Below, in pieces: positions 1 through 64,000 of a stretch of DNA of 64,000 nucleotides. Under the pieces are notes generated by a model. That model was given only the letters and a program-made list of their open reading frames with translations, did no database searches and was not told the origin of the DNA. Origin of the DNA: Pseudodesulfovibrio sediminis (GTDB lineage Bacteria; Desulfobacterota; Desulfovibrionia; Desulfovibrionales; Desulfovibrionaceae). Within the stretch, counting starts at the first letter, position 1. The number at the start of each line of letters is the position of its first letter. The stretch spans positions 1,931,001 through 1,995,000 of the forward strand of contig NZ_AP024485.1 in the NCBI RefSeq assembly GCF_020886695.1, given 5' to 3'. The translations under genes were made by a program, and so were the position numbers.

Positions 1-83
1 CCCCGATGGGTGGCCCTCCCCTTCTACCCCTACACTATAGTGGCAAAACTGCTAAAAGAGACTCACACTACCCTTTAAACAGT

Positions 84-1256
84 CTATATCCCCGTCAGGA
101 CGTTGCCTACTTTGGTAAGAGCTTTCAGTAATATTTCGTCATCCACGGCATAGGAAAAGCGGATGCATTTGTCATCACCAAAGGCTGAACCGGGCACAAG
201 TGCCACGCCAGCCTCTTCTAAAATCTTGGTGCACATACTCGCTGAATCCGGTGCTTCTTCAGTGTAAAACTGATCAAGAACCGGAAAAAGATAGAACGCT
301 CCGTCCGGCTTCGGACAGAGTGCACCCCAACTTGTAATAATATCATACGCTAAATCGCGGCGACGCACAAAGGATTCTTTCATTTTGTCTACAATTTCCC
401 ACGGACCGGTGAGTGCAGCCACTGCCGCTTTCTGCGTAATGGAGTTGATATTGGAGGTACTTTGCCCCTGAATCTTGACCATTGCCTTGACCAGATCAGC
501 GTGTGCCAGCGCGTAACCGACACGCCATCCGGTCATGCAGAACGACTTGGACAACGCGCCAACAATGGCGATTGATTCGGGATGCGCTTCCCATTTTTTG
601 GCCAGGGAAACCGGCGAGAACGGCGCGTAGACCAGACGATCATACACTTCATCCGAAATAACGAAAATGTCATTCTTGATGGCCCAGTCCGCGATGGCGT
701 CGAGCTGTTCCTGGGTATAGCAACAGCCGGTCGGATTAGACGGTGAATTCAGGATGAGCACTTTGGTTTTGGCAGTACGGACCGCTTCAAGCCCTTCCAC
801 CGTGACGAGGTACTCCTCCTCTGCCGTGGTCGGAACAAACACGGACACACCGTCGGCCAGCTGAACCATGGCCGGATAGCTGACCCAGTAGGGAGACGGA
901 ATGAGCACTTCATCACCCGGATTTACCAGGGCCATGAGCAGGTTGTAGAGCACCTGCTTGCCGCCGTTACAGATAATGGCATTCTCGGGAGCTGTCTTGG
1001 CTCCGTAAAAATGGGTATAATAGTCAGCCACACCCTTGCGCAGTTCGGGGATGCCGGGAACCGGCGTGTACCGGGTAAACCCCTCGTCAAGTGCGACCTT
1101 GGCCGCTTCACAGACATGTTTAGGGGTGCCATAGTCGGGCTGGCCGACAGCAAGACTGATGATCTCGCGTCCCTGATCACGCAGCTCCTGGGCCTTGGTA
1201 TTCACCGCCAGGGTAGCCGATGGCTTGATCCGGGACAGACGATCGGAAATTCGCAT
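84..1256 (-). CDS. Pyridoxal-phosphate aminotransferase, aspartate aminotransferase type
   Basis: Class I/II fold-type I aminotransferase of 390 aa, the usual length for AspC/AspB-type enzymes, which move the amino group between aspartate and 2-oxoglutarate in the cytoplasm. Visible family motifs are NPTG at about residues 174-177, SDEVY at 201-205 (the Asp contacts the pyridine nitrogen) and the Schiff-base lysine in ALSKSF at about residue 237, followed by GWRVGY. The C-terminal substrate-carboxylate arginine lies in IRFSYA. The ATG has a purine-rich stretch (AAGAGAGTCC) just upstream on the minus strand. Exact substrate (Asp, aromatic, or other) cannot be told from sequence alone. It stands alone, divergent from the SRPBCC gene. 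Confidence 0.93.
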   Translation of the reverse strand: MRISDRLSRIKPSATLAVNTKAQELRDQGREIISLAVGQPDYGTPKHVCEAAKVALDEGFTRYTPVPGIPELRKGVADYYTHFYGAKTAPENAIICNGGKQVLYNLLMALVNPGDEVLIPSPYWVSYPAMVQLADGVSVFVPTTAEEEYLVTVEGLEAVRTAKTKVLILNSPSNPTGCCYTQEQLDAIADWAIKNDIFVISDEVYDRLVYAPFSPVSLAKKWEAHPESIAIVGALSKSFCMTGWRVGYALAHADLVKAMVKIQGQSTSNINSITQKAAVAALTGPWEIVDKMKESFVRRRDLAYDIITSWGALCPKPDGAFYLFPVLDQFYTEEAPDSASMCTKILEEAGVALVPGSAFGDDKCIRFSYAVDDEILLKALTKVGNVLTGI

Positions 1257-1358
1257 TGAAGGACTCTCTTGGTTTATGATATTGCAGGACCGCTAAAAAT
1301 GCCAATAGACTAAAAAAAAACAGACGTAAATCCTGATTTTACCCAAACGGGAAAAAAG

Positions 1359-1393
1359 TTGCCAGATGTGTTGACCTGTCTATAGATTCATAG
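1359..1393 (+). promoter_or_regulatory. Possible promoter with dyad, upstream of SRPBCC/MerR operon
   Basis: A TTGCCA hexamer at 1359-1364 is followed after 16 bases by TATAGA at 1381-1386. A dyad CTAT-N6-ATAG (1380-1393) overlaps the putative -10 and could be a site for the MerR-type regulator encoded in the same unit. This is a by-eye match, and a second TTGACC at 1371 makes the exact -35 uncertain. Confidence 0.35.
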
Positions 1394-1436
1394 TTCAGAC
1401 AAAGGGGCATGAAGACCACTTAGAAGGAGTGAAAAC

Positions 1437-1931
1437 ATGCCTGAATATCACGAAGATCACCTGACGGTGAGTATGACCATGCAGCTGGATCATCCGGCTG
1501 CAATCATCTGGCCCCTGCTCTGCCCTGTACGCGAATACAACTGGATCGAAGATTGGCAATGCGACCTTCTTCATTCCATCTCAGGAGTCAATGAACTGGG
1601 CTGCGTGTTCCGTACGGCTTTCCCCACCGAAGGTGGCCCGGAAGTCTGGCTGACCAGCCGATTCGAACCGTATGAATATCTTGAGTTCGTCCGCACCAAT
1701 GACCAAAGGATTATCCACTACACGGTACAAATCAAAGAGAGCCACGGCAGCACCACATTACTCTGGACTCAACATGTTACCGCATTGAACTCGGACGGCC
1801 ATATCTACCTGGAGGACAAACCTCAAAGGTTCGCCACCCAGATGAAAGTACTGGAAACCATGCTCGATCACTATCTGAAAACAGGCGCCATGCTTCGAGC
1901 GCAGAGACTTGGCCTCATGGAGAAAATATAG
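1437..1931 (+). CDS. SRPBCC (START-like) family protein
   Basis: 164 aa protein with the pattern of the SRPBCC/polyketide-cyclase fold: an early strand with DHPAAIIWPLL, a middle WLTSRFEPYEYLEF segment, then alternating strands (TLLWTQHVTAL) and a long C-terminal helix (QMKVLETMLDHYLKTG). Members bind small hydrophobic ligands; no catalytic residues can be assigned. It has a good AGAAGGAG ribosome site 8 bases before the ATG. Its stop lies 4 bases before the ATG of the MerR-methyltransferase gene, so the two are almost certainly co-transcribed and may share a ligand. The ligand is unknown. Confidence 0.75.
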   Translation: MPEYHEDHLTVSMTMQLDHPAAIIWPLLCPVREYNWIEDWQCDLLHSISGVNELGCVFRTAFPTEGGPEVWLTSRFEPYEYLEFVRTNDQRIIHYTVQIKESHGSTTLLWTQHVTALNSDGHIYLEDKPQRFATQMKVLETMLDHYLKTGAMLRAQRLGLMEKI

Positions 1932-1935
1932 AGAC

Positions 1936-3231
1936 ATGTTCACCATAGGAAGACTGGCTCAAAAACACGGACTGTCGCGCTCCACTCTGTTATATTATGA
2001 CCGCATCGGCCTGCTTCGGCCTGGCGGGCACATGAAAGGGGAGTATAGACAGTATTCGACAAACGACGATAAACGCTTGCGCCGCATCTGCGAATACAGA
2101 CGAGCCGGGATCAGCCTGAAGGAAATAGGGCGCATGCTCGATGCGACCGCTGACAGCGATGTGGCCGATGCGCTGGAGAACCGTCTTGCCCAACTGAATG
2201 AGGAGATGACCGCGCTCAAGGAACAACAGGCGGTGGTGGCCGGTCTCCTCGGGCGGGCCGACCTGCTCGGCACACACGACCACATGGACAAGGCGACATG
2301 GGTTGCGCTCCTGTCCGCGGCAGGCTTTTCCGAAGCGGACATGCGGCGCTGGCACATCCAGTTCGAACGGAGCGCCCCGGACAGGCATGTGGAATTTCTG
2401 CGCCACCTGCATATCCCGGAAGGAGAAATCAGTGCCATACGAGCCATGGCGGCAGCGCCTCACGCGATACTCAACATCAACAAGGAATCAGGTAAATTCA
2501 TGGAAATGTTTTTCAAAATATACGAAGGGTTAAACAGGGAAGGTCCCGGCAGTTTCGAGATGACCAAACGCGCCTACGACCTGTGCACGGGACTGCCGGA
2601 CACCCCGGAGATACTGGAGCTGGGCTGCGGTACGGGCGGAGCCACCATCCCCCTGGCGCAGATATCCGGCGGCATTGTAACTGCCACTGAAATCTACCAC
2701 CCTTTCCTGGAGCAGATGATAGAACGGGCCAAGGACGCGGGTGTGGAAGATCGCGTCATCGCCGCTGTCATGGACATGGCGGACATTCAGGCCGAACCGG
2801 AATCATTTGACCTCATCTGGTGCGAAGGCGCGGCCTATATCATGGGCGTGGACTCGGCTCTGGAGCAATGGAAGCACTATCTCAAACCAGGGGGCTGCCT
2901 GTGCCTGACCGATGCGGTCTGGCTCACGGACTCCGCGCCTGAAGAGGTGGTCGAGTTCTGGGCCAAAGGGTATCCGGCCATGCGCACGGCCGAGGCCAAC
3001 ATCAAGGCTGCGGAAGCACAGGGCTACACCTCTCTCGGCCACTTTACCATCGACTCTCAGTGCTGGGTGGATTTTTATGATGACGTCCAACGCCGTCTGG
3101 GGGAAGCGGAAAAACTCTATGGAGACGACCCTGACGGCCGCGCCATCATTGATATGTCCCACGTAGAAAACAGACTGTATCGCAACTATCCCGATATGGT
3201 CGGATACGAATTCCACGTCCTCAAAAAATAA
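1936..3231 (+). CDS. MerR-family regulator fused to SAM-dependent methyltransferase
   Basis: 431 aa. Residues 1-70 are a MerR winged-helix domain (FTIGRLAQKHGLSRSTLLYYD, then RQYS and IGRML), followed by a dimerisation coiled coil (about 75-110). A roughly 80-residue linker domain leads into a class I SAM methyltransferase: motif I ELGCGTGG at about residue 230, motif II around TATEIYH, and FDLIWCEGA, then a LKPGGCLCLTDAVW strand typical of UbiE-like enzymes. The open frame runs upstream to a TTG at 1909 inside the preceding gene, but the ATG at 1936 gives a canonical MerR N terminus. The architecture suggests a regulator that senses or modifies a small molecule; the substrate is unknown. Confidence 0.88.
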   Translation: MFTIGRLAQKHGLSRSTLLYYDRIGLLRPGGHMKGEYRQYSTNDDKRLRRICEYRRAGISLKEIGRMLDATADSDVADALENRLAQLNEEMTALKEQQAVVAGLLGRADLLGTHDHMDKATWVALLSAAGFSEADMRRWHIQFERSAPDRHVEFLRHLHIPEGEISAIRAMAAAPHAILNINKESGKFMEMFFKIYEGLNREGPGSFEMTKRAYDLCTGLPDTPEILELGCGTGGATIPLAQISGGIVTATEIYHPFLEQMIERAKDAGVEDRVIAAVMDMADIQAEPESFDLIWCEGAAYIMGVDSALEQWKHYLKPGGCLCLTDAVWLTDSAPEEVVEFWAKGYPAMRTAEANIKAAEAQGYTSLGHFTIDSQCWVDFYDDVQRRLGEAEKLYGDDPDGRAIIDMSHVENRLYRNYPDMVGYEFHVLKK

Positions 3232-3250
3232 ACGCCCACTCCCCCGTTCC

Positions 3251-3281
3251 GGCCCGCATATTCAGTGTGCGGGCCTTTTCT
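3251..3281 (+). terminator. Intrinsic terminator
   Basis: GGCCCGCA (3251-3258) pairs with TGCGGGCC (3268-3275), followed by a T-rich tract. It closes the SRPBCC/MerR-methyltransferase unit. Confidence 0.85.
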
Positions 3282-3505
3282 TTTCCTGCCCTTGAATTGA
3301 CAAGACACAGACCCGCCCCGCTCAACCCTGCGGCATATTTTGATTCACCCAGCACTAAATACCCTGACATCCCGCATCATGCACGACCAACAATATAATT
3401 ATTGTATTTTGCTTCCATAATCCGCTTTTTCTGGTTATTATTGAGCCAATATTCAAACGTCTGTTTAAAAACACAATAGCCTCGTATCGCGAAAAGGTCT
3501 CGCTC

Positions 3506-5431
3506 ATGCACAAGGATCTCAGGGCAAAACTGACCATCTGCATACCGACCGCGCTTGCGCTGACGCTCGTTCTCGGACTCAGCGCCTTTGCTGTCTATCG
3601 CTCCAGCGTGAACCATGCCCTCTCCCTGGCAAAGAGTCGGGATTTGAATACCGTGCATTCCGTGACGGAGTTGATGCAGTATGAGTTCGAGGACATGATC
3701 GCCGACATACGGCTCCTCGCACAAATGCAGGAATCCCAGCAGGTGTTCACCAGCAGCCTGACAGCTAACCTCGCAAAGAATCTGCTCTACTTTTCCCTGG
3801 ACAAAAAATCCTATGACATCATCCACTATCTGAACTCCACCGGCATGGAAATCTTCCGAATCGACTATCATGGAGGCACACCCAAAGTGGTGGACAAACA
3901 TAAATTGGAAAACAAGAGCACCTACACCTACTTCAAGCACTCTCAAAAACTCCATGTGGGGGAGGTGTATATCTCTCCGCTTATGCTTGATACGGAATCA
4001 TCCCGAAGCACATCCCGGCCAAAACCCATCATCCACCTGGCGGCACCGCTTTTCGCGGAAGACGGCGGTCGCTACGGCGTGATCATGCTCAACTTTTTTG
4101 GAAACCACCTGCGCCGCATCATGAAAACAGACGGGCGTGAAACAAACCCCATGCTGCTCAATGACGAAGGCTACTGGCTGCGGTCAGACAAAACCGAAGA
4201 CGAATGGGGCTTCATGCATGCGGGGAGGGAAGAGATAACCTTCCGATCGCGTTTCCCTGCTGAATGGGAACGCATCAAGCCCGTGGGGAAAGGACAATTC
4301 CATACCGCAAACGGCCTGTTCACCTATGCCACCTTTGATCCGGGAGAGCTTATTGCCGACCTGGCGGGAATCAAGGTGCGCAGTGATGCCGGACGATGGA
4401 CCATCTTGACGCATGTCCCTGAAACCATCCTCATGGCGGAACCGAATGACTATTTCATCAAGATATTAACGGTAACCATTCCGCTTGGATGCATCCTCAT
4501 GCTCAGCGCCTATTTCATCTGCCAGTTTCGTCAGAAATCCAAAAAAGCGCAGCTTGACATCATTGAACAGCACGCTTCATATGCTCGCTTTGTTCCCAGG
4601 GAGTTCCTCCACCTTCTCGGCAAAGGACGATACAGGGACGTCACACTGGACAACCATGCCACCAGGGAGATGACGGTCCTCTTCAGCGACATCCGCTCCT
4701 ACACGAAACTTTCTGAGAGCATGACGCATCTGGAAGTCATCCAGTTCCTCAACAAATACTTTGTCACGGTGAACACGCCCATCACCAAAAACAAGGGCTT
4801 TATCGACAGTTTTCACGGCGACGCCCTGATGGCTCTCTTTGAAGACAACGCGACAGAAGGCGCTGTAAAAGCTGCCATCGGCATGCAGCACTGCATAAAC
4901 GAACTCAACAAGGAGCGGTTCGCGCAGGGTGAGCAGCCTGTGGCAGCGGGTATTGGTCTTCATCATGGAGAGCTGACTCTGGGGGCGCTCGGGACCGACA
5001 AACGCATGCAGGCCACGGTCATCGGTGACGTTGTCAACCTGTCTGCCCGCATCGAATCCCTGACCAAAAGCTTTGGCGTCAAAATCGTCATCTCCGACAG
5101 TGTCTATGACAAACTCACCACGCCAGAGACCTTCAACCTCCGCGAGATCGACACGGTCCGCGTCAAAGGGAAGCAGGTCCCGGTCGTGCTTTACGAAGTA
5201 TTCGATACCGACCCCGAGGAACTCATCGTTCAAAAAAAGGCGATCCTCCCGCTTTTCTCGCAGGGATTGACGCTCTACAAACAGGGCGGTTTCGAAAAAG
5301 CGGCAGAGATCTTCAGTCAATGTATGCAAGCATGCCCAGAAGACACCATCAGCCCCATCTTTTTCACACGTTGCAAAACCATGGCTCGTATACCACCCGG
5401 AGACGGATGGACCGGCATAAGCACTATCTAA
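3506..5431 (+). CDS. Membrane-bound class III adenylate/guanylate cyclase with dCache-like sensor
   Basis: 641 aa. A transmembrane helix at about residues 10-31 is followed by a 285-residue extracytoplasmic region that reads as a double Cache sensor (PIIHLAAPLF, GVIMLNFFGN, LLNDEGYWL), then a second membrane helix at about 318-341. The cytoplasmic class III cyclase domain follows: VLFSDIRSYT gives one metal aspartate (about 395), FHGDALMALF the second (about 439), and DVVNLSARIE the conserved Asn/Arg pair. A C-terminal TPR-like tail (LTLYKQGGFEKAAEIF) ends the protein. It should convert external signal binding into cAMP (less likely cGMP). There is no HAMP domain between membrane and catalytic parts. 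The bacteriohemerythrin ATG lies 24 bases downstream of its stop. Confidence 0.88.
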   Translation: MHKDLRAKLTICIPTALALTLVLGLSAFAVYRSSVNHALSLAKSRDLNTVHSVTELMQYEFEDMIADIRLLAQMQESQQVFTSSLTANLAKNLLYFSLDKKSYDIIHYLNSTGMEIFRIDYHGGTPKVVDKHKLENKSTYTYFKHSQKLHVGEVYISPLMLDTESSRSTSRPKPIIHLAAPLFAEDGGRYGVIMLNFFGNHLRRIMKTDGRETNPMLLNDEGYWLRSDKTEDEWGFMHAGREEITFRSRFPAEWERIKPVGKGQFHTANGLFTYATFDPGELIADLAGIKVRSDAGRWTILTHVPETILMAEPNDYFIKILTVTIPLGCILMLSAYFICQFRQKSKKAQLDIIEQHASYARFVPREFLHLLGKGRYRDVTLDNHATREMTVLFSDIRSYTKLSESMTHLEVIQFLNKYFVTVNTPITKNKGFIDSFHGDALMALFEDNATEGAVKAAIGMQHCINELNKERFAQGEQPVAAGIGLHHGELTLGALGTDKRMQATVIGDVVNLSARIESLTKSFGVKIVISDSVYDKLTTPETFNLREIDTVRVKGKQVPVVLYEVFDTDPEELIVQKKAILPLFSQGLTLYKQGGFEKAAEIFSQCMQACPEDTISPIFFTRCKTMARIPPGDGWTGISTI

Positions 5432-5455
5432 TTGTATTTCAAAGGAGTTGGCCCC

Positions 5456-5857
5456 ATGGCATTTATCGATTTTACGCAAAAGAACATGATCAACATTCCT
5501 GAGATTGATGACCAGCATCGCAATTTGTTCGCGATCCTCAACAAAATGCACGCCGCCACCAGCGAAGGGATGGAACAGTCCGCCATCGTGGAAATTTTCA
5601 ACGACCTCATCAGGTACACCGTGGAGCATTTCGAAACCGAAGAAATCCAGATGAAACAATACGACTATCCGAAATATGCCGCCCACAAAAAGGAGCACGA
5701 CGATCTCACCAACCAGGCGATTGAACTCCAGAAACTGTTTTACGACGGCAGTGCGACCGTCACCTTCGAGCTGCTCGATTTTCTGCACCAATGGTTGAAT
5801 GATCACACCATGGGGACAGATACGGAGATGGGCGAATTCCTCTGTGAACAACAATGA
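5456..5857 (+). CDS. Bacteriohemerythrin
   Basis: 133 aa, the typical size of a single-domain bacterial hemerythrin. The di-iron ligands are all readable: His21 (DDQHRNLF), His58 and Glu62 (HFETEE), His77 and His81 (HKKEH), His117 and Asp122 (NDHTMGTD). The protein binds O2 reversibly and in anaerobes is thought to deliver or scavenge oxygen, or to sense it. The ATG at 5456 is chosen over an upstream in-frame TTG at 5432 because AAAGGAG lies 9 bases before it and residues after it begin the family fold (MAFIDFT). It follows the cyclase gene by only 24 bases, so the pair looks like one transcript. Confidence 0.95.
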   Translation: MAFIDFTQKNMINIPEIDDQHRNLFAILNKMHAATSEGMEQSAIVEIFNDLIRYTVEHFETEEIQMKQYDYPKYAAHKKEHDDLTNQAIELQKLFYDGSATVTFELLDFLHQWLNDHTMGTDTEMGEFLCEQQ

Positions 5858-5896
5858 TGTATACGTTCGCCCTGCATCCGAAAGCACTGTTTCACC

Positions 5897-5948
5897 AACA
5901 GGCATCCCGTCCGACACGATTTCCTGAGCCGGACGGGATGCCTGTTTT
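5897..5948 (+). terminator. Intrinsic terminator
   Basis: A 17-base stem, AACAGGCATCCCGTCCG (5897-5913) with its complement at 5930-5946, followed by TTTT. It ends the cyclase-hemerythrin unit. Confidence 0.85.
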
Positions 5949-6083
5949 CCCCTGTCAGAAAGCACAGGCGGTGCCCCCTGACCCCACAAAAATGAAATAA
6001 GAGCGGTTCCTAGATAGACTTGACAACCCGTCAGACCACAGCCCCCAACGGCTCCCGCTTTTTTTGTACGAATCGCATTTTGG

Positions 6084-6156
6084 ACTGGCGTTTTTTCCCC
6101 TCTTTCTGTACTCTAGAAAATCTCTAACGCCATCGGATTCAACTGGCGTTTTTTCC
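6084..6156 (+). promoter_or_regulatory. nrdJ leader with terminator-like hairpin and competing upstream copy
   Basis: AACGCCA (6126-6132) can pair with TGGCGTT (6144-6150), which runs into a T tract, giving an intrinsic-terminator-like hairpin 43 bases before the nrdJ ATG. An identical 15-base block (ACTGGCGTTTTTTCC) occurs earlier at 6084-6098 and again at 6142-6156, so AACGCCA could instead pair with the upstream copy at 6086-6092. That is the layout of a transcription attenuator with a competing antiterminator. No cobalamin-box signature is visible. The gap 5858-6199 otherwise holds only the terminator of the previous unit. The transcription start is unknown, so the model depends on it lying upstream of 6084. 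Confidence 0.4.
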
Positions 6157-6199
6157 ATATAAACTCTAATATTTCAAGCGATTACTAAAAGGTCCTTCT

Positions 6200-8452
6200 A
6201 TGCCCAAACTCAAAATGCCCGCCAACCTTCCCGACCCGATCATCAATGAAAACGCCAAGATAGTTTTGAACAGGCGGTATCAGAGAAAGGACACTGAAGG
6301 GGTTGTGTACGAGACAACCAAAGAACTGTTCTGGAGGGTCGCGTCCGCAATTGCCGAAGAAGAATCGAAATACAAAAAGTCTTCCATCAAGACCGCCGAT
6401 CTCGCCCGCGAATTTTATGACCTGATGACCTCATACAATTTCCTGCCCAACTCCCCGACATTGATGAACGCCGGTACTGACATCGGCCAGTTGGCAGCCT
6501 GTTTCGTCCTGCCCGTGGAAGACGACATAGAGGGTATCTTCGACGCCGTGAAGCACGCGGCCATGATCCACAAATCCGGCGGCGGCACCGGGTTCTCGTT
6601 CTCCCGCCTGCGCGCCAAGGATTCCGTGGTCGGTTCCACCGGCGGCGTGGCATCCGGTCCCCTTTCCTTCCTCAAGATTTTCAACTGCGCCACCGAGCAG
6701 ATCAAGCAGGGCGGCACCCGACGCGGCGCCAACATGGGCATCCTGCGCGTCGATCATCCGGACATCATGGACTTCATCAAGGCCAAAGAACGCGACGGCG
6801 AGTTGAACAACTTCAACCTGTCCATCGGCCTGACCGAATCCTTCATGCAGGCCGTGGAAAAGAAAGCGGACTTTGACCTCATCGCCCCCAATACCGGCGA
6901 ACCGGTCGGCTCCCTCAACGCTCGCGACGTCTTCAACATCCTGGTCCAGAAGGCCTGGGAATCCGGCGATCCGGGCATCGTGTTTCTGGACCGCATCAAC
7001 CGCGACAATCCCACGCCGCAGCTCGGCGAGATGGAATCCACCAACCCCTGCGGCGAGCAGCCTCTGCTGCCCTACGAAGCCTGCAACCTCGGCTCCATCA
7101 ACCTCGGCAAATGCTTTGCCAAGGGCACAAACGGCAAGGACTCGGAGATCAACTGGGACGAACTCAAGCGCATCATCCACCTGGCTGTCCGCTTCCTGGA
7201 CAACGTCATCGACGCCTCCCAGTACCCCCTGCCGCAGATCACCGAAACCGTTGAAATGAACCGCAAGATCGGTCTCGGCGTCATGGGCTGGGCAGACCTG
7301 CTCTATCAGCTTAAAATACCCTACAACTCCCAGACCGCCGTGGACATGGGCGAACGTGTCATGAAGTTCGTGCAAGACGAGGCCCGCTCCGCATCCAAGA
7401 CCCTGGCAGCCGAACGCGGCCACTTCCCGACCTATGTCGAATCCATCTTCGGCGAGGCGAACCTCGGCCCCTATCGCAACGCCACCACCACGACCATCGC
7501 GCCCACCGGCACCCTGTCCATCATCGCGGGCTGCTCCTCCGGCGTTGAACCGCTTTTCGCGCTCTCCTTTGTGCGCAACGTCATGGACAACGACAAGCTT
7601 GTGGAGACCAACCCGTTCTTCGAGGACGCCGTCAAGGAAGCAGACGCCTACTCCGGCAGCCTCATGGAAGAGATCGCCAAGGTCGGCACCATCAAGAAGA
7701 TGAAGCACCTGCCCGAGGAGCTGCGCTCCGTGTTCGTGACCTCCATGGATGTCGAACCCATCTGGCATCTCAAGATGCAGGCCGCCTTCCAGAAGCACAC
7801 GGACAACGCCGTGTCCAAGACCGTCAACCTGCCGGCCAACGCCACCAAGGAAGACATCTGGGACATCTACTGGAAAGCCTACGAATATGGCTGCAAGGGC
7901 GTCACGGTCTATCGCGACGGCTCCAAGACCTCCCAGGTCCTCTGCACCGGCGACGGCGACAAGAAGAAAGACGCAGCCAACGCTGCCGCCACTTCCGTGG
8001 TCAAGAATCGTCCGGACGTCATCTACGGGTTCACCCAGAAGATTTCCACCGGTCTCGGCATGCTATTCCTGACCGTCAACGAGATGGACGGCAAGCCCTT
8101 TGAAGTGTTCGCCACCATCGGCAAATCCGGCGGATCCATCACCGCAAAGGCCGAAGCCATCGGCCGCCTCGTGTCCCTGGCCCTGCGCTCCGGCGTGGAA
8201 GTCCGCGAGATCGTGGAACAGCTCAAGGGCATCGGCGGCGAGAATCCCAAATTCATGAAAAAGCACCTGGTCAAATCCATCCCGGATGCCATCGCCCATG
8301 TCTTCGAGTCCCGCTACCTGAGCGGCGACCGCGTGGACGCGGCCGTTGCCTCGCTCAACAAGGAACTCTGCCCCGACTGCGGCGAGCCGCTCGTCTTCGA
8401 GGAAGGCTGCCACATGTGCAAGTCCTGCGCGTACACCAAGTGCGGCGGCTAA
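6200..8452 (+). CDS. nrdJ: Adenosylcobalamin-dependent (class II) ribonucleoside-diphosphate reductase
   Basis: 750 aa, the normal size for NrdJ. The conserved substrate-site stretch NPCGEQPLLPYEACNLGSIN and the upstream SGGGTGFSFSRLR block identify the enzyme, as do FLDNVIDASQYPLPQI and APTGTLS. The C terminus has the TSCPD-like domain and a cysteine cluster (CPDCG, CHMC, C, C) that carries the redox-active thiols and a likely zinc ribbon. It reduces ribonucleotides to deoxyribonucleotides using a cobalamin radical and needs no oxygen, which fits an anaerobe. It is monocistronic, with a structured leader and its own terminator. Confidence 0.97.
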   Translation: MPKLKMPANLPDPIINENAKIVLNRRYQRKDTEGVVYETTKELFWRVASAIAEEESKYKKSSIKTADLAREFYDLMTSYNFLPNSPTLMNAGTDIGQLAACFVLPVEDDIEGIFDAVKHAAMIHKSGGGTGFSFSRLRAKDSVVGSTGGVASGPLSFLKIFNCATEQIKQGGTRRGANMGILRVDHPDIMDFIKAKERDGELNNFNLSIGLTESFMQAVEKKADFDLIAPNTGEPVGSLNARDVFNILVQKAWESGDPGIVFLDRINRDNPTPQLGEMESTNPCGEQPLLPYEACNLGSINLGKCFAKGTNGKDSEINWDELKRIIHLAVRFLDNVIDASQYPLPQITETVEMNRKIGLGVMGWADLLYQLKIPYNSQTAVDMGERVMKFVQDEARSASKTLAAERGHFPTYVESIFGEANLGPYRNATTTTIAPTGTLSIIAGCSSGVEPLFALSFVRNVMDNDKLVETNPFFEDAVKEADAYSGSLMEEIAKVGTIKKMKHLPEELRSVFVTSMDVEPIWHLKMQAAFQKHTDNAVSKTVNLPANATKEDIWDIYWKAYEYGCKGVTVYRDGSKTSQVLCTGDGDKKKDAANAAATSVVKNRPDVIYGFTQKISTGLGMLFLTVNEMDGKPFEVFATIGKSGGSITAKAEAIGRLVSLALRSGVEVREIVEQLKGIGGENPKFMKKHLVKSIPDAIAHVFESRYLSGDRVDAAVASLNKELCPDCGEPLVFEEGCHMCKSCAYTKCGG

Positions 8453-8527
8453 CCTAAGGCCACCGACTCCCACGGCAGGGGCGCACGGCCAAAAGCCCTC
8501 TGCTTCCTGTCACTGATCAGACAAGAC

Positions 8528-8566
8528 AAATCCCTGATTCACACCGTGTGCATCAGGGATTTTTCG
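8528..8566 (+). terminator. Intrinsic terminator after nrdJ
   Basis: AAATCCCTGA (8528-8537) pairs with TCAGGGATTT (8553-8562), followed by T residues. Confidence 0.85.
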
Positions 8567-8655
8567 TCTTTCGCCCACGGGGAGGGCCGATTCAGTGACA
8601 CCACGCTTTACAGCCGTGCGTTTCCTTCGTAGTGTTCAATGATGGAGGACTCTTC

Positions 8656-9666
8656 ATGAGCATGCTTTACGGAACAATGAACAGGCGGCGGTGTGTACAG
8701 ACCATCCTCATGCTGGGAGCCGGTTTACTCTCAGGGGTGGGCATGCCCACGCCAACCATGGCACAGCAACAGTCCCGGGTTGTCATCGTCAAGACGGAAA
8801 ACCGGAAAGTGGGCATCAAACGCGCCATGGCAGAATTCGACCTGGCGGGGTTCAAGGGCATGCCCGTGGCCATCAAGGCCAACTACAACAGCGCGGACCC
8901 GTTTCCGGCGTCCACGCACCCGGACACCCTCAAGGCCATGACCCAGGGGCTCAAGGCTGCCGGAGCCGGCCCCATGACGCTCGTCGAACGCAGCGGTATG
9001 GGCGACACGGCGCAGGTGCTGGAAACAATGCAGGCCATGGACGTGGCCAAGGAGGTCGGGTTCAACGTCGTCATCATGGACGATCTCCGAAAAGAGGATT
9101 TCATCCGCTACTCCCCGCCCGGCTCGCACTGGAAAAACGGATTTCTGCTTGAACGGCATTTCGTGGAGGCCATCCGCGTGGTCCAGACCTGCTGCCTCAA
9201 GACCCACCAGTATGGCGGGCATTTCACGCTTTCCCTCAAGAATGCGGTCGGCGCCATCGCCAAGATCGACCCGGAAACCGGCTACAACTATATGAATGAG
9301 CTGCACAACTCCCCCATGCAGCGCACCCTCGTCGCAGAAATAAGCAAAGTGTATCGAAACGACCTCATCATCATGGACGGGCTGGAGGCGTTCGTCGATG
9401 GCGGGCCGCACAAGGGCACCAAAGTCAAGCCAGGCGTGATCATTGTCAGCACCGACCCTGTTGCCGTGGACGCGGTGGGCGTCGCCATACTCAGGATGTA
9501 CGGCACCACGCCAGAGGTCTCCAGAGGCAGCGTCTTTGATCAGGAGCAGATCAAGCGCGCCGCAGAGCTGGGCATTGGCGCACGGCGGGCCAGCGACATC
9601 CAGCTCGTGCCCATAGGGAGTGATGCGCAGGAATTCGCTGACAGAGTGCAGGCCGAACTGAACTAG
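8656..9666 (+). CDS. DUF362 domain protein with Tat-like signal peptide
   Basis: 336 aa. The N terminus has an RRRC twin-arginine-like motif, a hydrophobic stretch (ILMLGAGLLSG) and a likely cleavage after TMA, so export by the Tat route is probable. The mature part has DUF362 features: VVIVKTEN, KGMPVAIKANYNS, CLKTHQYGGHFTLSLKNAVG and the GVIIVSTDPVAVDAVG block. DUF362 proteins are iron-sulfur-associated or maturation-type proteins of unclear function, but I see no ferredoxin cysteine cluster in this one. The ATG at 8656 is preferred to the GTG at 8632 because GGAGG sits 7 bases before it. The stop codon shares a CTAG palindrome with the stop of the convergent M48 gene. Confidence 0.8.
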   Translation: MSMLYGTMNRRRCVQTILMLGAGLLSGVGMPTPTMAQQQSRVVIVKTENRKVGIKRAMAEFDLAGFKGMPVAIKANYNSADPFPASTHPDTLKAMTQGLKAAGAGPMTLVERSGMGDTAQVLETMQAMDVAKEVGFNVVIMDDLRKEDFIRYSPPGSHWKNGFLLERHFVEAIRVVQTCCLKTHQYGGHFTLSLKNAVGAIAKIDPETGYNYMNELHNSPMQRTLVAEISKVYRNDLIIMDGLEAFVDGGPHKGTKVKPGVIIVSTDPVAVDAVGVAILRMYGTTPEVSRGSVFDQEQIKRAAELGIGARRASDIQLVPIGSDAQEFADRVQAELN

Positions 9667-11036
9667 GCCAACACCTTGAACTCTTCAGTGCTCGGCCTGA
9701 ACTCGCTCTTGATATAGCCCCACTCCACCAGTCGCCTGTAGGCGTGCTTGGCCTGGTTGCCGGACCGCACCTTTTGCAGGAACTGATAGTACTTCCTGGC
9801 GGCCTCGTCGCGCTTGCCCATGCCTTCCAGCGAATATCCCTGAAAGAAGAGGCCATACGGATTACCGGGCATTGCCTTGCCATAGGCTTCGAAGCTGTCA
9901 TAGGCCTGAGTAAATTTCTTGGCATTGACCAGAAGGACACCACTGACCTGATTGGCCTGGGCCTCTTCAGGGTAGACCCGCTTGGCCTCCATGGCATACG
10001 GCAGGGCCTGGTCATACTTTTCCTGCGCTATCAGCACCTTGGACATAAGCAGAAGCGCAGTATAATCATGCGGAGCCTTTTGCAGGGCCTGCCCCATTTT
10101 CTCCTCGGCTTCCGCATATTTCTTCTTGCTGCCGAATTTTTCCGCCTCCTGCATGTCCTCAATGGCCGGACCGAGCTTGCGCAGCTCTGCCGTGTTGTCC
10201 ATGTACCGTTCGTGATAGACTTTGTATTCCTTGGCGCCGATGTACCGTTCCTTGATGGCCTTGCGGGCATTTGTCAGTCGCTCCGAACTCATGGGGTGGG
10301 TGGCGAACATGACCTCCAGCGCGCTCGGTTCACGCTCATGCTGAGTGTTGAGCATCTCCATGAGGCCGACCATGCCGTCCGGATTGTATTTGGCATTGGT
10401 CATGTATTCCAGACCGAGGCCGTCGGCCTGCCGTTCGTCATCGCGGCTGTAGGAAGCCAGAAGCAGACCGGCGCCCAGACCACCGATTCCACCGGCCAAT
10501 GCGCCCCAACCGCCGCCGTATTTTGCGCCGACCACGGCTCCGCCGATACCGGCCAGAGTACCGATGACCGTCTGCGAACTCATGCGCGATGCCGTGTGAC
10601 GGGCGTTGACGTGCCCGATTTCGTGCCCGAGCAAAGCGGCCAGTTCAGCTTCGTTGTCGATCTGAAGCATGATGCCGCGCGTGCAGGCGACAGTCCCGCC
10701 GGGAAAGGCGTAGGCATTGACATAGTTGGCGTTGACCGGATTGAAGGAATACGGCATCTGCGGCCGGTGCGAGGTGTCGGACAACCTCTTGCCGATGCCT
10801 GCCACATACGTGTTCAATGCGGCATCCTGCGTCCGTCCATAGTCATTGGACAATTGTTGCGGCGAGGCTTTCTTGTCCATCTGGATTTCCTCTTCCTCGC
10901 TGACCAGCATGAACTGGCTCTGCCCTGTGACCGGGTTTTTGGCGCAGCCACCCAGAGCCACGGCCAGCCCGGCCATGCCGCCCGCCTTGATGAATTCGCG
11001 GCGGCTCCATTTCCTGATTATATGCAAACGTTCCAT
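9663..11036 (-). CDS. M48-family metallopeptidase lipoprotein with TPR repeats (BepA/LoiP-like)
   Basis: 457 aa. The N terminus combines a twin-arginine motif (SRREFIK) with a lipobox (ALGGC, modified Cys near residue 31), so it looks like a Tat-exported lipoprotein. The zinc-protease motif HEIGH is in LGHEIGHVNARH, with the third ligand region in DERQADGLGLEYM. A glycine-rich hydrophobic segment lies between. The C-terminal 180 residues form TPR-like helices (YTALLLMSKVLIAQEKYDQAL). BepA-like proteins act in outer-membrane protein quality control. A clear AGGAGA ribosome site precedes the ATG. Its last bases overlap the last bases of the DUF362 gene. Confidence 0.92.
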   Translation of the reverse strand: MERLHIIRKWSRREFIKAGGMAGLAVALGGCAKNPVTGQSQFMLVSEEEEIQMDKKASPQQLSNDYGRTQDAALNTYVAGIGKRLSDTSHRPQMPYSFNPVNANYVNAYAFPGGTVACTRGIMLQIDNEAELAALLGHEIGHVNARHTASRMSSQTVIGTLAGIGGAVVGAKYGGGWGALAGGIGGLGAGLLLASYSRDDERQADGLGLEYMTNAKYNPDGMVGLMEMLNTQHEREPSALEVMFATHPMSSERLTNARKAIKERYIGAKEYKVYHERYMDNTAELRKLGPAIEDMQEAEKFGSKKKYAEAEEKMGQALQKAPHDYTALLLMSKVLIAQEKYDQALPYAMEAKRVYPEEAQANQVSGVLLVNAKKFTQAYDSFEAYGKAMPGNPYGLFFQGYSLEGMGKRDEAARKYYQFLQKVRSGNQAKHAYRRLVEWGYIKSEFRPSTEEFKVLA

Positions 11037-11176
11037 GAAATTCTCCTGTGCTTATGGAAGCAATACAGCAAACAGGGGTTCTTGTTCAAGTATGTGCAGT
11101 ACAGATTGACAGCCGCCCAAGTGTGCAACATACTTCCTTTAACACAACAACTTACCGACATTTTTGTAGGACAAAT

Positions 11177-11893
11177 ATGAAAAAATTTCTGATCATCAAG
11201 ACAGGCGGCGCATTGGAGCCTGTGCCAGGGAAAGAGGGTGATTTCGAGCACTGGACTGCTGAAGGCATGGGCCTCGAACTTGATGATTGTCTGTGCGTGG
11301 ACGTGCAAAAGGATGAACCTTTGCCCTCCCCCGACGATATCCTCGGCGCGGTCATCACAGGCTCCCACGAAATGGTCACGGATGACACCCCATGGATTCA
11401 CACCACCGCCGCGTGGGTACGCGAAACCCTGACCGCAGGCACCCCTATGCTGGGGATATGTTTCGGCCACCAGCTCATGGCCGATGCGCTTGGAGGCAAG
11501 GCAGGGTACCACCCCAAGGGGTTGGAAATCGGCACAGTGCCTGTCACCCTGACGGAAGATGGCGCGGCCGACCCGCTGCTGGGCGGACTCGCTCCCGGTT
11601 TTTCGGCTCATGTCACTCACTCCCAGACCGCGCTGAAGTTACCGCATGAGGCCGTTCTGCTCGCGACCAGCGCACACGATGCCCACCAATCCTTCAGGGT
11701 CGGTCCCCACGCCTGGGGTGTGCAGTTTCACCCGGAATTTGATGCCGCGGCCTTGCTTGATGAGGTGGATCAACTCAGCGAAACAATCACCGAAAAAGGC
11801 GGGGATGCGGCTGCCGTACGCGCATCCATTTACGAGACACCGGAGTCAACGTCATTGCTGGTGAAATTCGTGGAGTATTGCCGGAACCGGTGA
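11177..11893 (+). CDS. Class I glutamine amidotransferase (GMP-synthase-like)
   Basis: 238 aa stand-alone class I glutaminase domain. The catalytic cysteine is in MLGICFGHQLMADALGG, and the His-Glu pair is in GVQFHPEFD. An early GAVITGSHEMV segment matches the oxyanion/Omega-loop region of the GuaA-like subfamily. No synthetase domain is attached, so the acceptor partner is unknown. The ATG at 11177 starts at the first core strand (MKKFLIIK); the reading frame is open upstream but has no family similarity there. Its TGA forms a TGATCA palindrome with the stop codon of the convergent gene, leaving no spacer. Confidence 0.88.
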   Translation: MKKFLIIKTGGALEPVPGKEGDFEHWTAEGMGLELDDCLCVDVQKDEPLPSPDDILGAVITGSHEMVTDDTPWIHTTAAWVRETLTAGTPMLGICFGHQLMADALGGKAGYHPKGLEIGTVPVTLTEDGAADPLLGGLAPGFSAHVTHSQTALKLPHEAVLLATSAHDAHQSFRVGPHAWGVQFHPEFDAAALLDEVDQLSETITEKGGDAAAVRASIYETPESTSLLVKFVEYCRNR

Positions 11894-12691
11894 TCAGTTT
11901 TTCGGTGCGGAGTCGGTCTTGTCCTGGACGCAGAATCTTTCGCCCCAACGGTCCTCTTCCCATAATTCCCGCAGGGCCTTTTCCAACAGCGGAACAAGGT
12001 GCGCGTTTTTCTCGTTCACATAGTGATAGAGAGGCTCACAGAAAACCAGTGGTTTCAGTTTGCGAAGGTGGTGTCTCCGGTTTTCCTCTTTCCGGAGTAC
12101 AGCCTCAATGCTGAGCGTGTTTCCCAGCACCATGTCCACTCGCTTTTCAACCAACATGCCGAAGAGCTGATAGTAATCACCAACTATTTCAGCACTATGT
12201 CCGTCCAATTCATTTTTTGACCACTGCACCCCAAAGATCGCGCCTACCCGGACGGTATCCAGCAATTCCTCGCTGTAACGCGTGAGGGGGGAGTCTTCCA
12301 TCACATAGGCCGCTCCGATCAGGTCAATCAGCTTGACCTTAACACGGTGGAGACTGGGGTATTTGTTTTCCAGGCCCGCAATGCGTCCGGCTTCACCGTC
12401 CACGGTGCCATCGACAACGGAGTGGATGGACCGTTTGTGGGGCATGGGAACGAACTCCACGGCCAGTCCGGCCCGCTCATATACGTCCTTGATCCTCTGC
12501 TGGGCAAGGACATGAATTTCGGCCTCTGGAGAATAGCTGATACGGTATGTCTTTTGGGCGGCGCAGGGTGCTCCCATGCACAACAGCAGTGCCAACGCCA
12601 GAAGAGAAAGGGGTAAGCCTTTCCATTTTCTGAAGTTGCCTGTCCGTCCACCTCGGGACGACTGAAATGACATGAAAGATACTTGTGTCAT
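11894..12691 (-). CDS. Periplasmic solute-binding protein, family 3 type
   Basis: 265 aa. A positively charged start is followed by a hydrophobic signal peptide (LPLSLLALALLLCMG) ending near CAAQ. The mature chain has the layout of SBP_bac_3/PBPb proteins: YRISYSPEAEIH, a VEFVPMPHKRS strand, LIDLIGAAYVMEDSPL, VDMVLGN and PLYHYVN. No permease or ATPase gene is adjacent, so this may be an orphan binding protein or sensor input rather than a transporter part. The start could also be the in-frame ATG at 12673. Confidence 0.8.
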   Translation of the reverse strand: MTQVSFMSFQSSRGGRTGNFRKWKGLPLSLLALALLLCMGAPCAAQKTYRISYSPEAEIHVLAQQRIKDVYERAGLAVEFVPMPHKRSIHSVVDGTVDGEAGRIAGLENKYPSLHRVKVKLIDLIGAAYVMEDSPLTRYSEELLDTVRVGAIFGVQWSKNELDGHSAEIVGDYYQLFGMLVEKRVDMVLGNTLSIEAVLRKEENRRHHLRKLKPLVFCEPLYHYVNEKNAHLVPLLEKALRELWEEDRWGERFCVQDKTDSAPKN

Positions 12692-12799
12692 TATGTGTAT
12701 TCATACGCCAAAAGGTACGTTATGGCAAAAAATATTACGGGCCGACCGATCAAACCATCACGACTTGCCGAACCACGTCCGCCCGCGTAGTATTATACT

Positions 12800-13195
12800 A
12801 TGCTGAAACAATTTTTTCTTCCCCTGGCCGTGGCCGGACTGGTCATCCTCCTGGGCATGGCGATGAGCCAGCCCAACCGACTATTCTGGCATAGCCTGGA
12901 AGTGACGGTCACAGCCTACAATTCCACCCGAGCCCAGACCGATTCCACCCCGAACCGGGCGGCCTGGAACAACCGTCTCAAGCCCGGCATGAAAGTCATA
13001 GCGGTCTCCCGCGACCTCATCTCCGAGGGCCTGACCAACCAGACCGAAGTCTACATTGAAGGATTCGACGAACCCTATGTAGTGATGGACAAGATGAATA
13101 GCCGGTTTAAACGCCGCATCGACATCTATTTCGGCAAAGACGTGCAGGCGGCCCGCGAATTCGGAGAGCAGAAGGCTGTTATTTATTGGAGATAG
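12800..13195 (+). CDS. 3D-domain (double-psi beta-barrel) protein, membrane-anchored
   Basis: 131 aa. One N-terminal membrane helix (about residues 5-21) is followed by a 3D domain named for its three aspartates, here with VTVTAYNST, the MDKM region and RIDIYFG. This fold is shared with the C terminus of the lytic transglycosylase MltA and binds or cleaves peptidoglycan-like polymers. It is likely to act on the periplasmic face of the inner membrane. It is monocistronic, with a terminator starting right at its stop codon. Confidence 0.87.
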   Translation: MLKQFFLPLAVAGLVILLGMAMSQPNRLFWHSLEVTVTAYNSTRAQTDSTPNRAAWNNRLKPGMKVIAVSRDLISEGLTNQTEVYIEGFDEPYVVMDKMNSRFKRRIDIYFGKDVQAAREFGEQKAVIYWR

Positions 13196-13228
13196 GAGTC
13201 GTCGCTGACGCGACTCCAACTTTTTTTA
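13195..13228 (+). terminator. Intrinsic terminator
   Basis: GGAGTCG (13195-13201) pairs with CGACTCC (13211-13217), followed by seven T residues. The stem begins at the last base of the 3D gene stop codon. Confidence 0.85.
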
Positions 13229-13234
13229 TTGCCC

Positions 13235-13440
13235 TCCCGGCGGGGTTCTTTTTTGGCTGAACCGCCCCAAAAAAGAACCAAAAAAACTCGCTTTCCTAGC
13301 TTATCCGCCTCCCCACTTTCGCTAAGAATCTGATCAGATCGGGCTGCTCCCGCATCAAGTTAAGCGCTAACACACTCTGCCGTGATGCGAATGAGCCGCA
13401 GCTTCCGATCTGTCAGCTTCTAAACGAAAGAGGGGCTAAT
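13235..13440 (+). repeat. Intergenic repeat element, copy A
   Basis: Begins with a 13-bp hairpin (13244-13256 with 13267-13279; a T6 run in one arm, A6 in the other). At 45 bases beyond it lies AAGAATCTGATCA (13324-13336), and further on TGTCAGCTTCTAA (13411-13423). The same three landmarks occur in the same order but in reverse orientation at 18488-18691 (copy B). The rest of the 13.2-13.9 kb gap has no credible gene; it has a run of ten G near 13445 and a C-rich tract near 13700. Confidence 0.6.
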
Positions 13441-13718
13441 GGCTGGGGGGGGGGTACGTTTATTCGCATAGCTGGTTTCCCCCATTAGGTTTTTTACTGG
13501 GTGGCATGATCGGCCATCGCCTGTATCTACTTGTTCAATGGTACTGTTTTGATTTCATCACCTCTGGACGACCTTCACCAGCTGTGTCCAAGAAGCTAAG
13601 AGTTAAAACTAACGACTTGCGCATCTGGTGAGTTACGGTCCAGTCCGTGGCTAGAGGGCATTAGAAGCAATTCTCGGACACCTCAGTACTATTTCTCTCC
13701 CCCCCTCCCCCGCCCGAC

Positions 13719-13758
13719 AACGCGAAAGCCCGATGTTCTCACATCGGGCTTTCGCGTT
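13719..13758. terminator. Perfect 18-bp hairpin, likely bidirectional terminator
   Basis: The 18 bases at 13719-13736 are exactly complementary to 13741-13758 around a TCTC loop, with GGGCTTTCGCG in the distal arm. It lies between the end of the 3D gene and the end of uvrA. No long T tract follows on either side. Confidence 0.6.
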
Positions 13759-13792
13759 ATGAAACATCCCGTCGCAGACGGGCAATGGGATT

Positions 13793-13875
13793 CTCAAGGC
13801 CCTCGGCCTTGAGCGGGTCCAGGGCAGCGCCCTGGTCTCTCCGAAGGAGCGCCCCTGCGAGGCCGCCGGAGACCC
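13793..13875. repeat. Palindromic intergenic unit downstream of uvrA
   Basis: Two adjacent stems, CTCAAGGCC-CTC-GGCCTTGAG and CCAGGGC-AGC-GCCCTGG, followed by a GCCGCCGGAG block. Related GCCGCCGGAGGC/GCCTCCGGCGGC blocks border hairpins near 42.93 and 57.05 kb, suggesting one family of intergenic palindromes. Confidence 0.55.
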
Positions 13876-13879
13876 CCCT

Positions 13880-16645
13880 CTAGGTTAAGAACTTGCCGGT
13901 CACACTGTCGGGGTTGGCGATGATATCTTCGGGCGTCCCGCTGGCGACTATCTGGCCGCCATGCTCGCCTCCGCCGGGCCCGAGATCAAGCACGTGATCC
14001 GAGGCCATAATGACGTCTGTGTTGTGCTCGATGACAATGACGGTGGCGTTCTTGTCGACCAATGCGTGCAGCACGCGGATGAGCTTGCCGACCTCGTGCA
14101 TGTGCAGACCGGTGGTCGGCTCATCAAGAATATAGAGCGCGCCGGGCAGACTGCGCTTGCCAAGTTCACGGGATATTTTGATACGCTGGGCCTCACCGCC
14201 CGAGAGCGTGGTGGCTGGCTGGCCGAGCTGGAGATATTCAAGCCCGACCTGGGCGAGCACGTCGAGCTTGCGCATGAGCGGCGGATGGTTGGCAAAGAAC
14301 TCGCGGGCCTGCCGCACGGTCATGGCGAGTACATCGGCGATATTCTTGCCTTTGTATTCCACTTCAAGCGTCTGGGAATTGTAGCGCTTGCCCTTGCAGG
14401 CTTCACAGGTCACGTAGACATCCGGGAGGAAATGCATTTCAACGCGGATTTGCCCGTCGCCCTTGCACGCTTCACAGCGCCCGCCCTTGACATTGAAAGA
14501 GAACCTTCCCGGCTGATACCCGCGCTTGCGGGCCTCCTTGGACCCGGCAAAGATCTTGCGGATTTCATCAAAAATCTTGGTGTAAGTGGCCGGGTTGGAT
14601 CGCGGTGTGCGGCCAATGGGCGACTGGTCGATGGAGATGACTTTCTCGATCTTGTCGAGTCCGTCTATGCCGCCGATCTTGCCGGGGTTGTTGGCCTTTT
14701 GCCCACGATGCAACAGCAAGTGCTTGTACATGGAATCCACGACAAGCGAGGACTTGCCGGACCCGGACACGCCGGTTACGCAGGTCATGACCCCCAATGG
14801 AATTTCCACGTCGAGATTCTTGAGATTGTTGGTCTCGACCTGCCGGATGGTGACGGCATCCTTGGCCGTGCGGCGAGTTTCCGGCGGCGCGATGAACATG
14901 TCGCCGCGCAGGTACTTGCCGGTCAGGGAATCAGCCTTGAGCAACTTGTCGACAGGCCCCTGAAACACGATTTCCCCGCCGAGCCAGCCGGAACTTGGGC
15001 CGATTTCAATGACGTGATCCGCCTCGCGAATGGTCGGCTCGTCATGCTCGACCACGAGCACGGTGTTGCCCCGCGCCTGCAGGGAGCGGAGGGTATCCAG
15101 AAGCCGCTGATTGTCACGGGGATGCAGTCCGATGGACGGTTCGTCGAGCACATAGGTCACGCCCACCAGCCCGGACCCGAGCTGTGAGGCGAGACGAATG
15201 CGCTGGGCCTCACCGCCGGAGAGAGTGCCCATGTTCCGGCCAAGGGAGAGATATTCGAGACCGACATTGACCATGAACCCGAGTCGGTGGGTCAGTTCCT
15301 TGAGCAACGGCTCGGAGATCAGGGTGTCGGCGCCGGAGAAATCGAGTGCGTTGAGCCAGTCGAGCGCCCGCTGAATGGACATGGACGCGAACTCATGCAT
15401 GTTCTTGTCGCCCACGCGCACGGCCAGCGCCTCGGGCTTAAGGCGTGCGCCTTCACAGTCCGGGCACGGACGGGACTGCTGGAATCGGGCGGACCAGTGA
15501 TCCCATACTCCGGACTGAAGCTGACCATATTCAAGGATAGGCACTACGCCCTGCCAATTGGATTGCGGGCAGCCGTAGAAGAGGGCGTCCCATGCCTCGT
15601 CGGAAAATTGCTCAAGCGGAGTGTCCATGGTGAAACCGTGGTGTTCACCCAGCTTCTTGAGTTTCGGCCCGTATTGCCGCTGGCGGGTGGCGTTCTTCCA
15701 AGGAATGACACCGCCGTTGTTCAGGGTAAGGCCCTTGTTGGGCGAGATGAGGTCCGGCTCGAAATACTCCACGGACCCGATGCCGTTACAGGTCGGGCAG
15801 GCGCCTTGCGGCGAGTTGAAGGAGAAAAGCTGCGGGGAAAGGCGCGGCATGGAAATCTTGCACGACGGACAGGTGGAGAGCGTGGACATGACAATGTCGC
15901 CGGGAGTATCGCCGCCCACCACGCTTACGATGAGCCGCTCGTCACCCAACCCCAGGGCCAGCTCCACGGAATCGCCCAGCCGTTTTTTGATGCCGTCCTT
16001 GAGGACCAGCCGGTCCACCACCAGATCAATGGTGTGCTTCTTGTGCTTTTCCAGTTCCGGCACCTCATCCAGCGTATACATGGTGCCGCCTATGCGCACA
16101 CGCACGAACCCGTCTTTCTTGAGCTTGGCAAAGAGATCCTTGTGCGTGCCTTTCTGGTGTTCCACCAGTGGCGCGAGCAGCATGAACTTGGTGCCGGTCT
16201 CCATGCCGAGAATGGTGTTGACGATCTCGTCCGTGGTCTGGGCCTCGATGGGCTTGCCGCACTTGGGACAGTAGAACTTGCCAAGCCGGGCAAAGAAGAC
16301 GCGCAGGAAGTCGTAAATCTCGGTAACCGTCCCCACGGTGGAACGCGGGTTGCGGGTGGCTGTCTGCTGCTCCAGGGAGATGGCCGGGGAAAGCCCCTCG
16401 ACCTTGTCCACGTCCGGCTTGTCCATCTGAGGCAGGAACTGACGGGCGTAGGCGGAGAGCGACTCCACATAGCGGCGCTGGCCTTCGGCATAAACGATGT
16501 CAAAGGCAAGCGTGGACTTGCCCGACCCGGACGGACCACACACGACAACAAGCTCGTCGCGGGGGATATCAAGGGTCAGGTCTTTCAGATTGTGGTGCCG
16601 GGCACCTTCTATATGAATCGAATTTTTATCTGCGGTTTTGGTCAT
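13880..16645 (-). CDS. uvrA: Excinuclease ABC subunit A
   Basis: 921 aa, within the normal UvrA range. Two ABC ATPase modules are visible: Walker [10 protein letters not shown] near residue 38 and GVSGSGKSS in the second half, signature motifs LSGGEAQRI in both, and DEPSIGLH / DEPTTGLH. Zinc-binding CxxC pairs occur in [14 protein letters not shown]...CPTC and CEACKGDGQ...CEACKGKRY. UvrA dimers scan DNA for bulky damage and load UvrB in nucleotide excision repair. It is a single gene here; uvrB is not in the window. Confidence 0.98.
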
Positions 16646-16839
16646 CCACGGAGAGTAATCATTCTTAGTTGCAAGGCAAGACGTAAAGGGAAAAATGATG
16701 GCGACAATCCAGACAGGTCACCTTCCATATCCGCCACAGTCCATTCCGGACACGGTATTCCCGCCATAAAAAAACAACGCCTGTCTGTGCGACAGCACAG
16801 GGCTCAGGGTTTACAGGTCCTCATTCACAGAGTATATCT

Positions 16840-16920
16840 ACTGGATAGACAAAGCCAAACCTGTCGCGAGGCAGGGACGGAAAGCCACGGGCCCCCAGGG
16901 GGAAGCCGGGTTACCACAGC
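16840..16920 (+). promoter_or_regulatory. Cyclic di-GMP-I (GEMM) riboswitch
   Basis: The conserved core is readable in order: AAAGCCAAACC, a P2 stem capped by a GCGA tetraloop (GNRA), GGGACGGAAAGCC, then a P3 hairpin of CCCCC/GGGGG, and AAGCCGGGTTACC. These match the GEMM-I aptamer closely. Downstream, ATTCC (16966-16970) can pair with GGAAT (16979-16983), which overlaps the ribosome site of the next gene, so control of translation initiation is plausible. The gap 16646-16984 contains no other feature. The regulated gene encodes an HD-GYP protein, the class that degrades c-di-GMP, so this would be feedback control. Confidence 0.87.
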
Positions 16921-16984
16921 ACCTCAGAAGCCCCTCATGGGCCTCTACCTGCTCGGGCAACCTGCATTCCATCAAGGAGGAATC

Positions 16985-17983
16985 ATGGGTAGCACAGCAC
17001 CGGCCGGCAACGGCAACAACACAAAGAAGCAGGTCACCTTGTTCAAGGTCTCTCCATATATGGTCATCCCATCTCGCGTGGGCGGCTTTTCGCTCTATCT
17101 GAAACAGGACAACAGGGTTGTATTGTACGCAGAACGCGGCGAACTTTTCACAGAAGAACACAAGGCCAGACTGGCCATGCTGGATGTGGATTACCTCTAC
17201 ATTGAGGGCACGGACTACAGCCAGTACATGAGCTATCTTCAGGAGAATATCCTGGAGCTGCTGAACGACGAATCCATCCCGGTGAAGGAACGCGCGCGGG
17301 TCTGGCATGACGCCACGGTCTCACTGGCCAAGGAGGCTTTTGACACCAGCCTGCCCGCCCCCATAGACAAGCGCCAGTTCAAGCGCATCCAGTCGCTCAT
17401 CTCCAATTCGCTCAAATTTCTGGCCCGCGAGGATGCGCTCAAGGAGATGGCCCGGTTCATCAAGGACGGTGACGAACTGTTCAAGCACGGCATCGCGGTC
17501 ATGGTGCTGACCATCACCACCCTGGGCACTATCGTAAAGGACAATTCCGACCTGATGGTCGCTGTGGGCCTGGGCGCCATTTTCCACGATATCGGCAAGC
17601 TGGAGCTGCCACCGGAGCTGTTCCGCAAACGCTTTGACACGTTGAGCCGCAGGGATCAGGACCTCATCAAGTCGCACCCCGCCCTTGGGGTCGGGTTGTG
17701 CTCGTCGCTGCCGCTGCCGCAGGAGACATTGCAATGTATTCTGTTCCACCACGAACGCGAAGACGGCCTGGGGTATCCTTCCGGCTCCACGGGCAGCATG
17801 CTGCCGACCTATGTGAAGATACTCTCTATATGTAATGAGTATGATAACCTCACACGCGGTGTTGATGGACGGAAAAAGACGCCTTTTGAGGCTTTGACGC
17901 ATATCAAATCCATGCGCAGTTCGTATGATCAGGAGATGTTGAAGCGGCTTATCGCCATTTTGGCAAAGGCAAATTTGACGTAG
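16985..17983 (+). CDS. HD-GYP domain protein, putative c-di-GMP phosphodiesterase
   Basis: 332 aa. The N-terminal half (about 1-130) is a DUF3391-like region (VSPYMVIPSRVGGFSLYL) and the C-terminal half is the HD-GYP domain: HDIGKLELP with the metal His-Asp, then HHEREDGLGYP, a close match to the diagnostic HHERxDGxGYP. Such enzymes hydrolyse c-di-GMP to pGpG or GMP. The frame is open far upstream across uvrA, but the ATG at 16985 follows AAGGAGG by 4 bases and starts the conserved region. A c-di-GMP riboswitch lies directly upstream. Confidence 0.9.
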   Translation: MGSTAPAGNGNNTKKQVTLFKVSPYMVIPSRVGGFSLYLKQDNRVVLYAERGELFTEEHKARLAMLDVDYLYIEGTDYSQYMSYLQENILELLNDESIPVKERARVWHDATVSLAKEAFDTSLPAPIDKRQFKRIQSLISNSLKFLAREDALKEMARFIKDGDELFKHGIAVMVLTITTLGTIVKDNSDLMVAVGLGAIFHDIGKLELPPELFRKRFDTLSRRDQDLIKSHPALGVGLCSSLPLPQETLQCILFHHEREDGLGYPSGSTGSMLPTYVKILSICNEYDNLTRGVDGRKKTPFEALTHIKSMRSSYDQEMLKRLIAILAKANLT

Positions 17984-18015
17984 TTCTTGTGTCTGCCTTT
18001 TTTAGAAGAAGATAC

Positions 18016-18050
18016 AGAGCAGGTCGACAAAAGGTCGACCTGCTCTTTTT
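18016..18050 (+). terminator. Intrinsic terminator
   Basis: A 13-bp perfect stem (18016-18028 with 18034-18046) and T tract; it ends the HD-GYP transcript. Confidence 0.9.
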
Positions 18051-18164
18051 GTTGAAAATGGAGTTCTAGTAAGGTTGTTGGTTGTGTGCGCTACGCGGTG
18101 GATATGTGCTCTTTATGGTTTGCGCGCTACGCGGTGAGAGTTCAATCTAAATTTATTTAATAGA

Positions 18165-18360
18165 TTTCGCCTTTACGGCGACCTGCTTTTTGCGAAGCGG
18201 CAAAAAGGAGGCAAAAAACGCTTTTTGGGGTGTGAGCGAGGAAGCGTACCCAAGAGCCTGTAGGCGACTGCACTGCCCGACAGGATGTCTGCGACGCAAA
18301 CTCGGTCGGGCTACGCTGCGTCGCCCGGGACAGGCTCTAAGGTTCGCTTCCGATTGCCCA
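18165..18360. repeat. Structured intergenic element with long nested palindrome
   Basis: A small hairpin (CTTTTTGC/GCAAAAAG, 18186-18207) resembles the ends of repeat copies A and B. It is followed by a nested set of complementary arms: GAAGCG 18241-18246 with CGCTTC 18345-18350, AGAGCCTGT 18253-18261 with ACAGGCTCT 18330-18338, GGCGAC 18263-18268 with GTCGCC 18320-18325, and GCCCGAC 18275-18281 with GTCGGGC 18305-18311. This could be a cruciform or a structured RNA. No convincing protein gene lies in 18051-18890. Confidence 0.5.
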
Positions 18361-18484
18361 TCGTTGAAGAAAATGCACTTTTGGTGTGGGAGGCGTAGAT
18401 TTTTAGGCTGTCGGCAACCTATTGGGCAACCAGAGATACCGAATGCAGTCTGCTCAATTCGCTCTAGCTTAGCCCTGTTTGCAA

Positions 18485-18695
18485 GGCTTAGAAGCTGACA
18501 ACGAAGGGACGGCGGCTCCGGTAAGGTGATAAGAATGCACCAACTCACCCCGGCGAATCACGAAAAGGACTGCCTTTTATTACTCTGGCCTGGAGCCGTC
18601 CCGAGTTGATCAGATTCTTGCCGTCAAACCTTGGGCGGGCAAACTAGCGCAAGGAGCTTTTTGCGTCTCTTTTTGCTCCCCAAAAAGAGACCGCC
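18485..18695 (-). repeat. Intergenic repeat element, copy B (inverted relative to copy A)
   Basis: Read on the minus strand it has the same landmarks as copy A: an 11-bp T5/A5 hairpin (18665-18675 with 18681-18691), AAGAATCTGATCA 45 bases beyond the hairpin (18619-18607) and TGTCAGCTTCTAA (18500-18488), then GGGCTAA. The hairpin-to-motif spacing is the same as in copy A although the hairpin arm sequences differ. Confidence 0.6.
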
Positions 18696-18890
18696 GCCCG
18701 CGAAGGGCATGGAACAAGTTGGGTGCGGCACGCACCCAAGAGTGACTCTCGCTCCGCAGGAGCGCATCTTCCACTCTTCATGGCCGCCAAAAGCGGCATT
18801 CCTTTACTCTTAAAGGCCTGCTGCTCGAAGCACTCCCCCTCCCCCCTTTGGGTGACAAACCGACCCTCAATACGATACACTTTTAAGATC

Positions 18891-20078
18891 ATGCAACCAT
18901 GGATTCTCCACATCGACATGGACGCCTTTTTCGCGTCCGTGGAACAACTCGACAACCCCGAACTGCGCGGCAAACCCGTGGCAGTGGGCGGCACTTCCGA
19001 TCGAAGTGTGGTCTCTGCCGCCAGCTACGAAGTACGCAAGTTCGGCGTGCGTTCGGCCATGTCCGTGGTCAAGGCGCGCCAGCTCTGCCCGGATATCATC
19101 CTGGTTCCGGGACGCATGAAGCGATACAAGGAGATTTCCCGCATGGCCATGGGTGTGCTGGCCGAGTTCTCACCCACCATCGAACAGGCAAGCGTGGATG
19201 AAGCCTATCTGGATGGCACCGGACTGGAGCGGCTGTTCGGTCCCATTGATGCGGTCTGCCACCGCATCAAGACACGCATGGAGGAGGTCACCGGCCTGAC
19301 CTGCTCCGTGGGCGCGGCTCCGGTTCGCTTTCTGGCCAAGATCGCTTCGGACATGGACAAACCAAACGGCGTCTACATCATTCGCCATGAACAGATACAC
19401 GATTTCCTCCAAGCGCTGCCCGTAAAGAAAATCCCTGGCGTGGGCAAAAAACTGCTGGAAATACTGCACCGGCTGGGTGTGCAGACCTGCGGGGATATTC
19501 TGCAACGGGATCGCGAATACTGGCAGGAACGCCTGGGCAAATATGGCGGCGCACTCCATGACCGTGCGCGCGGCATTGACCCGAACCTCGTGACCCCGTC
19601 CGAACAGGCAAAGAGTTGTAGCGCCGAGAACACGTTTCACGAGGACACAACGGACCGCGTAGTGCTCAAGAAATGGCTGCTGGCGCAATCCGAACGGGTC
19701 GGCGAAGACCTGCGTCGACACGGATACAAGGGCCGCACCGTGACGTTGAAAGTGAAATATGCGGACTTCAAACAGATCACCCGCTCACGAAGTCTGGATG
19801 GCCGCACCGACAATACGACACGTATTTTTGAAACTGCCTGCGATCTTCTACAAAAGCTTGAGTTACGCCGTGCCGTGCGCCTCATCGGAGTCGGTGTCTC
19901 CAACTTCACAGCACGCACCAGACAGGTGAATTTATTTGAGGAAGAGCCGCATGCAGTGGAAGCCACCAGCGAGCTGGACAAGGCTGTGGACGCGGTCCGT
20001 CAGAAATTCGGCGGCAAAGCCGTGGCCAGGGCCGAACTCATTGAGTTCAAGAAAAGCCCCAACAATTCAGATAAATAG
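18891..20078 (+). CDS. dinB: DNA polymerase IV (Y-family)
   Basis: 395 aa. Y-family signature is complete: ILHIDMDAFFASVEQ at the N terminus with the first catalytic Asp, RSAMSVVKARQLCP, and SVDEAYLDGTG with the other acidic residues; the thumb has GVGKKLLEILHRLGV and the little finger RSLDGRTDNTTRIF. It performs error-prone translesion synthesis and is usually part of the SOS response. The ATG at 18891 gives the standard MQPWILHIDMD start; the longer upstream frame has no similarity. No LexA box was recognised by eye upstream. Confidence 0.95.
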   Translation: MQPWILHIDMDAFFASVEQLDNPELRGKPVAVGGTSDRSVVSAASYEVRKFGVRSAMSVVKARQLCPDIILVPGRMKRYKEISRMAMGVLAEFSPTIEQASVDEAYLDGTGLERLFGPIDAVCHRIKTRMEEVTGLTCSVGAAPVRFLAKIASDMDKPNGVYIIRHEQIHDFLQALPVKKIPGVGKKLLEILHRLGVQTCGDILQRDREYWQERLGKYGGALHDRARGIDPNLVTPSEQAKSCSAENTFHEDTTDRVVLKKWLLAQSERVGEDLRRHGYKGRTVTLKVKYADFKQITRSRSLDGRTDNTTRIFETACDLLQKLELRRAVRLIGVGVSNFTARTRQVNLFEEEPHAVEATSELDKAVDAVRQKFGGKAVARAELIEFKKSPNNSDK

Positions 20079-20197
20079 TACCGCTTTGTGCATTATTTCG
20101 TTCACCCTTGCCAAACCTGATGAACATTACTACATAGTACCTGAAGGGAAAATACAATAACCTATAACCCACGAGTTTAACTCAACTATTGAAACAC

Positions 20198-21535
20198 ATG
20201 AAAAACAATAATATCAATATATTGTCCGCTTTAAATCTCATGGCGACAGTCTTTTTGAGCCTGTGTGTCCTGTCTGTTCTTTGTGTTGTACCTGCCCAGG
20301 CTGAAGACGAAGAAGTCAAGGGACTCATGGAGGTCAACCTGTCGGTCAAGCCTGACCCGCTGGCTCCTACCGTGGAGAAAAGCATTGACCACCTGTACGC
20401 CGTGCTCCAGAAAAAAGGGCCTGCCTTTGACATGGCCCAGATTCAGGACATGCTTGATTTTGTCATGGATACCCCCGGTGACCCCAAGGACATAGAACCC
20501 GCCAAGCGATTCGGGGGCAAGGGAATTTGCCTGCGCCGTCAGGTCTCCACCGACCTGGAACGTATCCTCCGCTTCTTCTACAACCCCGAAATTCCGAATT
20601 TCCTCTTGTGCCCCGCTGTGCTGGCGCAGTCCGGCTGGCGTGAAGGCAGTGAATTCCTGGCCCGCGACAAGGGCATGTGGGAAGAGCTGGACAATCTGGC
20701 CACCCCGATCATTGTCCGCGGCAAGGAATATGAAATGACCGCTCCGGACTCTTTTGCCGAAGCCTATTACCTCTATGACCTGAACCGCCTGATGATCCTG
20801 TGCACTTACCGCGACAAGCGGATACTGATTTCAGTGACCGAGCAGGCGGACAAATCCGATGTGGGCCGCAAGGGCGCCATTCTCAACGATCAGGAGTGGG
20901 ATTACTTCTACTCCGGCATTCCCGGCTTGAACAAGGGCATGATCGGCTGGATGGACACCTTTACCTATGCCTCCGGTTCGGTGCAGGTCTATGTCGAGGA
21001 TTTGACCGGCGCTCCCACCACAACGGTCTTTCTGTTCAAGTGGCTCAAGGCCGGTTGGGCTGGATTGAACGTGGTCAAGCGGAGCCATATCTATGACGGC
21101 ACCCTGCGGTACGCACGGAGTTTCGCCAAGGTCATGGAGTCCACCAACCTGACCCCCGACATGGTGGCAACCGCCATGAAGGAAGTGGCTCAACTGACGG
21201 AAGCCGACATGGAAAAACTCATGAAAGAGTACTCCGTCAATTTCGAAGCACGATTCAAGAGCAACCCGAAGCTCGAAACAAATGACTACGCAGAGATTAT
21301 TGAGAATGGCGATTATTTGAATGTGCTTGATAACAAGTCTCGCCGATCCCTGCTCGCACTGGAAAAACTGAAGAGCCTGCTCGGCATGGAAACCCTGGTC
21401 AGTGTCGGCTCCGCGCCCGTACCGGTGCAGGCCGTAACGGAAGTGCCTGTCGAGGAAGATGTGGAAAAGGTTGTCGTCCCGCTGGAAACAGCGAAAGACG
21501 CCGGTATCCAGAGCGAAATCATCCCGGAGGGCTAA
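20198..21535 (+). CDS. Secreted protein of unknown function
   Basis: 445 aa with a clear Sec signal peptide (hydrophobic stretch LMATVFLSLCVLSVLCVV ending at AQA). The mature chain is acidic and has no membrane helix or repeat that I recognise. Its middle part includes WDYFYSGIPGLNKGMIGWMDTFTYASGS and a segment TTTVFLFKWLKAGWAGLNVVKRSH; the C terminus is rich in Val, Glu and Pro. It may be periplasmic. The in-frame TTG at 20189 is rejected in favour of the ATG at 20198. It precedes the small Cys ORF and fliJ-motE, with a terminator in between. I do not recognise the family. Confidence 0.8.
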   Translation: MKNNNINILSALNLMATVFLSLCVLSVLCVVPAQAEDEEVKGLMEVNLSVKPDPLAPTVEKSIDHLYAVLQKKGPAFDMAQIQDMLDFVMDTPGDPKDIEPAKRFGGKGICLRRQVSTDLERILRFFYNPEIPNFLLCPAVLAQSGWREGSEFLARDKGMWEELDNLATPIIVRGKEYEMTAPDSFAEAYYLYDLNRLMILCTYRDKRILISVTEQADKSDVGRKGAILNDQEWDYFYSGIPGLNKGMIGWMDTFTYASGSVQVYVEDLTGAPTTTVFLFKWLKAGWAGLNVVKRSHIYDGTLRYARSFAKVMESTNLTPDMVATAMKEVAQLTEADMEKLMKEYSVNFEARFKSNPKLETNDYAEIIENGDYLNVLDNKSRRSLLALEKLKSLLGMETLVSVGSAPVPVQAVTEVPVEEDVEKVVVPLETAKDAGIQSEIIPEG

Positions 21536-21569
21536 TCACTGGCAAGATTCCGCAATGCACGGTATACAG

Positions 21570-21606
21570 ACGGCGTGACGAGATTTCGTCACGCCGTTTT
21601 ATTTTT
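21570..21606 (+). terminator. Intrinsic terminator
   Basis: ACGGCGTGACGA (21570-21581) pairs with TCGTCACGCCGT (21586-21597) around GATT, followed by TTTTATTTTTT. Confidence 0.9.
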
Positions 21607-21621
21607 TCCAAGGAGAATCCC

Positions 21622-21795
21622 ATGCTGGTAAGTGCTACTGATGCGAAATTTCTGTTCTGCCCGTTGCTGAAAACCCATGATGACAAAATGAAAATGTGTC
21701 AGGTGTCCATGTGTATGATGTGGCGCTGGACCGATGAAGCCAAGGAACTCGGCTACTGTGGGCTGGCCGGCAACCCGCTCCAGATGACAAAATAG
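21622..21795 (+). CDS. Small cysteine- and methionine-containing protein, unknown
   Basis: 57 codons starting at an ATG 5 bases after AAGGAGAA, so translation is credible. The product includes FLFCPLLKTH, a Met/Cys-rich centre (MKMCQVSMCMMWRW) and GYCGLAGNP; four cysteines could bind a metal or form disulfides. There is no signal peptide. It sits between a terminator and fliJ, 26 bases before the fliJ ATG, so it may be the first gene of the fliJ-motE transcript. Function unknown. Confidence 0.6.
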   Translation: MLVSATDAKFLFCPLLKTHDDKMKMCQVSMCMMWRWTDEAKELGYCGLAGNPLQMTK

Positions 21796-21821
21796 GCTGG
21801 CACTTTTAACCGGGAACATGC

Positions 21822-22262
21822 ATGTCCAAGCGTTTTGATTTCAAACTCGACAAGGTGCTCGACTACCGTGAGCAGCTTGAAGAACAGGCAAAAGCCGCAC
21901 TAACCCAGGCAAAGGCCGCACGCGATGCCCAGGCCGAGGTCGTGAACGACCTGAAGGATTGTCTGGCCGCGCACATGCACAAGGAAGAGCGCTCTCGAAG
22001 CAGCTCCAACGACATGTGGCTGTGGCGGCAGTACAAGGAAGCCCTGGAGCAGGACATCTCCGTTGCTCATATGGATTTGAATAGTTTGGAACTTAAATTG
22101 CAACGGTGCCGTACACAGGCCGTGGAACGCTCCAAGGAGAAGAAGCTCCTGGAGAAGCTCAAACAAACGCAAGCCAAGAAGCATCATGAAGAAGAAAGCG
22201 CCCGCGAAGAGAAAGAAAACGACGAAATGGCAACGCTTCGGTACGAATCTCAAGATTTCTAG
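21822..22262 (+). CDS. fliJ: Flagellar protein FliJ
   Basis: 146 aa, almost entirely helical coiled coil, with the FliJ start pattern FDFKLDKVLDYREQLEEQAKAAL. FliJ is a soluble export chaperone/ATPase-stimulating stalk of the flagellar type III secretion system. Its last 77 bases overlap the following motE gene in another frame, which supports co-translation. It lies apart from the other flagellar export genes, none of which are in the window. Confidence 0.85.
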   Translation: MSKRFDFKLDKVLDYREQLEEQAKAALTQAKAARDAQAEVVNDLKDCLAAHMHKEERSRSSSNDMWLWRQYKEALEQDISVAHMDLNSLELKLQRCRTQAVERSKEKKLLEKLKQTQAKKHHEEESAREEKENDEMATLRYESQDF

Positions 22263-22893
22263 AATCCTTGTCAGCCTCGTCTTTCTGGCCCTGCTCAAGC
22301 TCACTGTGTTCGGCATGCTCAGTGTCGATTCCCTGACGCTCAAGATGGCCAACGCCGTCTTGCCTGACGGTTTTCCGAGCACAGCCGTGGCAGCGGATGA
22401 CGCCGAACCCACCACTCCCATCGCGGACAAGGCCGACTCCGAGGCCAACCGTGCTGCCGAGGCCGAAGCCGAAGCCGACAAGGCCACGCCTCCCCGTACC
22501 GAGCAGGATCTGCCCGATGAGTGGAAGGCCCTCAAACGCAAGGAAGAGGAACTGGCCATCAAGGAGCGCAATCTCAAGGAAATGGAAGCGGCCATCAACG
22601 CCGAATCCGTCAAGGTGCAAAAGCTTCACGGCGAGATCAAGCAGATGCTCGACGAGGCCAAACAGATCAAGGACAAGCGCGTCAAGCAGCTGGTTGACAT
22701 GCTCTCCAACACCAAGGCCAAAAAGGCCGCTGAAATTCTCCAATCCATGGATGAAGACCTGGCCGTCAAGGTGCTGTCCGGCATGCGTGGCCGTCAGGCT
22801 GGCGAACTGCTCTCTTTTGTGGAAGCCAAAAAGGCGGCCAAACTGTCCGAGGCGCTCACCAAATTACAGATTCCGTTTAATAACGGCAACTAA
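22186..22893 (+). CDS. motE: MotE-family protein (MgtE-N-like domain), flagellar motor/stator chaperone type
   Basis: 235 aa. A lysine-rich N terminus is followed by a single membrane helix (ILVSLVFLALLKLTVFGML, about 28-46), an Ala/Glu-rich linker, a long coiled coil (LKRKEEELAIKERNLKEMEAAI) and an MgtE_N-like region (KKAAEILQSMDEDLAVKVLSGMRGRQAGELLSFV). MotE proteins act with MotC/MotAB in motor assembly. The start overlaps fliJ by 77 bases; no later start keeps the membrane helix, so the overlap is probably real. Confidence 0.8.
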   Translation: MKKKAPAKRKKTTKWQRFGTNLKISRILVSLVFLALLKLTVFGMLSVDSLTLKMANAVLPDGFPSTAVAADDAEPTTPIADKADSEANRAAEAEAEADKATPPRTEQDLPDEWKALKRKEEELAIKERNLKEMEAAINAESVKVQKLHGEIKQMLDEAKQIKDKRVKQLVDMLSNTKAKKAAEILQSMDEDLAVKVLSGMRGRQAGELLSFVEAKKAAKLSEALTKLQIPFNNGN

Positions 22894-22919
22894 CAGCCAG
22901 TACACTAACGATTTACACA

Positions 22920-22950
22920 GGGCGGTTCCATTGGGAGCCGCCCTTTTTCA
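22920..22950 (+). terminator. Intrinsic terminator after motE
   Basis: GGGCGG (22920-22925) pairs with CCGCCC (22938-22943), extended by TTCC/GGGA, then TTTTT. Confidence 0.88.
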
Positions 22951-23173
22951 TGCCGTACATAGCCGAGGCGTTGAGGCGCCGGCAACCTTTCACGAACAAT
23001 TCTTGCGTTCGGGTGCGCAATTTGCGCGCAATCCGTGTGAGTAAAAATCAAAAATTCAAATATATCAATCAACTTTTCTTCGGCATGCTCGTTGCTCATG
23101 TCATAGCATGAACACACGGCCACCGGCTCCTTCATTTGGATATGACCGGGACTGGCCAAAGGAGGAGAAACAT

Positions 23174-23629
23174 ATGAGGACTCTTATCGCTTTATTGTTG
23201 ACGGTTGCTCTTATGGCAGGATGTCAGACCACCAAGGCGCAAAACACCGCTGCACTCGGCTCACTGGCCGGAGCCACGGTAGGCGCATTGACCTTCAAGA
23301 ACAAGATCTCCGGCGCGGCCATCGGTGCCGGCGCAGGCTTGCTGGTCGGCTATATTGTCGGCAACGAAATGGAAAAGATGGATTCCTATGACCGGAGCCA
23401 GGTCTCCAACACACTGGAAACCGTACCTTCGGGCCAGACCCGTCAGTGGACCAACCCGGACACCCGCATGCAGTACCAGGCAGTGCCTGAACCGCCCCGC
23501 CAGGACCCGCACAGCGGCCGCATTGAACGCGACGTGACCCTGCGCGCCCGCATGGCAAACGGCGAGATGGAGACCGTCTACGCCAAGGCCTACAGGCAGC
23601 CCGACGGCTCCTGGCAGCTGGTCCAGTAG
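23174..23629 (+). CDS. Glycine-zipper 2TM lipoprotein (SlyB-like)
   Basis: 151 aa. A lipoprotein signal peptide ends in LMAGC, and two glycine-zipper segments follow (LGSLAGATVGALTF and AAIGAGAGLLVGYIVGNE). The C-terminal half has WTNPDTRMQYQAVP and ends in a domain with DGSWQLVQ. Such proteins are outer-membrane-associated and of poorly defined function. The ATG at 23174 follows AAAGGAGG. A paralogue with the same architecture lies at 55248-55685. Confidence 0.82.
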   Translation: MRTLIALLLTVALMAGCQTTKAQNTAALGSLAGATVGALTFKNKISGAAIGAGAGLLVGYIVGNEMEKMDSYDRSQVSNTLETVPSGQTRQWTNPDTRMQYQAVPEPPRQDPHSGRIERDVTLRARMANGEMETVYAKAYRQPDGSWQLVQ

Positions 23630-23642
23630 ATCACTGCCATAA

Positions 23643-23690
23643 AGACCGCACAAAAAAGCCGCAGTCGACTGCGGCTTTTTTGTGCGGTCT
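23643..23690. terminator. Bidirectional terminator, 48-bp perfect palindrome
   Basis: 22-base arms (23643-23664 and 23669-23690) flank TCGA, giving a complete palindrome with AAAAAA/TTTTTT runs inside the arms. It separates convergent genes. Confidence 0.88.
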
Positions 23691-23700
23691 GCCTGCCGCT

Positions 23701-24405
23701 CTATGGACGCACGACAAACTTCGCATACAGGGAGTACCCCACATTCGCCACCAGCGGGGGAAAGAACATCACCTTGATCATATGGATGATATCGCGGGTG
23801 GACATCCCCCCATACGGTTTGAAAATAACGACATACACCAGAACCACGGCCATCCAGAAGAGTGAGCCGACGATCCAGGCACGCGTGGCCATGGAAAGCC
23901 CATCCCACCACGAGACACTTTCCCCTTCGGGCCGGACCTCCCTGGCTCTGGCCTCGGCGTTCCTGGCTGCCACGGCAGCGAATTCCTCGGCAGCCCGGCC
24001 CCGTTCCTCCTTTGCCGAGATCTCTTCCGTCTGCATCTCGGCCCAGCGATGACGCGCATAGATCGCGTTGATGATCCAGAGGACCGGATTGAACAGAAGA
24101 ATGGTCCCCACGATCCAGGCCCACCGTTTGCGACGGATAATGAAAAAAAACGGTACAGCGCACAAAATGAACAATGCGGCCAGGACCACGGCCTTGGTTT
24201 CGCCTGTCAGGACCAGTGCCGTGGCCACCAGAGCCAGAAGGCCGTAACCCATCACGCCCATGGCCCCAAGGTAATAGCCCCACCTGTAAACACGCACATG
24301 CGGCATCCGCAGGTGTAACGCTCTATTCCATGACAAGGCGATCGGGGTCGCGATTATCATGCAGACACACAGGATTGCCAGACCGATTATGCGTTCACTG
24401 TTCAT
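23701..24405 (-). CDS. Polytopic membrane protein of unknown function
   Basis: 234 aa. Five or six hydrophobic helices can be read (IIGLAILCVCMIIATPIAL, YLGAMGVMGYGLLALVATALVL, AVVLAALFILCAVPFFFI, WAWIVGTILLFNPVLWIINAI, AWIVGSLFWMAVVLVYVV), with a charged Glu/Ala-rich cytoplasmic loop (KEERGRAAEEFAAVAA) between. No conserved family motif is evident. It is next to the DoxX/MauE-type gene on the same strand with a gap of about 77 bases. Confidence 0.72.
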   Translation of the reverse strand: MNSERIIGLAILCVCMIIATPIALSWNRALHLRMPHVRVYRWGYYLGAMGVMGYGLLALVATALVLTGETKAVVLAALFILCAVPFFFIIRRKRWAWIVGTILLFNPVLWIINAIYARHRWAEMQTEEISAKEERGRAAEEFAAVAARNAEARAREVRPEGESVSWWDGLSMATRAWIVGSLFWMAVVLVYVVIFKPYGGMSTRDIIHMIKVMFFPPLVANVGYSLYAKFVVRP

Positions 24406-24482
24406 GAAGGAACGCCTCCTTGCATTCGTTGTGATGTGGATTGCGGTTCAGGAAGGGAGTGCCACAGACGAAACTGCCCGGA

Positions 24483-24956
24483 TCACGACCGGGAAAACAA
24501 ACTGGTCGCGGATCTAGGGACATGCCCGCCTTTGCGACGCTGCCAGTACAGGAGGATGCAGGCGCCCAGCATGCAGACGTCACGAATAAACGCCTCCAGC
24601 GGTCCAACAGGATCGTTGGTCGTTGAGCGCGGTGTGCCGAAGCAACCGCAATCCGCTTCCAGCCCAATATGCAGCGCATAGAGCAGGATACACATGAACC
24701 CCAACAACTGTACCACAAGCACCCCCAACGCCCCCTTGATATCAAGCACCACACACAATCCGGTGATAACCTCGATGAGCGGAATGACATAGGCCAGGAT
24801 GGTGGACATACGCCAGGTGACCACCCCGTAGAGGTTGATGGTCATGGCAAAGCCCCCCGGATTGGTGAGCTTGATGACGCCGGCGTATATGAACAGCACA
24901 CCCATGATCAGCCTGATCGCGAAATATGCGTGTTTGCCGGTTAGAAAATCGTACAT
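24483..24956 (-). CDS. MauE/DoxX-family redox-associated membrane protein
   Basis: 157 aa with four membrane helices, starting MYDFLTGKHAYFAIRLIMGVLFIYAG. The loop ADCGCFGTP carries the CxC pair typical of MauE/DoxX-type proteins thought to act in disulfide or methylamine-dehydrogenase maturation. The start at 24956 has GGAAGGAA upstream and drops a non-homologous 50-residue extension that the open frame would allow. Probably inner-membrane. Partner proteins are not evident nearby. Confidence 0.82.
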   Translation of the reverse strand: MYDFLTGKHAYFAIRLIMGVLFIYAGVIKLTNPGGFAMTINLYGVVTWRMSTILAYVIPLIEVITGLCVVLDIKGALGVLVVQLLGFMCILLYALHIGLEADCGCFGTPRSTTNDPVGPLEAFIRDVCMLGACILLYWQRRKGGHVPRSATSLFSRS

Positions 24957-25244
24957 ATTGTTCCTTCCTTGAATCACGGTGCCAGACCATAAGGGGTTAT
25001 TTCGGTCAGTGCAAATACAGAGAACGTGGTGCCAGATGCTGCACCTTTGGTGTGAAATTTTTTTCTCTACCAAAAGTCTAGAAAAAATCAAGAATATCAA
25101 CCACAACCAGTCACTGCCTTGATCAACTTCTTAAAAAATCTTTAATATTAAGTGGATAAAGATATTTTTTTCTTGAATTAACCGTATATATTCTGTACTC
25201 CAATGAAGAACAACAAGGTCTGTACGTTGTCAAAGGGGGAATGT

Positions 25245-25853
25245 ATGAGTGGTAAAAAAGTGCTTTCCGTGGCTGAGATCGCCCGCGAATTGGATTTGCC
25301 CGAATCCACGGTCCATTATTGGAAAAACCGGTTCGCCCAGCATCTGCCCAGCATTGGGCGCGGTCGCCAGAAACGGTTCAAACCCGAAGCCATTGAAATT
25401 TTCAGCACCATCTCCCGCCTGCTCAAGGAAGGACATACCGCCCGCGACGTCATGGACCAGCTTTCCCACAACTACCCTCTGCAGGCAGACGCCATCCCTG
25501 CCACGTTGCAAAACGACACGCCTCTGGTCGCCCCCTCTGACGCCATGGAGCCAGCCATGAAAATGGCTGCGGCCATCGGGCTGGAAATCGCCAAGTCAGT
25601 CGGCGAAGGCATACGCAGCGTACTCCAGCCAGAAGGCGGGACCGCTCCCGATGTTTCCGATATCCGGCAGGGGCTGGAAGACGCTGCCGAGCGCATCACG
25701 ATCTCCGCAGCCGAGACAGAGGCGCTCAAGAACGAAAACCAGGTGCTCAAGGATAAACTGGCTGTCATGGAGGCGGAAATGGTCCGTCTGCGCAAGGATC
25801 GCCGGGAAATGGAAAAGTACCTCCTTGACAAGATCAAATCTGTGTCTACTTAA
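25245..25853 (+). CDS. MerR-type HTH regulator with C-terminal coiled coil
   Basis: 202 aa. A MerR-like helix-turn-helix (VLSVAEIARELDLPESTVHYWKNRF, then RQKRF and RLLKEGHTARDVMDQL) occupies residues 1-75. The C-terminal part is a linker and a coiled coil (TEALKNENQVLKDKLAVMEAEMVRLRKDRREME). No metal- or drug-binding cysteines are present. The ATG at 25245 follows AAAGGGGGA; an upstream in-frame ATG at 25203 has no comparable ribosome site. It lies before htpG but two hairpins intervene, so co-transcription is doubtful. Confidence 0.82.
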   Translation: MSGKKVLSVAEIARELDLPESTVHYWKNRFAQHLPSIGRGRQKRFKPEAIEIFSTISRLLKEGHTARDVMDQLSHNYPLQADAIPATLQNDTPLVAPSDAMEPAMKMAAAIGLEIAKSVGEGIRSVLQPEGGTAPDVSDIRQGLEDAAERITISAAETEALKNENQVLKDKLAVMEAEMVRLRKDRREMEKYLLDKIKSVST

Positions 25854-25854
25854 A

Positions 25855-25939
25855 CCTCGTTCAGAGGTTTGATCCCTTCCGAACACTCTCGCTTACATAT
25901 TGTCCCGCCGGTTCAGCCCCCACAGGCTGAACCGGCGGG
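25855..25939. terminator. Two hairpins between the MerR-type gene and htpG
   Basis: A 7-bp stem AAACCTC/GAGGTTT just after the stop codon and a perfect 15-bp stem (25904-25918 with 25925-25939, CCCGCCGGTTCAGCC arm). Neither has a T tract, so the second could be a terminator or a structured htpG leader. Confidence 0.55.
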
Positions 25940-25970
25940 CGTTCATATCATCTCACATGGAGGTATTGTA

Positions 25971-27857
25971 ATGGGTAAAAAAACCACCCACAAGTTCAAG
26001 GCTGAAGTCAGCCAGTTGCTCGATATCCTGGTCCATTCCCTGTATACCAACAAAGAAATTTTCCTGCGCGAGCTCGTTTCCAACGCATCCGATGCACTGG
26101 AAAAGGTCCGCTTCAAGGCACAGAGTGACGGTGCGGACGACATCGCCCCGGAGATCCGTATCTCTGCAGATCCCGAAACCAAGACCGTGACCATCACCGA
26201 CACCGGCATCGGCATGACCCGCGACGAGCTCATGCGCAACATCGGCACCATCGCCCATTCCGGCACGGCCGAGCTGGCCCGTCTGGCCGAAGAAGGCAAG
26301 GAATCCCTCGACGCCCTTATCGGTCGCTTCGGCGTCGGGTTCTATTCCGTCTACATGGTGGCGGACGAAGTTTCCGTAACCACCCGCAGTATCGAGGAAG
26401 ACGCCAAGACCATGGTCTGGACCTCTGACGGGCGCACGGACTACAAGCTGCAGGAGCTAGACGACGACCGGCCCCATGGCACTGAGATCGTGGTCTCCCT
26501 CAAGGAAGATCTGGCCGACCAGTTCACCAACGAGGCGCACCTCAAGACCATCATCAACAAGCACTCCAATTTTATCAGCTTCCCCATTCTGGTGGGCGAC
26601 AAGCGCGTCAACACCATTCAGGCCCTGTGGCGCGAACCCAAGTTCCAGATCACGTCCGAACAGTACGCCGAGTTCTACAAGTTCCTGACCTACGACTCCG
26701 AGGACCCGTTTGACACCCTGCACACCTCGGTGGACGCGCCGGTCCAGTTCAATGCCCTCATGTTCGTTCCGCCGTCCGGGGATGATCCCTTTGGCATGGG
26801 TCGCGAAAACCGGGGCCTTGACCTGTACGTGCGCCGCGTGCTCATCGAAAAACAGAACAAGAACCTGCTCCCCGAATATCTCGGCTTCATGAAGGGCGTG
26901 GTCGACACTGAAGACCTGCCCCTGAATATTTCCCGCGAGACCCTGCAGGACAACATCCTCATGCGCAAGATCAGCTCCACGCTGGTCAAACAGGTCTATA
27001 ACCACCTCGAAAAGCTCTCCAAGGATGATGCGGATCGCTATAACGAATTCTGGCGCATCCACGGCGAACTGTTCAAGGCAGGCTACATGGACTTCCTGAA
27101 CAAGGACAAGTTCGGCAAGCTGGTGCGTTTCAACTCCTCGGCATCCGACGACGCCAAAGGGTTGACCTCCTTTGCCGAGTATATCTCCCGCGCCAGGGAA
27201 GAGCAGAAGGAAATCTACTACGCATACGGTCCGAGCCGCGAAGCGCTCGGCCTGTCCCCGCACCTCGAAGTCTTCCGCAAGAAAGGCATCGAAGTGCTCT
27301 ACCTCTTCGAGCCCATCGACGAATTCGTCATGGACTCCCTGCGCGAATTCGACGGCTACACGCTGGTTGCAGCGGAACACGCCGATGTCTCCAAGCTCGA
27401 CCAGTTCGAGTCCCTGGAAAAAGAGGAGAAGCCCGAAGCCCTCAATGAAGAGCAGCAGTCCACGCTGGACAAACTCATTGCCCGCTTCAAGGACGTGCTC
27501 GGCGAATCCGTCACCGAGGTCAAGGCTTCCTCGCGGTTGTCCGAATCCCCGGTCTGCCTGGCCAACCCGGACGGACAGTTCACCTCTTCCATGGACAAGA
27601 TCATGCGTGTCATGCACAAGGATCACTCCATCCCCGCCAAAGTGCTGGAGGTCAACCCCGACCATCCGCTCGTCCGCAACATGCTGACCATTCTGGAGAA
27701 AGACGAAAACGATCCGTTTATCGATCAGGCCGCAAACCAGCTCTTCGAGTCCGCCCTGCTGCTTGAAGGTTACCTCACCGACCCCCACGCCCTGGTGGGC
27801 CGGGTGCAGGACCTGCTGACCAAATCCAGCGGCTGGTACGTGGAAACCAACAAATAA
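25971..27857 (+). CDS. htpG: Molecular chaperone HtpG (Hsp90)
   Basis: 628 aa, the usual bacterial Hsp90 length. The N-terminal GHKL ATPase domain shows LRELVSNASDAL, DTGIGM and GRFGVGFYSVYMVA; the middle domain has NLPLNISRETLQ. It is a cytosolic ATP-dependent chaperone that remodels client proteins. The ATG at 25971 follows TGGAGG; the longer open frame is not conserved. No CIRCE element or clear sigma-32 promoter was recognised upstream. Confidence 0.97.
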   Translation: MGKKTTHKFKAEVSQLLDILVHSLYTNKEIFLRELVSNASDALEKVRFKAQSDGADDIAPEIRISADPETKTVTITDTGIGMTRDELMRNIGTIAHSGTAELARLAEEGKESLDALIGRFGVGFYSVYMVADEVSVTTRSIEEDAKTMVWTSDGRTDYKLQELDDDRPHGTEIVVSLKEDLADQFTNEAHLKTIINKHSNFISFPILVGDKRVNTIQALWREPKFQITSEQYAEFYKFLTYDSEDPFDTLHTSVDAPVQFNALMFVPPSGDDPFGMGRENRGLDLYVRRVLIEKQNKNLLPEYLGFMKGVVDTEDLPLNISRETLQDNILMRKISSTLVKQVYNHLEKLSKDDADRYNEFWRIHGELFKAGYMDFLNKDKFGKLVRFNSSASDDAKGLTSFAEYISRAREEQKEIYYAYGPSREALGLSPHLEVFRKKGIEVLYLFEPIDEFVMDSLREFDGYTLVAAEHADVSKLDQFESLEKEEKPEALNEEQQSTLDKLIARFKDVLGESVTEVKASSRLSESPVCLANPDGQFTSSMDKIMRVMHKDHSIPAKVLEVNPDHPLVRNMLTILEKDENDPFIDQAANQLFESALLLEGYLTDPHALVGRVQDLLTKSSGWYVETNK

Positions 27858-27878
27858 CCTTCTCCCAAAGATACATGC

Positions 27879-27920
27879 AAAGGCTCCGAACAGGTTGATA
27901 CCTGTTCGGAGCCTTTTTTT
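27879..27920 (+). terminator. Intrinsic terminator after htpG
   Basis: A 17-bp stem (27879-27895 with 27900-27916) around TGAT, ending in a T run. Confidence 0.93.
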
Positions 27921-28051
27921 ATCCCCATTCCCCTCTCAGGGCTGCCAATCCGTGCCTAAATGAGTTTCTACTGTCTATATAAGTATTTTTGGAATATGTA
28001 TAAAGCTAATGAGAGGGAATTTATGACCCACTCTGTAAAGAAGGAGACGGC

Positions 28052-29674
28052 ATGTTACGGAACTTCGGCATCAAAACCCGCATTCTCGCGCTACTTATTC
28101 TGCTCATTCTTTCAACGAGCCTGGCCAGTGGAGGGTTCTGGTGGGGTATGATAAACCTCTCTTCCACCGGAACCTCCAGAGCGGAAGAAGCCATGCTGGA
28201 CGGCTACAAACGGACATTACAATATACGGTTCAAACAATGGTCACCAAAGCCAGCGCTGCGCTGGCCCTCTCCGAAGCCACGGGTGACGCGCGTTGGAAT
28301 GTGCTCCAATCCGAAATTCAGAAAGTCCGCTTCGGCCAGTCCGGCTATTTTTTCGGCTACAGAACCGACGGCACCTGCATAGCCCACGGCGTAAAGCCAT
28401 CCATGATCGGACAGATGCGTTTGAACAACAAGGATGTAAAAGGGTCGATGTATATAAAAGAGATGATGAAGAAGGCCCGCGACGGCGGCGGATTCGTCAC
28501 CTACTGGTTTCCCAAGCCTGGTGAAAAAGAGCCTTCTCCCAAGCTCTCATACGTCCAGTTGGTGCCTGGCACCTCGGACCTCCTGCTGGCTACCGGCGTA
28601 TATATCGATGAGATCGACAACAAGAAGGCAGCCATCGAAGAAGACCTGAACAGCTTCACGCGCACACTGGTTATGTGGATCGGAATCGCCATTCTCATCG
28701 GCCTGGCCGTAGTGGTCGTTCCGCTGTGCCTGCTCATAGCGAAGTCCATTGTCATGCCGCTCGCCAAGTGTGTCGATTTCGCCAAGGAAATCGCAAAAGG
28801 TGACCTGAACCATACCCTTGATGACAACAGCAGGGATGAATTCGGCCAGCTTTCCGTTGCCATGGATGATATGCTTACTCAGCTCAAGAGTGTCGTTGTC
28901 AACGTCCAGTCCTCCAGTGCCAGTGTGGCTGGTGGTGGCATGGAACTGACCAGTGCGGCTGAAAGCCTGTCCAAGGGCGCGTCCAATCAGGCTGCCAGCG
29001 TGGAAGAAGTGGCCTCATCCATGGAAGAAATGACTTCCAACATCCAGCAGAGCGCCCAGAATTCCCGTCAGACTGAAGGTATTGCCCTCAAGGCAGCTCA
29101 GGATGTGGAAAAGGGCGGGACAGCCGTGTCCTCCACCGTGGAATCCATGAAGCAGATCGCAGAAAAGATCTCCATTGTCGAAGATATCGCCCGTCAGACC
29201 AACCTGCTCGCTCTGAACGCGGCCATTGAAGCGGCGCGTGCCGGTGAACATGGCAAGGGATTTGCGGTGGTTGCAGCTGAAGTGCGGAAGCTGGCCGAAC
29301 GAAGCGGTCAGGCTGCAGGAGAGATATCCGAGCTGTCCGCTTCCAGCGTCCGAGTGGCGGAAGAGGCGGGCGAAATGCTTGCCCATATGGTCCCGGACAT
29401 CAAGCGGACTGCCGAACTTATTCAGGAGATCACCGCCGCCTCCAATGAACAGGATGCCGGAGCCTCCCAAATTAACAGCGCGATTCAGGAACTGGACCGT
29501 GTGGTGCAGCAGAACGCCTCTGCCTCGGAGGAAGTGGCCTCCACGTCAGAAAGCCTGGCTGCCGAGGCTCAGCAACTGCAACGGGCTGTAAGCTTCTTCC
29601 GCGTTAACGATGACAAGGTGGCGCATACCCCACAGTCGCTGCCTGAAGGGGATGACGGTTTCGATCGATTCTAG
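28052..29674 (+). CDS. Methyl-accepting chemotaxis protein with single Cache domain
   Basis: 540 aa. The first membrane helix (about 10-30) is followed by a periplasmic sCache_2-type domain ([41 protein letters not shown]), a second helix (about 208-233), a HAMP domain ([20 protein letters not shown]) and the cytoplasmic signalling domain with its hairpin tip ([21 protein letters not shown]). It relays ligand binding to CheA/CheW. No CheR-binding pentapeptide ends the protein. GAAGGAGA lies just before the ATG. Monocistronic; other che genes are not in the window. Confidence 0.95.
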
Positions 29675-29691
29675 CCATATCCCCATGATTG

Positions 29692-29731
29692 ACAAAGCCC
29701 CCGAACAACGCAGAGTCCGGGGGCTTTGTTT
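29692..29731. terminator. Bidirectional terminator
   Basis: ACAAAGCCCCCG (29692-29703) pairs with CGGGGGCTTTGT (29718-29729), between the convergent chemoreceptor and dgt genes. Confidence 0.88.
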
Positions 29732-29749
29732 CGCGAAAAAACAGGTAGA

Positions 29750-31081
29750 TCAGTATCCCAGCCCGAGCAGCTTTCGGCACAGATTTGTGGCATAGTGATC
29801 CGTCATGCCGGAGATGTAGTCCACAATGGTCATCATGACCTTGTACTGGCAATGGCTGTCTTCACCGGAGATATCGTCCATGGCCTCGGGGCCTATGAGC
29901 GCCTTGATCTTGTCGTTGAGACCGGACTGCCTGGCGTGACAGAACTTATCGACATCAGCCATGGTCTGGTCCAGCAGACGCCCCAGGGCATTCTGTGCGC
30001 CCAACTCCAATGTCGCCTTGCGACGTGAGAGAAACAGGGTGCCTTTTGTCTGCTCGTACACGTCATGAATCGTCCGGCAGATGCCGGTCACGGATTTCTC
30101 CATGAGGCTGGATTTCACGTCAAAAGTGCCGGTCATGATCTCATCGTAGTAGACCTCGAACAGGGCCGCGGCCTCCTGGGTGGCTTCACTGATGAGTTTG
30201 GCCCGGAGCACGCTGTTCCGCTGCCTGAAATGGGCCTCCGGGAGCCACGCATAGCGTCCACTGGAATCCAGGCCGAGCGCCCTGGCAAAACGATCATACA
30301 TGAACTGCTCGTCCAGAATCCCCATCTCGGTGCCGTCCTCGATGTCGATGATGCGATAGCAGATGTCATCGGCGGCTTCGGTCAGGTAGGCCAACGGCGG
30401 GCGCGAGTACCGACCGTCAAGGCGAATCAGGCCGAGCGTGTCCGCCACCTTCTCCATGGCCTCGGCCTCGGTCTGAAAATAGCTGAACTTGTCCTTTGCG
30501 GCCTTGAACGAAGGCCAGGGATATTTGAGCAACGCACCGATCACTGCATAGGTGGGGCTCATGCCGATCCGCTGAAATCCGGTGCTGAGCAGAATCCGCA
30601 CGGCCATGGCATTGCCATCGAACCGCGTGAAATCAGCCTCGTACTCCGGCCCGATATGCCGAAAGATGTCGTGTTTGGACTTGAACCAGTCCTTGATGGC
30701 CTCTTCGCCGCTATGCCCGAACGGCGGGTTGCCAATATCATGCGCCAGACAGGCGGCCTGCACCGCTTCGCCCACGTCCGTCGGCTGCAACGCCTCTGGC
30801 AATTCGCCCTTTTCCTCCAGATAGACTCCGATCAGCTCGCCCAGACTCTTGCCCACCGAAGCGACTTCCAGGCTGTGCGTCAAACGTGAATGGATGTGGT
30901 CATTCTCATTGAGAGGATGCACCTGTGTCTTGCGGGCCAGCCGCCGAAAATGGTCACTGAAAATGATACGGTCGATATCTTTCTGAAACGGGCTGCGAAT
31001 CCCCGTATTTCCATCGTTCCGACCATACCGGGATGTCTCAAGCAACCTGGACCAGTCCATACGCAACACATCGGAGGCCAT
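29750..31081 (-). CDS. dgt: Deoxyguanosinetriphosphate triphosphohydrolase-like protein
   Basis: 443 aa, with the HD phosphohydrolase motifs in the order expected for dGTPases: RRLARKTQVHPL, HIHSRLTHSLEVASVGKSLG (first His), ACLAHDIGNPPFGHSGE (His-Asp) and a later DICYRIIDIEDG. It hydrolyses dNTPs, classically dGTP, to deoxynucleoside and triphosphate, so it influences dNTP balance and sometimes phage defence. No neighbouring defence gene is seen. It is 240 bases from flgM on the same strand but a long hairpin separates them. Confidence 0.93.
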   Translation of the reverse strand: MASDVLRMDWSRLLETSRYGRNDGNTGIRSPFQKDIDRIIFSDHFRRLARKTQVHPLNENDHIHSRLTHSLEVASVGKSLGELIGVYLEEKGELPEALQPTDVGEAVQAACLAHDIGNPPFGHSGEEAIKDWFKSKHDIFRHIGPEYEADFTRFDGNAMAVRILLSTGFQRIGMSPTYAVIGALLKYPWPSFKAAKDKFSYFQTEAEAMEKVADTLGLIRLDGRYSRPPLAYLTEAADDICYRIIDIEDGTEMGILDEQFMYDRFARALGLDSSGRYAWLPEAHFRQRNSVLRAKLISEATQEAAALFEVYYDEIMTGTFDVKSSLMEKSVTGICRTIHDVYEQTKGTLFLSRRKATLELGAQNALGRLLDQTMADVDKFCHARQSGLNDKIKALIGPEAMDDISGEDSHCQYKVMMTIVDYISGMTDHYATNLCRKLLGLGY

Positions 31082-31241
31082 GCATAATCCTCAAGAAGGT
31101 GAAAGGGTTCATACTTATTTCGCCAATACTCACCCATAACGCCCACAGGGTCAACACCGTTCCATTCCCCACGTCACCCCTCTTAACGACTATGAAAGCG
31201 GCAGCAACAAAACGACATGCCACGCTCCCAGGACACCGCCA

Positions 31242-31274
31242 CCTCCCCGATCACAGGAGGCTTGGGACAGTGGG
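31242..31274. repeat. 33-base dispersed repeat, copy 1
   Basis: CCTCCCCG-N6-GGAGG followed by CTTGGGACAGTGGG. A second copy at 43960-43992 differs at 3 of 33 positions, and a shorter piece (CTTGGGAGAGTGG) is at about 43193-43205. The CCTCC/GGAGG arms can form a small hairpin. Confidence 0.5.
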
Positions 31275-31322
31275 CCGAAAACGAGAAAGCCCGGATTTCT
31301 CCGGGCTTTCTCGTTTTCGGCC
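31273..31322 (-). terminator. Perfect 22-bp hairpin terminator of flgM
   Basis: 31273-31294 is fully complementary to 31301-31322 around ATTTCT. On the minus strand it begins at the last base of the flgM stop codon. Confidence 0.8.
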
Positions 31323-31549
31323 TACAGCGTTGGATCCATGGCCGAGGTCAACAACCTCGCAATATCCATGACGTCAGGCTCGTAGCTGCCGGCAGTCACC
31401 TCGGCCTTGAGCCGGGCGATACGCTGGGCGCGCTCCTCCTGTTCCTCCCTGTGAAGGCGGTCCGACTGCGTGGCTTCGAAATCCTCGAAGACCTTGTCGG
31501 TCTCAATATCTGCCACACGGTCAGCGCGGCTCTCGTCATAACCCTTCAT
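31322..31549 (-). CDS. flgM: FlgM-like anti-sigma-28 factor
   Basis: 75 aa. The C-terminal region RIARLKAEVTAGSYEPDVMDIARLLTSAM has the FlgM pattern (helix, short G-[ST]-Y turn, helix) that binds sigma-28 (FliA); the N-terminal half is charged and probably disordered, also as in FlgM. It would hold back late flagellar gene expression until hook completion. GGGAGGGG lies about 6 bases before the ATG. Homology is limited to the short C-terminal segment, so the call is good but not certain. Confidence 0.75.
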   Translation of the reverse strand: MKGYDESRADRVADIETDKVFEDFEATQSDRLHREEQEERAQRIARLKAEVTAGSYEPDVMDIARLLTSAMDPTL

Positions 31550-31885
31550 TAACCCCTCCCTGGGTTATTGAAGTCAGTGGGAAGGTGTCTCACTTCCTTC
31601 CCGGGATTCTCCCCTCACCCCGCTGCGACAGCCATTGCCAGCATCCATGCGGACAACTTCTCTCGCAACCAGCAGGATGGTTGCTGCGTATGCCTGTCAC
31701 ACGGACAGGCTCGCGGTTGATATTCTTATCGGACAATCCGGGTGGAATACTTAGGGGTGGCAGTCACTTTTCTATATATTCTTTTATTCAATAATCTTGA
31801 CATATTACAGTTTCGTATTTTCAACGATAAAAGCCCCTGAAACCGACTTTTGCGGCCCTATTCAAGGCTTTGCGCTCCACAGACA
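31550..31885. other. Intergenic region between flgM and the glycosyltransferase gene
   Basis: Divergent promoter region for flgM and the next gene. TTGACA occurs at 31797-31802 but no good -10 is spaced 16-18 bases from it. No gene, repeat or strong hairpin was recognised. Confidence 0.4.
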
Positions 31886-33586
31886 ATGACAAGTGATGAC
31901 AAAACGGTGTATGGACTGGGCATGGCAAAAAGCATGCACACGATCTGCCTCATCGACGCCCCTCCGCAGCTTGTGGACGCGTTCAGAATGACTGGCTCCA
32001 CAATCCTGACTCTCGCCGCCTCGCCCTTGCCTTTTTTCGATCTCCCGAAGGCGCTTGAAGAGCATGACTGTACCCCAGACCTCGTCCTTCAGGTCGAACG
32101 CCTGGGGGTGCGCTCCCTGCTCACCGGGTTGGACGCGGTGGACTGTCCCCTGCTCTTCTGGTGTATCGACCCCCACCTCAACGGCCATTGGCATGACAGC
32201 TATGCCCGTCTCTTCGATCTCGTATGCTCCACGCAGAAAGCGTGGATTCCGAAAATCGCGGGCCGGGGCGCACGCGATGTGCGCTGGCTGCCGTGGTTCG
32301 GGCAGGAGCAGGAGTGGATGCCGTGGGAAGAGCGCGAACATGGACTGACTTTTGTGGGGCGGATAACGGATCAGCGCCCTGCCCGCAAATGGATGGTGGA
32401 ATTTTTACAGGAGCGCGCCGCGGCCTTTAATCCGGCCATCCGGGACGCCGTACCGTTTCCCAAAATGATGGAGCTGTACCGCAACTCCCGCATAATCCCC
32501 AATGAATCCATTTTCGGCGAAGTGAATTTCAGGCTGTTTGAGGGCGCATCGTGCGGCTGCATGGTGCTCGGCCAGACCATCGGCAGCGAACAGGAAGAGC
32601 TTTTCGAGCCGGGCCGGGAGATGGATACGTACAGCCACATTGCCGAGCTGGGCGAAAAACTGGCCCTGTACCTGTCCAATGACCGCTTGACCCGAACCAT
32701 GGCCAAGGCCGCCCATGCCCGTGTGCGCGCCGAGCACCTACCGGAGCACCGCATGCAGCGCATTGTGGACTATGCCAAAAACGCCAACCGCAATCGGGCC
32801 ACAGGCGGTGAAGCCGCCAAATGGACCGCGCTCTCCGTATGCAGTCTGTGGGAGGCGGGACAGTTCGCCAGCTCGGTCAAGGAAGTGCTCGACCTGTTGG
32901 ACGGGGTAGAAAAGGATGGAGAGGTCGCCGCGGCCACACTCCGAGTACAGGCAATGGCCGAAATGCACCCACTGCTGAAGACGAACACCAGGGCGCTCCT
33001 GGCCGCAAAGCAATACGAGACCGTGCCCGAACTCAATCTGGCCGCGTCCATGGCCGCGCTCAGGGTCGACCATTTTGATGGGGCAAAGGCCTTCTGGTAT
33101 CGCCACCTTGAAGCGTCAGAAAAGCGAGCCGCACCACCGAACGACCGCAAGACCCTGCTCACACTCTGGGCGACAGACCTGCAACGGCGGGGCATGCTTG
33201 TTCGGCCCGGGTTCAACTTTGATCCCGCACGCCATCTCCCCATGACCGCGGCCGAGTGCCTGCTCGCCATTCTGGCGGACGAGCCGGAGGATATTCCCAC
33301 CCTGCGGATGCTCGACACCATCCTGCAACCGGTGATGGGCACGGAACAGGCTCGTGTGGGGTTTCTCTCCATACTGACTCTGCATCAACGGGACGAGTGG
33401 CGTCTGGCACTGGAAATAGCTCTGGCGAACCTGCGCTCATATCGCCTTGAATCCGGACTTGAGGAGTTGCAGGTGGCGCATGAGATTGCACGGCGTCAGG
33501 GGCAGGAAAACGCCTTCCTTCGCGTCCTCAAAGGACGCGACCCCTCCGGTCTGCTGATCAGGAAGATCACACAGAAAACATCTTAG
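31886..33586 (+). CDS. CgeB-like glycosyltransferase family protein
   Basis: About 566 aa. The middle part matches the CgeB/GT4-like pattern: HLNGHWHDSYARLFDLVCSTQK, LTFVGRITDQRP, PFPKMMELYRNSRIIPNESIFGEVNFRLFEGASCGCMVLGQ (the acceptor/nucleotide-sugar loop with EGASCG) and then a helical C-terminal half resembling TPR-like repeats. Such proteins are probable sugar transferases, in desulfovibrios often tied to cell-surface or flagellin glycosylation; the proximity of flgM is compatible but not proof. Start is uncertain: ATG 31886 or 31922 (which begins MAKSMHTICLID); neither has a strong ribosome site. Its stop overlaps the stop of the convergent PilZ gene. Confidence 0.78.
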   Translation: MTSDDKTVYGLGMAKSMHTICLIDAPPQLVDAFRMTGSTILTLAASPLPFFDLPKALEEHDCTPDLVLQVERLGVRSLLTGLDAVDCPLLFWCIDPHLNGHWHDSYARLFDLVCSTQKAWIPKIAGRGARDVRWLPWFGQEQEWMPWEEREHGLTFVGRITDQRPARKWMVEFLQERAAAFNPAIRDAVPFPKMMELYRNSRIIPNESIFGEVNFRLFEGASCGCMVLGQTIGSEQEELFEPGREMDTYSHIAELGEKLALYLSNDRLTRTMAKAAHARVRAEHLPEHRMQRIVDYAKNANRNRATGGEAAKWTALSVCSLWEAGQFASSVKEVLDLLDGVEKDGEVAAATLRVQAMAEMHPLLKTNTRALLAAKQYETVPELNLAASMAALRVDHFDGAKAFWYRHLEASEKRAAPPNDRKTLLTLWATDLQRRGMLVRPGFNFDPARHLPMTAAECLLAILADEPEDIPTLRMLDTILQPVMGTEQARVGFLSILTLHQRDEWRLALEIALANLRSYRLESGLEELQVAHEIARRQGQENAFLRVLKGRDPSGLLIRKITQKTS

Positions 33587-34215
33587 AGTTCTTGTATGGT
33601 TTGCAGTTGATCGTCGGTCAGATCAATGAACATGAGGCCCATGGCTGTCGCGCCGCTTTCCGGGTCCTGCAGGGTCCAGCGTACGCTGGAAAAAATCGGC
33701 CTCGCACCTGTCAGCCCGTCAATACGCAGGTGGACAAACTGCTCCTCAGGAAAAACATCGCTCAACACAAGATGGCATCCGCCCTGCGAGACATCCATGA
33801 CCGCCCCTGAAACGGGACAGGTTATGATGGGGTCGTTTTCAACGGCCAGGCAACAGGCAAGGTCAACGTCCTTGCGTTCATGACTCCGGCTGCGTTTTCC
33901 CATGGCCTCGAACAGATTGTCGAAGAAGCTCTTCTTGTCATCAAGATAGGCCACAAATCCATGCCTGGGGTTAAGCTTTGTCCGCAGGATGGGAAACACT
34001 CCGGCATAATTGAACAAGGTATTCCGGTCGTCTCGCGAGGCGTGCATGACTTTGTCCACTTCCAGTATCAGCCCGGCCATATGCGTGGCCTTGAGATGGG
34101 ACAGCATGACCTTGATGGACTTCACAAACACGGCCTTGGTGCCCTCCGGATATATCTCGTCACCATAGGTCTTTGGTGTGTCCGTAAGTATGAACAGGGT
34201 ACAGATTTCAGCCAT
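33583..34215 (-). CDS. PilZ-domain protein, putative c-di-GMP effector
   Basis: 210 aa. The C-terminal half is a PilZ domain with both c-di-GMP motifs: RSHER (RxxxR) in KRSRSHERKD and DVSQGG (DxSxxG), followed by barrel strands HLRIDGLTG and SSVRWTL. The N-terminal 110 residues form an alpha/beta region without a recognised motif (LFILTDTP, GVFPILRTKLNPRHGFVAYLDD), perhaps a receiver-like fold. It would respond to the second messenger degraded by the HD-GYP enzyme in this window. Target unknown. Confidence 0.85.
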   Translation of the reverse strand: MAEICTLFILTDTPKTYGDEIYPEGTKAVFVKSIKVMLSHLKATHMAGLILEVDKVMHASRDDRNTLFNYAGVFPILRTKLNPRHGFVAYLDDKKSFFDNLFEAMGKRSRSHERKDVDLACCLAVENDPIITCPVSGAVMDVSQGGCHLVLSDVFPEEQFVHLRIDGLTGARPIFSSVRWTLQDPESGATAMGLMFIDLTDDQLQTIQEL

Positions 34216-34531
34216 CTTGAACAGTCCTTTTGAGTCAGCCAGACAATGGGGTTTCTACTGTCATACCGCGTGCGTGACTTTCCGTCCAGCCGGTTATAAT
34301 TTTCAGTTACTTGTGGTCGTGACCACGCTGATTGTCACACTGCCGTCATGATGTGGGGGACGTGTTCAGGCAATTTGTTTCTAGACTTTTTCTCGAATAA
34401 TCGACATAGTTTTGTCAGTAGTTGGGAACCTTATCGGAGGTGAAGATGAAATTGATTCGCTGATTCCGGCAACGGAGACACAGTTGTTTATGAACCTTGA
34501 GAATCAACATCAAACCCACGGACGGGGGATT
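34216..34531 (+). promoter_or_regulatory. Leader region of the PIN-PhoH gene with a five-codon mini-ORF
   Basis: A strong GGAGGTG site at 34436 precedes ATG 34446, which opens only a five-codon frame (MKLIR, stop at 34463). The main gene probably starts 69 bases later at 34532. The mini-ORF may be a leader peptide or a chance feature. An earlier stretch GTGGTCGTGACCAC near 34313 is a short palindrome. Nothing else was recognised. Confidence 0.35.
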
Positions 34532-35722
34532 ATGGCCCAGAAGCACTTTGTCCTCGACACCAACGTCCTCATTGAAAACCCGAAATGTATCACTGCCCTG
34601 AGAAACGGGGTGGAAAACCAGGTATATATTCCATATACCGTCCTGACAGAACTCGACGGCCTCAAAAAAGACCCGCGCATAGGACACATCGTATCCCAGG
34701 CTGTGCGCGCCATCCTGCAAGACGAACACGTCCACATCTTCCCGCCCGATTTCGCGCTTACCCTCACGGATGACGTGATGGATGATCGCATCCTGAAAGA
34801 GATTCTCCACATGGGGCATGAAGATGCGGCGCTCATCACCAATGACCGCATCCTCAAGATCAAGGCCGGATGCTATGGCATTCCGTGCGAGGAATATCGG
34901 GACTCCGACCCGTTCCGGTCCGAGTCCCAACGCTATACCGGCTTTGTGGACGAGCAGGATGATCCGGTACACAACTGCTTCAAATGGGAAAACGGCACTC
35001 CGGTTTTCCATGGTCCCAACGGACCGAAAGAAATCGGTTACACCAACGAGATATGGGGCGTTAAACCAAGAAGCGTCTACCAGAACCTCGCCTTTGAGCT
35101 GATGCTCTGCGAGGGCATTGACCTCGTGTCCATTCAGTCCGAGGCGGGATACGGAAAGACCTTCCTCTCCCTGGCCGCCGCGCTCTATCTGATGCTGGAA
35201 CGCAAGGACAACCCCTACCGCAAAATCTATCTGGTCAAGCCGGTGGTGGAGATCGGAGCCAAGATGGGCTACCTGCCCGGCGATATCGAGGAGAAAATGC
35301 TGCCTTACATCAAGTATGTGCAGGACCTCCTCATCAAGCTGCATGATATCAGGCCAGCCAATCGGGTCTTCGCGGATGTGACCAACGATTCATTCAAATT
35401 CAATCCGAAAAAATTCGAGATTCAACCCGTGGCCTTTCTACGCGGCATGAACATCGAGAATGCCGTGGTCATCGTGGATGAAATGCAGAACCTGTCTCGC
35501 GGTGAAACCCGCGCCCTGCTTACCCGCATGGGCGAAGGCGTCAAATGTATCTGTCTGGGCGACACGCGTCAGGTGGATAATCCATACCTCAACGAGTCAA
35601 ATAACGGTCTGAACTGGACAGTACGCAAGCTCAAGGGCTATAAGAATTATGCGCACATGGTTCTCAAGGGCGACCGCTCTCGCGGTCCCATTACGGACAT
35701 CGTGCTCAAATCCAAACTGTAA
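34532..35722 (+). CDS. PIN-domain PhoH-family ATPase
   Basis: 396 aa. The N-terminal PIN ribonuclease domain carries the acidic residues Asp9 (FVLDTNVL), Glu40 (VLTELDGLK) and a distal Asp in ALITNDRILK. The C-terminal PhoH ATPase has Walker A in SEAGYGKTFL, VKPVVEIGAKMGYLPGD, and Walker B in VVIVDEMQNL. Such PIN-PhoH fusions are ATP-dependent RNA-processing enzymes, sometimes encoded next to an antitoxin-like gene (none obvious here). ATG 34532 gives the usual start MAQKHFVLDTNVL and has GGGGGA upstream. Confidence 0.93.
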   Translation: MAQKHFVLDTNVLIENPKCITALRNGVENQVYIPYTVLTELDGLKKDPRIGHIVSQAVRAILQDEHVHIFPPDFALTLTDDVMDDRILKEILHMGHEDAALITNDRILKIKAGCYGIPCEEYRDSDPFRSESQRYTGFVDEQDDPVHNCFKWENGTPVFHGPNGPKEIGYTNEIWGVKPRSVYQNLAFELMLCEGIDLVSIQSEAGYGKTFLSLAAALYLMLERKDNPYRKIYLVKPVVEIGAKMGYLPGDIEEKMLPYIKYVQDLLIKLHDIRPANRVFADVTNDSFKFNPKKFEIQPVAFLRGMNIENAVVIVDEMQNLSRGETRALLTRMGEGVKCICLGDTRQVDNPYLNESNNGLNWTVRKLKGYKNYAHMVLKGDRSRGPITDIVLKSKL

Positions 35723-35730
35723 CCATTCCT

Positions 35731-35760
35731 TCTGCGCCGGGTATTCAGCCCGGCGCAGAA
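35731..35760. other. Hairpin between PIN-PhoH and lytic transglycosylase genes
   Basis: A 12-bp stem, TTCTGCGCCGGG with CCCGGCGCAGAA, without T tract. It may limit read-through or protect the upstream mRNA end. Confidence 0.5.
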
Positions 35761-35774
35761 GAGCCATGGAGTAA

Positions 35775-36887
35775 ATGGTGTTCAGGCATACTTCTCTACC
35801 GCTTCTGGCGATTTCCTTTTTGCTCCTCTTGGTTACGGTTGCTCCCGCTCAGCAACCGACTCTGTCCGAGCCTTTGCAGACTGCGACATTCCCCTCGCTG
35901 GAATCGGCCATCCGCATCACGGGACCACTGGAATTCTGCAACGAGCCTGTCCCGCTCCACCTGACCGATGTACGGGAACGACTGGAAAAGGAGCTGCTGC
36001 TCATGCTCTGGGATCGTGCCCAGGTCATCCTCTGGCTCAAACGCACCGGCCGGTATTTTCCGTACATAGAGAGCATGCTCCGGGCAGAGGACATGCCGGA
36101 CGACCTCAAGTTCATCGCAGTCATCGAGTCCGCGCTCAAACCGCATGCCGGGTCCAACAAAGGCGCGCGGGGAGTCTGGCAGTTCATCCCGTCCACCGGG
36201 CGGAATTATGGCCTGACCGTAAACAGGAATATCGACGAACGACGCAGTTTCTACTTTTCCACCAAGGCGGCTGCGACCTATTTTCAGGAATTGCACGACC
36301 TGTTCGGGTCATGGACCATGGCCAGTGCGGCCTACAACATGGGAGAACACGGCCTGGAGGCGCAGGTTGAAAAGCAGGAGGTCAAGGACTACTACCGACT
36401 GCATCTGCCGCGAGAAACCCAACGCTATGTACTGCGAGCCGTGGCAGCAAAGCTCATCCTCTCCGATCCGGCCAGATACGGATTTGATCTGCGGCCCGAA
36501 GATTATTACAAACCGCTGGCTTTCGACCGGATCAAACTCTCGGTCAAATACCCCACTCCGTTGACTATCGTGGCCAAGGCCGCCAACACCTACTACAAGA
36601 CCATCAAGGATCTCAATCCGCAGTTGTTGTGCGAGGTCATTCCCAAAGGCGAACACCTCATTTTTCTGCCCAAAGGCGCGGCCGCCAACTTTGCCCAGAG
36701 GTATCACCCGCTGATTGCCAAATATCGCAAATCCATCAAGCCAGAGACCTACATTGTCAAGCGAGGGGATTCACTCACAGCCATTGCGCGCATTCACGAC
36801 ATGTCGCTGTTGCAACTGTGCAAGCTGAACAAATTGACGACCAAATCGAATATTCACCCAGGCCAGAAACTCCGGGTCACTCGATAG
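35775..36887 (+). CDS. Membrane-bound/secreted lytic transglycosylase with LysM (MltD-like)
   Basis: 370 aa. A signal peptide (LLAISFLLLLVTVAPA) precedes an SLT-type goose-lysozyme-like domain with the catalytic glutamate in FIAVIESALKPHAGSNKGARGVWQFIPSTGRNYGL and ASAAYNMGEHG. One C-terminal LysM motif (YIVKRGDSLTAIARIHDMSLLQLCKLN) binds glycan. It cleaves peptidoglycan with formation of anhydromuramic acid. It lacks a lipobox, unlike E. coli MltD. A GGAGTAA ribosome site precedes the ATG. Confidence 0.92.
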   Translation: MVFRHTSLPLLAISFLLLLVTVAPAQQPTLSEPLQTATFPSLESAIRITGPLEFCNEPVPLHLTDVRERLEKELLLMLWDRAQVILWLKRTGRYFPYIESMLRAEDMPDDLKFIAVIESALKPHAGSNKGARGVWQFIPSTGRNYGLTVNRNIDERRSFYFSTKAAATYFQELHDLFGSWTMASAAYNMGEHGLEAQVEKQEVKDYYRLHLPRETQRYVLRAVAAKLILSDPARYGFDLRPEDYYKPLAFDRIKLSVKYPTPLTIVAKAANTYYKTIKDLNPQLLCEVIPKGEHLIFLPKGAAANFAQRYHPLIAKYRKSIKPETYIVKRGDSLTAIARIHDMSLLQLCKLNKLTTKSNIHPGQKLRVTR

Positions 36888-36940
36888 CATGGCACGGCTT
36901 CACGCAGAAGCCGCGCTACAATGAACAGCCCCCAAAGGAA

Positions 36941-36966
36941 AAAGGCCGCCCATATGGGCGGCCTTT
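36941..36966. terminator. Bidirectional terminator
   Basis: 26-base perfect palindrome with AAAGGCCGCCC arm and CATATG centre between the convergent transglycosylase and livF genes. Confidence 0.85.
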
Positions 36967-37009
36967 CGTATTGATTGCAGAGCATGCCGTTGCACACAGC
37001 CTCGCGTGA

Positions 37010-37729
37010 CTAATCTCCGAGATACGCCTTTCTGATGTCAGGATTACTCAAGAGCTTGTCGGCGTCATCTTCCATGACCACGGTGCCGGTTTCAAGCACA
37101 TAGCCTCTCTGGGCGGCCTGCAGGGCCAGGTTGGCGTTCTGTTCCACCAGAACGACTGTGACCCCCTGTTTGTTGATCATCTTGATGATGTCGAAGATCT
37201 GCTTCACCAGCAGCGGCGCCAGTCCCATGGACGGCTCATCCAGCAGCAACACCTTGGGACGGCTCATGAGCGCACGGCCCATGGCCAGCATCTGCTGTTC
37301 GCCGCCGGACAGGGTGCCGCCTAGCTGTTTGCGCCGCTCACGCAGTTTAGGGAAAAGTTCGAACACGCGCTCGATGTCATCCTTCATGCCGCTGGCGTCA
37401 TTTCGGAAGAACGCGCCCATGTCCAGATTTTCCAGCACGGTCAGCCGGGGGAAGATGCGCCGCCCTTCCGGCACCTGACACAACCCCATGGTCGGCAGGA
37501 TCTCCGAACCGATGTTGTTGATGCGGTTGCCCTTGTACATGATGTCACCTTCAACCGCCTTGACGATATTGCAGATGGTCATCAACGTGGTGGACTTTCC
37601 CGCTCCGTTGGCACCGATGATGGAAACGATCTCGCCCTCGAACACCTTGATGGAGATGCCTTTGAGCGCCTGGATGCGGCCATAGGCCGACACCACGTTT
37701 TTCAATTCGAGGATAGGTGTAGCAGACAT
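37010..37729 (-). CDS. livF: Branched-chain amino acid ABC transporter, ATP-binding protein LivF
   Basis: 239 aa ABC ATPase: Walker A GANGAGKST, signature LSGGEQQMLAMGRAL, Walker B VLLLDEPSMGLAP, and the characteristic LivF C terminus (GYVLETGTVVMEDDADKLL). It works with LivG to energise import. The ATG overlaps the livM stop by one base (TAATG), showing coupling; it is the last gene of the operon. Confidence 0.95.
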   Translation of the reverse strand: MSATPILELKNVVSAYGRIQALKGISIKVFEGEIVSIIGANGAGKSTTLMTICNIVKAVEGDIMYKGNRINNIGSEILPTMGLCQVPEGRRIFPRLTVLENLDMGAFFRNDASGMKDDIERVFELFPKLRERRKQLGGTLSGGEQQMLAMGRALMSRPKVLLLDEPSMGLAPLLVKQIFDIIKMINKQGVTVVLVEQNANLALQAAQRGYVLETGTVVMEDDADKLLSNPDIRKAYLGD

Positions 37730-38919
37730 TATTCGGCCTCCTCGGAACGACGGCCAACCCGTTTCGCGGGCCAGATACCAGCGGGCCGGATAAGCATCAT
37801 CAAGGTCATGACGCCACCAAAGACGAGCATGCGATAAAGTTCCAGTTCGCGAAAGACCTCAGGCAGAGCCACCAGGGCCAGAACACCGAGAATGACGCCG
37901 GGGATGGACCCCATGCCGCCGAGAACGACCATGGCGAGTACCATGGCGGATTCCAGGAAGGAGAAGGATTCAGGGCCGACGAACTTCATGCGCGCGGCAA
38001 AGAAGGCTCCGGCGAAACCGGCAAAGGTCGCGCCCATGGCGTAGGCCAGCAGCTTCAGGAGAAAGGTGTTCACGCCCATGAGCTCGGCCGCGGTCTCGTC
38101 CTCGCGGATGGCCTCCCAGGCACGTCCGATACGTGAATAGTTGAGGCGGTAGACCGACAGGATCGTGACAATGGCAATGGCCAGTATCACATAATACATT
38201 GACCACAGAGGCTTGAAGCCAAAGCCGAACAGATCGGGCCGGGGGATGGACAGGATGCCGTTAGGACCGTTGGTCAGGCTCATCCAGTTGTTCAGGATGA
38301 GACGGACGATCTCACCGAATCCCAGAGTGACGATGGCGAGATAATCACCACGCATGCGGAGCGTCGGGTAGCCGACGATGCTGCCCGCAATGGCGGCCGT
38401 GACCCCTGCGATGGGCAGACACAGCCAGAACGACAGGCCGAAATGAAGACTCATGAGCGCATAGGTATACGCACCGACTCCGTAGAAAGCGATATAGCCG
38501 AGGTCAAGAAGACCGGCCAGGCCGACCACAATATTGAGGCCGAGTCCAAGACAAATGTAGATAAGCACCGAAATGGCGACATCATGCGCGTACCGGCCCG
38601 TAACCAGAGGAAAGACAATGGCCACGCCAAGGACGATGGACAACAGAATCCAACGCGGTGTCCTGGCATACAGGGCCTGCAGCCCGCCCGAAGCGGATTT
38701 CACAGGATCGCCGACAGCATCGATGTAGCCCGCTTCCTTGACCTGATAAAAAAACATCACAAAAACCGCGGCCACAGCCACGTAGCCAAAGACCTTGAAG
38801 GTCGTGCCGAATTCCAACCCGTCGGGCTGGATGCCGAGCATCGGCCAGAGGAGGATCAGGAACCAGACAAGACCGACCCCGCAGGCCAGCCATAATTTTT
38901 TAGACTCGTGTATCGTCAA
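37729..38919 (-). CDS. livM: Branched-chain amino acid ABC transporter permease LivM
   Basis: 396 aa with about ten membrane helices and the LivM signature region (GLNIVVGLAGLLDLGYIAFYGVGAYTYAL) and the cytoplasmic loop motif GRAWEAIREDETAAELMGV, which contacts the ATPase. A TTG at 38919 is chosen as start because GGGAGAG lies 5 bases before it and it falls just inside the livH 3' end (20-base overlap). An upstream ATG at 38964 would force a longer overlap. Confidence 0.92.
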   Translation of the reverse strand: MTIHESKKLWLACGVGLVWFLILLWPMLGIQPDGLEFGTTFKVFGYVAVAAVFVMFFYQVKEAGYIDAVGDPVKSASGGLQALYARTPRWILLSIVLGVAIVFPLVTGRYAHDVAISVLIYICLGLGLNIVVGLAGLLDLGYIAFYGVGAYTYALMSLHFGLSFWLCLPIAGVTAAIAGSIVGYPTLRMRGDYLAIVTLGFGEIVRLILNNWMSLTNGPNGILSIPRPDLFGFGFKPLWSMYYVILAIAIVTILSVYRLNYSRIGRAWEAIREDETAAELMGVNTFLLKLLAYAMGATFAGFAGAFFAARMKFVGPESFSFLESAMVLAMVVLGGMGSIPGVILGVLALVALPEVFRELELYRMLVFGGVMTLMMLIRPAGIWPAKRVGRRSEEAE

Positions 38920-39808
38920 CGTTCTCTCCCATGATGCCGGTGGGCTTGAAGTACAGCACACCAATCAAGATGATGAAGGCGAACACGTCTTTATACTCGC
39001 CAGAAATATAGCCGGCGGCAAAGATCTCGACCATGCCGATGATCAGTCCGCCCACGAGTGCACCGGTGATATTGCCGATCCCGCCGAGCACGGCAGCGGC
39101 AAAGGCCTTGATGCCGGGCACAAAGCCCATGGAATAGCTGACCGAGCCGTAATACAGTCCCACCATGATGCCGGCTGCGGCTGCCAGGGCCGCGCCGATG
39201 GCGAAAGTGATGGCAATGATGCGGTTGGAATTGATACCCACCAACGCGGACATGACCTTGTCCTGTGACGTGGCGCGCATGGCCCGACCGATACGAGTCT
39301 TGAAGACCAGTAAATTGAGTCCGAGCAGCAACAGCACGGTCAGACTTACAATAAACATCTGCATGTAAGACACGGAAATCAGGCCCCACTCCACTCCGCC
39401 GGAAGTGATCTCAGTGGGATAGGCCTTGTCATACACACCCTGGGTGAGCATGAGGCCGTTTTGCAGAAAAATGGACATACCCAGCGCCGAAAGCAGCGCG
39501 GCCAGGCGGGAGGCCTGACGCAGGGGCTTGTAGGCGAGTTGTTCCACGGCCATGGCGAGCAGGGCGCAATATCCCATGGCGAGAACCAGCGAGATACCCA
39601 GACAGGCATAGGGATGCAGCCCTTGCGCGGACAGATAGGAAATCAGGATCACACCCATATACCCACCGGCAGCAAAGAACTCACCGTGCGCAAAGTTGAT
39701 GAGCTGAATGATGCCGTAGACCATGGTGTAGCCCAGCGCAATGAGAGCGTAAACGCCTCCGAGCGTGATGCCGTTGATCAATTGTTGGAAGAAAAATTCA
39801 AAGTCCAT
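38900..39808 (-). CDS. livH: Branched-chain amino acid ABC transporter permease LivH
   Basis: 302 aa, eight or so membrane helices, with LivH hallmarks (QQLINGITLGGVYALIALGYTMVYG at the start, and GRAMRATSQDKVMSALVGIN in the ATPase-coupling loop). It forms the membrane channel with LivM. The gene is 62 bases downstream of livK, a gap that contains no strong terminator. Confidence 0.95.
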   Translation of the reverse strand: MDFEFFFQQLINGITLGGVYALIALGYTMVYGIIQLINFAHGEFFAAGGYMGVILISYLSAQGLHPYACLGISLVLAMGYCALLAMAVEQLAYKPLRQASRLAALLSALGMSIFLQNGLMLTQGVYDKAYPTEITSGGVEWGLISVSYMQMFIVSLTVLLLLGLNLLVFKTRIGRAMRATSQDKVMSALVGINSNRIIAITFAIGAALAAAAGIMVGLYYGSVSYSMGFVPGIKAFAAAVLGGIGNITGALVGGLIIGMVEIFAAGYISGEYKDVFAFIILIGVLYFKPTGIMGENVDDTRV

Positions 39809-39870
39809 GGGGTTCCAGTGCCGGGACCCCGCATGCGCAGGGTCCCGGAATGTTTAAAGCGTGTTGAAGC

Positions 39871-41019
39871 TTAGTATTTTTCGCCGGTAAGGGAGTTCCA
39901 GTACGGGACGAACTTGCCGTCAGTAATCTTGTACACGGTATAGTTGGAACCGGAATCACCGTTCTCCTGATACTTGACCTGCTTGGAAGCACCGGTGAAG
40001 TCGATCTTCAGCAGTGCTTCGCGAACCTTGGCAGGATCGGAGGTACCGGCTTCCTTGACGGCCATCAGGTATGCTGTGGCGGAGTCAAAGGCGTAAGCGG
40101 AATAAGCGCCAGGCTCATTGCCGGTCTTTTCCTTGTACTTGGACAGGAATTCCTTGTACTTGGGCGCATCCTTGTCAATGGCACCAAAGGTACAATACAT
40201 GCCCTCGGAATCACTCTTGGCGATTTCCATGAGCTGGGGATGGTAGACAGCGTCCTGACCCATCAGGATAGCGTCGATGCCCATGCGCTTAGCCTGAATG
40301 ACCATGAGCGCACCGGTAGCGGAGTTCTGCAGGGAGATGTAGAAGAGATCCGGGTTGGCGGATTTCACCTTGGTCAGCACGGCAGAGTAATCCTTGTCGC
40401 CCTGGTTGACGTGGTCATGCTCGAGGACTTCGATGCCGACGGCTTTGGCAGCAGTGGCGACGCCTTCGGCCAGCCCCTGGGAATACGTGGTCTTGTCATC
40501 GACGATGAAGATGGTCTTCACATCTTCGACTTCTTTCATGAACTTGACAGCAGCCGGAGCCTGGTGGTCATCACGACCGCAGGTGCGGAACATGTATGGC
40601 AGGCCGCGTTCGGTAACCTTGGGGGAAGTAGAGGCAGGAGTCAGCATAATGATGTTCTCTTCTGCCAAAGTCTCGGAAGACGGGATGGTGGAGCTGGAGC
40701 AGTAGGCACCCACAACTGCGCTGACTTGATCGTTGATCAGCTTGTTGGCGGCGGCAACTGCCTGCTTGGGATCACAAGCGGTGTCCTGAGGAATGACTTC
40801 GATATTGGTGAATCCTTCAATACCACCGGCTTCCTTGAAAACTTCAACGGCAATCTCGGCGCCCTGACGGATATCATTACCGTCAGCGGCATACGGACCG
40901 GTCAGAGGGGACATGGTACCGACTTTAAGTACCTTCTCGCCTGCTTTCTCTTCGCCGCAGCCGGCCAGGAACAGGCCCAGAGCGGCCAGGGCCACTGCAA
41001 GCACGATTAAACGTTTCAT
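39871..41019 (-). CDS. livK: Branched-chain amino acid-binding lipoprotein (LivK/LivJ type)
   Basis: 382 aa. Lipoprotein signal with FLAGC, then the type I periplasmic-binding fold: KVGTMSPLTGPYAADGNDIRQGAEIAVE, VVGAYCSSSTIPSSETL, and YMFRTCGRDDHQAPAAVKF. It captures leucine, isoleucine or valine (possibly other amino acids) and hands them to LivHM. The start at 41019 follows GGAGAG; the five-codon upstream extension is unlikely. Confidence 0.94.
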   Translation of the reverse strand: MKRLIVLAVALAALGLFLAGCGEEKAGEKVLKVGTMSPLTGPYAADGNDIRQGAEIAVEVFKEAGGIEGFTNIEVIPQDTACDPKQAVAAANKLINDQVSAVVGAYCSSSTIPSSETLAEENIIMLTPASTSPKVTERGLPYMFRTCGRDDHQAPAAVKFMKEVEDVKTIFIVDDKTTYSQGLAEGVATAAKAVGIEVLEHDHVNQGDKDYSAVLTKVKSANPDLFYISLQNSATGALMVIQAKRMGIDAILMGQDAVYHPQLMEIAKSDSEGMYCTFGAIDKDAPKYKEFLSKYKEKTGNEPGAYSAYAFDSATAYLMAVKEAGTSDPAKVREALLKIDFTGASKQVKYQENGDSGSNYTVYKITDGKFVPYWNSLTGEKY

Positions 41020-41058
41020 AAAGACTCTCTCCATTGTTGCGGTTTCTGCCAGCCTCTC

Positions 41059-41814
41059 TTACTGGCCCAAATATGCCTCAATAACTTCAGGGTTGCGCTG
41101 GATTTCTTCAGGCAACCCTTCCGCGATCATTACTCCGTGATCAAGCACCACGATCCGCGTACAGATACCCATGACAACTTTCATGTCATGCTCCACCATC
41201 AGCACGTTGATACCCAAATCTGTGATGTGTCCGATGGAGTCCATCAGATCCTTGGATTCAGCCGGGTTCAACCCGGCGGCGGGTTCATCCAACAGAATGG
41301 TCTGCGGCTCACTGGCCAGGGCGCGGGCTATTTCGAGCCGCCGCTGATGGCCATAGGGCAGGTTGGATGCCACCTCATCGGTAATATCGCCAAGGCCCAT
41401 GAATTCGAGTGCCTTCTGCGATTTTTCGATGATACGCTCTTCCTCGCGTTTTTGGCTCGGGCTGCGCAAAATGGCTCCGAGCACCCCGGTCTTGGACCGG
41501 CTGTGCTGCGCAACCATGCAATTCTCGAGCGCTGTCATATTCTGGAAAAGACGGATGTTCTGGAAAGTGCGGGCTACGCCCATGGACAGCACCTGATAAG
41601 GGCGCAGTCCGGTGATGGTAGTGCCATCATAAGAAACAGATCCACTAGAAGCTTTATAAACACCGGTAATTACGTTGAAAACCGTTGTTTTGCCCGCTCC
41701 ATTGGGTCCGATCAGCCCGATGACTTCCCCCTCTCCTATGGAGAAGCTAACGTCAGTCAAAGCCTGCAACCCACCGAAGCGAACGCATATGTCGTCAAGG
41801 ATAAGATTTGCCAT
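41059..41814 (-). CDS. livG: Branched-chain amino acid ABC transporter, ATP-binding protein LivG
   Basis: 251 aa: Walker A GPNGAGKTT, LivG-type insert VARTFQNIRLFQNMTALENCMVAQH, signature region YGHQRRLEIARALA, Walker B TILLDEPAAGLNP. First gene of the livGKHMF unit, an order with the ATPase ahead of the binding protein. A GTG two codons upstream (41820) is an alternative start. Confidence 0.95.
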   Translation of the reverse strand: MANLILDDICVRFGGLQALTDVSFSIGEGEVIGLIGPNGAGKTTVFNVITGVYKASSGSVSYDGTTITGLRPYQVLSMGVARTFQNIRLFQNMTALENCMVAQHSRSKTGVLGAILRSPSQKREEERIIEKSQKALEFMGLGDITDEVASNLPYGHQRRLEIARALASEPQTILLDEPAAGLNPAESKDLMDSIGHITDLGINVLMVEHDMKVVMGICTRIVVLDHGVMIAEGLPEEIQRNPEVIEAYLGQ

Positions 41815-42169
41815 AAGCACCCGATAAAAAAGTAAAAACGCTTGTCATTATTAGCAACGAAGATCCTGCCATCGAGGGAGTACATCTATTAAGGACATAC
41901 TTTATATGACAGGTTAGGCTTTACTAACCCATTTGCACAAAAAAGTCTAACGGACGTTGTTTTAAACGATAATCAGATCAAAATTTCACATTATCATAAA
42001 AATGCAGAATGTTCTTCGTATTTTTTTCGTCTACAAACAGGCAAACGAGACATTTATTGTGTTTTTACATACAATGCCGTCTAACGCATTGGTTGGACCA
42101 ATGCTTTTCTTATACATTAAGTTGGTGTAGTTGTCTCCAACCGACACATAACATTTCAGGAGTAAATCA
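41815..42169. promoter_or_regulatory. Divergent control region between livG and the YdfG-like gene
   Basis: AT-rich. GCATTGGT (42086-42093) pairs with ACCAATGC (42097-42104), then TTTTCTT, resembling an attenuator ahead of the YdfG-like gene. A second dyad GTTGG-N12-CCAAC follows at about 42121-42142. AGGAG precedes the ATG by 8 bases. No operator family could be named. Confidence 0.4.
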
Positions 42170-42922
42170 ATGCATAAGACCGTATTCATTACCGGAGCCA
42201 CTGCCGGATTCGGCAAGGCCATGGCAGAACGGTACGCTCATGAGGGATGGAATCTTGTCCTCACAGGTCGCAGGCAGGAACGACTGGATGAGCTTGAAAA
42301 GGAATTGGCACCGGCCAAGGTGCACACCCTCTGTTTCGACGTGCGAGACAAACAGGCATGTCAGGAAGCTGTCAGCTCACTGCCCGAAGCATTCGCCTCA
42401 ATCGATGTTCTCGTAAACAACGCCGGGCTTGCACTCGGTCTCGATCCCGCCCAGAGCAGTGACCTGAGCGACTGGGAGACCATGATCGACACGAATATCA
42501 AGGGGCTCATGTACATGACCCGCGCCATCCTGCCCGGCATGGTCGAGCGCGACAAAGGGCACATCGTCAACCTCGGTTCCGTGGCCGGCACTTACCCCTA
42601 TCCCGGCGGCAACTGCTACGGAGGCACCAAGGCCTTTGTAAACCACTTCTCCAAAAACCTGCTTGCCGACCTGCTCGGCACCAGGATACGCGTTACCAAC
42701 ATAGAGCCCGGCCTGTGCGAAACCGAATTCTCCGTCATCCGCTTCAAAGGCGACAAGGCGTCCGCAAACAAGGTCTATGAAGGAACACAGCCCATCGTGG
42801 CCGAAGATATCGCTGAGATCGTCTACTGGACCACCACCCTGCCCCCGCACGTCAATATCAACTCACTCGAAGTCATGCCCGTAGATCAGGCATTCAGCCC
42901 CTTCGCTATTAATAGAAGATAA
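42170..42922 (+). CDS. ydfG: Short-chain dehydrogenase, YdfG type (3-hydroxy acid / malonic semialdehyde)
   Basis: 250 aa SDR. NADP-binding GATAGFG near residues 9-15 with TGRRQERLDEL (NADP preference), NNAG at 83-86, catalytic Ser137, Tyr150 and Lys154 (YxxxK). Long stretches are close to E. coli YdfG, such as DWETMIDTNIKGLMYMTRAILPGMVER and VNINSLEVMPV, so the same activity, oxidation of L-allo-threonine/serine-type 3-hydroxy acids and reduction of malonic semialdehyde, is likely. Monocistronic. Confidence 0.9.
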   Translation: MHKTVFITGATAGFGKAMAERYAHEGWNLVLTGRRQERLDELEKELAPAKVHTLCFDVRDKQACQEAVSSLPEAFASIDVLVNNAGLALGLDPAQSSDLSDWETMIDTNIKGLMYMTRAILPGMVERDKGHIVNLGSVAGTYPYPGGNCYGGTKAFVNHFSKNLLADLLGTRIRVTNIEPGLCETEFSVIRFKGDKASANKVYEGTQPIVAEDIAEIVYWTTTLPPHVNINSLEVMPVDQAFSPFAINRR

Positions 42923-42927
42923 GTTCG

Positions 42928-43020
42928 CCTCCGGCGGCCAGAGGGGGAACCTTTCGAGAAAGGTTCCCCCTCTGGACTCCCTCTCCAAAGCTTTTTAGCG
43001 CCGCCTTCGGCGGGAGAGTA
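42928..43020. repeat. Palindromic intergenic element after the YdfG-like gene
   Basis: GCCTCCGGCGGCC followed by a perfect 17-bp stem (42938-42954 with 42959-42975, CGAG loop), then CTCCCTCTCC and GCCGCCTTCGGCGGG. Similar modules occur near 13.8 and 57.0 kb. Nothing gene-like was seen in the rest of 42923-43310 apart from the hairpin at 43223-43268. Confidence 0.6.
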
Positions 43021-43222
43021 TCAACACGTTGCAGTTGAAGTGTATTTGGCCGGAGGGAACAACGGCGCACCATGTTGATACATGATAGGCGTCCTCTCTG
43101 ACTCAACTCTCGTTCACCCTGTGTTCTTCACAAAAAGGAACGATTGGTATGCCAAAGGCACACAACATCAACTCGCTCTACGCCCACTTAAGACTTGGGA
43201 GAGTGGAAAAAGGCGCATTCCC

Positions 43223-43268
43223 GAAAGAAGACCGTTGTGCCCTTTTCGATGCACAACGGTCTTCTTTC
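43223..43268 (-). terminator. Perfect 18-bp hairpin, likely terminator of the 43.3-43.9 kb gene
   Basis: 43223-43240 pairs with 43251-43268. On the minus strand it follows the stop codon by about 42 bases and is followed at some distance by TTTTT. Confidence 0.7.
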
Positions 43269-43310
43269 AGATTCGTACTTATATCCCACAAACTTGCGCC
43301 AGGGAGATGA

Positions 43311-43868
43311 TTAAACCCTTGATTTGACCCCGGAGAGACCGGTGGAGCCTGCACTCTTGATCGATGTGACCAGTGCATTTTGCTGGAGCATCTGCAAGCC
43401 CGGATTGCCTGCCATGTTCATCTGGGCGGAGTCTCCGAAGAGTTGCTCCATATCCTGGCTCAGGGATTGAGCATATACATCCTGCTCGGTATCCAATTCA
43501 ATTTTTCGCTGCTCAGCTTCTTTTTTTGCGGATTCAACCAAATTCTCGGTCATCGGCATTCCAGAGATTTTACCGATCTCCTGCTGAATAGCCTTGAGTT
43601 GCGACTTCTGCCCAGAACTCAGTTCTCCATCTGCCTGGGACGCGATCTGCTGTGCCTGAGACTTCAAACTCTCAATTCGACTCCGATCCTCCTGCGACTC
43701 TTGCCCTGGAAAAGGAAGGCCAGCCGATTGCTCCTGCTGTTTTTTCTCCTCTTCCCGTTCGGCAATAGAGCGAAATGTGCGATCACTCCCCTCGTTCGAA
43801 ACCCTATCCGTCGTTGTTTGCCTCACGAGCCCCATTGAGGACGTAAATAAATCCATTGAAACATTCAT
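43311..43868 (-). CDS. Glutamine/serine-rich helical protein, unknown
   Basis: 185 aa without signal peptide or membrane helix. It has a charged Glu/Gln stretch (REEEKKQQEQSAG), predicted coiled-coil helices (IESLKSQAQQIASQADG, SAKKEAEQRKIELDTEQ) and a Met/Gln-rich end (GLQMLQQNALVTSIKSAGSTG). The N terminus (MDLFTSSMGLVRQ) and composition resemble small flagellar or secretion-associated proteins but I cannot assign a family. AGGGAG precedes the ATG. Confidence 0.7.
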   Translation of the reverse strand: MNVSMDLFTSSMGLVRQTTTDRVSNEGSDRTFRSIAEREEEKKQQEQSAGLPFPGQESQEDRSRIESLKSQAQQIASQADGELSSGQKSQLKAIQQEIGKISGMPMTENLVESAKKEAEQRKIELDTEQDVYAQSLSQDMEQLFGDSAQMNMAGNPGLQMLQQNALVTSIKSAGSTGLSGVKSRV

Positions 43869-43959
43869 ACTTGCTCCCTAGGTAAATATTTCCTCCATTG
43901 GTTTTCAAGCAAAAATCAGTCCAGAAACACCATCCACTCCTACGACATAATTATTCTAT

Positions 43960-43992
43960 CCTCCCCGGTTACAGGAGGCTTGGGAGAGTGGG
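43960..43992. repeat. 33-base dispersed repeat, copy 2
   Basis: Differs from the copy at 31242-31274 at three positions, with identical CCTCC...GGAGG arms and CTTGGGAGAGTGGG tail. It lies about 90 bases upstream of the start of the 43.3-43.9 kb gene. The rest of 43869-44227 holds GC-rich short stems near 44.07-44.15 kb and a terminator, but no gene. Confidence 0.5.
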
Positions 43993-44170
43993 TCAGCTGT
44001 GCATTTATAGTGAATGTAGCCGAATCTTCGAACCGTACTATACTATATTAATGCCCTCGTGCGATCGGGCGTAACCCGACCGGAGGCGTAGCCTAGCTAC
44101 GGTGAGGATCGGCCAAGCCCGAAAAAGGTGCAGATGGCCCGCTATCGCAAGCCGCGTCACACCCAGAATA

Positions 44171-44211
44171 AAAAAAGACCCCACACCGAAAAGGCGCGGG
44201 GTCTTATTTTT
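44171..44211 (-). terminator. Intrinsic terminator of the qmo transcript
   Basis: AAGACCCC (44175-44182) pairs with GGGGTCTT (44198-44205), with T runs on both sides when read on either strand. Confidence 0.85.
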
Positions 44212-44227
44212 AAGCGGTAATCCGGGT

Positions 44228-44884
44228 CTACCAGGTATCGCCACCGAATGCGTCACCACCGAGGCCGAAATCGGCTTCGGGTTCGCCGCCAACGGTCGGG
44301 CCGTCGGCCATGCCGCCATCAGCGGCAGGAGCAGCGCCGTCACCGGCAACACCGGCAACCACGACGCCCTGACTCTTGACCTTGTCGACTTCCGCCATCA
44401 GGTCAGTGAGCTTCTTGGACATCTCGTCGAGCTTAGTAGAAGCGACGGAGACCTTGTTCTCGCCAGCAGCGTTCTGAGCTTCGATGGTCTTGACCTGTGC
44501 CTCGAGCGGGCTGATCTTGGCTTCGAGCTCTGCTTTCTCGGCGGTCAGCTTTTCAACCTCAGCCTGGAGAGCAGCTTTGTCTGCTTTGAGAGCGGCCATG
44601 ATGTCGAGGACAGCCTGAGCGCGGGTAGCCTCGCCTTCGGGCAGGGCTTCTATTTTGACCTGGTTGCCGAGAGCGGAAATGTCGCCTTCAGCATATGCGG
44701 TCAGTTTGGGTTCTTGTTCGTAGATCCAAGCCTTGGACAGTGCCTGTGCCACAGGGGCAATATCAGCGTCCACGGTCTCGGCCTGAGTGATGTAAGCCAG
44801 CATATCGAGCTGAGCCTGATCCGCAGCTTCGCCGCGAAGGACAGACACGAAAGCGTTCATGGGGAAAACCTTAGCTTCAGCCAT
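44228..44884 (-). CDS. Conserved coiled-coil protein downstream of qmoC (QmoD-like)
   Basis: 218 aa, soluble. A helical N-terminal part (FPMNAFVSVLRGEAADQAQLDML) is followed by a long coiled coil (DKAALQAEVEKLTAEKAELEAKISPLEAQVKTIEAQ) and a low-complexity Gly/Ala/Asp-rich tail ending FGGDTW. It has no metal-binding cysteines. It follows qmoC by about 50 bases on the same strand. In D. vulgaris a hypothetical gene sits in the same promoter-distal place; similarity to that protein is inferred from position and not tested. Function unknown. Confidence 0.75.
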   Translation of the reverse strand: MAEAKVFPMNAFVSVLRGEAADQAQLDMLAYITQAETVDADIAPVAQALSKAWIYEQEPKLTAYAEGDISALGNQVKIEALPEGEATRAQAVLDIMAALKADKAALQAEVEKLTAEKAELEAKISPLEAQVKTIEAQNAAGENKVSVASTKLDEMSKKLTDLMAEVDKVKSQGVVVAGVAGDGAAPAADGGMADGPTVGGEPEADFGLGGDAFGGDTW

Positions 44885-44934
44885 TTGATGCCTCCTTAAT
44901 TAAGTAAGCTTCTTTTGTATATTCACCAAGGCGA

Positions 44935-46203
44935 CTATTTGTCAGCGCCCATGGGGATACGACCAATTTTCTTGGCGTAAGACAATGCCACAGTACGGTA
45001 AACCAGGTGACCCAACTTGGACCACGGCAGGTAGGCGAGCATCATGAAGACCGCAATCAGGTGCACGTAGTACACGGGGTAGGCGAGCAGAGCCAAGCCC
45101 AGGATGCGGAAGACGAATGCGCCCAGACCGGTCAGGAAGATAGTCCAGACCAGAGTGATCAGGTACCAGTCATACCAGCTGGAAGACTGCTTGGCCTGAT
45201 CGAGGTTCACGCGACGTTTGGTCAACGCGATGAGACCGTAGACACCCAGGCCCGCGCCAACAAAGGCGAGGAGCTTGATGGGGTGGTACAGCGGCATCGG
45301 AGTATGACCGATGGCGGCAACGATGCCACCCAGGCCGTGAATACCCAGAGTATTCAGGAGCCATCCGCCCCAGTGACCGGTAGCGACAACGCCAGTGACG
45401 ACCATCAGGCAGATGAAACCGAACATGAGCATCTTGTGACCGCCTGCGCGTTTCACATCAAGCTCATCGGAGTGATCATCGTTGCAGTCATTGAACTGAG
45501 TGTGTTGCAGAATCTCATACTTGACCGTATCGATCAGGCAGGAGCAGAAGCACGGCTCTTCTTTACGACCAACAATGAAGGTCTTGGGCTGGCCATCAAA
45601 GGCTTTCAGCATATTGCGAACGCCTGCGTAGAAGCCCCACACCATGAACAGGAAGACGATCATGAAGATCGGGTCAATGGTGTAATCGCCGGGGAACAGG
45701 CCGCCGAATGCGATCTGTCCGCCCTCTTTGACGGCTACCCAGTGATGTTCGACAAACTCGAACCGGGGCAGGAAGGAACCGAGTCTCGTTGCCTGCAGGA
45801 CCCAAATAATCGCATACAGAATGCCCGGAACCAGAGCCAGAGGCAGCATGCCGCTGGAGCTGGACATCAGCTTACCGATGATCGGCAGCGGAGCCAAATT
45901 GCGATAGGCCATGTTGCGCAGAGCGGACAACAGGTCGCCCGGTTTTGCGCCACGGGGGCAGAGATCGGAACAGGTGCCGCAGTTGTGGCACAGCCAGATA
46001 TCAATATCGTTAACCAGGCGGTCCTTGAGTCCCCACTGAGCCCAGACCATCTCTTTACGAGGGTACGGGTTGTCATCGGGAGACAGCGGACACACGACAG
46101 AGCATGTGGCGCACTGGTAGCATTTTTTCAGAGAGTCGCCGCCGACGGCCTGCAACTCTTTCACGAACTTAAGGTCCGGTTGTACCTTGACGGTATTAGA
46201 CAT
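44935..46203 (-). CDS. qmoC: Quinone-interacting membrane-bound oxidoreductase, subunit QmoC
   Basis: 422 aa. The N-terminal HdrC-like region has two 4Fe-4S motifs (CYQCATCSVVCP and CHNCGTCSDLCP). The C-terminal part is a haem b membrane domain with about six helices (HdrE/NarI-like). It takes electrons from menaquinol and passes them to QmoAB and so to APS reductase. Start at 46203 (MSNTVKV) follows GGAGG; the open frame continues into qmoB but is not homologous. Confidence 0.95.
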   Translation of the reverse strand: MSNTVKVQPDLKFVKELQAVGGDSLKKCYQCATCSVVCPLSPDDNPYPRKEMVWAQWGLKDRLVNDIDIWLCHNCGTCSDLCPRGAKPGDLLSALRNMAYRNLAPLPIIGKLMSSSSGMLPLALVPGILYAIIWVLQATRLGSFLPRFEFVEHHWVAVKEGGQIAFGGLFPGDYTIDPIFMIVFLFMVWGFYAGVRNMLKAFDGQPKTFIVGRKEEPCFCSCLIDTVKYEILQHTQFNDCNDDHSDELDVKRAGGHKMLMFGFICLMVVTGVVATGHWGGWLLNTLGIHGLGGIVAAIGHTPMPLYHPIKLLAFVGAGLGVYGLIALTKRRVNLDQAKQSSSWYDWYLITLVWTIFLTGLGAFVFRILGLALLAYPVYYVHLIAVFMMLAYLPWSKLGHLVYRTVALSYAKKIGRIPMGADK

Positions 46204-46213
46204 GCCGTACCTC

Positions 46214-48484
46214 CTAGTAACCCTTGAACGGGTTGGGGCCGAAGTTGGTGGTGATATTCTCAACGAACTCGTCGATCATGGCCGGAACCTGATCGTACAT
46301 ATCGATGGAAACCTCGTACTGCTCAACACGTTCAGGCTCGACACCGAGACGTCCGAGGGACTCAGCGATGTTTTCCTTACGACGGTTACACAGTTCGGAA
46401 CCCTTGACGAAGTGGCACTGATAGTCATCGCCGTATTTGCAGCCGAGCATCATCACGCCGTCAACACCCTTGGACATTGCATCAGCAACCCAGATGGCGT
46501 TGACCGAACCGAGACAACGGACGGGAATGAAGCGGACATACGGAGACCAGGACTTGCCGCGCATGGCAGCCATGTCCAGAGCCGGGTAGGCATCGTTCTC
46601 GCAACACAGGACGATGATGCGCGGGCCACCTTCTTCCAGGGTATCGGGAACTTTGACTTCCTTGATGGCCTGACCGATCTGGGAGATGCCGTAGTTGGAG
46701 AAGGAGATGACACGTTCCGGACAGGCCCCCATGCAGGTACCGCAACGGCGGCAACGCGTGGGGTTCGGAAGCGGCGTACCCTTCTCGTCATCATCCAGAG
46801 CGCCGAACGGGCATTCCTCGGTGCAACGTTTACACTGCGTACAGCGCATGAAGTTGAACTCGGGGAAGCTCAGGTCACCGGAGCGGGGGTGTACGGACAT
46901 ACCGCGGTTGGCGGATTCGATACACTGGATTGCCTTCAAGGCAGCACCGGCTGCATCCTCTGCTGCGAGGCCAAGGCCCATGGGCTGACGCACACAACCA
47001 GCGGCGTAAACACCGGTACGGCGGGTCTCGTAGGGGAAGCAGATGTAGTTGGAATCAGCGAACCCGTCGAACAGCTCGAGGTCGGGGAATGCCGGACCCT
47101 GGCGGTAGACGAAGTTCATGGTCGGCTCAGCAGCAGTGGTCGGAACCACGGCGGTCGGGACGACAACCAGGTCGGCGGCCAGTTCAATGTCAGCGCCGAG
47201 CAAGGTGTTTTTGGCAGTGATGACTGCGGAAGAACCGACCTGGGAAACACCTGTGACGGTACCCTTGGTCAGCATGATGCCCGGATCGTCCTGAGCTGCC
47301 TGATAGTACTTCTCGTTAATGCCGGGGACCATCATGTGATCGTAAATCACATAGGCCGTGGCATCGGGAGCAAGCTCACGCACGTAGTTGGCATGCTTCA
47401 GAGCGACCAGCGAAGTCAACTCGGAAGAGTATGCCAGATGCTTGGCGGATTCCTTGTCGGAGTAATCAAAGACTTCACATTCATCTTCTTCAGTGGACGA
47501 CTCGCCGCACGGCAGCTCTTCTTCGCACGCCTCGCCACATTCGCCGTACACCACATCCTTGGTCAGGAGAGACGTATCGACAATGAAGGCCACGGAAGAC
47601 GGGGTCTTTCCGTCAGGAGTCTTGATGCCGTCGCCTGCTGCCATTGCTTCAAACTCGGCAGAGGTAACGACGTTCTTGACGGTGCCGTATCCCAGAGGAG
47701 CCAGGAACTTGGTCTTGCCGGGGACAAAACCGGTGGACATGACGACCGCGCCGATTTCGTATTCAGTACCGGCGATAGTGGCCTTGTACTGAGCAGGTGC
47801 ACCAGCCAGAGCCTCAATCGTGGCACCGGTGATGACCTGAATCTTATCATTGGCTTCCACCTTGGCAATAAGGTCCGCTACGTCGATCTGCTGTTCGCGA
47901 TCGGAGAAGGGAGCGCCAAGAGGGAAGGATTTATACATGGTAGCAGCCTTACCACCCAGCGTATCGGCCTTTTCGACCAGGACCACGGGGTAGCCCAAGC
48001 TGGCAGCATTCAGCGCTGCATTCAGACCGGCCCAACCACCACCTACAACCAAAACGGTTTTGAAGGCTTCCGGGAATTCCGGTTCGGGAATCTTGCTGTT
48101 GAACATCTTGATGATGCCCATGTTGACGTAGTCCTTGGCAATGACTTCCATCTGGCCAGGGAACTGCGGGTCTTCCTGGTAGGACCACACGCACTGCTCA
48201 CGCAGAGACACGCGTTCCACCTGGACTTTCTCGCCGAACTTGAACACGTCCCACTTGGCGCGGGGCGTACAGGCGCAGCAAACCACGCCATCCAGTCCAT
48301 GTTCAGCAATATCGGCCTCGATCATGGCCTTGCCTTCCGGGCTACAGAGAACCGGGTTGGACTTGGCCACGGTAACATAGGAGGAGTGTTTGCCGTTGGC
48401 AGAGAACTCGGCCAGGGCGTCAACATCGAGATTATCCCCGATGTCGCAACCTCCACAAATATAAACTCCAAGCTTTTCAGCCAT
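46214..48484 (-). CDS. qmoB: Quinone-interacting membrane-bound oxidoreductase, subunit QmoB
   Basis: 756 aa, HdrA-like flavoprotein. The FAD-binding region is VLVVGGGWAGLNAALNAASLG, two ferredoxin motifs are CTQCKRCTEECPFGA and CRRCGTCMGACPE, and the C-terminal part resembles MvhD (FIPVRCLGSVNAIWVADAM, GCKYGDDYQCHFVKGSELCNRR). It forms the soluble part of the Qmo complex with QmoA. qmoA, qmoB and qmoC follow each other with gaps of 3 and 10 bases. Confidence 0.97.
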   Translation of the reverse strand: MAEKLGVYICGGCDIGDNLDVDALAEFSANGKHSSYVTVAKSNPVLCSPEGKAMIEADIAEHGLDGVVCCACTPRAKWDVFKFGEKVQVERVSLREQCVWSYQEDPQFPGQMEVIAKDYVNMGIIKMFNSKIPEPEFPEAFKTVLVVGGGWAGLNAALNAASLGYPVVLVEKADTLGGKAATMYKSFPLGAPFSDREQQIDVADLIAKVEANDKIQVITGATIEALAGAPAQYKATIAGTEYEIGAVVMSTGFVPGKTKFLAPLGYGTVKNVVTSAEFEAMAAGDGIKTPDGKTPSSVAFIVDTSLLTKDVVYGECGEACEEELPCGESSTEEDECEVFDYSDKESAKHLAYSSELTSLVALKHANYVRELAPDATAYVIYDHMMVPGINEKYYQAAQDDPGIMLTKGTVTGVSQVGSSAVITAKNTLLGADIELAADLVVVPTAVVPTTAAEPTMNFVYRQGPAFPDLELFDGFADSNYICFPYETRRTGVYAAGCVRQPMGLGLAAEDAAGAALKAIQCIESANRGMSVHPRSGDLSFPEFNFMRCTQCKRCTEECPFGALDDDEKGTPLPNPTRCRRCGTCMGACPERVISFSNYGISQIGQAIKEVKVPDTLEEGGPRIIVLCCENDAYPALDMAAMRGKSWSPYVRFIPVRCLGSVNAIWVADAMSKGVDGVMMLGCKYGDDYQCHFVKGSELCNRRKENIAESLGRLGVEPERVEQYEVSIDMYDQVPAMIDEFVENITTNFGPNPFKGY

Positions 48485-48487
48485 TGG

Positions 48488-49723
48488 TTACCTCCCTACC
48501 ACGGTTTGAATCGCTTTCATCGCGGCAGCTGTGCCGGACTGGGCGCTCTTCATGACATCAAAAGGCTGCTTGGCACAACCAGCAGCAATGATGCCTTCGC
48601 CGTCAATGACGAAACCGTCAGCGTCCTTGGCGCCAGCCGGGACGTCGAGACCAGCGCAGCTGGGCTCCATGCCGGTGGCCAGAACAACCATGTCGAACGT
48701 CTCTTCGGACTTGATGCCCGTCAAAGCGTTCTCAACGGTGACGATGGGGTTGCCTTGGGCGTCTTCGACGATGCCGGCGACCTTGCCCTTCACCAGGCTG
48801 AGCTTTTCGTCATTCTCGGTGATGGACTTGAACTTGTCGTAACGACCGGGGGTGCGCAGATCAATGTAATAGATCGTTGCAGCGGCATCGGAACGTTCCC
48901 GGACGTAGCGGACATGCTTCAGAGAAGCCATACAGCAAATGTAGGAACAGTAGTTCAGGTGATTCTGGTCACGGGACCCCGCACACTGGACAAAAGCGAT
49001 CTTCTTGGGCTCTGCGCCGTCGGAAGGACGTTGAATCTTGCCGTTGGTGGGGCCGCTCGGTGCGCACAGACGCTCGAACTGCATGTTGGTGACCACGTTC
49101 TTAAGAGCGCCGCCACCCAGGTTGGTCAGGTTGGAAACATCATACGGCTTCCAGCCAGTGGCCACGACAATGGCGCCTACGGCCAGGTCGATGGTCTTGG
49201 GTGCATCTTCCAGATCAACTGCGCCGTACGGGCAGGAAGCCTTGATGGCAGCCAGCTCGGATTCGGATGCGTTTTCTGCATCCACGACGTAGCGCATGGG
49301 GAACATGAACGGATGGGTCTTGTATGCCAGACCACGAGAGCCGGTGCCGAAATCAAATTCGGAAGAGATCTGCGTGCCGGTGGCTTTCTCACAATCGCCA
49401 CAGGCAGTACACTTTTCATTCACGTAGCGAGGACGCTGCGTGATCTTGACGTCATAATTTCCGGCAGTGCCAGAAACAGACGCAACGTCAGCCATGGTAA
49501 TGACTTTGACGTTGGGGTTGTTCTTAATCCGCTGGAACTGAATCTCTAGCCCGCAGGACGGGGGGCACAGCTTTGGAAAATACTGATTCAGCTGTGCGAC
49601 CCTGCCACCCAGGTAGGGATTCGTTTCAACTATGTAAACCTCGTAGCCGAGTTCGGCGGCTTCGAGGGCGGCGGTGATTCCTGCGAATCCTCCACCTACA
49701 ACGAGAATACTGTTGTTCGACAT
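48488..49723 (-). CDS. qmoA: Quinone-interacting membrane-bound oxidoreductase, subunit QmoA
   Basis: 411 aa, HdrA-like. FAD-binding motif VVGGGFAGITAALEAAELG at the N terminus, the NPYLGGRVAQLNQYFPKLCPPSCGLE segment with paired cysteines, and further cysteines in CTACGDC. The start at 49723 (MSNNSILVVGG) follows GGAGG; the longer frame is made of the structured intergenic spacer. It is the first gene of qmoABC. Confidence 0.96.
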   Translation of the reverse strand: MSNNSILVVGGGFAGITAALEAAELGYEVYIVETNPYLGGRVAQLNQYFPKLCPPSCGLEIQFQRIKNNPNVKVITMADVASVSGTAGNYDVKITQRPRYVNEKCTACGDCEKATGTQISSEFDFGTGSRGLAYKTHPFMFPMRYVVDAENASESELAAIKASCPYGAVDLEDAPKTIDLAVGAIVVATGWKPYDVSNLTNLGGGALKNVVTNMQFERLCAPSGPTNGKIQRPSDGAEPKKIAFVQCAGSRDQNHLNYCSYICCMASLKHVRYVRERSDAAATIYYIDLRTPGRYDKFKSITENDEKLSLVKGKVAGIVEDAQGNPIVTVENALTGIKSEETFDMVVLATGMEPSCAGLDVPAGAKDADGFVIDGEGIIAAGCAKQPFDVMKSAQSGTAAAMKAIQTVVGR

Positions 49724-49774
49724 TCTCTTAACTCCTCCCGAATAAAGTTGAGGCTCAAGCCAACAAAATGGCCT

Positions 49775-49867
49775 AAACCCGGACCGGGAGCCCGTTCCCG
49801 GCCCGGATTCAGACCATTTTAGCCCCGGATAACTAGAAGTGTCCGCGGGCCGGGGGCCCGCGGACAC
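49775..49867 (-). terminator. Two GC-rich hairpins between aprA and qmoA
   Basis: A perfect 12-bp stem (GTGTCCGCGGGC 49839-49850 with 49856-49867) and an imperfect CCCGG-rich stem at about 49775-49806. They sit just after the aprA stop on the transcribed strand and probably attenuate read-through, letting aprBA be made in excess of qmoABC. Confidence 0.6.
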
Positions 49868-49887
49868 GGGGTGATCATTACCTAAGC

Positions 49888-51885
49888 TTAGGCGTCGGGG
49901 ATGATCTTAACGTAAGGCTTCTTGAAGACAGTAGTCACGCCAGTGGCGGGATCGTACTTGGAGTTACAGAAGCACTTCCATTTGGAGTCATCCAGGCCCA
50001 TGAAGTCGCCGCGGTAGTAGAAGCCCGGGTAACGGGATTCTTCGCGGAACTCGATGTGCTGCATGTGCAGACGGACGGTCCAGAGGCGGTGGAACTGTTC
50101 CCAGCAGCGCATCAGTTCGTGGAGGTCACGAGCTGCGAGCTTCTTGGAATCTTCTTCCATCATGCCGAGCAGCCAGAAACCGGTGTTCAGCAGAGCCTTG
50201 GAGGTCATGTACAGGGTAGCAACACCACCACCGTATTCATCGGTGCACTTAACGAGGCGCATCATGAAGTTGTGGGGAGTGATGTAAGCGGGGTTGACAA
50301 CAGGATCGGTGGAACCGCCCTTGTTCTCTTCGTATGTGTACCAGGGCTGGTAGATCTCTTTGGCGAGGTCAGCAGCGTTTTCTTTCAGGGAAGGCTTGAA
50401 GTCCTTGTGGTCAACAACCCAACGGACCATCTGCTTACCGACGATGCGGCCTTCAGCATGGGAACCGGAGGAGAACTTGTGACCGGAAGCGCCAACACCA
50501 TCAGCACAGGTCCAGAGGCCGTTGACGGTGGTCATACGGTTGTAGACCTTACCGTTGTCAGCTTTGACCTTGTAGGACTCGGGAACCCATTCTTCGTCGG
50601 GACCGGAACACCAGATGCCGCAGCAACCGGAGTGGGAACCGAGGAGGTAAGGCTCGGTGGGCATGATCTCGGAACCGCGGTCTTCAGGAGCGCAGTTGGT
50701 AGCAGCCCAGAGGTTGGCCTGGCCAACACACATGTCGAGGAAGTCTTCCCAAGCCTCAGACTCGAGGTGCTTCCATTCGGGACCGGACAGGTCGCCGCCG
50801 ACGGTGTTCAGCAGGGCAGTCTTGGTGTCCATGAAGATCGGGCCGCGGCCTTCACGCATTTCACGGAGCATCATGTGGTTACGCAGGCAGGTGGGGATAA
50901 CGTGACCCTTGGCGTAGCCGCGATCCTCGTAAGGCTTCAGCATAGCACGGTTGGTCTCGCAGTAATCTTCACCTTTGTAGTTGGTAGCTTTGGCCTTGAA
51001 GAGAAGGAACCATGCGCCGACCGGACCGTAACCGTCTTTGAAACGGGCGGGGACGAAGCGGTTTTCCATCATGGTCATTTCGCCGCCAACCTGGGCAACC
51101 ATGGTGTAGGTGGAACCAGCGTTCCATACCGGGTACCATGCACGACCCATACCCTCACCAGTGGAGCGGGGGCGGTAAACGTTAACAGCACCACCACAAG
51201 CGACAACAGCAGCGTTGCACTTGTACAGGTAAACTTTGTTCTCACGAGTGGAGAAACCAACAGCACCAGCGATGCGGTTGGGCTCGTTGGCGTCCAGCAG
51301 CATCTTAACGATGAACACACGCTCAACGTAGCGGTCTTCGCCAATGGCGTTCTTTGCAGCTTCAGCAACGATGCACTTGTAGGACTCACCGTTGATCATG
51401 ATCTGCCAACGACCGGAACGAACCGGAGCGTCGCCGTTACGGATGGCCAGGCCTTCAGCCTTAGCTTTGGCGCCGTCGAGGTTCTTGCCGTCTTTCTTGA
51501 CCCAAACGGGGAGACCCCATTCTTCGAAGAGGTGAACGGAATCATCAACGTGGCGGCCGAGGTCGAAGATCAAGTCTTCACGAACGATGCCCATGAGGTC
51601 AGTACGAACCATGCGGACGTAATCGTCAACATCGTTGTCACCGCAGTAGGTGTTAATGGCAGACAGGCCCTGTGCAACAGCACCACCACGTTCGATGGCA
51701 GCTTTGTCGACGAGCTCGAGGGTGATGGAAGGATCAACTTTCTCGATCCAACGCATAGCTTCAAAAGCTGCACCACAGTTACCCATGCCGCCGCCGACCA
51801 TCAGAATATCAACGTCTTTCTCGATGATTTCCGGCTCGGCGAGAGCAACACCTTTGGAAGCTTCTTTGCTGGGAAGCAGAGGCAT
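49888..51885 (-). CDS. aprA: Adenylylsulfate (APS) reductase alpha subunit
   Basis: 665 aa, standard AprA length. FAD-binding start VDILMVGGGMGNCGAAFEAMRWIEKVDPS; N-terminal MPLLPSKEASKGVALAEPE is close to Desulfovibrio AprA. Conserved catalytic-region stretches such as ENRFVPARFKDGYGPVGAWFLLFKAKATN and CGIWCSGPDEEW are present. With AprB it reduces APS to sulfite and AMP in the cytoplasm. It is strongly biased to codons such as GGT, CGT and GCT-type third bases relative to neighbours, in keeping with very high expression. Confidence 0.98.
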   Translation of the reverse strand: MPLLPSKEASKGVALAEPEIIEKDVDILMVGGGMGNCGAAFEAMRWIEKVDPSITLELVDKAAIERGGAVAQGLSAINTYCGDNDVDDYVRMVRTDLMGIVREDLIFDLGRHVDDSVHLFEEWGLPVWVKKDGKNLDGAKAKAEGLAIRNGDAPVRSGRWQIMINGESYKCIVAEAAKNAIGEDRYVERVFIVKMLLDANEPNRIAGAVGFSTRENKVYLYKCNAAVVACGGAVNVYRPRSTGEGMGRAWYPVWNAGSTYTMVAQVGGEMTMMENRFVPARFKDGYGPVGAWFLLFKAKATNYKGEDYCETNRAMLKPYEDRGYAKGHVIPTCLRNHMMLREMREGRGPIFMDTKTALLNTVGGDLSGPEWKHLESEAWEDFLDMCVGQANLWAATNCAPEDRGSEIMPTEPYLLGSHSGCCGIWCSGPDEEWVPESYKVKADNGKVYNRMTTVNGLWTCADGVGASGHKFSSGSHAEGRIVGKQMVRWVVDHKDFKPSLKENAADLAKEIYQPWYTYEENKGGSTDPVVNPAYITPHNFMMRLVKCTDEYGGGVATLYMTSKALLNTGFWLLGMMEEDSKKLAARDLHELMRCWEQFHRLWTVRLHMQHIEFREESRYPGFYYRGDFMGLDDSKWKCFCNSKYDPATGVTTVFKKPYVKIIPDA

Positions 51886-51948
51886 AATATTACTCCTAGT
51901 ATTTAACGTAATTCAAGTAGTCTAAAAGACAAACAACGCAAACCGGTA

Positions 51949-52449
51949 CTAGACCAGGCTGGCGTAATCTTCCATCTTCCACTCTTTCTTCAGGTCAGCT
52001 TCAGTAATAGAAGCCTCTTCCATAGCAGTTGCGATCGGGGCGACGAGCTCGGTCTCGGTGAACAGCAGTTCGTTGTCGAGATCGGTCGGCTCGGGCTTGC
52101 CTTCGAAAGGCTTGATGGAACCTTCAGGAGTGGTACGGATGGGGAACTTGAAGCGTTTCACGCTACCGTTACGGAATTTAATGGTCCACATGATGTCTTC
52201 AGCGGAACGCATCGGGATGGAAGTACCACCCATGGGTGCGAAGTCAGCATACGGACGAGCTTCGATTGCGCCCTGAGGGCAAATCTTTACGCAGGAGTAA
52301 CACTCCCAACATGCGGAAGGTTCCTGGTTGTATGCCTTCATTTCATCAGCATCCAGGATCATCAGATCGTTCGGGCAAATGTACATGCAGGCAGTCTTTT
52401 CTCCGCCTTTACAGCCGTCACATTTTTCCGGGTTAACAAAAGTCGGCAT
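51949..52449 (-). CDS. aprB: Adenylylsulfate (APS) reductase beta subunit
   Basis: 166 aa. N-terminal ferredoxin-like part with eight cysteines for two 4Fe-4S clusters (CDGCKGGEKTACMYICP and CWECYSCVKICPQGA), the AprB signature. The C-terminal tail wraps around AprA and ends in the MEDYASLV region. First gene of aprBA, 63 bases before aprA, with a strong TTAGGAGGAG ribosome site. Confidence 0.98.
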   Translation of the reverse strand: MPTFVNPEKCDGCKGGEKTACMYICPNDLMILDADEMKAYNQEPSACWECYSCVKICPQGAIEARPYADFAPMGGTSIPMRSAEDIMWTIKFRNGSVKRFKFPIRTTPEGSIKPFEGKPEPTDLDNELLFTETELVAPIATAMEEASITEADLKKEWKMEDYASLV

Positions 52450-53064
52450 AACTTCTCCTCCTAAATAGGGTTTTATTATTCACAAGAACCGACATCCTCT
52501 ACCTAAACAAAAATACGTCACCCCTTTTTCCGGGGCGGAAGTTGGGAATTAGCAAGAGGGAACATCCTTGTCAACGTGAAAGTGAATTTTTTAACAAGCG
52601 TATTCCATCCCACTTGGGTTGATTTTGAGCAAATAGGCGATAAACGTATGTCCGGCCTCAATTTACGCCCAAAACCCTCTATCCAGCGCAATGTGGACTT
52701 TCCCATAAAAACCACTCAAGTTTTTAGTGTAAATAAATGACCATTAGCAAGCCTTTTTTATGATCTTTACCCAATAATAACATTTTTTGTGTAAACGCTT
52801 GTATTATTTCAATAATTAAATGAAGTGCAGCCTATGTTTCTCTAGACTTTTTTACGAGATTTTCTATGACTCGAAACCGTCACTATTACAATACAAGAGT
52901 GTAACCACTCCGCCGGAAAAAACGCTTGACACGACTTTCACAAACGTACAATAAGGGCAGACCCTTTAATTGGGAAACAATCATGGACGTCGGGCGTAAA
53001 ATATTCGCACACCATGTATTAAGGCAATGGTTTCATTGACAAAAACTATTTTTAGGAGGCTTAA
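52450..53064. promoter_or_regulatory. Divergent control region between aprBA and sat
   Basis: No gene. For sat: TTGACA at 52926-52931, 15-base spacer and TACAAT at 52947-52952. Overlapping the -35 is TTGACA-N6-TCACAA (52926-52943), a Rex-type operator (consensus TTGTGA-N6-TCACAA) with two mismatches. For aprB on the minus strand, TTGACA lies at 52574-52569, and AAGTGA-N6-TAACAA (52580-52597) is a weaker Rex-like dyad. Otherwise AT-rich. Confidence 0.55.
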
Positions 53065-54348
53065 ATGTCCAACCTCGTAGCACCTCACGGTGGAAAAGGT
53101 CTCGTCTGCTGCCTGCTCGAAGGCGCAGAGCTCGAAGCTGAAGTTAAAAAAGCTGAAGGTCTGAAGACCCTCGAAATTTCTGACCGCGCCAAGGGCGATA
53201 TCATCATGATGGGTATCGGCGGCTTCTCTCCGCTGAGCGGCTTCATGACCCAGGCTGACTGGAAGGGCGTCTGCGCCGACTTCCTGATGGCCGACGGCAC
53301 CTTCTGGCCCATCCCCATCACTCTTGACACCAACGACGAAGATGTCGCTGTTGGTGACGAAGTCGCTCTGAAAGCCGCTGATGGTACCGTTTACGCTACC
53401 ATGGCCGTCGAAGAAAAGTACGAGATGACTGAAGCCGACAAGAAGTGGGAATGCGAACAGGTCTACAAAGGCGAAGGCGAAGAGTCCGCTGACGATGTCT
53501 TCTGGAAGATCGCCATGGAAGATCATCCGGGCGTCCAGATGGTTATGGCTCAGGGCAAGTACAACCTGGCCGGCCCCGTCAAAGTCCTCTCCGAGGGCGA
53601 CTACGCTGCTCGTTTCCCCGGTGTCTACCTGACCCCCGCCCAGATCCGTGCCGAGATGGAAAAACGTGGCTGGTCCAACGTTGCCGCTCTGCAGCTGCGT
53701 AACCCCATGCACCGCTCCCACGAATTCCTGGCCAAGATCGCTGTTGAAGTTTGCGACGGCGTCGTCATTCACTCCCTGATCGGTAACCTGAAGCCGGGCG
53801 ACATCCCGGGTGACGTCCGCATCGAGTGCATCCAGATCCTCATCGACAACTACTTCGTTCCCGAGAACGTCATCAACGCCGGTTACCCCCTGGACATGCG
53901 TTATGCTGGTCCCCGTGAAGGTCTCATCCACGCTACCTTCCGTCAGAACTACGGCATCAACAACATGCTCATCGGTCGTGACCACGCTGGCGTCGGCGAC
54001 TTCTACGGTCTGTTCGAAGCTCAGGACATCTTCAAGAAGATCCCTTACCAGGATGGTTGCACCGCCGAGCCCGGAAAGGCCCTGCTCTGCAAGAACATGA
54101 ACATCGACTGGACCTTCTACTGCTACAAGTGCGACGGCATGGCTTCCATGCGTACGTGCCCCCATACCAAGGAAGACCGCGTCATCCTGTCCGGTACCAA
54201 GCTGCGTAAGGCCCTTTCCGAAGGCGCCGAAGTCGTCGACCACTTTGGTCGTGACGAAGTCCTCGTGCGTCTGCGCGAGTACTACGCATCCCTGACCGAA
54301 AAGGTCGAGGTCAAGATGCAGAAAGCTGCTTCCGGCGCAGACATGTAG
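53065..54348 (+). CDS. sat: Sulfate adenylyltransferase (ATP sulfurylase)
   Basis: 427 aa, homodimeric/trimeric SRB-type enzyme. The ATP site motif [11 protein letters not shown] and the second motif [12 protein letters not shown] are intact, and the C-terminal zinc site is visible in [15 protein letters not shown]. It activates sulfate with ATP to APS plus pyrophosphate, the first cytoplasmic step of sulfate reduction. AGGAGG lies before the ATG. Codon usage (GCT, CGT, GGT, GTT) marks a highly expressed gene. It is divergent from aprBA-qmoABC. Confidence 0.98.
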
Positions 54349-54380
54349 TTCTGTCCGGTCGCTCTTTAGCTGACCATTCC

Positions 54381-54412
54381 AAGGGGGCCGACCGATGTAG
54401 GCCCCCTTTTTC
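54381..54412 (+). terminator. Intrinsic terminator after sat
   Basis: AAGGGGGCC (54381-54389) pairs with GGCCCCCTT (54400-54408), followed by TTTT. Confidence 0.92.
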
Positions 54413-54455
54413 ATGCCCAATCTCAATTGTTTCATCCGACAAGAATCCGCAAGCC

Positions 54456-55118
54456 ATGTTTATAATCTATGGAATCCGGAGCAAAGAGCACCCGGTTCAG
54501 TATACCCACAACGTCTACTGCGACAACTGCGGCCATACAAACCACACGGCTCAGGCCTTCACAAAATACGCACATCTTTTCTGGATCCCCTTTTTCATCA
54601 CCTCCCGCCCCATCCTGCTGACCTGCGACAACTGCGATCACATCATGGACAAGCGAGAGCTTTCCAAAGAGGACAAGAAGCGCGTCAATCAAGCCTTTTT
54701 CACCCCATTGAACACACTGCCCTTCTTTTTAGGGGTGGGATTGCTCCTGCTCGCTGCCTTTCTTTATCACCTCGACAATCAGGAGATACGGCAAAAAGAA
54801 CTGGCAATGCTTGATCAGCCCCAGGTTAATGACATTTATATTGCTGATTATTCTAAGCTTTTTAACGGGATCGACTTTGAAGGATACAACTTTGGCGCGT
54901 TAAAAATCACATCACTCCAAGAGGACGGGATTTCATTCGCAGTCTCCATAACGTCATACAGAAGCGATTACGGCGTGGAACGAAAACTTCGGGAGGGATT
55001 TCCCGATCCAGACTCTTTCGTAGACGATGAAATCCTCATCCCCTATGACGACGTCAGAAAACTCTACAATTCCGGCACGTTCTCTGGCATCCACAGGGAA
55101 AAAGCCGATAATCCCTAG
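54456..55118 (+). CDS. Zinc-ribbon membrane protein, unknown
   Basis: 220 aa. An N-terminal zinc ribbon has two CxxC pairs (YCDNCGH and TCDNCDH) about 36 residues apart, then one membrane helix (TLPFFLGVGLLLLAAFLYHL) and an extracytoplasmic part of about 100 residues with VNDIYIADYSKLFNG and YDDVRKLYNSGTF. The N-terminal part resembles zinc-ribbon domains linked to membrane sensors. There is no partner gene, and function is unknown. Confidence 0.72.
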   Translation: MFIIYGIRSKEHPVQYTHNVYCDNCGHTNHTAQAFTKYAHLFWIPFFITSRPILLTCDNCDHIMDKRELSKEDKKRVNQAFFTPLNTLPFFLGVGLLLLAAFLYHLDNQEIRQKELAMLDQPQVNDIYIADYSKLFNGIDFEGYNFGALKITSLQEDGISFAVSITSYRSDYGVERKLREGFPDPDSFVDDEILIPYDDVRKLYNSGTFSGIHREKADNP

Positions 55119-55200
55119 TCGCTCGGAGCATATCCTTCACTCCGCGCCGCCGACAGGCGGCTTCAAAACCTGACCTACAACGCCTTGGAATTACGCTTAA

Positions 55201-55225
55201 AAAAAAGCCTCCCGAAGGAGGCCTT
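55201..55225 (-). terminator. Intrinsic terminator of the glycine-zipper gene
   Basis: On the minus strand AAGGCCTCC-TTCG-GGAGGC is followed by a run of eight T. Confidence 0.88.
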
Positions 55226-55247
55226 GTGTGTTGGTATTTGGTTTGTG

Positions 55248-55685
55248 CTACTGCTTGAGGTGCCAGACTCCCTGGTCGTCGCGCCAGGCCTTGGCCATGA
55301 TCTCCTGACCCTCTTCGCTCTTGATGGTCACGTCGCGGTAAATCTTGTTCTCCGAGACATAAGGCGGAGTGGGAGTCGCTGTGTATGAGCGCCCCGTGTC
55401 TGGGTTGGTCCACTGCGCAGGCTCGTTGGAACGTCCCTGCTCCAGAGTCTGTTGGACCTTTTGCTCGTCAGCCTTGTCCCATTCGTTACCGACAATGTAG
55501 CCCATAAGCGTACCGACACCTGCGCCGACCGCAGCGCCGAGCAACTTGTCGTTAAAGGTCAGCGCGCCGATGGTGGCACCGGCCAGGCCGCCGACAGCGG
55601 CTCCTTGTTGCGCCCTGTTGTTGGCGCAGCCGTATGCAACCATCATGAAACAAATCAACAGCAGGGGAATCAGTATTTTTCGCAT
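55248..55685 (-). CDS. Glycine-zipper 2TM lipoprotein (paralogue)
   Basis: 145 aa. Lipobox in MVAYGC, glycine zippers VGGLAGATIGALTF and AAVGAGVGTLMGYIVGNE, then WTNPDTGRSYTATP and a C terminus ending VWHLKQ. It mirrors the protein at 23174-23629 in domain order, zipper sequence and spacing, so the two are paralogues. Probably outer-membrane-associated. GGAGG precedes the ATG. Confidence 0.83.
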   Translation of the reverse strand: MRKILIPLLLICFMMVAYGCANNRAQQGAAVGGLAGATIGALTFNDKLLGAAVGAGVGTLMGYIVGNEWDKADEQKVQQTLEQGRSNEPAQWTNPDTGRSYTATPTPPYVSENKIYRDVTIKSEEGQEIMAKAWRDDQGVWHLKQ

Positions 55686-55924
55686 GGTTTTCCTCCATGG
55701 TTTCTCGAGGAGTGAAACACGAACACGTCACTGTTGCCCATCCCTTTGCCTCCTCAGCAAACCGGAATTGGCTGCCCCCAATATACCCCAATCCTTCGGT
55801 CTTGTCCTCCCTGATACGCAAACGCATCGTCTCCTTTGTAAAATTCAAGAAAATCTTGAGCTTCCAAAAAAACACACGCAAACATCTTGCCTCCACCACT
55901 GATTTCATGCAGGGATGTTGATCT

Positions 55925-56758
55925 ATGAACGAAAGATCCCGGGCAATGATTCTCATGGCTGTCACGGCACTCATCTGGAGTTCCGGAGGCCTAGCCATCA
56001 AGCTGGTGGACATAAATCCCATGGCCATCACGGGGTTCCGGAGCATGCTGGCGGCCCTGACGCTGGGCGTTCTCTTCCGCCGCCGACTCCACTTCTGTTT
56101 TTCGCCCATCCAATGGGGTGCGGCCATGGGATATGCCGGGTTGCTCATTACCAATGTGGTCGCCACCAAGCTGACGACCTCGGCCAATGCCATTTTGCTG
56201 GCCTATACCGCGCCGGTCTATGTGGCCATGCTTGCGCCGTGGTTGCTCAAGGAAAAGACGCGGCGCAGCGATTGGGTGTTCATCAGCGTGACCGTGGGTG
56301 GCATGACCCTCTTTTTTCTCGACAAACTCTCACCCTCCGGCCTGTGGGGCAACATCATCGCCATTGGCACAGGCTTTTCCTATGCCATATTCACCCTGTG
56401 CATGCGGGCGCAGAAGGACGCTTCGCCCGTGGAATCGGTCATCATGGGCCATGTAATCACGGCTCTGTGCGGCCTGCCGTTCATGTTCGATGCCATGCCC
56501 GATTTCGAAAGCTGGACCGGGCTGATCTATCTCGGCATCTTTCAACAGGGCATCTCCCTGGCGCTGTATACCTGGGCGATCAAACGACTTGGCGCGCTGG
56601 AAGCCATCCTCATCATGATGCTGGAGCCGATCTTCAATCCCCTCTTCGTGGCCATCGGCTACGGCGAACTGCCCGGCCTGTGGGCCGTGATCGGCGGACT
56701 CGTCGTCATGGGTGCAGTCACGCTACGCGGAGCCATGGGCGCATTGCGAAAAGCGTGA
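55925..56758 (+). CDS. DMT-superfamily (EamA) transporter
   Basis: 277 aa with ten hydrophobic helices in two EamA repeats. The pattern VTALIWSSGGLAIKLV, TTSANAILLAYTAPVYVAML and the second-half ILIMMLEPIFNPLFVAIGYGE is typical of amino-acid or metabolite exporters of this group. Substrate unknown. No regulator or enzyme gene is adjacent. Confidence 0.9.
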   Translation: MNERSRAMILMAVTALIWSSGGLAIKLVDINPMAITGFRSMLAALTLGVLFRRRLHFCFSPIQWGAAMGYAGLLITNVVATKLTTSANAILLAYTAPVYVAMLAPWLLKEKTRRSDWVFISVTVGGMTLFFLDKLSPSGLWGNIIAIGTGFSYAIFTLCMRAQKDASPVESVIMGHVITALCGLPFMFDAMPDFESWTGLIYLGIFQQGISLALYTWAIKRLGALEAILIMMLEPIFNPLFVAIGYGELPGLWAVIGGLVVMGAVTLRGAMGALRKA

Positions 56759-56794
56759 TGGGAAGCCGCCTTTCGGCGGATTTGATCAGGTGAT

Positions 56795-57065
56795 TTCGCC
56801 CCCGGCGGCCAAAGGACATGTCCTTTGGAATCCTTTTTTTTCCTTCGGAGCGGTATAATAACAATATTCTTCCCGCCTTCCTTACAGCGATTCAAAGTTT
56901 CAACCCTCTCTTTTTTTAACCAACAAAAAAACACACGCCCGCCCCCACATCGCCGAAGGCCCAACAAAAAGTTTAGGAAAAGGAGGGGATGGGGGTCTGG
57001 GGGAAGGGGAGGAAAAAGCCCTTTTCAAAGGGTTTTTCCTCCCCTTCCCCCAGCCGCCGGAGGCC
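56795..57065. repeat. Palindromic intergenic element upstream of the EPSP-synthase-like gene
   Basis: Contains GCCCCCGGCGGCC-AAAGGACATGTCCTTT near 56798-56825 and a long GC/AG-rich stem (56997-57021 with 57030-57053, one bulge) ending in GCCGCCGGAGGCC. The GCCGCCGGAGGC block recurs near 13.86 and 42.93 kb. Nothing else was seen in 56759-57166. Confidence 0.6.
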
Positions 57066-57166
57066 ACCCCCACACTACTGCTTGCATATCGCGGAATTTC
57101 GCGCTAGGAAGGCCAATCCCTTTTTTGAAGGGAAACCATATCATTTATAAGGAAGACGGAAAGACA

Positions 57167-59092
57167 ATGATCAAGATCCGCAAAGACGACGACAGGCGTG
57201 GTGCCTCCAATGGCCAGCGCAAAGACGACACACGTAGCGATTCCCGTTACGATGACAAGCGTAGCACTCCCCGCTACAATGACAACCGAGGCGACTCCCG
57301 CAGGGACAACAGCCGCGGTGACTCCCGAACCAACTCCCGCAATGACGATCGGCCGAGCAGACCTCGCCGAGACGAAAGCCGTGGCCCGCGCAAATTCGAA
57401 AAGCGCGAAGGCCCTCGTGGCGCTGGTCCTCGTGGCGGCAGACGCCCTGGCGGCCGGGACTTCTTCGGCAACAAGCCCGAGCGCGCTCCCATCAGCGATG
57501 AAGATTACGTGGCCAAGGCTGACGTGGTCGCCGGACACCGCTTCACTGATATTTCCGACATCGACAACCAGGTGCTGAATCTGCTGGAAAAGCGTGCGTT
57601 TCTCATCCGCAAGGAAGGCGCATGGCGCAAATCCAGACAAAAATCCCTGGTCGATCCCAAACTGGAGAAACTGCTCCGAGGGTCTTTTGACGCCAAGGCG
57701 AGCGAGCTCGGCCTGGATGCCAAGCTGACCAAATCGCTGTTCACCCTGCTCAACCAGTTCTCCCTGGCTGATGTCCGCAAAAAATTCGAAGGCGACGGCT
57801 ACAAGCTCGCCCCGCGTGTCGAGCCGCTTTCAGCCAGCATCTCCGGCCCACGCTCCTTCCGCTACACACGCATGATGCTGGCCATGGCTGCCAGCGCAGG
57901 CGCTCCGGCCAAGCTGGCCCCGGTGACCATGAACGCGCCCAACAAGGATCTGGCCAAGGCTCTCAAGCAGGCCAAGTCCCCCATCCACTGGGATGACGAC
58001 TACATCAAAAACGAAGGCGGCCGGACCCTCCATTTCGAAGGCAACATGATTTTTGTCGGCGAAGACCCGTTCAACTTCTACATGCTGCTCTGTTTTGCAC
58101 TCGGCCACGCCGGTCGCTGCAAATTCACCGGCAAACCCGCCCTCCAGCTCATGGACATCGCCAGCCTCAACAGAGTACTGCCCCGTCTGGGTGCTCGGAT
58201 GGTGCCCATCAATCCGAACAACCCCGGCCTGCCCGCCCGTCTCGAATGCGGAGGCGCCATGGACGAAGCCGTGACCCTGCCCGGCGGCACTGATCCCGAT
58301 TTCGCGGCGGCCCTGACCCTGGCTGCCTGGTCTTTCCCCGGCGGCCTGACCATCAACGGTCTGACCAAGGAAGCCCGTGTCCGTGTGGCCGAGGCCGTTG
58401 AAGTGCTCAACGACTGCGGCATCACTGCGGAGCTGAAAAAGGATTCCGTCACCATTTCCGACGGTATTCCCACCATCGAGCCCACTCCGACATTGCCGTT
58501 GTCAGTGAAATTCAATAGCCTGCTCATGGCCCTGCCGATCATGTCCGGCGGCAGCCTGAACATCCAGGGGTCCTGGCCCAGGAACGAGACCACTGACCGG
58601 ATCGTTCAGGAGCTGACCAACCTTGGTCTCAGGATTGACATAGCCACCGAAAATATTGTCGTATCCAAAGAGGGCGACGTACCTGAAAACGGCACCATCA
58701 CCCTTGGCGAAATTCCCGATCTCCAGCCCCTGGCCCTGGCCCTGGGACTCCGATTGGGCAACGCCACATTAACCGGCACATTTGACGGGACCATCACCGA
58801 ATTGCTTGACCGCATGAGCGCGCTGTACGAAGAAACCGAGGACGGTCTCGTACTCAAGCCCGGCACCAAGCGTTGGGACGGCACGTGGTACAGCCCGGAC
58901 CCGATCTGGTCCATGGGATGTGCCCTTTCCGCCTATGTCGTTCCCGGCATCCTGCTGGAGAACCACGGCGAAGTGACCGCCACATGGCCCGAATTCTGGA
59001 ACTTCTACAACTCCCTGCCCACCGGCAAGATGAAACCCAAACCGGTACGCGAGAAGAAAGATGACACAAGAAAACGCATCAAAATCAGATAA
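57167..59092 (+). CDS. Chorismate-mutase-like / EPSP-synthase-like fusion with Arg/Asp/Ser-rich N terminus
   Basis: 641 aa. Residues 1-105 are low complexity, rich in R, D, S, N and G with RGDSR and RGG-like repeats, probably disordered. Residues about 125-205 read like an AroQ chorismate mutase (DIDNQVLNLLEKRAFLIRKE, then VDPKLEKLL and GLDAKLTKSLFTLLNQFS). Residues about 215-625 follow the EPSP synthase (AroA) fold: SISGPRSFRYTRMMLAMAASAG, KFTGKPALQLMDIASL, SVKFNSLLMALPIMSGG and NETTDRI. By-eye comparison with E. coli AroA shows most substrate residues changed: the GSKS block is GPRS, NAGTA and RPM are not recognisable, and SSQ is TDP. It may be a degenerate or altered enzyme. ATG at 57167 is chosen over the longer repeat-encoded frame; AAGGAAG lies upstream. 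The next gene overlaps its end by 32 bases. Confidence 0.7.
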   Translation: MIKIRKDDDRRGASNGQRKDDTRSDSRYDDKRSTPRYNDNRGDSRRDNSRGDSRTNSRNDDRPSRPRRDESRGPRKFEKREGPRGAGPRGGRRPGGRDFFGNKPERAPISDEDYVAKADVVAGHRFTDISDIDNQVLNLLEKRAFLIRKEGAWRKSRQKSLVDPKLEKLLRGSFDAKASELGLDAKLTKSLFTLLNQFSLADVRKKFEGDGYKLAPRVEPLSASISGPRSFRYTRMMLAMAASAGAPAKLAPVTMNAPNKDLAKALKQAKSPIHWDDDYIKNEGGRTLHFEGNMIFVGEDPFNFYMLLCFALGHAGRCKFTGKPALQLMDIASLNRVLPRLGARMVPINPNNPGLPARLECGGAMDEAVTLPGGTDPDFAAALTLAAWSFPGGLTINGLTKEARVRVAEAVEVLNDCGITAELKKDSVTISDGIPTIEPTPTLPLSVKFNSLLMALPIMSGGSLNIQGSWPRNETTDRIVQELTNLGLRIDIATENIVVSKEGDVPENGTITLGEIPDLQPLALALGLRLGNATLTGTFDGTITELLDRMSALYEETEDGLVLKPGTKRWDGTWYSPDPIWSMGCALSAYVVPGILLENHGEVTATWPEFWNFYNSLPTGKMKPKPVREKKDDTRKRIKIR

Positions 59093-59363
59093 ACGACTCA
59101 GCGACGACATCCCGACCCTGGAGGCCGAGGTGGTCACGCTGACCAAGGAACTCGAAGACACCGTGGTGGCCATACGCACGTTCATGGAAGCCGAAGACCC
59201 GAGAAACGGCATTTACCACCACGAGGAAATATTCCGATTGCAGCAGGATAAACTGCGACTGGATGTGGAGATCAAATTCCGCACCAACAAGATCAACCGG
59301 ATCAATCTCGGCATTGACGAGACAGGACCCTCGGAAGGCGTGAAAAACGGCTTCCTGTTCTGA
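59061..59363 (+). CDS. Small coiled-coil protein, unknown
   Basis: 100 aa, starts 32 bases inside the preceding gene in another frame, preceded by AGAAGAAAG, so translational coupling is likely. It is helical (TLEAEVVTLTKELEDTVVAI and QQDKLRLDVEIKFRTNKINRI) with a short conserved-looking end FLF. No domain recognised. Its coupling suggests a partner role for the EPSP-synthase-like protein. Confidence 0.65.
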   Translation: MTQENASKSDKRLSDDIPTLEAEVVTLTKELEDTVVAIRTFMEAEDPRNGIYHHEEIFRLQQDKLRLDVEIKFRTNKINRINLGIDETGPSEGVKNGFLF

Positions 59364-59570
59364 TCGGTTGTACAGGGAACGTCTATGATTGCGGATGGAA
59401 ACGGCTGTTTTCATCCGCATCGTCTACCCCCTCCCTGCCACGTTGGGATAGAGTGAGATAATAAGGATAGTACCGCATCTGACCGTGAACGGACCGGAAA
59501 TGAGAGCCCCGGAGACACCCCGCACGCAGGTGATTTGAGAGAGACCCTTTTGACTTGAACAGGAGAAAGC

Positions 59571-61493
59571 ATGGGCAAGAGCATCACCCACAAGATCATT
59601 GAGAAGCACCTTGTTTCCGGCGAGATGGTCGCCGGACAGGAAGTCGGTCTGCGCATCGACCAGACACTGACCCAGGACGCCACCGGCACCATGGCATGGC
59701 TGCAGTTCGAAGCCATCGGCATCGGCGAAGTCCGCACGGACCTGTCTGTCAGCTACGTGGACCACAACACCCTGCAGATGGGATTCCGCAACCCTGACGA
59801 CCATCGCTATCTCCGCACCGTCGCCGCCAAATCCGGCGCAGTCTTTTCCCCGGCCGGCACCGGCATCTGCCACCAGCTGCACCTTGAGAACTTTGCCAAG
59901 CCCGGCGCGACCCTCATCGGCTCCGACTCCCACACCCCCACCGCAGGCGGCATCGGCTCCATGGCCATGGGCGCAGGTGGCCTGTCCGTGGCACTGGCCA
60001 TGGCCGGTGAAGCGTATTTCATCCCCATGCCCAAAGTCGTCAAGGTCGAGCTGACCGGCGAGCTGACCGGCTGGGCCGCAGGCAAGGACGTCATCCTTGA
60101 GCTGCTCCGTCGCCTGACCGTCAAGGGCGGGGTGGGCAAGGTCTTTGAATACGCCGGTCCCGGCGTAGCCGCACTGTCCGTGCCAGACCGCGCCACCATC
60201 ACCAACATGGGTGCCGAGCTGGGTGCCACCACCTCCATCTTCCCGTCTGACGACAAGACTAAATTCTTCCTGGAGAAAATGGGCCGTGGCGAAGACTTTG
60301 TCGAACTGATCGCCGATGCCGACGCCGAATACGACGAAGTCATCGAGATCAACCTGTCCGAGCTGGAACCGCTGGTCGCCCAGCCCCACATGCCCGACCA
60401 GGTGTGCAAGGTCAAAGAACTGGCCGGCAAAAAGATCGACCAGTGTGCCATCGGCTCCTGCACCAACTCATCCTATTCCGACCTCAAGAACACCGCGCAG
60501 ATTCTGAGCGGCAAAATGACACCGGCAGAGACCGATCTGATGATCTCCCCCGGCTCCAAGCAGGTCATGAAGATGCTCGCCCGCGAAGGCCTCATCGAAC
60601 CGCTGCTGGATGCAGGCGCCCGTCTGCTGGAATGTTCCTGCGGCCCGTGCATCGGCATGGGTGGCTCCCCGGTTTCCGCCGGTGTGTCCGTCCGCACCTT
60701 CAACCGCAACTTCGAAGGCCGCTCCGGCACACAGGACGGTCAGGTCTATCTGGCCAGCGCCCAGACCGCTGCACGCCTCGCGCTTGACGGCGAGTTCACC
60801 GATCCCGCCACCTGGGGTCCGGCTCCCGAGCGCGTGGAACTGCCCGAAGATGTCCCGTCCATCCGCGACCTGTTCGTCTTCCCTCCGGCCGACAAGAGCG
60901 CTGTCGAGATCCTGCGCGGCCCCAACATCGTGGCCCTGGAAGACTTCGACAAACTGTCCGACACCGTGGAAGCCAAGGTGCTGCTCAAGGTGGAAGATAA
61001 CATCACCACCGACCACATCCTGCCTGCCGGTGCCGAAATTACCGCCCTGCGGTCCAATATTCCGGCCATCAGCCAGTATATCTTCAGCCGTGTGGACGAA
61101 GGCTTTGTCGGTCGCATGAAAGAACACGGCACCGGCGTCATTCTGGGCGGCGACAACTACGGCCAGGGTTCCAGCCGCGAACACGCAGCACTCGGCCCCC
61201 GTCATCTCGGCGTCAAGGCCGTCATCGTCAAGTCCCTGGCCCGCATTCACCGCGCCAATCTGGTCAACTTCGGCATCCTGCCCCTGTTGCTGGTAGACCC
61301 CGCCGACTACGACGCGTTGTCCGAAGGTGATGATCTGATCATCCCGGCCAACGCCATGACCCCCGGCGGCACCATTGACATCACGACCGGCTCAGGCAAG
61401 AGTGTCACTGTCACAAATGATTTGACCAAAAAGGAACTGGAGATTATCCAGTCAGGTGGCCTCCTCAACGCTGTGCGTGAAGGTCAGGCATAA
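59571..61493 (+). CDS. Aconitate hydratase (single-chain, 640-residue type)
   Basis: 640 aa. The 4Fe-4S ligands lie in IGSCTNSS and ECSCGPCIGMGG, and substrate-site motifs GSDSHTPTAGGIG and YGQGSSREHAAL are clear. The domain order is that of the bacterial AcnA/mitochondrial family but shorter than the usual 750-900 residues, a class found in anaerobes and deltaproteobacteria. It interconverts citrate and isocitrate. The ATG follows AGGAGA. A hairpin and 66 bases separate it from ppiD. Confidence 0.95.
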   Translation: MGKSITHKIIEKHLVSGEMVAGQEVGLRIDQTLTQDATGTMAWLQFEAIGIGEVRTDLSVSYVDHNTLQMGFRNPDDHRYLRTVAAKSGAVFSPAGTGICHQLHLENFAKPGATLIGSDSHTPTAGGIGSMAMGAGGLSVALAMAGEAYFIPMPKVVKVELTGELTGWAAGKDVILELLRRLTVKGGVGKVFEYAGPGVAALSVPDRATITNMGAELGATTSIFPSDDKTKFFLEKMGRGEDFVELIADADAEYDEVIEINLSELEPLVAQPHMPDQVCKVKELAGKKIDQCAIGSCTNSSYSDLKNTAQILSGKMTPAETDLMISPGSKQVMKMLAREGLIEPLLDAGARLLECSCGPCIGMGGSPVSAGVSVRTFNRNFEGRSGTQDGQVYLASAQTAARLALDGEFTDPATWGPAPERVELPEDVPSIRDLFVFPPADKSAVEILRGPNIVALEDFDKLSDTVEAKVLLKVEDNITTDHILPAGAEITALRSNIPAISQYIFSRVDEGFVGRMKEHGTGVILGGDNYGQGSSREHAALGPRHLGVKAVIVKSLARIHRANLVNFGILPLLLVDPADYDALSEGDDLIIPANAMTPGGTIDITTGSGKSVTVTNDLTKKELEIIQSGGLLNAVREGQA

Positions 61494-61508
61494 CCTTGGA
61501 ATAAATTC

Positions 61509-61531
61509 CGCGCCCTCGCATGAGGGCGCGG
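61509..61531. other. Hairpin between aconitase and ppiD
   Basis: CGCGCCCTC-GCAT-GAGGGCGCG, nine-bp stem, no T tract. Confidence 0.55.
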
Positions 61532-61559
61532 ATTGAATTACAGAGCTATTGGAGCGCAA

Positions 61560-63458
61560 ATGTTAGAAATCATGCGTGAGAACGCATCGGGTTGGATCGT
61601 CAAGATCCTGTTCGCCGTCATCATCGTTGTCTTTGTTTTTGCCTTTGGTATGTCCGGGCTGACCAATTCCGGGGATCCGGTCATGGCCTCCGTGGACGGC
61701 AAGACCATCACACGGGCCGAATTTCAGTTGGCCTACAACCGCGCCACCGAGATCGTCAGGCAGTCCAACCCGCAGGTCACCCAGGCCCAGCTCAGGAGCA
61801 CCCAGTTCAAACAGCTCGTCATGAGCAACCTGATGGACGAAATTCTCCTGCTCAATGAAGCTGATAAACTCGGCGTCTCCGCTTCAGACGATGAAGTTGT
61901 CGCCGGTATTTCCGCCCAATCCATGTTCAAGAATGCCGATGGCAAGTTTGATCCCAACATCTATCAGGGCAGACTGCGCCAGCTCCGCATGACACCGGCT
62001 GAGTATGAAGCGGACTTCAAGAAGGAACTGATGATGGACAAGGTCAGGCAGCTCGCGGTTCGCCCCGCAGAGGTGACCGAGGCTCAGGCCCGCCATCTCT
62101 TCAACTGGCTCGGCGAACAGGTGCGCATGGACTTCATCGAAGTGGCTCCCAATGACTTTATTGACACGGTGACTGTCAGCGAAGACGAAATCAAGACGTT
62201 CTTCGATGCCAACACCGAACGCTTCACGGCCCCCGCGCAGGTCACGCTCCGTTACCTCACGTTCACCCCCGAAGCCCTGGCCAAAAACGAAACGGTCACG
62301 GATGAGGAGATCGCCAGCTACTACGAAGCCAACAAGGCTTCCATGGAGCAGAAGGAGCAGGTCCGCGCCCGTCACATCCTGGTCATGTCCAAGGACAGCG
62401 ACCCCGAAGAAGTGCAGGCCGCCGCTGCCAAGAAGATTGAAAAAGTATTGAAAAAGGCCCAGGCCGGTGAAGATTTCGCCGCTCTGGCCAAGGAATATTC
62501 CGAAGGCCCCTCCGGCCCCAACGGTGGCGAGCTTGGATGGTTCGCTCGCGGCGCCATGGTGCCCGACTTCGAGGCCGTCGCCTTTGCCACCAAGAAAGGC
62601 GAAATATCCGGTCTGGTCAAAACCCGTTTCGGCTGGCACATCATCAAGGTCGAAGACCACAAGGATGCCAAGCTCAGGACACTGGACGAGGCCAAAGACG
62701 AGATCAGGCAGGAGATCGCTCAGGAAAAGGCGGCCGAACAGGTCACTGAACTGCTGGATCAGTCCATGGATCGCCTCGTTTCCGGCATGAGCATCAGTGA
62801 CATCGCCACCGAGTTGAAGCTGACCGTAGAGACCAGCGAGCCCATGCCCGCGGCCTTCCTGGGCCAGATTCTCGGCATCGCTCCCGAAGTCGTCACAGTG
62901 CTGGAAGAACTGCCCGCAGGCACGGCGCAGCAGACCCCCGTGGCCATCAACGGCGGCTACATTCTCGCAGAGAAGGTCGAGGACATTGCTCCGGCCCTCA
63001 TCGAGCTGGACAAGGCCAAGCCGACCATCATCAAGATTCTCAAGGAACAGAAAGCAACCGAAAAGGCCAAGGCCAAGGCTGAGTCGATCCTCGCCGCCCT
63101 GACCGGTTCTGACGCAGCCAAAGTTGCCAAGACATATGCGGCCCGCATCATGACTTCCGAGTCCTTTGATCGCCAGGGCAACATCCCGGCGCTCGGCGCA
63201 AGTCAGGAACTGACAACCGCCCTGTTCAACGCCAAGGATGACGCATGGCTGCCCACGGTATACGCCCTGTCCTCCGGCATGGTCGTGGCTCGCCTGAACG
63301 AGCGCATCCCGGCCTCTGACGCCACATGGGCAGAACAGAAGGCTACCTGGATGGAACAGGTCAGCCGTGGATATAGCCAGGAAATGCTGGCAGCCTACAT
63401 GGAAGAGCTGAACAAGAACGCCACCAAAGAGATCGCGCGTCCCGACCTGCTCCAGTAA
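61560..63458 (+). CDS. ppiD: PpiD-like peptidyl-prolyl isomerase with SurA N-terminal domain
   Basis: 632 aa. One N-terminal membrane helix ([16 protein letters not shown]) anchors it, followed by a SurA_N region ([18 protein letters not shown]), a parvulin rotamase domain ([45 protein letters not shown] at about 265-360) and a long helical C-terminal region. PpiD is an inner-membrane periplasmic folding chaperone near the Sec translocon. The ATG at 61560 follows TTGGAGCG; the TTG at 61533 is rejected. Confidence 0.93.
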
Positions 63459-63474
63459 GTCACAGACACACCAC

Positions 63475-63505
63475 AAGGCCCGCTCGGTACTACCGAGCGG
63501 GCCTT
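63475..63505. terminator. Bidirectional terminator
   Basis: AAGGCCCGCTCGGTA pairs with its complement across a one-base centre, a nearly perfect palindrome between ppiD and the convergent rsgA remnant. Confidence 0.85.
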
Positions 63506-63569
63506 GTTCATTTCTGCAGTATCAGTGAAATGCCATTGGTTAGAGGCTTCCACTCACTCCATGGAGGTA

Positions 63570-63842
63570 TCACCTCTTCTTCCTGTATTTCTTTATTTCC
63601 CTTGCAAACAGGGCAACATCCCTCCAGCGTTCCTTTTCCACTCTATCCGCACTTTTATGTTGTCTCTCCGAGAGGTACGCCAGCTCCCGTTTCATCTTGT
63701 GATAGCTTTCAAGGCGATCCTGCGAAAGCTCGCCACCGGCAACAGCCTCCAGGACACGGCAGCCGCACTCCTGCGTATGCGTGCAGTCGGAGAAGCGGCA
63801 TTCCCGGGCAAGCATTTCAATTTCTGCCAAGGCGGAACCAGA
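63570..63842 (-). pseudogene. rsgA: rsgA 3' remnant (ribosome-associated GTPase, C-terminal zinc region)
   Basis: The frame encodes LAEIEMLARECRFSDCTHTQECGCRVLEAV and ELSQDRLESYHKMKREL, the C-terminal zinc-finger region of RsgA/YjeQ (CRFxDCxH...C). The GTPase and OB-fold parts, some 250 residues, are absent: the frame is closed by TGA just upstream. An AAGGAG site with ATG at 63912 opens 16 codons (MSIRSLEIV...) ending at 63862 and is out of phase with the remnant by one base. This fits an internal deletion with frameshift, or an end fragment left by recombination. A short intact protein of this region is less likely. Confidence 0.6.
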
Positions 63843-64000
63843 TCATTCTGTTGTCTACGCATTACCCATTGGCGGCAACGGCGAACACAATCTCCAATGA
63901 TCTTATAGACATACTATCTCCTTACAACACATCAACTGAACAACAAAAACGGTATGCAGCACGGACGTACATCCTGTCAACATCCCGCCACTGAAAAGAC
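63843..64000 (-). other. Region upstream of the rsgA remnant
   Basis: Contains AAGGAG and an ATG opening a 16-codon frame at 63912-63862. No other gene recognised before the window end. Confidence 0.35.

Follow-up and report, generated by a model that had tools for sequence, protein, structure and literature searches.

A chorismate mutase-like and EPSP synthase-like fusion protein of Desulfovibrionales with altered catalytic sites

The closest described arrangements are found in the organization of aromatic-pathway genes. In one study (PMC1173090), where EPSP synthase (EPSPS) is named AroF, the gene order in D. vulgaris is given as aroQ-pheA > EPSPS > tyrA. The same study describes TyrA-EPSPS fusions in gamma-proteobacteria, as well as a fused EPSPS domain that is disrupted in Pseudomonas syringae. 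The 64,000-nucleotide stretch of Pseudodesulfovibrio sediminis DNA analysed here (the window) carries a gene in which an AroQ-type chorismate mutase-like domain precedes an EPSPS-like domain in one chain. The literature that we found, mainly open-access papers, describes canonical genes but not this fusion. On balance, the product appears to be a relative of AroA of ancient origin, preceded by an AroQ-like domain, whose catalytic sites were lost and which persisted in a role other than catalysis.

The fused gene and its parts

The fused open reading frame lies on the forward strand from an ATG at 57167 to 59092 and encodes 641 residues beginning with M-I-K-I-R-K. The same six residues open the frame in 29 of 36 same-genus rows, and a purine-rich sequence (AGGAAG/GGAAAG) stands just 5′ of this ATG. 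On these two grounds the ATG was preferred to a TTG at 56825, which represents a mechanical extension of the frame. The assignment of the gene rests on Pfam, a family profile, a structure model and orthologues. An Rfam scan of positions 54300-63600 returned no match.

The AroQ-type helix bundle occupies residues 117-200 (57515..57766). Pfam CM_2 matches residues 128-195 with 29.5 bits (cut-off 27), and the model, built as a monomer, places helices at 117-156, 164-181 and 185-200. The EPSPS-like domain follows at about residues 210-619 (57794..59023). The match of the single sequence to the Pfam EPSP_synthase family is weak (22.9 bits, cut-off 22.8), but the family profile matches PDB 3nvs with an E-value of 8e-26, and the model of the fused chain aligns to 2bjb over 394 residues (Z 35.5, rmsd 3.0), indicating a complete EPSPS fold. 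The initial annotation, which had read an AroQ-like segment and an AroA-like fold in a single chain from the sequence alone, is therefore upheld on both domains and on their fusion. TIGR01356 matches all 21 members of our family profile (profile A2), versus one of 21 for the murA model, so that by profile the EPSPS part lies far nearer to AroA than to MurA. The window protein itself scores 40.1-40.7 bits against TIGR01356, below the equivalog cut-off of 287.25.

Ahead of the bundle is an Arg/Asp/Gly/Ser-rich arm, predicted to be disordered (residues 1-105, 57167..57481). Its first 104 residues contain 25% R, 18% D+E, 12% G and 16% S+N, and residues 1-96 have pLDDT below 50, in agreement with the R/D/S/G-rich start noticed originally. 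Among the same-genus rows that start with MIKIRK, the arm varies from 8 to 162 residues (rows L020, L059 and L063 were unmatched in these measurements), with 19-33% arginine in all but the two shortest. Further rows of the same genus lack it, as do many other genera. Arms rich in R, G, D, E or K are found again in further genera (L172, L189, L196, L209 and L197). Since its length varies and many members lack it, the arm is unlikely to be the essential part. By eye, the arms of L024 and L009 contain numerous short repeats that are almost identical, units with RKFDRRDGE among them, which suggests rapid expansion and contraction.

The chain ends in a basic tail, RKRIKIR (residues 635-641, 59069..59089). 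In 54 of 57 diverse orthologues the motif [RK]R[RK]?[IV] falls within the final 45 residues, and the remaining three are also basic-ended. It is preceded by a linker that varies in both length and sequence. The tail overlaps the start of a small downstream gene, but it is unlikely to be a by-product of that overlap, because all seven loci of the diverse set without a detected small gene carry the motif. In the locus comparison described below, two loci lack the small gene: L046 has the motif, and L053 has a looser basic tail.

Changes in the two sites

Site residues were compared in an alignment of E. coli EPSPS, 46 canonical AroA proteins (30 of the order and 16 of the phylum) and 57 distinct fused cores, hand-picked so that each genus contributed about one core and the window's genus several. 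EPSPS residues are given in E. coli numbering, checked against the E. coli sequence. All 46 canonical proteins are identical to E. coli at 18 site positions. None of the 57 fused proteins keeps K22, R27, R100, R124, Q171, Y200, K340 or H385. S197 and R344 are each kept in one, S23 and K411 each in two, T97 in three, R386 in four, S170 in five, D313 in six (including the window protein) and S169 in seven; E341, with nine, is the best retained of the 18, although the K340-R344 region is gapped and poorly aligned. Nine of these positions are basic in every AroA, and the number of K, R or H left at them is zero in 32 fused proteins, one in 21 and two in four. In an earlier count over 82 fused rows, some of which represent one genome in two collections, three other positions that do not vary in AroA are often retained: S21 in 57 rows, D242 in 43 and D384 in 48. 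The count over 57 cores is preferred.

The initial impression that most EPSPS residues are changed was thus correct. Neither of the outcomes named as contradicting the initial annotation, a model without an AroA fold or full conservation with no second aroA, was seen. The protein has the fold of EPSP synthase while lacking the 18-position S3P/PEP site and falling short of the TIGR01356 cut-off. Judged from these residues, it almost certainly has no EPSPS activity.

The AroQ-like bundle is changed in a different manner. We take the chorismate mutase active-site set to be R11, R28, K39, R51, E52 and Q88. The equivalents of R28 and E52 (R143 and E167 of the fused protein) are found in all 57 cores. 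Position 39 is K or R in 53, D48 is kept in 45, position 53 is K or R in 53 and position 81 is N or Q in 56. On the other hand, position 11 is Arg in just seven; position 51 is L in 22 and Q in 13, with Arg outside its six commonest residues; and position 88 is unconserved, Gln likewise falling outside the six commonest. The CM_2 match and the three-helix bundle are therefore accompanied by an incomplete active-site set. The computation shows a chorismate mutase site partly lost, not wholly erased. A new ligand or an odd activity in this altered site is possible, but the residue pattern suggests that chorismate mutase activity itself is very probably absent.

This polar cluster keeps open the main rival to a non-catalytic scaffold, namely that the protein is a ligand sensor, in which the altered pocket would bind another small acid and switch the EPSPS-like clamp or a partner. 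The invariance of R28 and E52 and the frequent retention of the other polar positions fit a sensor, and the loss of R11, R51 and Q88 fits a pocket with a changed ligand. However, R28 and E52 could be structural, and in some genera, as in L173 and L188, helices one and two are separated by a shorter stretch. Moreover, one genome that carries the fused gene, G231, has no detectable chorismate synthase, so the protein there is unlikely to use chorismate made by the cell. We consider a sensor unlikely, though less so than the other alternatives.

Neighbouring genes, distribution and the aromatic pathway

The small gene (59061..59363, forward strand) encodes 100 residues and overlaps the end of the fused gene by 32 bases in two frames (59061..59092), as stated in the initial annotation. 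The model of its product has two helices, 5-44 and 54-83, with a block mean pLDDT that exceeds 90 between residues 21 and 80; the product is predicted to be an antiparallel helical hairpin belonging to a conserved family. Comparison with Pfam, PHROGs and PDB yielded no matches other than weak or coiled-coil ones. The locus comparison comprised 63 rows, of which five are second copies of the same place, leaving 58 distinct loci. In 56 of them (all but L046 and L053) the fused gene has a small-gene homologue at its end, and in the window's genus the overlap is mostly 31 to 34 bases.

Such an arrangement would agree with an obligate complex of the two products. However, the small gene is kept in all 21 genomes that lack the fused gene and was not detected in 13 of 39 fused-bearing genomes hand-picked for this test. 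In several of the former, including those of the genera g120 and g135, it lies between sat and acn, and the fused gene is gone from that place. The original description of the small gene as coupled thus holds for the overlap in the window, but not for the evolution of the two genes, which part from each other. This separate inheritance weakens the reading of the small protein as an obligate partner and makes such a complex improbable. The loci without the fused gene (L160-L171) come from g105, g108, g118, g120 and g135, and only some have the small gene between sat and acn; in others the frame directly before it is presumably aldehyde-dehydrogenase-like.

Downstream of the small gene are a frame that we take to be aconitase-like (acn, 59571..61493, forward strand), of which 52 of the 58 distinct loci have a homologue close to the fused gene, and a SurA/PpiD-like peptidyl-prolyl isomerase gene (61533..63458, forward strand; Pfam SurA_N_3 and Rotamase). 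A few kb upstream of the fused gene, the forward-strand frame at 53065..54348, seen in the locus comparison, is presumably the sulfate adenylyltransferase gene sat, and we likewise take the frames at 49888-54348 to be those of APS reductase and sat. A sat or aprB homologue flanks the fused gene in 20 of 34 wide loci, and in a 1.4-Mb genome (L173) the gene of the APS-reductase beta subunit lies beside it. The ancestral order may have been sat - fused gene - small gene - acn - SurA-like gene; a third conserved partner was sought in the flanks, and none was found beyond acn, the SurA-like gene and sat/apr. This synteny could suggest a sulfate-reduction gene. In G231, however, the fused gene sits between genes of a PfkB-type kinase and a phosphomethylpyrimidine kinase, and from the context of that locus we tentatively set the idea aside.

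The order was searched with profile A2 in 219 genomes, each at least 90% complete, and 198 of these gave a strong match (E < 1e-30). Seven genomes without a match and 14 with matches at E-values of 1e-6 to 1e-13, taken as ordinary AroA, were counted as lacking the gene; these 21 genomes belong to the five genera listed above, all in the window's family. Genomes as small as 1.4-1.7 Mb are among those that carry it. The 21 named loci come from Pseudodesulfovibrio, Salidesulfovibrio, Desulfovibrio, Desulfonatronospira, Desulfonatronovibrio, Desulfonauticus, one Desulfohalobiaceae and one Desulfovibrionaceae; they were collected with two peptide patterns, which distant members elsewhere could escape, and L090 is a partial match. 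Two of the named genera were checked and both are Desulfovibrionales. In a sample of 118 genomes of the phylum, four of them from the window's family including its own, 61 genomes beyond the family gave matches, and none of the listed matches spans both the chorismate mutase-like and the EPSPS-like parts.

In a tree built by a quick method from 27 fused EPSPS domains, 18 AroA proteins of the order, 13 other AroA proteins of the phylum and two MurA-like proteins, the fused domains form one clade (SH-aLRT 100) with a stem of 2.65 changes per column. The tree does not settle the sister of this clade, and it cannot place the clade between AroA and MurA because the outgroup consists of the two MurA-like rows. 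In the 12 closest fused-gene pairs dN/dS is 0.05-0.21, indicating purifying selection. By sequence and model the protein thus fits the description of a pseudoenzyme, a fold under purifying selection whose catalytic residues are lost.

A conserved protein of this kind could also be an enzyme with a new reaction in either fold. Five residues of the fused protein (R143, E167, R344, P356 and E360, in its own numbering) are invariant in all 57 members, and two EPSPS columns show partial new preferences: R100 is replaced by Tyr in 36 of 57 and Q171 by D or E in 38 of 57. However, in none of the 18 site columns is a replacement residue conserved beyond about two thirds of the 57, and we regard a new enzyme as quite improbable.

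A canonical aroA is present elsewhere in the same genome (3507937-3509250, TIGR01356 363.8 bits), which answers the question, raised at the outset, of a second complete copy. It lies directly 3′ of a gene with CM_2 and PDT domains (chorismate mutase/prephenate dehydratase) and is followed by a frame that we take to be tyrA-like. The fused gene is away from this aro cluster. The genome has two more EPSP-family genes, L001 and L003 (G000:C1:1009076-1010275 and 2453057-2454286); both look to us like MurA, and the frame after L003 is presumably murB-like. In a table of 35 genomes, two near-full-length MurA-like matches were seen in the window's genome only, and G049 has extra partial ones.

AroA scores above the cut-off in 33 of 35 genomes (all but G050 and G051) and in 22 of 26 further ones (all but G231, G269, G339 and G184). 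In G269 and G339, both of genus g117, no AroA is above the cut-off though chorismate synthase was found, and assembly gaps are possible. The genome of G231 is 1.7 Mb in four contigs and 99% complete. The TIGR01356 search of it gave MurA-like and fused matches only, with no AroA above the cut-off. Chorismate synthase was not detected there, versus eight of nine genomes searched, nor was PDT, versus seven of nine. Its fused protein is uninterrupted, with 574 residues ending in VNRRRIITE.

These genomes bear on the idea that the protein regulates the aromatic pathway or serves as one of its inactive subunits, perhaps in partnership with the true AroA or the product of pheA. Its origin from pathway folds and the canonical AroA of most genomes searched would agree with such a role. 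However, G231 keeps the fused gene without a detectable AroA, chorismate synthase or PDT, and in the window's genome the gene is not near the aro cluster. Furthermore, AroA was sought in ten of the 21 genomes that lack the fused gene and was found in nine (all but G184), so the pathway operates in the absence of the fused protein. A role of this kind is accordingly highly improbable. The simplest readings are out altogether: a pseudogene, by the dN/dS values and by frames free of stops in every orthologue row; the ordinary aroA of this organism, by the canonical copy and the lost site; and chance similarity, by the agreement of fold, profile and orthologues.

A possible role and comparison with known systems

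We return to the reading of an ancient AroA-related protein kept after the loss of its catalytic sites. The fused gene may have originated as a copy of adjoining pheA and aroA genes that then lost its prephenate-dehydratase part by deletion; such a copy would have exactly the domain order of the fused protein. By analogy with chorismate mutases, the AroQ-like bundle may pair two chains. Pairing would bring two dead EPSPS clamps together with the flexible basic ends, and the assembly could serve as a scaffold. The near-invariant basic tail might contact a polyanion, RNA being our first guess, or an acidic partner protein, and the Arg-rich arm, in the many genera that have it, might make the same contact. 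The initial annotation had put forward, as candidate readings, a shifted activity and an RNA- or protein-binding scaffold acting through an RGG-like tail. A non-catalytic role is likely. A scaffold with polyanion contact is a tentative proposal, held with less than even confidence. It is still more speculative, and in our opinion unlikely, that the protein is a core cellular double pseudoenzyme, a dimer whose Arg-rich arms organise an RNA- or nucleoid-associated assembly and which is kept without aromatic biosynthesis. Several observations speak against the preferred reading: R28 and E52 are kept, as mostly are K/R39 and D48, some columns have new residues, S21, D242 and D384 are retained in many rows, the window protein keeps D313, the arm is often absent, and 21 of 219 genomes do without the gene.

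Since the gene passes the Pfam cut-offs of both families, automatic annotation may label it as EPSP synthase or chorismate mutase, with misleading pathway models as a result. If our reading is true, both enzyme domains of this fusion have been redirected to a different use, which is unusual, and the genome with no detected end of the pathway would be a natural experiment in which the later function is separated from the original one. The protein would also offer a testable handle on a process in sulfate-reducing bacteria.

The fused protein resembles several known systems in part. With EPSP synthase (AroA, TIGR01356) it shares the complete fold, and its profile is much closer to that family than to MurA, but it lacks the substrate and catalytic positions and has an additional AroQ-like domain and tails. 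With AroQ-type chorismate mutases (PF01817) it shares the three-helix topology, R28 and E52, and mostly K/R39 and D48; in contrast to them, R11, R51 and Q88 are unconserved and the bundle is joined to an EPSPS-like domain. Fungal AROM and EPSPS-cytidylate kinase fusions also have a fused EPSPS domain, and AROM chains and NF008816 are among the profile matches of the family. The EPSPS domains of those fusions are active, unlike the domain as we read it here. The TyrA-EPSPS fusions, with the Pseudomonas syringae case (PMC1173090), are similar in that EPSPS is joined to another aromatic-pathway domain and the catalysis of one domain has been discarded. Here, however, the partner is AroQ, the fusion is order-wide, and most genomes searched carry a canonical aroA as a separate gene.
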